Positions 1 to 38,342 of a stretch of 38,342 bases of DNA are shown here, one piece after another. Under the pieces are notes generated by a model. That model did no database searches and was not told the origin of the DNA. It saw only the letters and a list, made by a program, of their open reading frames with translations. Positions within the stretch are counted from its first letter, which is position 1; every line of letters starts with the position of its first letter. The position numbers and the translations under genes were made by a program. Origin of the DNA: Candidatus Gottesmanbacteria bacterium (GTDB lineage: Bacteria > Patescibacteriota > Microgenomatia > UBA10105 > UBA927); the NCBI GenBank assembly GCA_016214885.1, contig JACRMP010000021.1, positions 1 to 38,342 on the forward strand, written 5' to 3'.

Positions 1-1
1 T

Positions 2-187
2 GTTATCGGCATCATCGTCACGATAGGCGTAGCTTGCATCGCCATGGTAACCCACTACTTCGGCAGCCCTGAAACACAGGCCGTCATCGAAAAAGGCATT
101 GAAATCTTTGCCTATATCACGACGTTCGGCTTGTTCGGCTGGCTTATGTGGGGTCTATTCGGCCGAAAAGGAGGTGGTAAGCAGTAA
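2..187 (+). CDS. C-terminal end of a small two-helix membrane protein (partial)
   Basis: This is the last 61 codons of an open frame that enters from the left edge and stops with TAA at 185-187. The visible part has a hydrophobic stretch (VIGIIVTIGVACIAMV), a short polar loop with SPETQAVIEKG, a second hydrophobic stretch (FAYITTFGLFGWLMWGLF) and a basic Gly-rich tail (GRKGGGKQ). It would therefore sit in the membrane as a hairpin with a positive tail. The next gene starts 59 nt downstream and encodes an exported protein, so the two may form one secretion or surface unit. Small two-helix proteins of this kind occur among pilin-like and holin-like families, but nothing here decides between them. 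The start is outside the window. Confidence 0.7.
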   Translation, partial: VIGIIVTIGVACIAMVTHYFGSPETQAVIEKGIEIFAYITTFGLFGWLMWGLFGRKGGGKQ

Positions 188-246
188 ACAACGTAAGACT
201 GTTTCAACAACCAACTGATTCCAAATTAGACAAAAAAGGATTTGAA

Positions 247-1617
247 ATGCACAAACAACCGTTCTACAAAAAGCTCTTCACGGTATTCTTCGTGCTGAGC
301 CTGCTTATCGGGGCATTTGCAGCGCCTACCAGCGCCTACGCCCAATCCAATCAACCGCCAGCCGACTGGACACCGCCCGCATGGGTCGTCATTGTCGCGC
401 AGAAACCTGACGCACCGCCCACCTTCAATGTGGACGGATACACCGGCGTGCTGACCACCTTCATCCTCGAGCGCGCGGAAGCACTCGATATGCTCGATGA
501 TGAAGTCGAACCGCAACCGTTCGGCTCGGTGCTCGACGCCGGCGAATTTGAGTATTTTGCCCAATTCTGTCAGGGATATACCGACCCGGCATGGCATGGC
601 GTATGTTCAGACAAAATCGACGCGCTCTACCTCGGGGTCTCTCGGGACTTCGACGGGAAAACGCGCCTGACCACCGGTGAAGATGAAGTCTATGTCGTCG
701 TGACCGGACTCTATCCTGAATCGGATCCGACACTCGGCGGCAAACTCATCCGCTATCTCGTCGAGGGCGATACCGGAATCTATCTGGTGAAACCCGAGAC
801 CACCGTGACCATCCCGACCGCATCGGCATACTTCAAGCTGAGCAACTGGACGGGAGAAACCACGCCGCGCGCAGGCAAGCCTGTTCTCACGACTGGCTAC
901 GTCAAAGCCAAAGGCACGGTAGCCTTAAGCAAAATCGAGGCGGTTCTGGACGCGTATGAAGGCGAAGCGAAATTGTTCTCTGAACTCGATATCCTCGCCA
1001 ACAAGAACTCAAACGCGCGGGTCCGCTACGGCTATCATGCCTTCATCGAAAACGGCAAAAAGGGACAGACGTTCGTCTGGACCCAACTCGGTCAGGTTGG
1101 CGACAATTTCGGTCTGGTAGACAGCGCCGATGGCATGGGGTTATACGTGGCTCTTGCAGATGGCAAACTCGAAGTGATGCACCCGTTTTCGTCGCTCACA
1201 TCGGACAAGCCGCTTCCAAGCTACACAGACCTTGATGAGGTCACAGCCGCCAAAGCGCCCGCCGACCGCAAAGCCGCGTGTGTCAACAACACCGACTATG
1301 TCGAAACGATGAATGACCTCCGCCAAAGCGATGAGTTGTACCTCATGCAGGCGCTCTACCCGAGCACTGTATATTCGGTACAGCCTGACGGTAAGTTCAA
1401 CGCGAAATGGAACACCATCATCATCAGCCGTGGCGACGTGTCGGGCACCAATGTAATCTTGCCGCTCGATTGGACGAACACCTCGGATGGATTCGCCGGC
1501 ACATCCTTTGTGATGACCGACGGAACTGCCAAGGTCCAAGCCCAAATTGCAGTCATCTGCCTGAAATCTGCGCTCAGCCCTGCTGACGCGTTCGAAGACT
1601 GGTGGGGTGACCAATAA
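247..1617 (+). CDS. Secreted protein of unknown function, 456 aa
   Basis: The start ATG follows an AAAGGA Shine-Dalgarno element at good spacing. Residues 1-33 form a classical signal peptide: basic MHKQPFYKK, a hydrophobic core around FTVFFVLSLLIGAF, and a likely signal-peptidase site after AYA. The mature chain begins QSNQPPADWTPPAWVV and has no further membrane segment. It is rich in Asp, Thr, Tyr and Gly, has a few Cys (FCQGY, VCSDK, ACVNN, VICLK) that could form disulfides, and ends DWWGDQ. I recognise no enzyme motif and it may be an extracellular beta-rich protein. Its codons are richer in C-ending forms (GAC, ACC, CTC, GTC) than those of the gene that follows. A strong hairpin directly after the stop closes the unit. 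Confidence 0.8.
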   Translation: MHKQPFYKKLFTVFFVLSLLIGAFAAPTSAYAQSNQPPADWTPPAWVVIVAQKPDAPPTFNVDGYTGVLTTFILERAEALDMLDDEVEPQPFGSVLDAGEFEYFAQFCQGYTDPAWHGVCSDKIDALYLGVSRDFDGKTRLTTGEDEVYVVVTGLYPESDPTLGGKLIRYLVEGDTGIYLVKPETTVTIPTASAYFKLSNWTGETTPRAGKPVLTTGYVKAKGTVALSKIEAVLDAYEGEAKLFSELDILANKNSNARVRYGYHAFIENGKKGQTFVWTQLGQVGDNFGLVDSADGMGLYVALADGKLEVMHPFSSLTSDKPLPSYTDLDEVTAAKAPADRKAACVNNTDYVETMNDLRQSDELYLMQALYPSTVYSVQPDGKFNAKWNTIIISRGDVSGTNVILPLDWTNTSDGFAGTSFVMTDGTAKVQAQIAVICLKSALSPADAFEDWWGDQ

Positions 1618-1626
1618 ATATAAAGA

Positions 1627-1654
1627 AGAGGCTCTGCGCTTGCGCAGAGCCTCT
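1627..1654 (+). terminator. Stem-loop terminator after the secreted-protein gene
   Basis: A near-perfect inverted repeat (AGAGGCTCTGCGC and GCGCAGAGCCTCT) begins 9 nt after the TAA stop at 1617. It is followed by ACTTTC rather than a clean T-run, so termination may be partial. Position and symmetry argue for a 3' end or mRNA-stabilising hairpin. Confidence 0.65.
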
Positions 1655-1671
1655 ACTTTCGGTTATTGAGT

Positions 1672-1796
1672 GGACTCCTTTTTGGAGACCGCTTTTTAAC
1701 CAGGAGAGAACATATGAGCTTTTGCTCAATAACACTTTTGTGTTATTCCTGTATGCCTCTCCCCGCTCTCCCGAAAAAGATTTCGGGGGCGCAGGG
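1672..1796 (+). other. Run of four stem-loops in the leader of the GT2 gene
   Basis: The 5' region of the glycosyltransferase gene holds several hairpins in a row. At 1672-1690, GGaCTCC pairs with GGAGaCC around a T5 loop. At 1715-1728, TGAGC pairs with GCTCA around TTTT. At 1728-1747, AATAACAC pairs perfectly with GTGTTATT around TTTT. At 1770-1787, CCCGAAA pairs with TTTCGGG, extendable outward through CGC/GCG and CCC/GGG to about 1761-1796. No known riboswitch core is recognised. This could be a structured 5' leader or an array of weak terminators and attenuators between the two transcription units. Confidence 0.45.
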
Positions 1797-1843
1797 AGTA
1801 CTAACTCAACTCTATGAAACATCATAGAAAGAAAGGAGTACAT

Positions 1844-2770
1844 ATGAAAAAGTATCCTAAACCGACAGTGTCGGTGGTGATTCCGGTTTTTAACGGTGCC
1901 CCCTATCTGGAGGCGGCCGTGCAAAGCGTGTTTAAAAGCACGTATCAGAACTTTGAGGTGCTCTTAGTCGACGACGGGAGTTCCGATCATAGCCGGAGGA
2001 TCTGCCGGCAGCTGGAAAAAAAGTACCAACGGGTGCGCTTCTACCAGTTCCCCCAGAACCGGGGATTGTCCCGTGTATTAAACTTCGCCCTCGAAAAAGC
2101 CAAGGGTGAATATATCTGCAGACTCAACCAGGATGACCTTATGCTGCCCCACCGTATCGGCACCGAGGTTATGTATCTCGAAAAACACAAAGATGTAGCG
2201 GCAGTCGGATCCTGGATACGTCTGTTCACCGACGAAGGCGGTGAACAGATTGTGAAGTTCTTAAAAACCGATGCCCAGATCCGCAAACTGTGGTATATCG
2301 TGAGCCCGTTTGCCGATCCTACGGTTATGTACCGCAAAAAAATCGCCATCAAGGCAGGCGGCTATCTGCAGGCATTCTGGCCGGCGGATGACACCCATTT
2401 ATGGTACCGGATTGCACAGTACGGGAAGCTTGCTAACATCCAAAAGCCGCTCGTCAACGTCCGGTGGCACAAAAACGCCGCGTCATGGAAACATTTCCGC
2501 AAACTTGCGGAAGCGACATTTGCCATGCATAACTGGACGGATACCTATATTGAAAAAGCACCGTGGTATATCCATGTGTATTGGATCATCCAGTATATGG
2601 CAAGCATGATGCTGCCCCCGGAGTTTATCTGGGACTTTTACCGCGTCATGAAGCGCATCATCGCCTATTCACTGGAGCGTCGGGATGACTTCCGGCACAT
2701 ATACGCAAAAATAAAAACACTCAAAATGGTGATAAACCAGCCGGTTATCGCCAAACGCTCTGGGGTATAA
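1844..2770 (+). CDS. Family 2 glycosyltransferase
   Basis: This 308-residue GT-A fold enzyme should transfer a sugar from a nucleotide donor at the inner face of the membrane, probably for cell-surface polysaccharide or glycoprotein glycans. Residues about 8-20 (TVSVVIPVFNGAPYL) and 41-47 (VDDGSSD) are the family 2 nucleotide-binding start. NQDD near residue 95 is the DxD-type metal and donor site, and PADDTHLWYR near residue 180 is the acceptor and catalytic region. The C-terminal part has aromatic amphipathic segments (IHVYWIIQYM) that suit membrane association. The start is chosen at 1844 because AGGAG lies 5 nt upstream; an in-frame ATG at 1814 lacks such a site. Its last ~106 bp overlap the end of the opposite-strand gene. 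Confidence 0.9.
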   Translation: MKKYPKPTVSVVIPVFNGAPYLEAAVQSVFKSTYQNFEVLLVDDGSSDHSRRICRQLEKKYQRVRFYQFPQNRGLSRVLNFALEKAKGEYICRLNQDDLMLPHRIGTEVMYLEKHKDVAAVGSWIRLFTDEGGEQIVKFLKTDAQIRKLWYIVSPFADPTVMYRKKIAIKAGGYLQAFWPADDTHLWYRIAQYGKLANIQKPLVNVRWHKNAASWKHFRKLAEATFAMHNWTDTYIEKAPWYIHVYWIIQYMASMMLPPEFIWDFYRVMKRIIAYSLERRDDFRHIYAKIKTLKMVINQPVIAKRSGV

Positions 2771-5700
2771 AACAGATACCAGTGTTTTCTGTCTGACGGA
2801 AGTTCATAACACGAAAAAGTACTGTCGCACCGCACCGGGTGTACCGCATTCCTCCCGGTAATGAGGGAACCGATGTCCGTGTATGCCGCCCACTGCCGGT
2901 CAAACCCGCTCCGCTGTACTAATAAATACGGACTGTTGTGATCTGCACTCCCCGCGATAGACACTTCTACAAGCGACGGCAAGATATCGCGTGCAGTAAA
3001 CGAGGAAGGGACGATAAACCGTTTCTCCGGATTTCCCCGCTGCAGGGACATTTCCTGCCACATGGCAGGAAACTCGGTAATACGGGTATCATAGAGCCCC
3101 ACAATCCCGGTATTTTTACTGTCCTGGTGGATGGTATAGGACTTTACGCGTGTATCGGTAAGTTCGGGAGCTGCCGGCACCCAAACATACGCCCAGGCAG
3201 GATCAGTTCCCTGTATAATCCGGCTGACCGCATCACCCGCATAACGTCGGTACCACTGCTCGGGCGCCTGAAGTGAAAGCATACCGGTTACCTCCGGATA
3301 CCCCTGATACAGGGATAGATACTGGTTAACGTAATGCCCAAACGGGTCGCCAAGCATAAACAGCGGATACTTGCCGCTGTATAGTGCATACGAAACAGAC
3401 CACAGCTTCGCCGTGGCACTGTCAAACGACAGAGACAACGACATTTCGTTATAACAATCAGAGAGATAACTCAAAAATCCCGCCGGTAATTCCCGGGTAG
3501 TCCGGTAGCCGCCGCTTGTCTCACAAGGGCGGTTTGACACAAACCACCCATCATTAGTACTCCGGTAATAGGAACCGGAAGAAAGCACCGAAGGAATAAT
3601 CACATAGCTGGCAGCATCTTCCGGCGGAATATGTGCCGTATATCCGCTCTGCGGAACGGTCAACGGGAATACCCTGACAGCATCAAAATATGATACAGCA
3701 CCTCCTGTAAGCGTGAGCTCCTGCTGCTGCATTCCTACCGGCACTGTTGCGATCCGCAGATGCGTAAACGGCCGGATGTTTGTTTCGGCGGGAATAACAA
3801 CGGTGCCCTCTCCCTTCATGGAAAACATCTGGTGCTTGTTGAGACAAGCGCCACCGGTACGGTCGCCAATACAGAGATTTAGCAAATTAGGCTTTTTTAC
3901 ATTTGCCGCATACTGCGACACCCGGGTGGTTTGTCCGGGATTATCCGTAGAGTTGTCTGTTTGTGCGGCACGGTAATCCAAACGTATTTCCGCGTGTTTT
4001 GCGCTTCCCCCGGACACAGGATACACAAGACAGGTCGATCCGTTTTCACTTGTCAGTATAAGCTGCCCTGCAGGCGTACCTTCTACCTTATAATCATATC
4101 CGCCGATCCTGTCACCGAAGCAATTCGTCGTATCAGTAAGGTGAAATGCACGCAAATCGAGCGGCACTCGCGGACGGCGGCGGAGTACGGTTACGGCAAC
4201 TTCCGGACCCGCAGATAAAACCGATCCAACGGTAACCTCTTCAGGACTACTCAACTCAGGCACGGGCAACACAATATCACCGATCATAATCCGGACATTG
4301 CTGTATCGGCTGTGGCCAAGCACGTGCCAGTCGGATAAATAATAAGAGGGATCATCACCGGGATCGGTACTATCGACAAAAAGTGATGCCGGCAGACGGA
4401 TCTCATGAAGCAGTGTGGAAAATGACCGGGTGCCGATACGGGGCGCCTCTGTTTTGTAGAATGTAAGGAGCACATTCTTCGCTTCCTGTTTCATGCGGAC
4501 TTCTATAACAGCCCCCGATCCCGATGCTACCGAAAGGGTGCCGGCAATACCATTCTGCGTTGATCCGAGATTAACCGCCAACTTCATCCCCTCTTTATCA
4601 GGACTTATAACTGCATCTTTATGTAACAATGGGTATAGTAATACATCTGAGGTTATTAACGATTGAACGGTTACTCCTTTTCCTCCCGGAGGTATTACCC
4701 CTGGTACACCGGGATCAGTGGTAACTGTACTATCCGTAAACTGTAACACTTGGGAACCTCCTGCAACCCGGTACAATACCAAACGAGCGCTGCCAAGCGG
4801 CCGTTGTGGCTGTTGTCCAAGACGCGCGGCATAATCTGCAGCAAGAGATTCAAGATCGATACCCGCCTCTTTCACCTTAATTATCTTTCCTTCTGATTCC
4901 AGTTTTTCCAACAGCACATATGTATCGGTGGTATTAAACGATCCCCAATAGCGCATATCCCGTATCCGCATCTCAGGACTTACGGATTCATCAAACAGCA
5001 CCCAAGACACCGCATTGCGGCGCAAATGGGCATACAGATCATCGGCACGCTTAACTAACCCCTCACCCACCGTTTGGTTCGCATCGCGGATAATCGCTGA
5101 CAATTCCAGGAACATGTCCGTTGTTTCCAAGCTGGCTGGCTCAAAGGTTTTATCGAGGTACGGCTTGGTAAGCATATACTGGAAAAAAGCCGAGCCCATA
5201 TACCCCCATGTATGAGACCGCCAATATAAATGAGGGTCATACGGCAGATGCAATACCCTGCCGGGAGCAGGATCCTGATTAATTACTGCGGCGGCATCGC
5301 GGTATGCTTCCGGCAATTTGACGGTCAGATATTTCGGCAGAAAGTCGCCGGTGAGGTACGGCCGGTACACGGATACCAGAGGGGCGACAACAAGCAGCGT
5401 GATAAAACCGGCCAACACTGCAGCACGCACCCCGCGGATATGCTGCACCATTCGCAGAATAAGCACTATGCACATGCCGACTGCTAAACTCCCTGCAAAC
5501 GCAATATATGGGTGGAACTTTGTATCACCAAATCTGAACACGACCTGAAAGTATGGAATTTTATTGAGAATTGCGGGAATAAAACCTAACGGAGATTGTT
5601 CCTGCGATGAAAGAATAATAAATAACAAATAAATTGCGGGAATCCAGAATATCCTGTAATACTTTTTACCCGCCAGAAATAGTAGCCCTAAACCAAGAAG

Positions 5701-6681
5701 TGCTACCACAGGAAAAATGCCCAACACCATCTGTCCCTGATCACTGTCGATATATGAGGTCATGGGATATAGAGGAGTACTCCGTTCATCACTCACGGTC
5801 GTATACCGGGTATTGAAAAAATTTGGATACAGGATGAGCTGCTTCCACAAACTGTACGATTGGGGCGCCTGATTAAGCTGTGCTTCGTTTGTATCGATAA
5901 ACACCGGGGCAAGCCGGAGGCTTGCTGATTTTTCCCTGGTGTAGTTTGCAAACGGCACAAGCCAGAAGGCATTCAGCGCAACAAACAATATAAGAAGGAG
6001 CATACCGCGCTTTCCAGCGCCCTGAAATAACACATAGGCAATGAGCAGAATGCTTGTCGTAAAAAACACGGTGGCGGTGATAAAGCTTCCGGAAGAAAAC
6101 AGCACCGCCGCGATAAAACCCGCGATAGACCCTGCATGGAGCCTGCGGTCATGGATGCACCGGTCAAATACCAGAACAAGCAGCGGGATAGACGCATACC
6201 GCGTTATATAGGTAATAATCGGGAAATAGAACGTGGAGATAGCATTCAGGTTTGCTGCATAAATAAACCCGGTAAATGCTGCTGCAATATCTGCCGCCCT
6301 TTCATCTGCCCCGAGATGACGGCGCACCATCCGCGAAGCCAGTGCATAGACAGCGAGCACCCCTATCCACAGACACGCCATGACATACAGCTGATCCCGC
6401 ATCGGCTCCGCAACAAACGGCGCGATAGCCAGCAATATGATCTGCCGCACTATATCGGTACTTTCGCTGTCCCCGGGGACCCCAATGCCGCGGTATGCCC
6501 GCCATGTCGAAAAAAATGTGCGGAACAGCCCGTCAATGCCGCCCAGATATGAAGAATAATTATCCCAACCTATAAGCATAAGACCGGGCTGAAGGGTGGA
6601 GAGTGTAATCCAGCAAAGCAATCCTGCAAGGAGTAATAATCCAATATGTGAACGGAGCCAATGGAGAGCGCCTTGCCTCAT
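2665..6681 (-). CDS. Giant polytopic membrane protein, GT-C/AftD-like architecture, 1338 aa
   Basis: The first ~450 residues contain about ten or more hydrophobic helices (LLLLAGLLCWITL, LYVMACLWIGVLAVYAL, SIPLLVLVF, LLILFVALNAFWLV). An early acidic loop motif, WDNYSSYLGG, resembles the first luminal loop of GT-C glycosyltransferases. The middle ~850 residues are extracytoplasmic and beta-rich, and one last helix (ITGWFITILSVFIFAYM) precedes a basic tail. The layout recalls AftD/DUF3367-type or YfhO-type lipid-linked sugar transferases, but I see no family-specific catalytic set. The neighbouring GT2 gene supports a role in envelope glycan assembly. The start at 6681 is preferred over 6699 because TACAAT lies 6 nt before it, matching the leaderless pattern seen in this window. 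Confidence 0.75.
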   Translation of the reverse strand: MRQGALHWLRSHIGLLLLAGLLCWITLSTLQPGLMLIGWDNYSSYLGGIDGLFRTFFSTWRAYRGIGVPGDSESTDIVRQIILLAIAPFVAEPMRDQLYVMACLWIGVLAVYALASRMVRRHLGADERAADIAAAFTGFIYAANLNAISTFYFPIITYITRYASIPLLVLVFDRCIHDRRLHAGSIAGFIAAVLFSSGSFITATVFFTTSILLIAYVLFQGAGKRGMLLLILFVALNAFWLVPFANYTREKSASLRLAPVFIDTNEAQLNQAPQSYSLWKQLILYPNFFNTRYTTVSDERSTPLYPMTSYIDSDQGQMVLGIFPVVALLGLGLLFLAGKKYYRIFWIPAIYLLFIILSSQEQSPLGFIPAILNKIPYFQVVFRFGDTKFHPYIAFAGSLAVGMCIVLILRMVQHIRGVRAAVLAGFITLLVVAPLVSVYRPYLTGDFLPKYLTVKLPEAYRDAAAVINQDPAPGRVLHLPYDPHLYWRSHTWGYMGSAFFQYMLTKPYLDKTFEPASLETTDMFLELSAIIRDANQTVGEGLVKRADDLYAHLRRNAVSWVLFDESVSPEMRIRDMRYWGSFNTTDTYVLLEKLESEGKIIKVKEAGIDLESLAADYAARLGQQPQRPLGSARLVLYRVAGGSQVLQFTDSTVTTDPGVPGVIPPGGKGVTVQSLITSDVLLYPLLHKDAVISPDKEGMKLAVNLGSTQNGIAGTLSVASGSGAVIEVRMKQEAKNVLLTFYKTEAPRIGTRSFSTLLHEIRLPASLFVDSTDPGDDPSYYLSDWHVLGHSRYSNVRIMIGDIVLPVPELSSPEEVTVGSVLSAGPEVAVTVLRRRPRVPLDLRAFHLTDTTNCFGDRIGGYDYKVEGTPAGQLILTSENGSTCLVYPVSGGSAKHAEIRLDYRAAQTDNSTDNPGQTTRVSQYAANVKKPNLLNLCIGDRTGGACLNKHQMFSMKGEGTVVIPAETNIRPFTHLRIATVPVGMQQQELTLTGGAVSYFDAVRVFPLTVPQSGYTAHIPPEDAASYVIIPSVLSSGSYYRSTNDGWFVSNRPCETSGGYRTTRELPAGFLSYLSDCYNEMSLSLSFDSATAKLWSVSYALYSGKYPLFMLGDPFGHYVNQYLSLYQGYPEVTGMLSLQAPEQWYRRYAGDAVSRIIQGTDPAWAYVWVPAAPELTDTRVKSYTIHQDSKNTGIVGLYDTRITEFPAMWQEMSLQRGNPEKRFIVPSSFTARDILPSLVEVSIAGSADHNSPYLLVQRSGFDRQWAAYTDIGSLITGRNAVHPVRCDSTFSCYELPSDRKHWYLFYTPERLAITGWFITILSVFIFAYMCRKSSRRSSE

Positions 6682-6687
6682 AAAACT

Positions 6688-6693
6688 ATTGTA
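6688..6693 (-). promoter_or_regulatory. -10 box of the giant membrane protein gene
   Basis: TACAAT on the minus strand ends 6 nt before the ATG at 6681, so the transcript would start at or next to the start codon. An AGGAG further upstream lies too close to the alternative ATG at 6699 to serve it. Confidence 0.5.
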
Positions 6694-6844
6694 TACCATT
6701 CTCCTGGTGAGGAGCTACAAACCAGTCACTGCACCGTTCAATCAATTATCAATCAGTTACTTATGAGTGCTAACTGGCAATCATTAACCATTCACTGCTA
6801 ACGATTATGCAGACAGTTTTTCGCCGTACGTCTGTGGCCGGAGG

Positions 6845-7282
6845 CTATTCCTTCACCGAAACCTTCATATCATACAGCTCGCCAAGGGGATATACCGCAA
6901 CTGATTCCTGTTCATACCTCCGGGAAAAATACCGGAGAGCTTCACTCCTGATCGGCGGCACTCCTGCAAACTGTATACCTTCCCATGCGGCTACTATAGC
7001 GGTTTCCCGCGCATCCCTTCCGTCCCTTTCACCCAATGCACCATGCACCCACCGCTCTGCCATACCGCGGCGGATCATACGTGCCTGATCGGGGGGAAAT
7101 GCGGCATCCGGCTCAAGCTCCAAATGGGTAGCAATATCCCGTGCTAAACCCCATACCGTTTCGGGAGGCCTGATACGGCGTACCGCATCAATGATATCGT
7201 CATACGAAACCTCGGGCTCAATCCCGATACCGGCAAAAAGATGCTGCAACCTCTCATGGGATCTTTCTTCAAATAGCGCCAT
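6845..7282 (-). CDS. Hypothetical cytoplasmic protein, 145 aa
   Basis: The product is a soluble, Arg/Glu-rich protein beginning MALFEERSHERLQHLF and ending MKVSVKE. It is mostly helical by composition (DDIIDAVRRI, WGLARDIATHLEL, DQARMIRRGMAERWV) and has no membrane segment, signal peptide or cysteine cluster. The start at 7282 is used because a perfect TATAAT lies 10 nt upstream, leaving a leader of only a few nucleotides. A further upstream in-frame ATG would fall inside or before that box. I recognise no family. It is the last gene of the minus-strand accessory block before the giant membrane protein. Confidence 0.65.
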   Translation of the reverse strand: MALFEERSHERLQHLFAGIGIEPEVSYDDIIDAVRRIRPPETVWGLARDIATHLELEPDAAFPPDQARMIRRGMAERWVHGALGERDGRDARETAIVAAWEGIQFAGVPPIRSEALRYFSRRYEQESVAVYPLGELYDMKVSVKE

Positions 7283-7292
7283 AGTACAGCCT

Positions 7293-7298
7293 ATTATA
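7293..7298 (-). promoter_or_regulatory. -10 box TATAAT upstream of the 145-aa gene
   Basis: A perfect TATAAT on the minus strand lies 10 nt before the ATG at 7282, predicting a 5' leader of about 3-4 nt. Confidence 0.5.
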
Positions 7299-7319
7299 CA
7301 CAATCAACACGATGGGAAG

Positions 7320-7589
7320 TTAAAACGTAACCCTATGGGTATTGCTGTGGATGGGCCAGCGGAGGGTGCGGCGCATCTGCCGCTGGTGCTTGTTGTGCTG
7401 CGCCTGTTCTATTGTTTTGATTACCCCATCATGCTCAGCATGTGCATCATGGTGGACACTGTGCCCTTCTTCCCCCTCCTCAACTGCCTCATGAATCGGT
7501 ACTTCGGTATGCGCCATATGGTTTCCCCCGGAAACTATAATTGTAATAGACAACACAATAAGAGTGCAACCCGCGAAGTACCGGCGCAT
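7320..7589 (-). CDS. Small exported His-rich protein with a C-terminal tag, 89 aa
   Basis: The N-terminus (MRRYFAGCTLIVLSITIIVSGG) is a signal peptide or single membrane anchor. The mature part is acidic and unusually His-rich (HMAHTEVPIHE, EGHSVHHDAHAEHD), which could bind metal ions. It ends RWPIHSNTHRVTF. The neighbouring metalloprotease-like gene, 14 nt upstream, ends KRPLHSNTSRITF, so the two share a C-terminal tag although the rest of the proteins is unrelated. The short spacing suggests co-transcription. The function is unknown; a secreted substrate, inhibitor or metal-handling partner of the protease-like neighbour is possible but only inferred. Confidence 0.65.
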   Translation of the reverse strand: MRRYFAGCTLIVLSITIIVSGGNHMAHTEVPIHEAVEEGEEGHSVHHDAHAEHDGVIKTIEQAQHNKHQRQMRRTLRWPIHSNTHRVTF

Positions 7590-7603
7590 GCGGCAATGAA
7601 CTA

Positions 7604-8710
7604 TTAGAAAGTGATACGGCTGGTATTGCTATGGAGGGGCCGTTTACCGTTTTTGAGGGGCTCTTCGGTAAACTGGCGGCCTCCTTTACCCTCTACGGGC
7701 AACTCACGGCTCTTGGGAGCCTTCGCGGTTGCTACCAGCACCTGATGTGCTGACAACTCCGGTTGTTTATCTTTTTTTGATTTTGGAAGCACTTGGGCTT
7801 TTTCATACGCGATGTGTTTATCCGTCTTTTTGCCCTCAAACACAAACCCAAACCGCTGGTCTTTCTTGGGATATAAACGATTCATTAAATGGCCGGCAAC
7901 GGAAGCAGGATATGACAAAACCGCACCGATAGAATCGGTAATAGGCTTCGGTAAAAATGAAAGACTTAACACGTCACCAAATAGATAGGTTGCCCACGCC
8001 GCTTCAAGCACTTTAAGACCCTCACGCCGCTCTTCATCGGTTTTAAACCGCTTCATAGCGATCTCGCTTGCTTTATATTCGGTAAACGAACGGAAAAACG
8101 GAACCGGTAATACAATATCCTTCCCCACATTCAAACCCAGCCAATCCATTATAAGCAACCCTACCCTACTTACGTTATCCCGCTGGTTATAAAACTCCGC
8201 GTGTCCAAGTTCATGCATACCGATAGCAAGCTTAGGGTGATAAATCGTTGCTGAATTTGCATACGGATTATAAAAATCGGAACGGGTAAATTTTGCCCCT
8301 GCAGTCGCAAAAAAAGTAAAAAATGCGATACCTAATTTCCCCACGGTTTCCATTACCCGCCCCGGTATGTCTTTAAGCCGCCATGGCCTTCCGCGAACTG
8401 ATTCATTCCGCGCCATCGCCCGCTGCATATCACCAATTATCGATGCATGCCCCACGCGCACCAATACATCACCTTTCCACGGCACATCCTTATACCGGTC
8501 AAACAATTGGTCGGCCAGCTCCTTTGAGGGATTCTTAAACGCGCTGCCCCACGTCCACAGCATCGTATGTATGGTGGGAATAGCTAAGATATGGCCTATC
8601 GTATTGGCTATCGTATCGTGAGTATGATATTCGAACGTAAGTGATCCTTCAGCAGTCTTTTGTTGATGGAGGATATCCGAAGTGGTGGCACCAACGACAG
8701 CTTCCGGCAT
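7604..8710 (-). CDS. Putative zinc metallopeptidase (HELGH motif), 368 aa
   Basis: The centre of the protein carries IGMHELGHAEFYNQRD, a HExxH zinc site. Roughly 50 residues later comes FTEYKASEIAMKRF, where a Glu in a helix could be the third ligand, as in gluzincins. Hydrophobic segments before the motif (IANTIGHILAIPTIHTMLW and LGIAFFTFFATAGA) and after it (YLFGDVLSLSFL, SIGAVLSYPASVAGHL) suggest membrane association. The C-terminal ~70 residues are basic and low in complexity, ending in the KRPLHSNTSRITF tag shared with the next small gene. The start follows the stop of the upstream 141-aa gene by 16 nt, so the two are probably one transcript. The exact peptidase family is not recognised. 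Confidence 0.65.
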   Translation of the reverse strand: MPEAVVGATTSDILHQQKTAEGSLTFEYHTHDTIANTIGHILAIPTIHTMLWTWGSAFKNPSKELADQLFDRYKDVPWKGDVLVRVGHASIIGDMQRAMARNESVRGRPWRLKDIPGRVMETVGKLGIAFFTFFATAGAKFTRSDFYNPYANSATIYHPKLAIGMHELGHAEFYNQRDNVSRVGLLIMDWLGLNVGKDIVLPVPFFRSFTEYKASEIAMKRFKTDEERREGLKVLEAAWATYLFGDVLSLSFLPKPITDSIGAVLSYPASVAGHLMNRLYPKKDQRFGFVFEGKKTDKHIAYEKAQVLPKSKKDKQPELSAHQVLVATAKAPKSRELPVEGKGGRQFTEEPLKNGKRPLHSNTSRITF

Positions 8711-8726
8711 AATAAATAGAAGAATA

Positions 8727-9152
8727 TTACTCCTGCTCCATGACTCCGAGTACGTATCCCTGGTGGACCGCCCACCCGATGTACTGATGCAGTTTTTCCG
8801 TAATTTTGTATGGTAAATCGATAATTTCCGGATAAAACGACAGCATTTGGTTGACCCTCACTTCCTGCATTTTGCTCAGTATTAGCCCGGTAATCGGATC
8901 TATTTTTTGTAGGATTGATATATTTTGATCTTTTCCGTATGCTGCGGACCAGCGCTCACCAAGTCCTTTGGTCGACTCACGGGCAACCAAATCAGCGGTT
9001 TGCGGATTAATGCCCTTCTCCATAAGCGCCAGAAGATACCCATCAAACGCCGCAAGCGCAAGCACAGGGGCTGCGGTTTTGATATATGTTTCCCTTTTAG
9101 GGTACTCCACACCTTTCAGTACCCATCGGTCAAATAATTGTTTGTAATCCAT
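8727..9152 (-). CDS. Hypothetical protein, 141 aa
   Basis: The protein begins MDYKQLFDRWVLKGVEYPKRETYIKTAAPVLALAAFDGYLLALMEKG and ends GYVLGVMEQE. It is mixed helical, with one moderately hydrophobic stretch near residues 28-42 that may be a buried helix rather than a membrane segment. There is no known motif. A TATACT box lies 6 nt before the ATG, overlapping the 3' end region of the upstream 331-aa gene, which suggests an internal leaderless promoter driving this gene and the metallopeptidase-like gene behind it. Confidence 0.65.
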   Translation of the reverse strand: MDYKQLFDRWVLKGVEYPKRETYIKTAAPVLALAAFDGYLLALMEKGINPQTADLVARESTKGLGERWSAAYGKDQNISILQKIDPITGLILSKMQEVRVNQMLSFYPEIIDLPYKITEKLHQYIGWAVHQGYVLGVMEQE

Positions 9153-9158
9153 ATAACT

Positions 9159-9164
9159 AGTATA
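9159..9164 (-). promoter_or_regulatory. -10 box of the 141-aa gene
   Basis: TATACT on the minus strand is followed by 6 nt and the ATG at 9152. No convincing -35 is seen, since the upstream bases lie at the end of the preceding coding region. Confidence 0.45.
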
Positions 9165-9167
9165 GCG

Positions 9168-10163
9168 TCATTTCTTACTACGCGGTAGCTTTTGCTCATC
9201 AAGCGCACCCAACATCCTTGTCCGCTCGCGGATTTCCGCGACATTCCTGTCGTATGCTTCACTCAAAGCTTTCATTTTTGCCGTATCAGGCGGACCCATT
9301 GGCCCATATTGTTTAAGCCGGGCTTTCTCTGCTAACTCTTTGGCTTTTTTGGCTGCATCGGCAATACGTTTTTCTTTCAATACGCGCTGGGCGGCAAATT
9401 TCTTGCGCCGGAGCCGTAGCTCAGTATTTTGGAATGACCACGGCCAAATTTGTTCAATTTTATCCCGTATAGCATCCCCGATACCCCGCTTGGGAATTAC
9501 AACTTCAGGTACAGGAACAGTTTTTTCTTTATAGCGGTAGCTGTCCACCCGCACATCGGGGCCCACAAACCCCTTGCCTGCTTTCACTACTTTTTTGGCG
9601 GGATCAGGAAGGCCCAATCTATCCCAGTCCACGCGCTCATTTTCACGAAGCACCAGCCTTCCCTCTGCCATCGCCCGTGATGCGGGTGTTTCCCATAATG
9701 GACTATCTGCTGCCATTTCCTGAAGCATAATCAACTCATTTGTCCGGTCATACACAACCGGAATCTCTTTACCCTTTTTCCCTTTGGCGACCTCCTGCAG
9801 CTTGGCGTGGGGGGTTTTCCCCTTAACTTCCGGTACTCTTACCGGCCGCGTAGCCCTAACATGCTCAAGGGCAGCTTGAAACCGCTGTACCATACGCACG
9901 GTAAACACGGTGGCAAGAGTAATTTCTGCTGCCGTAATCCCCACTCCGGCAACTACGGCCGCGGTCTCTATGGCGTCTTTGTGCTTACCCACCCACCGGC
10001 GCTGTTCAGGCTTCAATTTCGGAATAATCAGTTTGTTAATAAAGGTGATTATCCTGTCGGAATGGGCTGTTGGTGTATGACGGTCTATAAATTTACCAAC
10101 ACCATACATAACCCGGTCAACAACAGGCTGTTTGGGAGGGGGTGATGGCACTCGCTCGGTCAT
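9168..10163 (-). CDS. Hypothetical basic protein with one membrane helix, 331 aa
   Basis: An N-terminal Pro-rich start (MTERVPSPPPKQPVVDR) is followed by a likely membrane segment near residues 68-88 (AIETAAVVAGVGITAAEITLATVFTV). The long remainder is Lys/Arg-rich and soluble. The last third (RRKKFAAQRVLKEKRIADAAKKAKELAEKARL) is a probable coiled coil or long charged helix. No enzyme motif is visible. It may be a membrane-anchored scaffold facing the cytoplasm. It is divergent from the 295-aa gene that starts at 10248, with ~84 nt between them for both promoters. Confidence 0.6.
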   Translation of the reverse strand: MTERVPSPPPKQPVVDRVMYGVGKFIDRHTPTAHSDRIITFINKLIIPKLKPEQRRWVGKHKDAIETAAVVAGVGITAAEITLATVFTVRMVQRFQAALEHVRATRPVRVPEVKGKTPHAKLQEVAKGKKGKEIPVVYDRTNELIMLQEMAADSPLWETPASRAMAEGRLVLRENERVDWDRLGLPDPAKKVVKAGKGFVGPDVRVDSYRYKEKTVPVPEVVIPKRGIGDAIRDKIEQIWPWSFQNTELRLRRKKFAAQRVLKEKRIADAAKKAKELAEKARLKQYGPMGPPDTAKMKALSEAYDRNVAEIRERTRMLGALDEQKLPRSKK

Positions 10164-10210
10164 AGCATCATCATAACCTAACCCCTTATAAAAGCAAAAG
10201 GATATTGAGC

Positions 10211-10241
10211 TTGACGCACCGCCACTCTATCTGTCTATACT
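10211..10241 (+). promoter_or_regulatory. Promoter of the 295-aa gene
   Basis: TTGACG at 10211-10216 and TATACT at 10236-10241 are separated by 19 nt, slightly long. The -10 ends 6 nt before the ATG at 10248, so the mRNA would be leaderless. Confidence 0.5.
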
Positions 10242-10247
10242 GGATAT

Positions 10248-11135
10248 ATGCCGGAACCCGTCAAAATGGAGGGAGCAATCCCCCCGCCAAAACAAGAAAT
10301 GCCCAAGCCAGCGGTGGCGGCCGCTCCTGCAAAAGAAAAACAAACAAGCAGCCCCAAGGGCATTGACCAGCGCAAAAAAGAAGCCAGAGGAACGCTGGAG
10401 CAGATTGCCAAAGGGGTTCCCGTCCTTGAAGCAACTGCTGCTCCCGCCGTCGAAGCGCTTCCCTCACGGGAAGCGGTACAGGCCATTCTTTCTGAAGCAA
10501 ACGCCGTACTTTTGGAACTTAAAGATATGCGCCTGCTCGTCAACGCCATCGCCACACAAGCTGCAGACACGCCACTCGGCAACGAACTACAGATGGATGC
10601 ACTGCGTGCCATAGCCACCATGGAAACAGAGGGTATGCCTCCGGAGCCTGCAGCAAAACTGGTAGAACTCCAGAATAAAATAAACGGCCTTAATCTCCCG
10701 CCGGCAATCCCTGAAGCAAGTGCGCTTATCCCGGTAATCGATGCATATAACGCCATGCATCAGGATACACCACTTCCTGCAGATATCGTCGCCGGAATCA
10801 AAAAAGGAGACCGTGCCATAGCCCCGTCAGTGGCACAGATGCTTCAGACGAATAATGATCTAGCCGCCCTTACCTGGAAAGAAATCACCGGCGTTGACGG
10901 ATTTACCAAGCTATCCCCAACTCCCGGTGTAATCTTGGATCTTTCCGGTATACCCAAAACTCCTGAAAATATGAAAAAAGCAAACGATATGTTTGCCGAC
11001 ATTAAAAAAATGAACAAGCCTCCCAGCGACTTTGCCGACAAAGCAATCATGGGTGTCGTATATGCCGCCACGGGGCTCCAGGCATTTATCCAAATCGCTA
11101 CCCCCGAAGCAGCCGAACACGGCGGCGGGCATTAA
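10248..11135 (+). CDS. Hypothetical Ala/Pro-rich protein, 295 aa
   Basis: The first ~50 residues are a disordered Pro/Ala/Lys-rich leader (MPEPVKMEGAIPPPKQEMPKPAV). Helical segments follow (REAVQAILSEANAVLLELKDMRLLVNAIATQA), then a Pro/Gly-punctuated C-terminal half ending EAAEHGGGH. One moderately hydrophobic stretch near the end (AIMGVVYAATGLQAFIQIA) may be a membrane helix. No known domain is recognised. The next gene, an M50-like membrane protein, begins 6 nt after its stop, so the two are very likely co-expressed and may be partners. Confidence 0.65.
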   Translation: MPEPVKMEGAIPPPKQEMPKPAVAAAPAKEKQTSSPKGIDQRKKEARGTLEQIAKGVPVLEATAAPAVEALPSREAVQAILSEANAVLLELKDMRLLVNAIATQAADTPLGNELQMDALRAIATMETEGMPPEPAAKLVELQNKINGLNLPPAIPEASALIPVIDAYNAMHQDTPLPADIVAGIKKGDRAIAPSVAQMLQTNNDLAALTWKEITGVDGFTKLSPTPGVILDLSGIPKTPENMKKANDMFADIKKMNKPPSDFADKAIMGVVYAATGLQAFIQIATPEAAEHGGGH

Positions 11136-11141
11136 CAGCAT

Positions 11142-11885
11142 ATGATCATTGGCCTGATTGTTATCATCACCGAACTTATCATCCTCTACATCCTTTCCCG
11201 CAAACTCACCCAAAACATGTTTATTGCGGTATTTTTGCTTACCAAATCACGGCCTGCCGCAGTTGGATTTTTATCACTTTTGTTTTTCCCCGGAACGGTA
11301 ATCCATGAACTGGCACATCTGTTTACCGCGGAAATACTTGGAGTCCGCACCAGCGGACTCACGCTGGTTCCCGAAGGTATTGAACAAAAAGAAGTGCGCA
11401 CCGGAAGCGTATCCATCGCCCAATCAGATCCCATACGCAGAGCGGTTATCGGTATAGCCCCGGTATTTGTAGGATTGAGTACATTGGGAATACTGTCTTA
11501 CTTTCTTCCGGATGTGTGGGAACAGGTACTTCTGGACATCCAAAACGGTATTCTTCTGACCAGTTATTCTCTATATATCTTCGCGCTGATGGTATATGCC
11601 TTTTTTGCCGTATCTAACACCATGTTTTCTTCCCCGGAAGACCTGGAGGGCTTCTGGCCGGTCGTGGGGATAATCACCCTGCTGTCCGCCGCGCTGTATA
11701 TCGCGGGCATACGGATCAATCTCACCGAAACAACGCTTGGTAATGTGACTCAATTGTTCCGCTCTGCAGGATTTATGCTGGGGTATATAGGTGCGCTGAA
11801 TATTGCTCTATACCTGCTCTCAAGAGGCTCTATCAATCTCGTAGAAAAACTGACCAACAGAACGCTTACGCATCAACGGCAATAA
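11142..11885 (+). CDS. Membrane zinc metalloprotease, M50-like (HELAH), 247 aa
   Basis: This integral membrane protein has about six hydrophobic helices. An N-terminal helix (MIIGLIVIITELIILYIL) is followed by FFPGTVIHELAHLFTAEILGV, where HELAH is embedded in a membrane helix as in site-2-protease (M50) enzymes that cut within the membrane. Later helices include AVIGIAPVFVGLSTLGILSYF, SLYIFALMVYAFFAVSNTMF and VVGIITLLSAALYIAGI. A typical M50 second motif (NxxPxxxLDG) is not seen. SNTMFSSPEDLEGFWP occupies a comparable place and its Asp/Glu could be the third ligand. The substrate is unknown; the co-transcribed 295-aa protein is a candidate partner. Confidence 0.7.
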   Translation: MIIGLIVIITELIILYILSRKLTQNMFIAVFLLTKSRPAAVGFLSLLFFPGTVIHELAHLFTAEILGVRTSGLTLVPEGIEQKEVRTGSVSIAQSDPIRRAVIGIAPVFVGLSTLGILSYFLPDVWEQVLLDIQNGILLTSYSLYIFALMVYAFFAVSNTMFSSPEDLEGFWPVVGIITLLSAALYIAGIRINLTETTLGNVTQLFRSAGFMLGYIGALNIALYLLSRGSINLVEKLTNRTLTHQRQ

Positions 11886-11956
11886 ATCTCCGAATTGATA
11901 CCAAAAATTCCTTCGTTAAATGGTTATCCGATGACACAGAAGACACGCCCTCCGAC

Positions 11957-12496
11957 TTATTCCATCGGCTCTGAGGGATACTCGACAGGAGGATAATTAC
12001 AAAGACCGAGATAACTGAATGCAGGCTTACATCGCCAATCCGAATCCCGCTTTTCTTTGTATGTGCGGTACGTATCTACACATGCATCGTTATTTGTTGT
12101 ATCCCACGACATACACTGATCCCATGGGCTGATTGACGGAGTAGGAACAACCGGCGCCGTACCGCAATTAGGCTGATTAGTTGTCGGATTAACATACCAT
12201 TTGCCGCCCGGACAATTCTCACAGTCATTTGACGCATTTGTCGTATAGTCTGCGTTACAAACATCGCCTACTTTCGGAGCACCAACTGATTGCATACACG
12301 CAAGACATGCGGCTCCGCCTACACCCCCGGCCTCAGGCGAACACGCTGCGGTACAGACATATGGCCCGGTCGATGCCTGCGAACGGCGCTCTGTGTTACG
12401 CTGCGCTGCCAGAACAAGCATAAAACCGGCGATAAATGAGAATAAAGCGAACAGTCCAAAGAATCTAACGGAGAAAGCGGATTTTGTAGATGCCAT
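11957..12496 (-). CDS. Exported or membrane-anchored Cys-rich protein, 179 aa
   Basis: An N-terminal anchor (FFGLFALFSFIAGFMLVLAAQ, residues ~12-32) is followed by the basic motif RNTERRSQAS. The outer part has about a dozen cysteines in pairs (VCTAACS, ACLACM, CENCPGG, CKPAF, LCNYP), which points to a disulfide-rich domain outside the cell. Its middle resembles short growth-factor-receptor-like Cys repeats (DCENCPGGKWYVNP). The tail is Pro/Glu-rich (YPPVEYPSEPME). A GAGGA element lies 5-6 nt before the ATG. The gene converges with the M50-like gene, leaving 71 nt between them. Function unknown; a surface adhesin or structural protein fits. Confidence 0.7.
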   Translation of the reverse strand: MASTKSAFSVRFFGLFALFSFIAGFMLVLAAQRNTERRSQASTGPYVCTAACSPEAGGVGGAACLACMQSVGAPKVGDVCNADYTTNASNDCENCPGGKWYVNPTTNQPNCGTAPVVPTPSISPWDQCMSWDTTNNDACVDTYRTYKEKRDSDWRCKPAFSYLGLCNYPPVEYPSEPME

Positions 12497-12553
12497 ATAA
12501 GTCCTCAGGAATAAGTGTCGCCCCTGACTTATTATTTGTCAAGACCTAACTCA

Positions 12554-13630
12554 TCACTGCCGTGTAATTTTGTGTGATCCCGTCTGTTGCCACGCGCCGC
12601 CTTTATACAGATAGGAGCGCTCTTTAAACTCCAATATGGGATCTGATACCAACCTATATGCCAGATCTTTCACTTTAAGCGGCAGACCGCCGTCTTTTTT
12701 GGTCACGCGTTCCATATAATTTCTGATGCGCAAATTATGCGCTTCCGGGTACACAACCAAAATATTCGCACCTTTTTTGAGCGTGCCGTCCGCTATACCG
12801 CGGTCGATATGCTGAGTAAGCCCTTCTGCAATAATAAGACGGCGGGCATCTTCCAAATGCAGCTGGAACGTATCCAATACCGAAAGTTTTTTGGGGTCGT
12901 AAATACCTTTACGCGCCATCTGCATAATAAGCTTGGAGAAATACCACCACGTCGGAACATCCGACCCTAATTTGGCATACATACCCTTGGTATCTATATT
13001 GCGTTTCGCGGCTTCCACATCAATTGTTTTCCCCAGCGCCGTTCCCAGTATTTTTTCCCCTATTACAGCGCCGTCCCGCAGCAGCATATACATCGGCTTA
13101 TTTGCGATATCAAAGCATAGGGCGGGAGTACCAGCCTCGGCCAGCCCGTCAGTCATCGTCTTGCCAAAATAAAGCCGGCGTTTGTACTGGTTGCGGTAGT
13201 GTGCCCTGCCTTTTATGTCTTTTTCACTTTTAATGGGCTCCGTCACCTTTTTTTCCAGCATGCCACCGATAACGGGAACTGCTTTTGCCCGCGCTGCCAA
13301 TTCCGGAGTAAAATATTCGACCGCTACCCCTGATACCCCGGGGCTTTTAAGCAGTTTCATAAACGTTTCGTCTGCTACCGGCTCATGTACTCCGTCCCAA
13401 TCGACTGTCACTACATTCACCCCTTTATAACTCACCCCGTGAACCCGTTTATCGACCCATTCTGCCGTGTCTTTGCCTAATACGGCGGGCTTATTTGCGT
13501 CTCCTAAGAGCGCTGAAGAAATAAATCGTATGTCGCGGTTACTTAACGGATTAGCGGCGGGATTTGCCCCGGCTTCAGGACTCTTCATCCCGCGGGCGGC
13601 ATTGAAACTTCCGACAAATACTTCTCCCAT
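12554..13630 (-). CDS. Putative Tiki/TraB-ChaN superfamily protein, 358 aa
   Basis: The start at 13630 (MGEVFVGSF) is used because TATAGT lies 6 nt upstream. The N-terminal half contains VVTVDWDGVHEPVAD and then GVSGVAVEYFTPELAARA. The C-terminal half has EGLTQHIDRGI and ANILVVYPEAHNLRIRNYMERV. The order GxxH, hydrophobic-VE, then a late strand ending in AH resembles the Tiki/TraB/ChaN/EreA fold, whose members are metal-dependent hydrolases or haem binders. The match is by pattern only, and the late motif reads PEAH instead of the common GxxH. There is no signal peptide. It could be an unrelated alpha/beta protein. Confidence 0.55.
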   Translation of the reverse strand: MGEVFVGSFNAARGMKSPEAGANPAANPLSNRDIRFISSALLGDANKPAVLGKDTAEWVDKRVHGVSYKGVNVVTVDWDGVHEPVADETFMKLLKSPGVSGVAVEYFTPELAARAKAVPVIGGMLEKKVTEPIKSEKDIKGRAHYRNQYKRRLYFGKTMTDGLAEAGTPALCFDIANKPMYMLLRDGAVIGEKILGTALGKTIDVEAAKRNIDTKGMYAKLGSDVPTWWYFSKLIMQMARKGIYDPKKLSVLDTFQLHLEDARRLIIAEGLTQHIDRGIADGTLKKGANILVVYPEAHNLRIRNYMERVTKKDGGLPLKVKDLAYRLVSDPILEFKERSYLYKGGAWQQTGSHKITRQ

Positions 13631-13636
13631 ATAATC

Positions 13637-13642
13637 ACTATA
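13637..13642 (-). promoter_or_regulatory. -10 box of the Tiki-like gene
   Basis: TATAGT on the minus strand is followed by 6 nt and the ATG at 13630, another leaderless arrangement. Confidence 0.45.
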
Positions 13643-13700
13643 CACGAGTGTCTATGCCTACTGCTATACCGGAAACGATGATGGACGTTAAAGCGAAAAA

Positions 13701-14339
13701 TTACACCTGGGTCGCCTGACCACTGACAGCAGATGCGCCCTCTGTCGATGTAAACCGGAAACCTCTTGTTTCTACGGGGTTCTCCCGGATAATATATCCT
13801 ATTTTTTCAACCGCGCGGGTCCGTTCGGGCCTACCGGTAAACCGCTGCATCCACCGTAATAACGGTCTTTCTGTCCAATGTGGCGGAACAGGATCGGTGT
13901 ACTCATTTACCAATATTTCACCCTTCCATAAACCGTCAAAGGGATTTGCGTTATCCACAAAAGAAAACCGTAGCCCTGCATGCTTTCTATGAAGTACAAA
14001 CGCAGTAACGGGCACCAGATACCCCGGTTCGCTTACGCCGACACGCAACTGCTTGCTCCCCGCCGTAATACGTAGCGCCATGGGAATTTCGATGCTTACC
14101 GCTTTTTTCAGTATGTCATGCATCAACCCCACACTGAAAGGAAACCATTTGCCGGTATCCATTTCTTCCGGTGTTTCAATAAGAATTTCCGGATTCAGAT
14201 GTACACCACGGGACAAGATCGTGGTTCCGTCAGCCGACAACGCTGGCTTGCCTGCCCATCCTAACGGGAGGAATCGCGACCCAAGATCATATTTGAACCG
14301 TGGACCGGTATGTGCCGGTAATTGTTCTATTTTTGCCAT
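13701..14339 (-). CDS. Hypothetical protein, 212 aa
   Basis: This soluble protein begins MAKIEQLPAHTGPRFKYDLG and ends ASAVSGQATQV. Its composition suggests a beta-rich fold (KQLRVGVSEPGYLVPVTAFVLHR, GLRFSFVDNANPF). The segment RPLLRWMQRFTGRPERTRAVEKIGYIIREN is basic and amphipathic. There are no cysteines, membrane helices or recognised catalytic motifs. TGTAAT lies 8 nt before the ATG. It is followed 70 nt later by the Tiki-like gene on the same strand, so the two could be functionally linked, though the latter has its own putative -10 box. Confidence 0.6.
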   Translation of the reverse strand: MAKIEQLPAHTGPRFKYDLGSRFLPLGWAGKPALSADGTTILSRGVHLNPEILIETPEEMDTGKWFPFSVGLMHDILKKAVSIEIPMALRITAGSKQLRVGVSEPGYLVPVTAFVLHRKHAGLRFSFVDNANPFDGLWKGEILVNEYTDPVPPHWTERPLLRWMQRFTGRPERTRAVEKIGYIIRENPVETRGFRFTSTEGASAVSGQATQV

Positions 14340-14347
14340 ATGCAGAG

Positions 14348-14353
14348 ATTACA
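14348..14353 (-). promoter_or_regulatory. -10-like box of the 212-aa gene
   Basis: TGTAAT on the minus strand lies 8 nt before the ATG at 14339. A second possible box, TATAAT within 14382-14390, would give a longer leader. Confidence 0.3.
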
Positions 14354-14509
14354 AAACCTATACTTCATTAAATAGGCCTATAATTATAGCAAATTTAGTC
14401 TGTGTTAGCTAGATCACAAATAGCTGGATTTCTGCTATCATGCCTAATTACTATATCAATAAGCATCAAACTTTGGAACGTACAGGCATGGAGAGGCATC
14501 AAATGCTGG

Positions 14510-14550
14510 TTATGCCCTCTTCAATACGGCAAAATCGCCTCTTCGGCGAT
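14510..14550 (-). pseudogene. Third, most degraded copy of the lepA 3' end
   Basis: On the minus strand this stretch reads ATTTTGCCGTATTGAAGAGG followed by GCATAA, close to the true lepA terminus at 14675-14715 with small indels. It again reads FAVLKR and a stop, in the frame of the second copy. Identity over ~40 nt is roughly three quarters by eye. Confidence 0.5.
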
Positions 14551-14578
14551 CCGCCGGGAAGACGGAAATGCACAAACC

Positions 14579-14638
14579 CCTCTTCAAAACTGCGAAAAAC
14601 GCTGATTGAGGGATCTCCACCTGACCGATCATCTTTCC
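14579..14638 (-). pseudogene. Second copy of the lepA C-terminal coding end
   Basis: This minus-strand segment encodes GKMIGQVEIPQSAFFAVLKRG, the same last 19 residues (MIGQVEIPQSAFFAVLKRG) as the genuine LepA C-terminus just upstream. Fifteen of those 19 codons differ, and every difference is silent, including AGT to TCA for Ser and CTA to TTG for Leu. The copy begins ~37 nt beyond the true lepA stop. It lies in a 44-codon open frame (14510-14644, ATG start) that runs on into the third copy and ends at 14510. It is either a remnant of an older or foreign lepA allele or a small peptide gene. Confidence 0.75.
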
Positions 14639-14674
14639 CGCCATAACGGGATTTCGCTTCGCTCAACATCTTTT

Positions 14675-16543
14675 TTATCCTCTTTTTAGTACGGCAAAAA
14701 ATGCACTCTGCGGGATTTCTACCTGGCCAATCATCTTCATCTTTGCCTTACCTTTTTTCTGTTTCTTAAGGAGCTTGTCTTTGCGGGTCCTGTCTCCCCC
14801 GTACAACTTCTGGATAACATCCTTGCGGAAGCCTTTTACGTCAGCCCTGGCTATCACCGAACCTCCTATAGCTGCCTGGATAGGAATCTCAAACTGCTGC
14901 TTGGGGATTACTCCTGCCAGCCGCTCCACGATGTCCCGGCTCCGGAACACCGCAGCCGCTTCCAGCACGAGAAAGGAAAATGCATCGACTTTTTCTTTGT
15001 TTACGAGAATATCTACTTTCGCCACCTTGGCCGCCGCCCACTCAAAAAACTCATAATCCAGACTGGCGTACCCTTCGGTTACCGATTTAAGCCGGTCAAA
15101 AAAATCGACAATCATTTCCGAAAGCGGGATAAGGTAGGTAAACTGCGCCTGGTCGCCGACATAGACTAAATCGACATACTCCCCCCGTTTTTCGACCGCA
15201 AGCTGCATGATAGTCCCCACAAACCGTTTGGGACTGTAAATGGCTACCTGCATCATGGGTTCTTCCACTTTTTCAATATAGGTAGGATCAGGCAATTCGG
15301 TTGCTGACTGGATAGAAACGGTTACCTGGTCGTTTGCTTCTGATACGATATGGTTTAGCGTAAATCCCAACTTGTGATAATCTACCCCTGTTTTGAGGGT
15401 TACCCGGTATTCTACCGACGGACTGGTGGCAAGCATGGTTAAGTCAAATTCGCGCAAAATTCGCTCCTGCACCACCTCCGCATGGAGTAACCCCAAAAAT
15501 CCGCAGTGGAAGCCGTTACCTAAGGCAAGCGATGAAATCGGCCGGAATGTGAAGGCGCTGTCGGATAACTGGAGCTTCTCCATGGCTTCACGGGAATCCT
15601 GATATTCATCTGCAGCCATAGGAAACAGCCCCAAAAATACCATCGGCTTCGGTTCTTTATACCCCGGCAGCGGATCCCCCGAACCCTTGAGCGATTCAAA
15701 TTTTGTGCCCCCCATGTCGCCATAGGTTACGGTATCGCCTACTTTAGCAAGTTTGACGTCTTTTAGCCCTGTGGCGATATATCCTACTTCGCCACACTTT
15801 AATTCCTTAATTTCCTGCATTGCCGGGGAAAATACCCCAAGCTCTATAGGAGCATTGTCGCTGTTGGTGTTCATAAAGTGCACCCGAAGCAATGGATCAA
15901 ACTGTATAGAACCATCAACTATACGAACAAAAACAACTACTCCTTTGTGGGTATCATAGTGGGAAGAAAAAATAAGTGCACGGAGTGGGTCTGCAGGGTT
16001 TCCTTTGGGTGATGGAATCCGGGAAAGCACCGCTTCCAATACTTTATCGACGTTAGCGCCCGTTTTAGCTGATATTTCTATCATTTCGTCATCAGTGAAC
16101 CCGAGGGCGCGCAGCTCAGCGCGTGTTTCTTCCACCCTAGCGTGCGGCATATCGATTTTATTTAAGAGCGGAATGATCGTAAGGTTATGAATCCTGGCCT
16201 GATGCAGGTTGGCAAGCGTCTGCGCCTGCACCCCCTGTGTGGCATCAACAACCAACAGCGCCCCCTCACATGCAGCAAGCGAACGGCTCACTTCGTACCC
16301 AAAATCGACATGTCCGGGGGTATCTATGAGATTGAGGATATATCCGTTCCAGTGCATCCTGACCGGAGCGAGTTTAATCGTGATACCCCGCTCCTGCTCA
16401 ATGGGGTTGCTGTCGAGTAACTGTGCATGCATATCACGCTTTGCCACTGTTGCCGTCATTTCGAGCAACCTGTCGGCAAGGGTGCTCTTCCCGTGGTCAA
16501 TATGGGCAATGATCGCAAAATTACGGATATGATCCTGAGACAT
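14675..16543 (-). CDS. lepA: Elongation factor 4 (LepA), translational GTPase
   Basis: LepA/EF4 is a ribosome-binding GTPase that acts on stalled or mis-translocated ribosomes and in initiation. This 622-residue protein starts MSQDHIRNFAIIAHIDHGKST (P-loop AHIDHGKST), then has the G2 region ERGITIKLAPV, DTPGHVDF (G3), LLNKIDMPHA (G4) and the EISAKTG element (G5). The C-terminal part has the LepA-specific YGGDRTRKDKLLKKQKKGKAKMK stretch and ends IPQSAFFAVLKRG. The start is set at 16543 since TACAAT lies 7 nt upstream; a longer frame to 16612 would place the -10 inside the coding region. It is divergent from the gene at 16652. The duplicated 3' end lies directly behind it. Confidence 0.97.
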   Translation of the reverse strand: MSQDHIRNFAIIAHIDHGKSTLADRLLEMTATVAKRDMHAQLLDSNPIEQERGITIKLAPVRMHWNGYILNLIDTPGHVDFGYEVSRSLAACEGALLVVDATQGVQAQTLANLHQARIHNLTIIPLLNKIDMPHARVEETRAELRALGFTDDEMIEISAKTGANVDKVLEAVLSRIPSPKGNPADPLRALIFSSHYDTHKGVVVFVRIVDGSIQFDPLLRVHFMNTNSDNAPIELGVFSPAMQEIKELKCGEVGYIATGLKDVKLAKVGDTVTYGDMGGTKFESLKGSGDPLPGYKEPKPMVFLGLFPMAADEYQDSREAMEKLQLSDSAFTFRPISSLALGNGFHCGFLGLLHAEVVQERILREFDLTMLATSPSVEYRVTLKTGVDYHKLGFTLNHIVSEANDQVTVSIQSATELPDPTYIEKVEEPMMQVAIYSPKRFVGTIMQLAVEKRGEYVDLVYVGDQAQFTYLIPLSEMIVDFFDRLKSVTEGYASLDYEFFEWAAAKVAKVDILVNKEKVDAFSFLVLEAAAVFRSRDIVERLAGVIPKQQFEIPIQAAIGGSVIARADVKGFRKDVIQKLYGGDRTRKDKLLKKQKKGKAKMKMIGQVEIPQSAFFAVLKRG

Positions 16544-16550
16544 GCCTGAT

Positions 16551-16556
16551 ATTGTA
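16551..16556 (-). promoter_or_regulatory. -10 box of lepA
   Basis: TACAAT on the minus strand is followed by 7 nt and the lepA ATG at 16543, predicting a leaderless mRNA. Confidence 0.5.
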
Positions 16557-16612
16557 CCATGAAAAATACGGCGACGTATCGAAAATGTAGCCCATTCCAA
16601 CAGGCTATTCAT

Positions 16613-16642
16613 TTGAGACTACCCCTCTCATCCTGATACAAT
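16613..16642 (+). promoter_or_regulatory. Promoter of the 115-aa gene
   Basis: TTGAGA at 16613-16618 and TACAAT at 16637-16642 are spaced by 18 nt. The ATG at 16652 follows after 9 nt. Confidence 0.5.
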
Positions 16643-16651
16643 ACCCACTCC

Positions 16652-16999
16652 ATGAGCAGAACTTCGATTGAACATGTTATACGGGCGCTTAACGCCGTCA
16701 ACGACGGTTCCGCGACAGAAGCAGACAGGAATATTCTGAAAATTGCGGGAGGCACGGCCTTCCGTCACGGACGATTTGATCTAGCACTCGACATGGAAGA
16801 GGTAGGAAGAAGGCTCAAAAGAGCACCCGGAATCATCCAAAACCGCATTGCATCAGGGATGGCAGTTAATAAAGGAGAGTTTGATGGGCACTCCAATAAA
16901 GATGAAGCTGAACGTCCGACACGGGAGACCCCCTTACGGCCTCATGGCAGGCTACGCATCGGGCGGCAAGGAAGAGATAGACACAGAGGAACCGAGTGA
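16652..16999 (+). CDS. Hypothetical protein, 115 aa; C-terminal end uncertain
   Basis: The first ~75 residues look like a real small helical protein: MSRTSIEHVIRALNAVNDGSATEADRNILKIAGGTAFRHGRFDLALDMEEVGRRLKRAPGII. From about residue 78 the translation turns into an Arg/Gly/His-rich string (RPHGRLRIGRQGRDRHRGTE), typical of reading out of the coding frame. The same bases in another frame give a convincing 45-residue peptide with its own SD site. Either the two genes overlap or a frameshift separates a once longer protein. It is divergent from lepA. Confidence 0.5.
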   Translation: MSRTSIEHVIRALNAVNDGSATEADRNILKIAGGTAFRHGRFDLALDMEEVGRRLKRAPGIIQNRIASGMAVNKGEFDGHSNKDEAERPTRETPLRPHGRLRIGRQGRDRHRGTE

Positions 17000-17021
17000 C
17001 ATGGAAAAGATGTACGAGTGA
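16884..17021 (+). CDS. Small 45-aa protein overlapping the end of the previous frame
   Basis: An ATG at 16884 follows AAAGGAG at ideal spacing, and the frame runs to TGA at 17019-17021. The peptide begins MGTPIKMKLNVRHGRPPYGLMAGYASGG and has an acidic tail (EEIDTEEPSDMEKMYE). Composition is more protein-like than the competing frame through the same bases. Translation may be coupled to the upstream gene. No known family. Confidence 0.45.
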   Translation: MGTPIKMKLNVRHGRPPYGLMAGYASGGKEEIDTEEPSDMEKMYE

Positions 17022-17050
17022 TTTACACAAGAAAATACCCGGAAAAACTA

Positions 17051-17356
17051 TTATTCACTCCCCCGATCAGACGTGACTTTACCATCACGATTCACGGTTT
17101 CGCCTGATGTGGATCTCCGGCCTCCCCGATCCTGCGGTATGGCACCATCATCCTGACCATGCTTCTTGATAAGCTTTTTCCGTTCGACCCTTTTTTGAAG
17201 TGCGGGACGGAGCGTAGTGTCCGATTCAGGCAAGATTGCGAGCCAATCCGTTAATGTAGTAGCCCTAGTGGGGGTTACCGCCTTAGGTTTTGGCTTTGCT
17301 TCTATTACCCTTCTTCGTACCGCACCGTCAATTTTCATTCCTGTACTTCTATCCAT
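17051..17356 (-). CDS. Small basic hypothetical protein, 101 aa
   Basis: The ATG is preceded by AGGAG at 6 nt, a good Shine-Dalgarno. The product is strongly basic in its first two thirds (RRRVIEAKPKPKAVTPTRA, RVERKKLIKKHG) and ends in a polar Arg/Gly/Ser region (DRGGRRSTSGETVNRDGKVTSDRGSE), so it is probably partly disordered and may bind nucleic acid. It lies 21 nt behind the 80-aa gene on the same strand, so the two form a small operon. No motif is recognised. Confidence 0.55.
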   Translation of the reverse strand: MDRSTGMKIDGAVRRRVIEAKPKPKAVTPTRATTLTDWLAILPESDTTLRPALQKRVERKKLIKKHGQDDGAIPQDRGGRRSTSGETVNRDGKVTSDRGSE

Positions 17357-17377
17357 AGCATTCTCCTTTTTCTCATG

Positions 17378-17620
17378 TCAGGAATCATCGAACTCTGCCA
17401 TACCCAAAACAGCAGCCACTTCACTATCCACCTTAAGACCCCTGCCTGCTCCTGACCCGCTCCGGCAAAGCAACCCCCGTTCAGTCATCCAGGCAATGGT
17501 GCGGTCGCTGGGAGCTGATTCGTCATCAGCAGACTCCATAACCCACTCCCCATTGCGCATCCGTTCAACTTGCCGTGCACACCTTCTTACGGTATCTGAC
17601 AGCTCGTTTACTATTGACAT
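17378..17620 (-). CDS. Small hypothetical protein, 80 aa
   Basis: A GGGAGG element lies 9 nt before the ATG. The product begins MSIVNELSDTVRRCARQVERMRNGEWVM. Its middle (SDRTIAWMTERGLLCRSGSGAGRGLKVDSEV) has a helix-turn feel resembling the end of a small winged-helix or DNA-binding domain, but no defined family is evident. It is the first gene of a two-gene minus-strand unit with the 101-aa gene. Confidence 0.55.
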   Translation of the reverse strand: MSIVNELSDTVRRCARQVERMRNGEWVMESADDESAPSDRTIAWMTERGLLCRSGSGAGRGLKVDSEVAAVLGMAEFDDS

Positions 17621-17657
17621 AAACGTATGCCTCCCGAGGGATTATAACGGCGTATTT

Positions 17658-18470
17658 TTACAGATGCAAGATAGTAGAAAATGCCTGGGATAATGCACTC
17701 ACTTCAGCGGTACTAAATGCTGCCCTGGCAGTTTTGACATGCCTTATGTCACTCAGCAATTCATAAAATTTCTGCCTGCCTTCCATCGTAAACTCCCGGC
17801 GGTTAATCAGACTGCTCTGCCATTCAATATTGCGGTTTGCGGGAACCACCAAAAGCTGGGTAAACTCCGGAGACACAGTTAGCAATGGCTTGCCTTCACC
17901 TAACACACTCCGTGCACGGGCAACTTCAAGAAGTCCGTGCGCCGCAGGATCAGGTAAAGTGTTAACCACGTCTACCAGCGCTTTTACCCCGCGGGCAAAG
18001 CCAGTTTCGGATAACTGTTTATACGAACGCTCATTGAGAAGCCCCAACTTAGACTCGCCCACCCCCTCTATGACCACTCCGTTATCTTTTTGCACGATAA
18101 GAAAAGCCATATCGGGATTCCGGTGATGCCCCAGCTCTTTGCCCAGACTGAACGCGTCAGGATTGTGCGCAAGGGCGAGAAGTTCTTTCTCAAGGGCTGT
18201 CCGCTGACCGAATGCAGGATCAGCCTGGATAAGCATTTCAAATATTTTGCCGCGGAGGCGTTTTCCGGCGCCTTCTCCTGTACCCCCTGACTCACTCTTC
18301 ACCTCGGCAACAAACGAATCCCACGAAATCCGGTCAAATACCGCTTTTTGCCGGCCGCGGTCGGGGGTGTATGCCTTTTCCGTATCGGCATGTTCCAACG
18401 CATTCCACAAAAGCACCCGCGCGGGGTGGATGGCTTTCTCCGGCGACACTTCCTTCTCCAGCCTCATCAT
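17658..18470 (-). CDS. Hypothetical protein with a possible PD-(D/E)xK nuclease motif, 270 aa
   Basis: Near residues 115-145 the protein reads ELGHHRNPDMAFLIVQKDNGVVIEGVGESKLG. The order PD, hydrophobic strand, then a second strand ending in ESK matches the PD-(D/E)xK core of many restriction-type nucleases, in which the Asp and the Glu/Lys pair bind metal and activate water. Surrounding segments are helical (KIFEMLIQADPAF, RTALEKELLALAHN). There are no membrane helices. TATACT lies 9 nt before the first of two adjacent ATGs. No methylase or other restriction partner is nearby, so a DNA-repair or orphan role, or a chance motif, are all possible. Confidence 0.55.
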   Translation of the reverse strand: MMRLEKEVSPEKAIHPARVLLWNALEHADTEKAYTPDRGRQKAVFDRISWDSFVAEVKSESGGTGEGAGKRLRGKIFEMLIQADPAFGQRTALEKELLALAHNPDAFSLGKELGHHRNPDMAFLIVQKDNGVVIEGVGESKLGLLNERSYKQLSETGFARGVKALVDVVNTLPDPAAHGLLEVARARSVLGEGKPLLTVSPEFTQLLVVPANRNIEWQSSLINRREFTMEGRQKFYELLSDIRHVKTARAAFSTAEVSALSQAFSTILHL

Positions 18471-18479
18471 AGAGCCTGT

Positions 18480-18485
18480 AGTATA
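18480..18485 (-). promoter_or_regulatory. -10 box of the 270-aa gene
   Basis: TATACT on the minus strand lies 9 nt before the ATG at 18470, another near-leaderless arrangement. Confidence 0.45.
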
Positions 18486-18561
18486 GTACTTTTCCTTTAT
18501 AAGCGCAAAAAACGCTGCAATCCCTTCTATTCTATAAATATCTCAAACTATATCGTACTAC

Positions 18562-18591
18562 TTGCATTATAGGCTATATTTTACCTATAAT
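18562..18591 (+). promoter_or_regulatory. Promoter of the IMPase-like gene
   Basis: TTGCAT at 18562-18567 and a perfect TATAAT at 18586-18591 are spaced by 18 nt. The ATG at 18598 follows after 6 nt, giving a leaderless mRNA. Confidence 0.6.
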
Positions 18592-18597
18592 CAGCCT

Positions 18598-19611
18598 ATG
18601 CAAATGAGTGCCGAGCGGCTTCAGCCAATCATTACCCCTGAACGCACTACCTTTGAGGGTATTATCCGGCGCATACCGGAAGCAATCCAAATGGCCAAAC
18701 TGGAGGCAGAATCGTCCCGCATGGCCACCACACCGGAAGGTAAATTTGCCGTCACGTATCTTTTGGCAACCAGGAGTCTGCTCCGGCCGGTACTCGAAGA
18801 CCTCCAAACGATCGGTCCTGACTTCCTGCTTCCTACCGGTGGAGCTGAATACAATCCTGAGCGGAGTATTGATGAAATAGGCACGCTGGTAGCCGAACAG
18901 CTAGCAGCACAATCTCGCGATATTCCAGGGCTTTGGATCCGTTCAGAAGAAAGCGCCCGGTGGCAAAATATGGGAAATGAAGGACAATCTACCCAGGAAG
19001 GCAATCGGTTTGCCATTATCGATCCGTTAGACATGACCAGCTATATCCAAAAGAAAGACCGCGTGCAGACTACCGGTATAGCTATATATGACCGCGACGG
19101 CAATATAAAAACGGTAGGGATTGCAAGTCTTGTCGACCAAGGATTTGTTTTTATCGAACATGATAACGGGGTAATCCGCCAATTCCCTCCTCCCCACGAA
19201 CATACCGATACACCTTCCCCCCCTCCCCTACGGGTTGCAACGCTTACAAGACGTATGCACCAAATGCGCCAGCTTGAATTATTTACTGACCATCACGCTA
19301 TATGGGCGCTGGACTGCTCCGGAGGATTCAGCATACTCAAACTCCATGACGGCCAGGTCGATACGATACTTGATCCGTTTAAAGGCAGCCCCTGGTACGA
19401 AGTGGTTATCTGGACACAGGCAGCCCAGCAGCTGGGATTTACCGTAAGCGACAAAGACGGCAATCCCATTGATCTTTCTTCTGCAATCCGGCGCATGATA
19501 AACCGGCACGAAGGAGATACGTTCCGCATTCCGTTTGTCATCAGCAGAAATCCCGCTATCCACAAACAAACCCTTTCCCTCCTGCGGCCGCGCGAAGTGC
19601 CGCCCGCATAA
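18598..19611 (+). CDS. Inositol monophosphatase-like phosphatase, 337 aa
   Basis: Members of this superfamily are Mg-dependent phosphatases acting on inositol phosphate, fructose bisphosphate, PAP or related substrates. Here RSEESARW (residues ~116-123) supplies the early Glu-Glu metal pair, and AIIDPLDMTSYIQ (~139-151) is the DPxDxT metal core with Met replacing the usual Gly. TTGIAIYDRDG and LKLHDGQVDTILDP give the substrate-domain strands. WYEVVIWTQAAQQLGF (~265-280) stands where the family has WDxAAG. The altered WDxAAG site and the Met suggest a divergent substrate or weakened activity. The start at 18598 is set by the TATAAT 6 nt upstream. The gene stands alone. Confidence 0.7.
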   Translation: MQMSAERLQPIITPERTTFEGIIRRIPEAIQMAKLEAESSRMATTPEGKFAVTYLLATRSLLRPVLEDLQTIGPDFLLPTGGAEYNPERSIDEIGTLVAEQLAAQSRDIPGLWIRSEESARWQNMGNEGQSTQEGNRFAIIDPLDMTSYIQKKDRVQTTGIAIYDRDGNIKTVGIASLVDQGFVFIEHDNGVIRQFPPPHEHTDTPSPPPLRVATLTRRMHQMRQLELFTDHHAIWALDCSGGFSILKLHDGQVDTILDPFKGSPWYEVVIWTQAAQQLGFTVSDKDGNPIDLSSAIRRMINRHEGDTFRIPFVISRNPAIHKQTLSLLRPREVPPA

Positions 19612-19635
19612 ACACACAAAGACCCAACAGGATTA

Positions 19636-19665
19636 TTGACTTCCCCGAACAAAAGGGGTCACAAT
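19636..19665 (+). promoter_or_regulatory. Promoter of the MgtE-N/CBS gene with internal hairpin
   Basis: TTGACT at 19636-19641 and CACAAT at 19660-19665 are spaced by 18 nt. The ATG at 19673 follows 7 nt later. CCCC and GGGG at 19643-19658 form a small inverted repeat inside the spacer that could be a regulator site. Confidence 0.45.
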
Positions 19666-19672
19666 CAAAGAT

Positions 19673-20881
19673 ATGTTGTATTTTGCGGAACTATCAGGCA
19701 AAACAGTGGTAAGTGCAGACGGAAAAATCATCGGCAAACTTACCGATTTTGCATTCCTGGCAACTGATCAACCGCTCATCACCAAACTTCGTATTGATAC
19801 CAAAGTCGGACACATACTGGTGCCGGTCTCCAGCATGCACTCGATAAATGGGAACATTACACTTTCATCCGGCTATGAAACGGTCGGGGTCGCAGAGAAT
19901 GAATTGTCTGTGCGGATCCACCTCCTCGACCAACAGATTATCGATATAAAAGGCAATAAAGTAGTGCGGGTCAACGATGTCGTTATCCAGGATAAGCCCT
20001 ACTTTGTCATAGCAGGCGTCGATGTTGGCATGCTGGGGATTGCCCGGTGGCTCAAATTGGAACAATGGTTAAACCGCCAGGTATCGCGCTTCGGCACCAG
20101 TTTACGGAGTGACTTCCTGCCGTGGGAAAATATCCAACCCGTCGAGCTTTCCCGCGGAAAAGTAATTCTCAAACGCGAAGAGGCTAAACTCACCAAGCTG
20201 GCTCCGGAAGACCTTGCCGATCATCTGGAACGGCTGTCTGTCAAAAATCTTACGAAAATTCTTGACCTGCTCCCCAACGAATATGAAGCGGAAGTGATCC
20301 AAAACCTCAACGTCTCCCGCCAACGGGAACTACTCCGCAGTATACAGCCTAAGCACGCGGCGAGCATCCTCTCCCTTATCGACCCTGACGAAGCGGTAGA
20401 CATCCTCCTTACCCTGTCGGAACGGAGAAGGGCGCTTATTACTCCATTATTAACCGAAGAAGCCCGCGGACGCATTGATTATCTTCTTAATCTTTCGACA
20501 ACCGATATAGGATCACTTGCCACCACCGACTTTTTCACCGCGGATCCGGAAGAAACCGCTACTGCGGTAAGAAGGCGCATGAAACGCGATACCACACTTG
20601 CCACCCCTTTAACCTACATCTACGTCATCAATAAGAAAAAAGAGCTGGTCGGAGTATGTAATCTCCACGAACTGCTTATGGCCGACGGGGAAACCCCGAT
20701 GTATAAATTTATGATTCCCAACGTAGTTGCGGTATACCTCACCACCCCGCCGGAAATTGCCATGAAAAAAATGGTTAAATATAAAATTTACTCTCTCCCT
20801 ATTATCAACGACCGAAGGGGTCTTCTGGGGATCGTCACTATCGATGATCTTGTTGAAAGTATGCAGGAAAAATTCAGCTAA
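19673..20881 (+). CDS. PRC-barrel / MgtE-N / CBS regulatory protein, 402 aa
   Basis: This soluble protein looks like the cytoplasmic half of an MgtE magnesium channel without the pore. Residues ~1-75 form a PRC-barrel-like domain (LSGKTVVSADGKIIGKLTDFAFL), and a second similar barrel follows (~90-165). An MgtE-N helical superhelix occupies ~170-275 (LAPEDLADHLERLS, IQPKHAASILSLIDPDEAVDILLTL). A CBS pair fills the rest (TYIYVINKKKELVGVCNLHELL, YSLPIINDRRGLLGIVTIDDLVE). In MgtE these domains sense Mg2+ and gate the pore. The NRAMP-family transporter starts 7 nt after its stop, so this protein probably gates or senses for that transporter. Confidence 0.85.
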   Translation: MLYFAELSGKTVVSADGKIIGKLTDFAFLATDQPLITKLRIDTKVGHILVPVSSMHSINGNITLSSGYETVGVAENELSVRIHLLDQQIIDIKGNKVVRVNDVVIQDKPYFVIAGVDVGMLGIARWLKLEQWLNRQVSRFGTSLRSDFLPWENIQPVELSRGKVILKREEAKLTKLAPEDLADHLERLSVKNLTKILDLLPNEYEAEVIQNLNVSRQRELLRSIQPKHAASILSLIDPDEAVDILLTLSERRRALITPLLTEEARGRIDYLLNLSTTDIGSLATTDFFTADPEETATAVRRRMKRDTTLATPLTYIYVINKKKELVGVCNLHELLMADGETPMYKFMIPNVVAVYLTTPPEIAMKKMVKYKIYSLPIINDRRGLLGIVTIDDLVESMQEKFS

Positions 20882-20888
20882 CCCAACC

Positions 20889-22133
20889 ATGAAACATATA
20901 CTGAACAACTGGAAAAGAAGAATACTTATCGCGATGGCAATTGTGGGTCCGGGCATTATCACGGCAGTCGCTGACAATGATGCGGCGGGTGTGTCTACCT
21001 ATACCATGGCGGCAGCAACATTCGGATACCAGATATTTATTATTCTGATCCCGATGACCTTACTGCTTGCCGTGACCCAGGAAATTGGAGCCAGGATTGC
21101 CATAGTGGCGGAAAAAGGGCTGGCTGATCTCATCCGTGAACGGTATGGCGTCCGCATTGCCCTTGTCATGTACGGCTTATTGTTTTTTGTAAATCTGGCC
21201 GTGGTTATTATGAACGTCGCAGGACTCAAATCCGCCCTCATTCTGTTTGGGCTGAACCCGTATATTTTCCTCCCTGCAATTATCGTGGGACTGTTTTTGT
21301 TTGTGGTGCTTAATTCCTACAGCATTGTAGAGCGGTTTTTCTTTATCCTTATTGCCTTTTATGTCACCTATATTGCCAGTGCGTTCCTGGCAAAACCCGA
21401 CTGGCTCCTCGCCGCCCAGTCACTTGTTGTGCCTACCGGATCAATCACCCCCCGGTTTCTCTATACCGCCATCGCGGTCATCGGTACCACCATTACCGCC
21501 TGGGGGCAGTTTTTCATAAACTCGTACGTTAAAGATAAACATCTCACGGTAGACCAGCTTAAATACAGCAGAGCAGAGGTATATCTGGGAGCCATTGTCA
21601 CCGACACCCTTACGTTTTTCTTAATGGTGGCGGTTGCGGCGACAATCTTTGCCAACAAACTCACCATTACCGATGCCGCGGGAGCAGCACTCGCTATCCG
21701 ACCGTTTGCGGGAGAGTTTGCCGGACTGCTTTTCGGCGTAGGGCTCCTTTTTGCGGGACTTTTGGGGTGTGTTATTGTGGCGCTCACGACCGCGTATGCA
21801 TTTTCAGAATTTTTCGGGTACTCCGGTTCACTTGATGAAAACTTTCGGCAGAGCCGGCTGTTTTACACCACTCTCCTTATCCAGTTAGTTATCGGTACCA
21901 TAGTTGCCCTGATGCCGAATGTATCCCTTTTCCAGATTACCCTGGCGGCAAACTTCGTAAACGGTGCGATTTTACCGGTTATTTTCTTTTTCCTGTACCA
22001 ATTCGCCAACAGCGAAGCGATTATGGGAACCCATGTAAACAACAAGGCGCAAAATTGGATGCTGGCCGTTTCATCGGCCATCATCATCACCTCCGTCACC
22101 GTGGGCATTGTAGGGCAATTGGCTGGCTGGTAA
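20889..22133 (+). CDS. NRAMP-family divalent metal transporter, atypical (NRMT-like)
   Basis: This 414-residue protein has about eleven membrane helices in the LeuT-type NRAMP order. TM1 reads GPGIITAVADNDAAGVSTY: where Mn/Fe NRAMPs have DPGN this has DNDA, like the DDDP-type branch that includes Mg-transporting NRAMP relatives. The TM6 region reads AVIGTTITAWGQFF, without the usual Met-Pro-His signature, which again fits a Mg2+ rather than Mn2+/Fe2+ transporter. It overlaps no other gene and sits 7 nt behind the MgtE-N/CBS protein, whose domain is a Mg2+ sensor. A role in magnesium uptake is therefore likely but rests on motif and context. Confidence 0.85.
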   Translation: MKHILNNWKRRILIAMAIVGPGIITAVADNDAAGVSTYTMAAATFGYQIFIILIPMTLLLAVTQEIGARIAIVAEKGLADLIRERYGVRIALVMYGLLFFVNLAVVIMNVAGLKSALILFGLNPYIFLPAIIVGLFLFVVLNSYSIVERFFFILIAFYVTYIASAFLAKPDWLLAAQSLVVPTGSITPRFLYTAIAVIGTTITAWGQFFINSYVKDKHLTVDQLKYSRAEVYLGAIVTDTLTFFLMVAVAATIFANKLTITDAAGAALAIRPFAGEFAGLLFGVGLLFAGLLGCVIVALTTAYAFSEFFGYSGSLDENFRQSRLFYTTLLIQLVIGTIVALMPNVSLFQITLAANFVNGAILPVIFFFLYQFANSEAIMGTHVNNKAQNWMLAVSSAIIITSVTVGIVGQLAGW

Positions 22134-22142
22134 ACTACTTGC

Positions 22143-22412
22143 TTACCACTGGCGCCGCGCAAAAACCGACACACGTCTGCCGCTGTCATCTTTTTCTTCC
22201 CGAAGCTCCAACAGTAAGTCCAGCATGGATGCAATACGCACCCCCTTCTCCCTGCCTTCTCGGACATCGGTGTCATACCGCTCAAAACATCCGGATAATC
22301 CTAAAGGGAATCGGCACGGGGTTTCTCTGGTGCACCTGCCGCGCGATCGGAGAACCCGACAGGGTCTTGGGAACATTTCGGTATGTTGCACCATAATGAT
22401 ATCACCAACCAT
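22143..22412 (-). CDS. Small hypothetical protein, 89 aa
   Basis: The peptide begins MVGDIIMVQHTEMFPRPCRVLRSRGRC and ends VSVFARRQW. It is Arg-rich and soluble. A helical segment (GVRIASMLDLLLELREEKDD) is the only clear secondary structure. Its start overlaps the last 11 nt of the upstream 105-aa gene, so translation is probably coupled. It converges with the transporter gene, leaving only 9 nt; TGGTAA/TTACCA across 22128-22148 forms a short inverted repeat at the junction. No family is recognised. Confidence 0.5.
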   Translation of the reverse strand: MVGDIIMVQHTEMFPRPCRVLRSRGRCTRETPCRFPLGLSGCFERYDTDVREGREKGVRIASMLDLLLELREEKDDSGRRVSVFARRQW

Positions 22413-22719
22413 AATGGATCAGGCTTCGGGAAAGTGAACGGTCAGCAGCCACTGCTCGCCGTAAATCGTCATCTCTTTTTTGTGTCCATGTTCCACCGGG
22501 GTGTTCTTTAAGATATGCCGCAATCTCGGTACGGGTACTCAACCTACGGGGATCTTCGAGTCCGAATACAAGATCAATAAGATCGGTGAAGCCTCGTTCA
22601 TCTGCTGTAACGTGATCTATGACTTGTCTCATCAGCCTCCCGCGGATTACGGGATCTTTGGCATCGGCGAACGCATTGATCGCCTCGCGCATGGAGTCTT
22701 CTGTTTCTTGTTTCGGCAT
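22402..22719 (-). CDS. Small hypothetical protein, 105 aa
   Basis: The product begins MPKQETEDSMREAINAFADAKDPVIRGRLMRQVIDHVTADERGFTDLIDLVFGLEDPRRL. A possible helix-turn-helix-like stretch follows (STRTEIAAYLKEHPGGTWTQKRDDDLRRAV), ending SLSRSLIHYGW. The composition is that of a small soluble helical protein, possibly a regulator. Its start codon lies inside the arm of a perfect 10-bp inverted repeat, which would allow autoregulation. It is the first gene of a two-gene unit. Confident family assignment is not possible. Confidence 0.55.
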   Translation of the reverse strand: MPKQETEDSMREAINAFADAKDPVIRGRLMRQVIDHVTADERGFTDLIDLVFGLEDPRRLSTRTEIAAYLKEHPGGTWTQKRDDDLRRAVAADRSLSRSLIHYGW

Positions 22720-22741
22720 AGACGTCTTATGATGCCGAAAC
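22710..22741. promoter_or_regulatory. Perfect 10-bp inverted repeat over a start codon
   Basis: GTTTCGGCAT at 22710-22719 and ATGCCGAAAC at 22732-22741 are exact inverted copies with a 12-nt spacer. The start codon of the 105-aa gene is the CAT of the left arm read on the minus strand. The repeat could be a dimeric repressor site or, in RNA, a hairpin that hides the start codon. Confidence 0.5.
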
Positions 22742-22862
22742 CACCCTCACCATACGCCCCAGAATATGCCAGCCGCAATACAGCAGGGATATGTAGCTTA
22801 ATTCTGTTAAGTGTTTCACACGCAAAAATGAACATGAAGCCCATGAAACACCGTGTAATACC
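22742..22862. other. Intergenic segment with inverted repeat behind argS
   Basis: No gene is supported here. GTGTTTCA at 22811-22818 and TGAAACAC at 22844-22851 form an 8-bp inverted repeat just after the argS stop on the minus strand. There is no T-run, so it is a possible 3'-end hairpin of the arginine transcript rather than a clear terminator. Confidence 0.4.
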
Positions 22863-24683
22863 CTACATCCGCTCTACAGTGGTAATACCCAATAAATGGA
22901 GGCCGTTTTTCAAAACCTGTGCGGTGGCTGCCGTGAGGGCCACGCGGTGTGGAGCCGAAGCAATAGGATGCTTCTGGTAAAACATGTTAAATAACGCAGC
23001 AAGCCTGAATAAATAGGTGCAAAGTATGTTGGGACTGAGGCTATGTGCGGCATCCGCTACTATTTCGGGATAAAAATGGATAAGCCTCGTGAGAAGACGC
23101 TCTTCAGTGTTTAACGCCGTGTCACCCATAGAAGGCAGCACGTTTCCCGCTTTCTTCAACACACTCTTACACCGGGCGTAGCTATACAGAAGATACGGAC
23201 CCGAATCGCCATCAAACGAAACGGATTCTTTAATATCAAAAGCTATTTCCTGATCCGTGCCGACGCGCAAAAATGCATACTTCACTGCGGCAACCGCTCC
23301 CTTTTCCGCAATTTCTTCTTGATCTTCTTTTGTATAGTCTGAATTATTTTGTTTTAGTATCTCATAGATTGATTTCTTTGCCTCATCCAAAAGCCATTCG
23401 CCTAACACGACCTGTCCGGTACGGCTACTCATTTTGCCGTGTTTAAGCTTCACCCATCCATATGTTTTATGAAACTGACGGTTTGCTGTTTCCGGAAACA
23501 GAAGATCCATGGCCTTAAAAATAACGCGGGTATAGCTATACTGTTCAGGCCCCAATACGTGCAGGATCAAATCGGGGTGATATTCACTGTGCTGAAGCGG
23601 AGCTAGCCCCATATCTTTTCCCTCATAGGTCGCGTTTCCCTCACTCGTTATAAAAACCCGATTGTGGAGACCATACTTCTCTCCCGGAAAGATTATTGCT
23701 CCGTCGCTCTTCTCAAAAATGCCGTTTTTCAGACCGACTAACACATTTTCCTTCCCTGATTCATACGTTTCACTTTCAAAATAAAACCGGTCATAGTGGG
23801 TATTAACCCTTTTATAGATCCCCTCGAAATACTCAAGGCTCCAGGCGCGTGTCTCCTGGTAGAGAGGATAAATAGAGGGATCTTTGGCATAAATCTGTTT
23901 ATTTATCTCTCCCGTGGCCTTCTTGACCGTCTCATCAGACTCGTATTTTGTACTTCCGGCGGCATATGCTTTGCCCAAAAATTCAACCCGTATATGGATA
24001 TCTTTCCCCCGGACGGATGCTGGATCGCACTCGGTGAGATTAGTCATCGCCCAGAGGCATTTGGCAATATGCATACCGACGTCTCCCTGATAATTGGCAC
24101 GCACCACCTCATGTCCGCTTGCTTCCAGAAGTCTTACCAAACTCTCCCCGGTCGTGATATTGCGTAAATGACCGATATGGAAGGCTTTATGGGTGTTGGG
24201 ATGGGCAAATTCGACCATGATTTTGTGCGCATTGCCGTCCGCTTCCCCGTGAAGATCAATGGATACCAAGGTCTGGCTTGCTCCAAAGCTCCCGCCTTCT
24301 TTTAGCACTTGCGACACTCGATTGCTTAAGCTGGCTTCGGTCAAAAAGATGTTGATGAACCCGGGAGAAGCAACCTCCACCTTACTAATATCCTGTAATA
24401 CCAAAGAATGATTTGATAACCATGTATACTTCTGATCCTTTTTATGGATATTCTGATCTACTGACTCATGGCTAACTAATGAAATCGCCTCTTCGAGGAT
24501 AGATTTAACCTGTAGTGCGATATCCATCGGAGGCTTTTTGAGTTGCTTTGCCAACTTCATGGCGGTATTGGTGGTATAGTCGCCATGCCCTGCGTCTTCG
24601 GAAATTACCACATCTACAGCAACACCTGTTACCCCCATTTCTGAGAGAATACTGATGAATAACTGCTGTAAACGTTGCTTCAT
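22863..24683 (-). CDS. argS: Arginyl-tRNA synthetase
   Basis: ArgRS charges tRNA-Arg with arginine using ATP. This 606-residue class I enzyme has the N-terminal Add1-type domain (ISEDAGHGDYTTNTAMKLAKQLKKPP, residues ~28-53), the HIGH motif in FAHPNTHKAFHIGHLRN, and RANYQGDVGMHIAKC after it. A KMSKS-like loop reads KLKHGKMSSRTGQVV, and an anticodon-binding helical end follows (FRLAALFNMFYQKHPI, ALTAATAQVLKNGLHLLGI). It is the last gene of the T-box-led arginine unit, 37 nt behind the second transcarbamylase, so arginine supply and charging are regulated together. Confidence 0.96.
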   Translation of the reverse strand: MKQRLQQLFISILSEMGVTGVAVDVVISEDAGHGDYTTNTAMKLAKQLKKPPMDIALQVKSILEEAISLVSHESVDQNIHKKDQKYTWLSNHSLVLQDISKVEVASPGFINIFLTEASLSNRVSQVLKEGGSFGASQTLVSIDLHGEADGNAHKIMVEFAHPNTHKAFHIGHLRNITTGESLVRLLEASGHEVVRANYQGDVGMHIAKCLWAMTNLTECDPASVRGKDIHIRVEFLGKAYAAGSTKYESDETVKKATGEINKQIYAKDPSIYPLYQETRAWSLEYFEGIYKRVNTHYDRFYFESETYESGKENVLVGLKNGIFEKSDGAIIFPGEKYGLHNRVFITSEGNATYEGKDMGLAPLQHSEYHPDLILHVLGPEQYSYTRVIFKAMDLLFPETANRQFHKTYGWVKLKHGKMSSRTGQVVLGEWLLDEAKKSIYEILKQNNSDYTKEDQEEIAEKGAVAAVKYAFLRVGTDQEIAFDIKESVSFDGDSGPYLLYSYARCKSVLKKAGNVLPSMGDTALNTEERLLTRLIHFYPEIVADAAHSLSPNILCTYLFRLAALFNMFYQKHPIASAPHRVALTAATAQVLKNGLHLLGITTVERM

Positions 24684-24720
24684 AATGTAGTGCTTTCTGT
24701 ATTGTAACCCAAACAGGGTA

Positions 24721-25668
24721 TTATGACTTTTTCCCTTTCATAAGAAATACCAGGAGTCCCTTTTGTGCATGGAGGCGATTTTCGGCCTGATCGTAGACCA
24801 CAGACTGCTTACTGTCAAACACTTCTTTGGTCACTTCGTTGCCTAAATACGCCGGCATATCATGCATAAAAAGCGCATCCGGTTTGGCTAGACTCATAAG
24901 TTTTTCATTCACCTGGTACCTACGGAACGCCTTAAGACGCTTGGCTTTCTCCTTTTCGGCACCCATACTGACCCATGTATCGGTATACACCACATCCGCC
25001 CCCTTCACTGCAGATTCCGGATTTTGTGTTTCTGTCACCGATCCGCCGTACTTAACGGCCAGACTCCGGGCTTTCGCCGAGACCGCGGCACTCATTGCAT
25101 ACCCTTTGGGACTAGCGACCACAATATGCATCCCCAATAAACCACAGACCAACGCTAATGAATGGGTTACATTGTTGTTCCCGTCGCCGACAAATGCCAC
25201 GCGGATCCGATGAAGGCTCCGTTTATACTCCACCATCGTCATAATATCGGCAAGTATCTGACACGGATGCTCCAGATCAGACAAACCGTTGATGACCGGC
25301 ACCTTTGAATAACGGGCGAGCTCAGCTACTGTATCGTGAGCAAACACCCTTGCCATGATTGCACTCCCCATACTCGAAAGCACCTTAGCGGCATGCTCCA
25401 CCGGCTCGCGCACCCCCAAACCAATATGTTCAGGCCCGAAGTACAGCGCATGACCACCTAATTGGAACATACCGATATCAAACGATGCATGAGTCCTGAG
25501 ACTGGGCTTTTCATAAATCATGATAAGCGTTTTTCCTTTGAGGAGTGGTTTATTCTTCCCCGTCTTACGAAGCCTTTTTTTTAGTTTTTCCGCAATGCCC
25601 AGAATATCCAGGATATCCCTGCGGGTTAAATCGGTTATCGATAACAAATGTTTTATTTTCATATGCAT
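24721..25668 (-). CDS. Ornithine carbamoyltransferase-like protein with altered active-site motifs
   Basis: This 315-residue protein has the standard transcarbamylase layout. The carbamoyl-phosphate loop reads EKPSLRTHASFD instead of STRTR. GLSDLEHPCQILADIM is intact, VAFVGDGNNNVTHSL opens the second domain, and DTWVSMGAE is the usual ornithine loop. The late motif normally HCLPAHRGEEVT reads HDMPAYLGNEVT, so the substrate-binding Cys and the Arg are both replaced. It begins 6 nt after the first transcarbamylase gene; another ATG lies 6 nt further in. It could be the real ornithine enzyme with local changes, a regulatory partner, or a carbamoyltransferase for another amine. Confidence 0.85.
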   Translation of the reverse strand: MHMKIKHLLSITDLTRRDILDILGIAEKLKKRLRKTGKNKPLLKGKTLIMIYEKPSLRTHASFDIGMFQLGGHALYFGPEHIGLGVREPVEHAAKVLSSMGSAIMARVFAHDTVAELARYSKVPVINGLSDLEHPCQILADIMTMVEYKRSLHRIRVAFVGDGNNNVTHSLALVCGLLGMHIVVASPKGYAMSAAVSAKARSLAVKYGGSVTETQNPESAVKGADVVYTDTWVSMGAEKEKAKRLKAFRRYQVNEKLMSLAKPDALFMHDMPAYLGNEVTKEVFDSKQSVVYDQAENRLHAQKGLLVFLMKGKKS

Positions 25669-25674
25669 AACACG

Positions 25675-26661
25675 CTATTTTTTGGCCCCCATAGTCAACG
25701 CAAGTATCGCCTTCTGGACATGCATCCGGTTTTCCGCCTGATCATATACCACCGACTGCTTGCCATCAATAACCGCGTCAGCCACCTCGATCCCGCGGTC
25801 TGCCGGCAAGCAATGCATATATATCGCGTCTTTCCTGGCAAGCTGCATCTTTTTTTCATCGCAAATCCAGCTTTTGTACTTTGCGGCGATTCTGGTGCAC
25901 ACGCTCGGATCACTCGTGGTCACAAGCGGCCCCCAGCTTTTGGGATAGACGACATCCGCATCCCGGAACGCATCCTCCATACTATGCGTAATATGCACTG
26001 ATCCACCTGTTTTTTCCGCATTTTCCCTGGCTGTTTTCATAATACCGGGCATGAGCATAAACTCCTTGGGGTATGCAAGCGTGATGTCAGCGCCGAATTT
26101 GGTCAGAAGCAACAAAAACGACTGCGGCACCGATATGGGCTTGGTGTAACTGCTCGCAAACGCCCAGGACATGACTATTTTCTTCTTTTTGACGGTTTTT
26201 TTCTTTTCCAAAATGGTCATAAGGTCAGCCATAGCCTGGAACGGATGATAAATATCACACTGCATATTAAACACCGGGGCAGTGGAATACTTTGCTACCT
26301 CGCGGATATAAGAATTTCCCTCTCCCCAGTCACAATGGCGGATTGCAATACCATGCCCGTATGACGAAAGGATTTTGCCTATTTCCTTCGGCGTATCACC
26401 ATGCGCAATTTGGAGCTTATCGGGGGTAAGATCGTGTGAATTGCCTCCTAACTGATCCATGGCCGCCTCAAAGCTCGTTCTCGTCCGTGTTGAGCTAAAA
26501 AAGAATAGTAAATAAAGTGTTTGATGCAGAAGATAAGGCGTCGGCTGTTTCAAACGGAATTTCTTTTTGAGCTGCACCGCCAAATCCAGTGCCACCTTAA
26601 GCTCTGCGGTCGACCACTCCTGTTCAGCTATAAAATCCCTGCCGATTAATTTTTTGTACAT
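25675..26661 (-). CDS. Carbamoyltransferase of the YgeW/AOTCase-like (knotted) type
   Basis: This 328-residue enzyme has an intact carbamoyl-phosphate loop (FFSSTRTRTSFEAAMDQLGG), an 80s-type loop (IAHGDTPKEIGKILSSYG), CDIYHPFQAMADLM and HCLPADRGIEV. The segment SWAFASSYTKPISVPQS followed later by DVVYPKSWGPL resembles knotted transcarbamylases (N-acetyl/N-succinylornithine transcarbamylase and YgeW) more than standard ArgF. Substrate could be ornithine, an acyl-ornithine or another amine. The start at 26661 has AGGAG 6 nt upstream. The 74-nt gap after argG carries a GGGAGG/CCTCCC hairpin. It is followed at once by the second transcarbamylase. Confidence 0.85.
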   Translation of the reverse strand: MYKKLIGRDFIAEQEWSTAELKVALDLAVQLKKKFRLKQPTPYLLHQTLYLLFFFSSTRTRTSFEAAMDQLGGNSHDLTPDKLQIAHGDTPKEIGKILSSYGHGIAIRHCDWGEGNSYIREVAKYSTAPVFNMQCDIYHPFQAMADLMTILEKKKTVKKKKIVMSWAFASSYTKPISVPQSFLLLLTKFGADITLAYPKEFMLMPGIMKTARENAEKTGGSVHITHSMEDAFRDADVVYPKSWGPLVTTSDPSVCTRIAAKYKSWICDEKKMQLARKDAIYMHCLPADRGIEVADAVIDGKQSVVYDQAENRMHVQKAILALTMGAKK

Positions 26662-26735
26662 ACAGGCTCCTTTCATTTCATAAAGTGCCGGTTTGGGAGG
26701 CCTCGAGAACCTCCCTTTCCGACATAATACCACGT

Positions 26736-27986
26736 CTACATGTTTCCCCGCTGATGTGCTAATTTCATCTGCAGAGAATACACTTCGATAAACCCTGCGC
26801 TCGCATTGACGTTGTAAGAATACCCGCCGCTTGTCGTAAACGATGCGTGATGCATAGCAAACGGACTGGTCATAGCAACGACAGTAGCAGACCCTTTATA
26901 TAACTTAACCGTCACCATTCCGGTCACTTTTTCGTTTACCGTATCGTTAAAGCTGTTTATCGCATCCATAACAGGATCAAACCATTTCGCACCATAACAA
27001 AGATATGCCCATTTAATGTCCATCTGGTTTTTAAGCTCGTTAAGCTCCCTCGTCGAGACATACTGTTCCAGTGCTTTGTGGGCAGTGATGATAACATGCC
27101 CTGCCGGAAGCTCGTAGACACCCCTGTCTTTAAGACCTACGAGACGATCCTCCACCAAATGCACCACCCCCACACCATGCGCACCTGCGATGGTATTGAG
27201 TGTCGCAATAAGCTTGGCAAGCTGCATTGTTTTCCCGTTTAATGCAACAGGCAGACCCTTTTTGTAGGCTATCGTTATGATCTCTTCCTGATCCGGCGCG
27301 TTTTTAGCCAGCGTATAGGTAGTCAAAAACTTATCGATCTTCGGGATATACTGGGGATCCTCAATTTCTCCCCCTTCCCAGGTCATGCCCCACATGTTGT
27401 CATCGACGCTATACGGAAAATCCAGGCTGGCAGGGACAGGAATGCCGTATTTTTTGGCATATACTATCTCTTCATTCCTATCCATATTCCACTCGCGGAC
27501 AGGAGCAATAATTTTTATGTCGGGATTGAGCGTCAGCATGTAGCCCTCAAACCGGACCTGGTCGTTGCCTTTACCGGTACATCCATGCGCCACCGCATCT
27601 GCACCTACCTTCTTGGCCACTTCAATGGCTTTAGCAGCCGTGATTGCGCGGCCTATTGGCGTTGATAAATGATATTCCCCCTGATAACTCGCGTTTGCTT
27701 TAACGCCCAATGCAATATATTTTTCCGCGAACTCATCTTTGACATCCAGGACTATCGCCTTCTTAGCTCCGAACTTCAGCGCTTTTTTCCGGATGGCGGC
27801 AAGATCATCACCCTGCTGACCCAAGTCCATGGTAAGGGTGACCACCTCAGCGTGATACTCATCGATAATCCATTTGAGCATGACGCTGGTGTCTAAGCCG
27901 CCGCTATAGAGCAGGAGTACTTTTTTTACTTCACCTTTTTTTGCCTCATACGAGGCAACTTTTTGGTATGTTGTCTTGTGCTTCAT
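26736..27986 (-). CDS. argG: Argininosuccinate synthase
   Basis: ArgG joins citrulline and aspartate using ATP. This 416-residue protein has the PP-loop VLLLYSGGLDTSVMLKW near residue 25, AHGCTGKGNDQVRFE for substrate binding, and DDNMWGMTWEGGEIEDP characteristic of the family. The start is the ATG at 27986: AGGAGGTG inside the end of argH lies 8 nt before it, and an upstream in-frame GTG overlaps that SD. It begins 1 nt after the argH stop, so translation is tightly coupled. Confidence 0.97.
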   Translation of the reverse strand: MKHKTTYQKVASYEAKKGEVKKVLLLYSGGLDTSVMLKWIIDEYHAEVVTLTMDLGQQGDDLAAIRKKALKFGAKKAIVLDVKDEFAEKYIALGVKANASYQGEYHLSTPIGRAITAAKAIEVAKKVGADAVAHGCTGKGNDQVRFEGYMLTLNPDIKIIAPVREWNMDRNEEIVYAKKYGIPVPASLDFPYSVDDNMWGMTWEGGEIEDPQYIPKIDKFLTTYTLAKNAPDQEEIITIAYKKGLPVALNGKTMQLAKLIATLNTIAGAHGVGVVHLVEDRLVGLKDRGVYELPAGHVIITAHKALEQYVSTRELNELKNQMDIKWAYLCYGAKWFDPVMDAINSFNDTVNEKVTGMVTVKLYKGSATVVAMTSPFAMHHASFTTSGGYSYNVNASAGFIEVYSLQMKLAHQRGNM

Positions 27987-27987
27987 A

Positions 27988-29508
27988 TTATTCACCTCCT
28001 TTCATCACTGATTTCATTGCGTTTTGTAATAGCGCTTCGGAGGCTTTCCCGGATTTCTTTTTCGAATCTAGCCACATCTTATGCACGTTAAGCTGTTTGT
28101 TAAGCTTTTTGAGACTCATCTTGATACTGTTTTTTCCCGGCCCGCCGTATGACGCAATAAGCTTTGTGGTGTGGTGGGGGTCTTGCCAAAGCTCAACCTG
28201 CATGGGAGTCACCGAACAGGACAAACCCATTTCACCCAGTGCAGCAATGAGGCTCTGGTGAGTTACTTTATCCTGACCTGCACTTGCTTTTACCGCTTTC
28301 TCGACCACCACCTTGGCCACCCGCATGGGCAACTGAAATGCAACCGCCAACTGCTCCATGAGTACGGTAGCGCTCACAAACCCTTTGGTACTCCAGGACT
28401 CCATATGACTCTTATGCAGAATCATTGTCCGGATAACTCCTGTAATGACGACAGGCGCCGGTAAACACTCGCGCAGAACATCCGTCACCATATACTTTGC
28501 CCACTGGGAATCACGGTTATACCCGATAAAATTCCCCTTCCCCATACCGATAAGCCCCATAAGCTGTCCGTGGACAAACGCAGCCTTGCCCTTGACCACC
28601 TCCAGAGGATCGGGATTTTTCTTCTGGGGCATAACGGAGCTTCCGGTGCTATAGCCATCGGCTAGTGTTAGCATGCCGAACTCCGGCGTAGCAAATAAAA
28701 TAAGCGTCTCAGCAATAAGCGACAGATGGTTCATCATGATCGCGGTGGCGTACACAACATCTGACTCCGCCTCCCCGCGGTTTGTTATGGCGTCCAGCGA
28801 ATTATGATCCGGCCCATCAAACCCTAATAAGGAAGCAGTCATTTTTCTGTCGATAGGATAACTGGTTCCATATGAAACCACGCTCCCCAACGGGCAATGA
28901 TTGTGAAGCGTGTGCCATGCAGTAAACCTGGCAATATCGCGGAGCAACATGGCGGCAAATCCCGCGAGTGTGTGTCCCAGGGTCGTTACCATAGCGTGCT
29001 GATGATGGGTAAATCCGGGCATAAGCACTCCCTTAGTCTCTTCTGCCAATTCCAGAAGTGATTGAATAAGTGTGATACAGTTGTTTACCTGCATAAGCAC
29101 CCCATCACGCAGGTAAAGCTTCATATCGGTAACAACCTGATCATTGCGGCTCCGCGCGGTGTGCAGTTTGCCAGCCACCTCTATCCCAAGCGTATCGGTG
29201 AGCCATGATTCAATGTTGGAATGTACATCTTCGCGAGTAGGATCAAGCGTCCACTTTCCTTTGGCTGCAAGCTGATCCAGCATTATGAGTCCGCTCAACA
29301 GTTTTGCACCATCGGAAAGCGGAATAATACCGGTCTTCGCAAGCATCACCGTGTGCGCTTTGTTAAGCCGTATGTCATACGGAACAAGAGCTGCATCGGC
29401 AGGCGGAACAACAGCCACATCGCGCCCGGCAGTAAACTCAATTACGGCATTATCCGGCGTCACCCCAAAGGCTGAACCCCACAGTTTATTTGTTTGTTGT
29501 GTTTTCAT
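27988..29508 (-). CDS. argH: Argininosuccinate lyase
   Basis: ArgH splits argininosuccinate into arginine and fumarate. This 506-residue protein begins MKTQQTNKLWGSAFG. It contains KLHTARSRNDQVVTDM, FTHHQHAMVTTLGHTL with a catalytic His, and the signature GSSVMPQKKNPDPLEVVKG. It is somewhat longer than the usual ~460 residues, with a basic tail after position ~450. The start at 29508 is chosen by family alignment; the frame stays open upstream to 29631 through hairpin-rich leader sequence, which is unlikely to be coding. It is the first gene of the unit behind the T-box. Confidence 0.96.
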   Translation of the reverse strand: MKTQQTNKLWGSAFGVTPDNAVIEFTAGRDVAVVPPADAALVPYDIRLNKAHTVMLAKTGIIPLSDGAKLLSGLIMLDQLAAKGKWTLDPTREDVHSNIESWLTDTLGIEVAGKLHTARSRNDQVVTDMKLYLRDGVLMQVNNCITLIQSLLELAEETKGVLMPGFTHHQHAMVTTLGHTLAGFAAMLLRDIARFTAWHTLHNHCPLGSVVSYGTSYPIDRKMTASLLGFDGPDHNSLDAITNRGEAESDVVYATAIMMNHLSLIAETLILFATPEFGMLTLADGYSTGSSVMPQKKNPDPLEVVKGKAAFVHGQLMGLIGMGKGNFIGYNRDSQWAKYMVTDVLRECLPAPVVITGVIRTMILHKSHMESWSTKGFVSATVLMEQLAVAFQLPMRVAKVVVEKAVKASAGQDKVTHQSLIAALGEMGLSCSVTPMQVELWQDPHHTTKLIASYGGPGKNSIKMSLKKLNKQLNVHKMWLDSKKKSGKASEALLQNAMKSVMKGGE

Positions 29509-29704
29509 AAAATATATACATTCAATCTTTATAGTCACATGGTTTCGTATATAAGCGGCTGCGCTTCGCGCGAAACCATAATTTGTTGTAAAACTCGCGG
29601 ATATGCATCCGCTCGTTACATAGATAACCATGGTACGTCGCTTCGCTCCTCACCATTGTTGGCAGTAAGCTCACAAATAGGTATTTGTTCGCTAACTGAC
29701 CAAC
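29509..29704 (-). other. Hairpin-rich leader between T-box terminator and argH
   Basis: This ~195-nt stretch has a perfect 9-bp inverted repeat, ATGGTTTCG at 29539-29547 and CGAAACCAT at 29571-29579, enclosing a GC-rich inner part. It also has a 6-bp one, GCGGAT at 29597-29602 and ATCCGC at 29607-29612. No SD precedes argH. It may be a second control layer, a processing site or a small repeat element. Confidence 0.45.
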
Positions 29705-29756
29705 AAAAAATCCCCTTGGATCTCTCCCGGTAAAGACCGAGAGAAGTCCAAGGGGA
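29705..29756 (-). terminator. T-box intrinsic terminator of the arginine unit
   Basis: Read on the minus strand, TCCCCTTGGA pairs perfectly with TCCAAGGGGA; a second stem CTCTC-GGT/ACC-GAGAG lies inside with a small bulge, and a run of six T follows. The CCCC of its 5' arm is the same segment needed by the antiterminator, so the two structures exclude each other. Confidence 0.9.
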
Positions 29757-29950
29757 CGTTAGTTAGCGTGGTGCCACCCCAGGTTTAGAAAAGGTTGTTT
29801 TATTAAAAACAAAAAATCCCCGTATAGCCTTGACGGAAGATCACTTTTCCCTCAACTTAAAAGTTTCTTACTTGTTGGCCTTGCAGCCGCCTTTCTTCAG
29901 AAACGGGCTCCGGTGCTCGACACCATCATCGCCTATTCAATTGTTACAAC
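29705..29950 (-). ncRNA. T-box riboswitch leader controlling the arginine genes
   Basis: The T-box bulge UGGCACC lies at 29770-29776 (minus strand), flanked by GGGG on one side and ACG on the other. GGGG can pair with CCCC and ACG with CGU downstream, giving the classical antiterminator with its 7-nt bulge. The intrinsic terminator follows directly. Upstream, a 5' domain has GGUG/CACC and UUUC/GAAA hairpins as stem I candidates. I could not assign the specifier codon; context (argH, argG, transcarbamylases, argS) predicts tRNA-Arg. Uncharged tRNA would favour the antiterminator and expression. A GGGGATTTTTTGTT string occurs both near 29815 and at the terminator end. Confidence 0.9.
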
Positions 29951-29979
29951 ACTTTACTACAGGACTTTATTCTTGTCAA
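29951..29979 (-). promoter_or_regulatory. Promoter of the T-box arginine unit
   Basis: TTGACA (29979-29974) and TAAAGT (29956-29951) on the minus strand are spaced by exactly 17 nt. This is one of the strongest promoters visible in the window. Its -35 lies just past the comEC nuclease-gene stop at 29990. Confidence 0.8.
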
Positions 29980-29989
29980 GACATCAAAA

Positions 29990-30892
29990 TTATCTATTAG
30001 TTTGGACTGTCCAATCAATCCCATCGCTTATTATTTCTATATCCCCTTCTTGATCCGTCCTTAGCACTCGGATATTTTTCTTTGCTAACATATCCAGAAT
30101 CTCCGGTGCCGGGTGACCATAGGTGTTTCTGCCTACCGAAATTACTGCTAATCCCAAATGCAGAGCGTCAAGATAGTCTGCAGTCATACCGGTCTTGCTC
30201 CCATGGTGCGGCACTTTTAGCACCTCAATACCACCATCTGCTAATACAGCATCATGGTGTTCGGTCTCTATCCCCATGCTGGCGTCCCCCGGAGACAACA
30301 TATCAAACTTGCCATACCGGAGCCTGAGGATAAGCGATAAATCGTTGCGGCCAGATGCACTCACCCCCAGTACTGGAGTGTCATCTACACCCGCATAATC
30401 CCTGAGACGGTTGGTAACCGCCTTAGGCGGCCACATAACCTCAACCGTAACATTTCCGGCGGTCAGGGAATCACCCGCGGCCAAACGCTTTTGCGGCACC
30501 TTGTTCCCGTCGAGTGCCCCCATCAGCTGCCGGTATTGCTCAGATGTATCGGGGACAGCAGATAACACTGCGTACCCAACGTCAAAACGGCTGACGACCG
30601 GCATGAGCCCCCTAAGGTGATCCTGTTCCGCATGTGTTAAAAATATAATATCTATTTTTCTATCCCAAAATGCCATGTGCCGGGAAAGACAGGCAATCAC
30701 TTTTTCATTGGGTCCTCCGTCAATAAGCATGTCCCTGCCGTCGGGCAACCGGATATACACTGCGTCCCCCTGCCCTACGTCACAAAAGACAATATGCAGT
30801 TTTCCGTCGGGTAAAGAATAAAGAAAATTAAATAATAAGATTAGGCCTGTAGCAAATCCACATATGATATATCCAATCCGCAACGGTATCAT
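29990..30892 (-). CDS. comEC: ComEC nuclease part (metallo-beta-lactamase domain), separate gene
   Basis: ComEC makes the inner-membrane channel for DNA uptake, and its C-terminal beta-lactamase-type domain is thought to degrade the non-transported strand. This 300-residue protein has one N-terminal membrane helix (YIICGFATGLILLFNFLY), then the domain: VFCDVGQGDAVYIRLP, a metal site TLTHAEQDHLRG-like (FLTHAEQDHLRG, against the common THxDxDHxGG), LSPGDAS, and KVPHHGSKTG. A separate gene carries the channel part, 155 nt upstream. An ATAGGAAAT element precedes the ATG. The unusual THAEQDH site keeps His-Asp-His in the key places. Confidence 0.88.
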   Translation of the reverse strand: MIPLRIGYIICGFATGLILLFNFLYSLPDGKLHIVFCDVGQGDAVYIRLPDGRDMLIDGGPNEKVIACLSRHMAFWDRKIDIIFLTHAEQDHLRGLMPVVSRFDVGYAVLSAVPDTSEQYRQLMGALDGNKVPQKRLAAGDSLTAGNVTVEVMWPPKAVTNRLRDYAGVDDTPVLGVSASGRNDLSLILRLRYGKFDMLSPGDASMGIETEHHDAVLADGGIEVLKVPHHGSKTGMTADYLDALHLGLAVISVGRNTYGHPAPEILDMLAKKNIRVLRTDQEGDIEIISDGIDWTVQTNR

Positions 30893-31047
30893 ATTTCCTA
30901 TTTTTTAACTTCATTTAATGAACAGTTATTGCATGCAATCACATAACACGCCATTCATTCCCCCAACAATCTTAAACCCCATAGATATATAATTAATGCT
31001 TCTTTTACCATGATGCGTTAGCCTCAGGTATGTATGGTTTGATATAC

Positions 31048-31881
31048 TTATAGACCAATATTGGAAAAAGGAAGCGAACCCATAATATAGACTGTTCTGA
31101 CAATATATTCCAAAAACACCCAATCAAGCCAGGCAACTATATAACCCAATGGAAACCAGAAAAAACTCAGTAAAACGGTGATCCACCCCAACCCGGTTAA
31201 CGGTCCGATCACCCAACCGATCAACAGATTTGCCACCGGAGAAATGAGCGAAACTTTATGAAAATTCCAGAACACAATGGGAACGGTAAACACCTGTGCC
31301 GCGAGTGTTAACCGCAGATCAGTAATTACAATTTTTTTAATATAACTTCCCCACTTGATAATTTTTCCGCCGGGGTTATTTTCCGCGGAGGGATCGCCCC
31401 CAAAAAGAATGATACCCAGCGTTGCCAGCGCCGATAACTGGAACGATATATCGGTTAACCACTGGGGACGGCTAAAAAGCATGAGTACTACCGCAATACT
31501 CCAGGCATATATCGCCCAATATTGACGACCAAATAATACCGCCAATAAAGAAACTCCCCCCATAAGCGACGCCCTGATGATACTGGGACTGGCTCCTACA
31601 AACCAGACAAACCAGCAAATAAAGCCGATTGTTGCTACCCCGGAAGCTCGCCTCCCGATAGCTCCCACCAAAACCATCTGAACAAGCCTGCTCATAATGG
31701 CAATATTCATACCTGACAATGCGACGATATGGAGTGTGCCGCTAGCTACGAGTGCATCATAAAAATCAGGGGGAAGTGATGATTTTGTGCCAAACAGCAG
31801 ACCCACGAGTAGTCCTGCATGCGGCTCAGGGAGAAGTCTATTGATGATCTGAGTCAACGATAAAACGGTTGGGACTGTCAT
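31048..31881 (-). CDS. comEC: ComEC channel part (Competence domain), separate gene
   Basis: This 277-residue membrane protein matches the central Competence domain: LLVGLLFGTKSSLPPDFYDALVASGTLHIVALSGMN is the conserved entry, including the HIVALSGMNI motif. About seven hydrophobic helices follow (VATIGFICWFVWFVG, AIYAWSIAVVLMLF, LSALATLGIILFGG and others). The N-terminal OB-like DUF4131 region of full-length ComEC is missing, and the nuclease domain is a separate downstream gene. It begins 6 nt after the comEA stop. The split form may assemble from two chains. Confidence 0.9.
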   Translation of the reverse strand: MTVPTVLSLTQIINRLLPEPHAGLLVGLLFGTKSSLPPDFYDALVASGTLHIVALSGMNIAIMSRLVQMVLVGAIGRRASGVATIGFICWFVWFVGASPSIIRASLMGGVSLLAVLFGRQYWAIYAWSIAVVLMLFSRPQWLTDISFQLSALATLGIILFGGDPSAENNPGGKIIKWGSYIKKIVITDLRLTLAAQVFTVPIVFWNFHKVSLISPVANLLIGWVIGPLTGLGWITVLLSFFWFPLGYIVAWLDWVFLEYIVRTVYIMGSLPFSNIGL

Positions 31882-31887
31882 AACAAT

Positions 31888-32496
31888 CTAAAGGGTAATC
31901 TGACTGCTAATTTTTTCAAATAACGCCCTGCCTATGACATTCTTGTCAACGAGATCTTCCAGCCGTAAGTACGGTCTGCCTGAAATAATTTTTGCTGCAG
32001 TCGCAACACCAATGCCGTTAAGTGATTCAAGCTCGCGGGATGAAGCGGTATTGATATTCACCGTGGAACTGCCGGCGTTTTCTGCATTCACGCTCTCTCC
32101 GATAAACGGAATATATATCTTTGCACCATCAGTAAGTTTTGCTGCCCTATTTATCGTACGACTCACTGCAACTGTATCTGCCTGGGGAGCCAGTCCACCT
32201 GCCAACTCCAAAAGATCATGGACGCGGGAGCCGACTGGCAACCGGTATAACCCAGGGGTTAATACTGCTCCTTCGATATCTATAAGCATACCCGGATCAG
32301 GTTGGCCACTCGCAGAACTGATTGCCTCACTCGTATCCGAACTAAACCGGATCGGCGCGGCAACCTGATACGATTTTATAAAGATTGTTATAGATAGAAC
32401 TATAAAAAGAAGACTTAAACAGCCCAAAATTATGGGCACACGGTACACCTGCCAAAACGGAAATGATGTGCCGGCATCAGCGGCATCTTCAGACAT
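31888..32496 (-). CDS. comEA: ComEA-type DNA receptor protein
   Basis: ComEA binds incoming double-stranded DNA outside the membrane and hands it to ComEC. This 202-residue protein has one N-terminal membrane anchor (IILGCLSLLFIVLSITIFI, residues ~20-40). An SLBB/Wza-like domain follows (IDIEGAVLTPGLYRLPVGSRVHDLLELAGG). The C-terminus has the helix-hairpin-helix pair STVNINTASSRELESLNGIGVATAAKIISGRP, which is the DNA-binding core. It sits 6 nt ahead of the comEC channel gene, so both are one unit. Confidence 0.93.
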   Translation of the reverse strand: MSEDAADAGTSFPFWQVYRVPIILGCLSLLFIVLSITIFIKSYQVAAPIRFSSDTSEAISSASGQPDPGMLIDIEGAVLTPGLYRLPVGSRVHDLLELAGGLAPQADTVAVSRTINRAAKLTDGAKIYIPFIGESVNAENAGSSTVNINTASSRELESLNGIGVATAAKIISGRPYLRLEDLVDKNVIGRALFEKISSQITL

Positions 32497-32592
32497 ACCA
32501 CTTTATTAGATCATTATGCTCAATGATTTACTGTTAAACGGATTACAAAATACCTGAAGAATGCATCAGCGGGATGGCTTCGTGGTTCTATT

Positions 32593-32611
32593 GAGCGCTA
32601 ACCTAGCGCTC
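32593..32611. repeat. Perfect 8-bp hairpin between comEA and the small frame
   Basis: GAGCGCTA at 32593-32600 and TAGCGCTC at 32604-32611 pair with a 3-nt loop. The stop codon of the 62-aa frame lies inside it. No T-run follows on either strand, so it is more a structural or protein-binding site than a standard terminator. Confidence 0.4.
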
Positions 32612-32791
32612 TCGCGTGCTCTTGCAGCCTTGTATAAAAGCTCCCCGTGCTTTACCCTTAGCTTCTTTTTTGACAACCGGATGCATCGCGCGATCAGCGA
32701 TTGCCCGCTCACGCTGCCCGGCCACAAACAAATCCTGCTCCTGAGAAGAACGGAACGTTATTCCTTCCAAGTCGACATCGCCCTGAACCAT
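32603..32791 (-). CDS. Possible small protein, 62 aa
   Basis: A short frame between leuS and comEA encodes MVQGDVDLEGITFRSSQEQDLFVAGQRERAIADRAMHPVVKKEAKGKARGAFIQGCKSTRER, a soluble, charged peptide with protein-like composition. TATAAG lies 5 nt before the ATG, similar to the leaderless pattern. There is no SD and no known motif. The opposite strand is also open across the region, so this remains a weak call. Confidence 0.35.
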   Translation of the reverse strand: MVQGDVDLEGITFRSSQEQDLFVAGQRERAIADRAMHPVVKKEAKGKARGAFIQGCKSTRER

Positions 32792-32839
32792 AAATACTTA
32801 TATGATCCCGCGACAATCATCGGAATAACCCGATAGTGA

Positions 32840-35371
32840 CTAGACTACAAAATTGATAAGCTTCCCCGGGACAAAGATTATTTTGCGAATCTCTTTGCCC
32901 TCGATATACTTCCGCACATTTTCCGAAGATTGTGCGTTAGCCTCAATTTTTTTCTGATTACTAGAACTTTCTATATCTATCTGAATTGTGTCCCGAAGTC
33001 TGCCGTTTACCTGTACGGCCATTGAGACTTGGTTCTCTACCAGATATTTGGCATCAAATTCCGGCCATAACTGATGGTGGACAGACATACCAGCACCCGG
33101 CTGATTACCCACCTGATCATGAGCTAAACACCTCTCCCACAGCTCTTCGGCAAGATGTGGCGCATAGGGCGCCAGAACAAGCACAAACATTTTTAGCAAG
33201 GACACCGGAAGAGTGCCACCATGGTCACTGACCAGGTTAGTAAACTCCATCATGGCTGCAATCGATGTGTTGTAGTGCCTTTTAGCAGTATCATCGCCTA
33301 CCTTCTTAATAGTCTTATGGAGACCTTTAACCACAATATCACTCGCAACTACATCAGTGCCAGCTTCTAATGAGCTCGTTGCCATGCGCCAAACCCTACT
33401 TACCCATCTACTCATTCCTTCCATGCCGGAATCCCTGAAATCGCCCCCTTCAGAAAACGGCCCCATGAACATAAGGTACATCCGGAGTGCATCAGTTCCA
33501 TATAGTTTTATATATTCATCAGGATTGACCACATTACCTTTGCTTTTGCTCATCTTGGCGCCCTCTTTGATTACCAGCCCATGGGCAAAAAAGTTCGGGA
33601 AAGGCTCATCAAAATCCAGATATCCCCAATCCTTAAGCGCCATCGTGACAAACCGGCTATACATCAGATGCAGCACGCTATGCTCAGCGCCTCCGGTATA
33701 CATACTGACAGGAAGCCACTTTTTAGTAATCTCAGGATCAAATGGAAGAGTATCTGCGGTGACTGACCCAACAGATGGGTAGCGCAAAAAGTACCACGAA
33801 CTATCTAAAAATGTATCAGACACGTCTGTCTCACGGGTAGCCATACCATCACAGCCGGGACATTTCGTTTCATAAAATTCTTTGTGCTTGGCAAGCGGAG
33901 CTATCCCATCATCACCGGGCTTATAATCTTCAATATTCGGAAGCTCTACCGGTAACTTGTCTTCCGGCACCGTATACCATCCCGGCATATCAGCACGCTC
34001 CCCTTTGCTATTTTTTTCGCACGCTGCACAACGGATCATGGGAATCGGCGGCCCCCAATAACGCTGACGGCTTATGAGCCAATCACGCAGATGATAATTA
34101 ACTACGCGTTCGCCCCACCCTTTTTCTTCTAAGTGATCCATCATGGTAACAATTGCTTTTTGAATAGGCATGCCATCGAGGAATCCGGAATTAATCATAA
34201 CGCCGTTTTCTTCCTGCACATCTTCAATATCCGTAATATCACCTTTTTTTCCGTCGTCACTCACCACAACACGTTTCACCGGAATATTCATGACTTCCGC
34301 AAACTCAAAATCCCGCTTATCGTGACCGGGAACCCCCACCACCGCTCCGGTTCCCACACCCATAACGACAAAATCAGAGACATAGAGCGGCATCTTATAT
34401 CCTGTAAGTTGATTAATACAGTAAAGGCCGGTAAAAACGCCGGTCTTTTTACGTCCTTGAGCAATCCTATCCTGTGATGATGTTTTTTTAGCCTGCTCAA
34501 TATAACGGCGCATCTGATCAGCATATTCCTTTTTTAGCACTCCATCGATCTTGCTGATAAAGGGGTGTTCAGGTGCCAAAACAACAAATGTGGCTCCGTA
34601 GTTAGTGTCTGGTCTTGTAGTAAAACAAATAACGTCGCCAAAGCTGACTCCTTTTTCGTCAACTACAGAATATTTTATATTAATCCCCTCTTTTTTCCCG
34701 ATCCAATGCTCCTGAGCGGTTAGCACTTTATTTGACCAATTTAGCTTCGGAATATTTTCCAGCAGTTTTCCCGCATATGCGGTAATTCTAAAGAACCATT
34801 GTTCTAACGCTTTCTTTGTTACAATATTCCCGCATCGCTCACATTTTTCCTCAATAACCTGTTCATCGGCTAATACGGTTTTACACGAGGGGCACCAATT
34901 CACCTCTGCTTTACTCCGGTATGCAAGTCCATGACGGAACATTTGCACGAATAACCACTGGGTCCAGCGGTAATACCCGGGATCATATGTTTCTACCGTC
35001 CGGGACCAGTCATACATACCGCCAATAACAGAGAGCTGCCGGTAAAAATTCTTTTCGCTGCGCTTAGCCTGCTCCACAGGATGCTTACCCACCTTAAATG
35101 CGTAGTTTTCACTGTGAATACCAAAGCCATCAAGACCGATCGGCTCAAACACATCATACCCCTGCATCCGCTGAAAACGTCCATATATATCAGTCCCGGT
35201 GAACGCATACATGTTTCCAACATGGAGCCCTTCCGCAGAGGGATACGGAAACATCATGAGGTTATAAAAGGGCTTCTTGGCCTGACCTATATCACTTACA
35301 TCCGTCTTTCTCTCACTCCAGGTCTTCTGCCATTTAGCTTCAACTTCTTCGTGGTTATATTTGTTAGCCAT
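32840..35371 (-). CDS. leuS: Leucyl-tRNA synthetase
   Basis: LeuRS charges tRNA-Leu and proofreads mischarged products. The 843-residue enzyme has the HIGH region as YPSAEGLHVGNMYAFTGTDIYGRFQ. CP1 editing follows, with FTTRPDTNYGATFVVLAPEHP and VGVPGHDKRDFEFA. YHLRDWLISRQRYWG precedes the active site, and KMSKSKGNVVNPDEYIKLYG is the KMSKS loop. Two Cys pairs (CPSC, CERC) suggest a zinc knuckle. The C-terminal domain is complete. The start at 35371 (MANKYNHEEVEAKW) is chosen by family; the frame continues upstream to 35428 without need. TAGTAT lies 4 nt before this ATG. comEA and comEC lie downstream on the same strand. Confidence 0.97.
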   Translation of the reverse strand: MANKYNHEEVEAKWQKTWSERKTDVSDIGQAKKPFYNLMMFPYPSAEGLHVGNMYAFTGTDIYGRFQRMQGYDVFEPIGLDGFGIHSENYAFKVGKHPVEQAKRSEKNFYRQLSVIGGMYDWSRTVETYDPGYYRWTQWLFVQMFRHGLAYRSKAEVNWCPSCKTVLADEQVIEEKCERCGNIVTKKALEQWFFRITAYAGKLLENIPKLNWSNKVLTAQEHWIGKKEGINIKYSVVDEKGVSFGDVICFTTRPDTNYGATFVVLAPEHPFISKIDGVLKKEYADQMRRYIEQAKKTSSQDRIAQGRKKTGVFTGLYCINQLTGYKMPLYVSDFVVMGVGTGAVVGVPGHDKRDFEFAEVMNIPVKRVVVSDDGKKGDITDIEDVQEENGVMINSGFLDGMPIQKAIVTMMDHLEEKGWGERVVNYHLRDWLISRQRYWGPPIPMIRCAACEKNSKGERADMPGWYTVPEDKLPVELPNIEDYKPGDDGIAPLAKHKEFYETKCPGCDGMATRETDVSDTFLDSSWYFLRYPSVGSVTADTLPFDPEITKKWLPVSMYTGGAEHSVLHLMYSRFVTMALKDWGYLDFDEPFPNFFAHGLVIKEGAKMSKSKGNVVNPDEYIKLYGTDALRMYLMFMGPFSEGGDFRDSGMEGMSRWVSRVWRMATSSLEAGTDVVASDIVVKGLHKTIKKVGDDTAKRHYNTSIAAMMEFTNLVSDHGGTLPVSLLKMFVLVLAPYAPHLAEELWERCLAHDQVGNQPGAGMSVHHQLWPEFDAKYLVENQVSMAVQVNGRLRDTIQIDIESSSNQKKIEANAQSSENVRKYIEGKEIRKIIFVPGKLINFVV

Positions 35372-35892
35372 AAAAATACTAAATTCTGCTCGTAACCTTA
35401 AGTATATATCGTTGTACGCCCAGTGCAAGTATGCATATCATCACAGTTATTTTAGCCTATATGGACAATCAAAACAATAATATATACGGGCAAGAATCAA
35501 ACAACAGTATCAAATGAATACAGAAAAAACTAATCGTCTCCTCTACTAGATTATTTGGAGCGTTCCATTAATCCAAAAAAATACTGGCACTTAAATTGGA
35601 TAATTGCCAATCAACCTGGTAGCCGTATTTTGAATAGCATATTCACACCAGCACTCTTTTCACAAGCATCAATGGATTATACGAAGAGTCATATGTATCA
35701 GTTAATTACTATAAGGCATATACAACATGAATTATAGGATAGTGATATATAAAGCACGTTCTGAGGCTCTAAACGATAACCGCATTTTTCCCTGCATCCA
35801 CTCTCTATCTTCTACTTATTGATACATTTGATAATCAACAAATATTGAGTTGTAATATATTTTGATATAGACAATTGAAGCTAAAATAAATT

Positions 35893-35927
35893 ATGCGGGA
35901 AATCGTGAAATTGATCAATTTCCGCAT
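35893..35927. repeat. Stem-loop upstream of the collagen-like gene
   Basis: ATGCGG-G-AAAT and ATTTCCGCAT pair with one bulged G. The loop contains AATT and GATCAATT, themselves symmetrical. It lies ~55 nt before the first -35 box and could be an operator or the end of a short transcript. Confidence 0.4.
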
Positions 35928-35946
35928 ATTTTAGGCATATTTTTGA

Positions 35947-38342
<2,396 letters not shown>

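Follow-up and report, generated by a model that had tools for sequence, protein, structure and literature searches.

The window (the whole stretch of 38,342 nt that was analysed) carries five arginine genes on the minus strand, preceded by a leader between 29979 and 29705. The features are given below in the direction of transcription, each with its support.

29951–29979, minus strand: promoter, TTGACA-17-TAAAGT (consensus scan; hexamers and spacing shared by relatives' Arg leaders)
29906–29933, minus strand: ultrashort Stem I, GGC-GAUGA-UGGUG-UCGAG-CACC-GGA-GCC, with K-turn-like GAUGA/GGA (folding; compensated changes in relatives)
29917–29919, minus strand: specifier CGA (Arg), then G, in the UCGAG apical loop (folding; table of Arg leaders)
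29863–29904, minus strand: Stem II with S-turn-like GAA / AGUA (RF00230 alignment; consensus fold with changes on both sides)
29787–29851, minus strand: outer helix of Stem III, GGGAAAAG / CUUUUCU, around the Arg-specific module (read from the sequences)
29811–29836, minus strand: Arg-specific module, CCGU-CAAGGC-UAU-ACGG hairpin and U-tract (covariation; matches of model R1)
29752–29780, minus strand: antiterminator, GGGG-UGGCACC-ACG...CGU-CCCC (sequence, RF00230 alignment, folding)
29705–29757, minus strand: intrinsic terminator, with GUCCCC common to the antiterminator (folding)
27988–29631, minus strand: argH (TIGR00838, 350 bits; relatives; homology from near 29510, start codon tentative)
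26736–27995, minus strand: argG (TIGR00032, 445 bits)
25675–26733, minus strand: second transcarbamylase besides argF (OTCase, N-acetyl-OTCase and YgeW models, about 249, 243 and 228 bits)
24721–25668, minus strand: argF, ornithine carbamoyltransferase (TIGR00658, 393 bits)
22863–24683, minus strand: argS (TIGR00456, 352 bits)

The gene order argH-argG-transcarbamylase-transcarbamylase-argS, proposed in the initial annotation, stands by family models, and the latter of the two transcarbamylases is argF. For the other, none of the OTCase, N-acetylornithine-type and YgeW models reaches its own cut-off, and by sequence it appears to fall between the OTCase, N-acetyl-OTCase and YgeW types. Arg leaders elsewhere in the class sit before argH, argG or argF. 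A palindromic repeat (core AATnCnTATTYGYGAGYTTA) is present at 29655–29703 and 29590–29609, and also at C25:54296 and C9:58158; the genome contains seven copies, against none in a reversed control, and two of these are directly behind T-box terminators (argH and aspS).

The host genome is 1.12 Mb and 98% complete, and uL30 and bL9 were not found in it (controls were positive). By the account of Brown et al. (2015), the Candidate Phyla Radiation is said to be marked by loss of uL30, and the Parcubacteria group by loss of bL9. The size at this completeness and the two absences support, without proving, the earlier guess of a Patescibacterium, and the host is probably Patescibacteria-like. Searching genome contigs for relatives of ArgH gave distant ones only, with identities of 42% at most.

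A covariance search of 451 bases with RF00230 gave a match at 29749–29938 on the minus strand (41.0 bits, E 8.4e-8), and the leader was matched likewise in a search of the whole genome (E 4.9e-8). With the UGGC bulge, the antiterminator and the terminator, this upholds the original claim of a T-box at 29979–29705; a covariance match exists, and the specifier is a codon for arginine. The check with RF00230 proposed at the outset gives a low E value, but a score under the Rfam gathering score of 93 bits; a default Rfam scan of the leader is therefore empty, and the leader is invisible to standard annotation. At E ≤ 0.001, RF00230 matched 5 of 14 control genomes, with no match in E. coli, Caulobacter, Synechococcus, Bacteroides, Thermotoga or four archaea, and given this silence the match of the leader is not due to chance. 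At E ≤ 10 the model does match genomes such as archaea, so single weak matches are not to be trusted alone. On folding, the complete leader is more stable than 200 of 200 shuffles (z −3.8).

The consensus-like promoter noted previously is confirmed (TTGACA-17-TAAAGT at 29979–29951), and the Arg leaders of relatives have an identical −35/−10 pair at the equivalent position. The promoter leaves space for a Stem I of 28 nt and no more, so the short 5′ domain remarked upon in the initial annotation is real. This Stem I has a short helix (GGUG/CACC) around the five-base apical loop UCGAG. Folding, which had been suggested for finding the specifier, places it at 29919–29917 in this loop, where CGA can pair with the UCG anticodon of a host tRNA-Arg; the codon and the downstream arg genes both bear out the proposed arginine specificity. 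In relatives, all four apical pairs are altered on both sides (GGUG/CACC versus CCAU/AUGG), and UCGAG is invariant. Across seven leaders (host and relatives), 100% of the cells of the apical helix are paired and its covariation exceeds that of 500 of 500 shuffles, but this rests on few independent events because five of these seven short stems hardly differ in sequence. An Arg codon followed by G occurs in all 19 tabulated Arg leaders. In Arg leaders further removed within the class, Stem I is longer and usually carries the codon in a side loop, as CGA-G or, in two cases, as AGA-G. Arg specificity occurs with long, intermediate and ultrashort Stem I inside one bacterial class.

Five host tRNA-Arg genes (UCG, UCU, CCU, GCG and CCG) were detected by ARAGORN on the host tRNA loci. 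Only tRNA-Arg(UCG) has G73, the other four having A73. Since CGA pairs with UCG, and UGGC with GCCA (G73), both contacts pick out tRNA-Arg(UCG). The same tRNA also has G73 in G002, G004, G005, G001, G016, G022, G013 and G012, and in relatives with a UGGC bulge it has G73 wherever it was seen. As G73 is common in tRNA-Arg(UCG) of this group, the discriminator match lends support but is no separate proof.

The antiterminator is as initially described: on the minus strand, GGGG (29780–29777) is followed by UGGCACC (29776–29770, with the UGGC bulge at 29776–29773) and ACG, and is closed by CGUCCCC (29758–29752). The terminator is likewise borne out, at 29757–29705, as a GC-rich hairpin of 21 pairs (about −35 kcal/mol) followed by U6; it was identified by folding, the automatic terminator scan having missed the 21-pair stem, and relatives also have it. 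CCCC can pair either with GGGG in the antiterminator or, within GUCCCC, in the terminator, and the two are mutually exclusive. Forcing the antiterminator costs about 18 kcal/mol compared with the free fold, as would be usual for a switch whose antiterminator has to be captured by tRNA while transcription proceeds. Against the two-state scheme, the full leader when folded freely favours long-range pairing between the regions of Stem I and the antiterminator, so the scheme depends on co-transcriptional folding.

The sequence elements, their covariation, the fit of both tRNA contacts to one host gene, and the terminator make it highly probable that the leader works as a T-box riboswitch that terminates transcription and is specific for tRNA-Arg(UCG). 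RNA polymerase would make Stems I to III, and the apical-loop CGA of the 28-nt Stem I would pair with the UCG anticodon, a contact that the S-turn of Stem II may assist in place of the missing elbow-binding (IDTM) domain. With uncharged tRNA, the 3′ end GCCA would pair with the UGGC bulge, the GGGG/CCCC antiterminator would hold, and read-through would allow co-transcription of argH-argG-transcarbamylase-argF-argS. With charged tRNA, CCCC would enter the terminator and transcription would end at 29705.

The low Rfam score and a Stem I of merely 28 nt could also indicate a decayed or inactive T-box, in which the terminator is constitutive and the short Stem I a remnant. This is very improbable, as compensated changes keep the Stem I helix around an invariant loop, as Stem II, the inner Stem III hairpin, the bulge and the terminator are all conserved, and as codon and discriminator match tRNA-Arg(UCG). 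The five-base loop UCGAG permits three frames, so that the specifier might instead be UCG (Ser) or GAG (Glu), but the downstream genes are for arginine, and where distant Arg leaders place the codon in a side loop, it is CGA-G or AGA-G; of the alternatives this one seems the most remote.

Action on translation, as in most class III T-boxes of Actinobacteria, with the 3′ hairpin being a sequestrator, would agree with the form of Stem I, which fits class III (PMC10482949). According to a review, the elbow motif is generally required in transcriptional T-boxes (PMC7583486), and the missing elbow-binding domain therefore counts against a transcriptional reading. However, the hairpin is GC-rich, with 21 pairs and U6, lies about 190 nt upstream of the start of ArgH homology and has no ribosome-binding site, and relatives share the same terminator, leaving translational control very little chance of being correct.

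Stem III of the proposed riboswitch has an outer helix that remains complementary in relatives despite different letters, and encloses the Arg-specific module. An invariant GUCAAGGC (29834–29827) lies in an internal loop of the module hairpin, and the U-tract follows the hairpin; the inner helix has 100% of cells paired, and its covariation exceeds all shuffles. A model of the module (R1) found matches in 21 of 374 genomes of the class. Each match read sits in a T-box with an Arg specifier, and none of these was outside Arg T-boxes. In G006 the module carries GUCAAGGA, and in G013 an Arg T-box is present without the module, which is therefore not indispensable. The IIA/B pseudoknot sequence of sister T-boxes (ACGGG..CCCGU) was not seen by eye in Arg leaders, which have the outer helix, the GUCAAGGC hairpin and the U-tract in its place; this counts against the proposed riboswitch. 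That GUCAAGGC might pair with the acceptor stem of the tRNA was considered and rejected, as such pairing is not kept in relatives (by eye), and so was a triple helix of the U-tract with Stem III, since the A-tract is missing in relatives. The simplest guess for the module is a pause signal ahead of the antiterminator. That it represents a second sensor or programmed pause, such as an aptamer for free arginine that has a weak terminator of its own, is an unlikely proposal, the second sensor being the boldest reading; if it were true, the leader would read tRNA-Arg charging plus arginine.

At E ≤ 1e-4 there are six T-boxes in the host genome; a seventh, with a weak match (E 0.05), precedes a trpB-like gene. 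Besides the arginine leader, T-boxes of this genome have codons that fit the genes behind them: GAC for aspS, GUC for valS, AUC for ileS and, in the weak T-box, a loop reading UGG before the trpB-like gene. T-box matches were found in 43 of 59 related genomes and, in a sample of the phylum, in 94 of 287 genomes, just nine of them over the Rfam cut-off. Leaders of many aaRS genes in related genomes have the same ultrashort layout. A set of 53 leaders from the host and relatives was compiled in which the amino acid was defined by the gene (family models on representatives, similarity for the remaining leaders) and the hairpin was located by K-turn-like and GAGC-like flanks. The cognate codon was in the apical loop of 39, versus 13.9 ± 3.0 when the labels were shuffled (0 of 20000 shuffles), and the remaining misses mostly look like misplaced hairpins; a cruder first locator, since replaced, gave 33 of 56. 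A terminator was present behind the bulge in 72 of 86 T-boxes, versus 48 of 860 shuffles, and in 31 of the 39 T-boxes of the ultrashort list.

Ten of the 107 T-boxes examined have a tRNA gene behind them. In several (L061, L063, L067, L068, L072, L076; tRNA-Tyr), T-box and terminator are followed by a tRNA gene of the specifier's amino acid; in L183 a Phe T-box and terminator precede tRNA-Phe and then pheS, and in L302 and L303 Arg T-boxes and terminator precede a tRNA-Arg cluster, UCU-GCG-UCG. No report of tRNA genes controlled by their own sensor was found in the literature searched. In the host, the tRNA gene behind a long Tyr-type (UAC) T-box (L001, G000:C2, 1948–2036) has a changed anticodon arm reading GUU and a long variable arm, adjoins a repeated segment, and may be degenerate or repurposed. 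In some long class I leaders (L061, L063, L066, L067, L068, L076), Stem III resembles a complete intrinsic terminator (AACCGACCUCUGGUCGGUUUUUUU or similar) before the antiterminator. The leaders of aspS read AAC (Asn) in some genomes (L203, L205, L192) and GAC (Asp) in others (L002, L197, L077), a pattern that would fit control of a non-discriminating AspRS by way of tRNA-Asn. Tandem glycine T-boxes occur before glyA in G005 (L188) and before an unassigned ORF in G028 (L078).

Class III T-boxes are defined by a short Stem I, an apical specifier and a required Stem II, and classes III and IV mostly regulate translation (PMC10482949). The arginine leader resembles class III (Nocardia farcinica ileS; PMC10482949) in its short Stem I without IDTM, penta-/hexanucleotide apical specifier loop and S-turn Stem II, but differs in having arginine instead of isoleucine, a terminator instead of a sequestrator, no recognisable IIA/B pseudoknot (by eye), and a Patescibacteria-like host. 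The intermediate Stem I of class IV (Actinomyces odontolyticus ileS; PMC10482949) is shared by Arg leaders from other genera of this bacterial class, where a side loop holds CGA-G, whereas Stem I of the present leader has no upper helix above the specifier. A K-turn base, S-turn, UGGN bulge and antiterminator/terminator switch are held in common with class I (Bacillus subtilis tyrS) and RF00230, but upper Stem I and IDTM are missing, and the score is 41 bits against a cut-off of 93. By predicted mechanism and by features the leader is a T-box, in a new combination. The TBDB database (PMC7778990) treats a short Stem I as translational and searched for the short form in Actinobacteria; it also re-applied the short-Stem-I model to class I matches whose Stem I is truncated, and may therefore already contain transcriptional forms of this truncated sort. 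No open paper joining T-boxes with Patescibacteria was found, most subscription journals being outside the reach of the search.

In reviews, an ultrashort Stem I has so far been described as a feature of translational T-boxes (PMC7583486, PMC10482949); here it is paired with terminators, and for many amino acids. Bacteria with very small genomes and Arg T-boxes in long, intermediate and ultrashort form allow a direct test of whether the elbow contact is needed. With T-box matches in about a third of 287 genomes sampled from the phylum, and nearly all below the cut-off, annotation overlooks most of this layer of amino-acid regulation.
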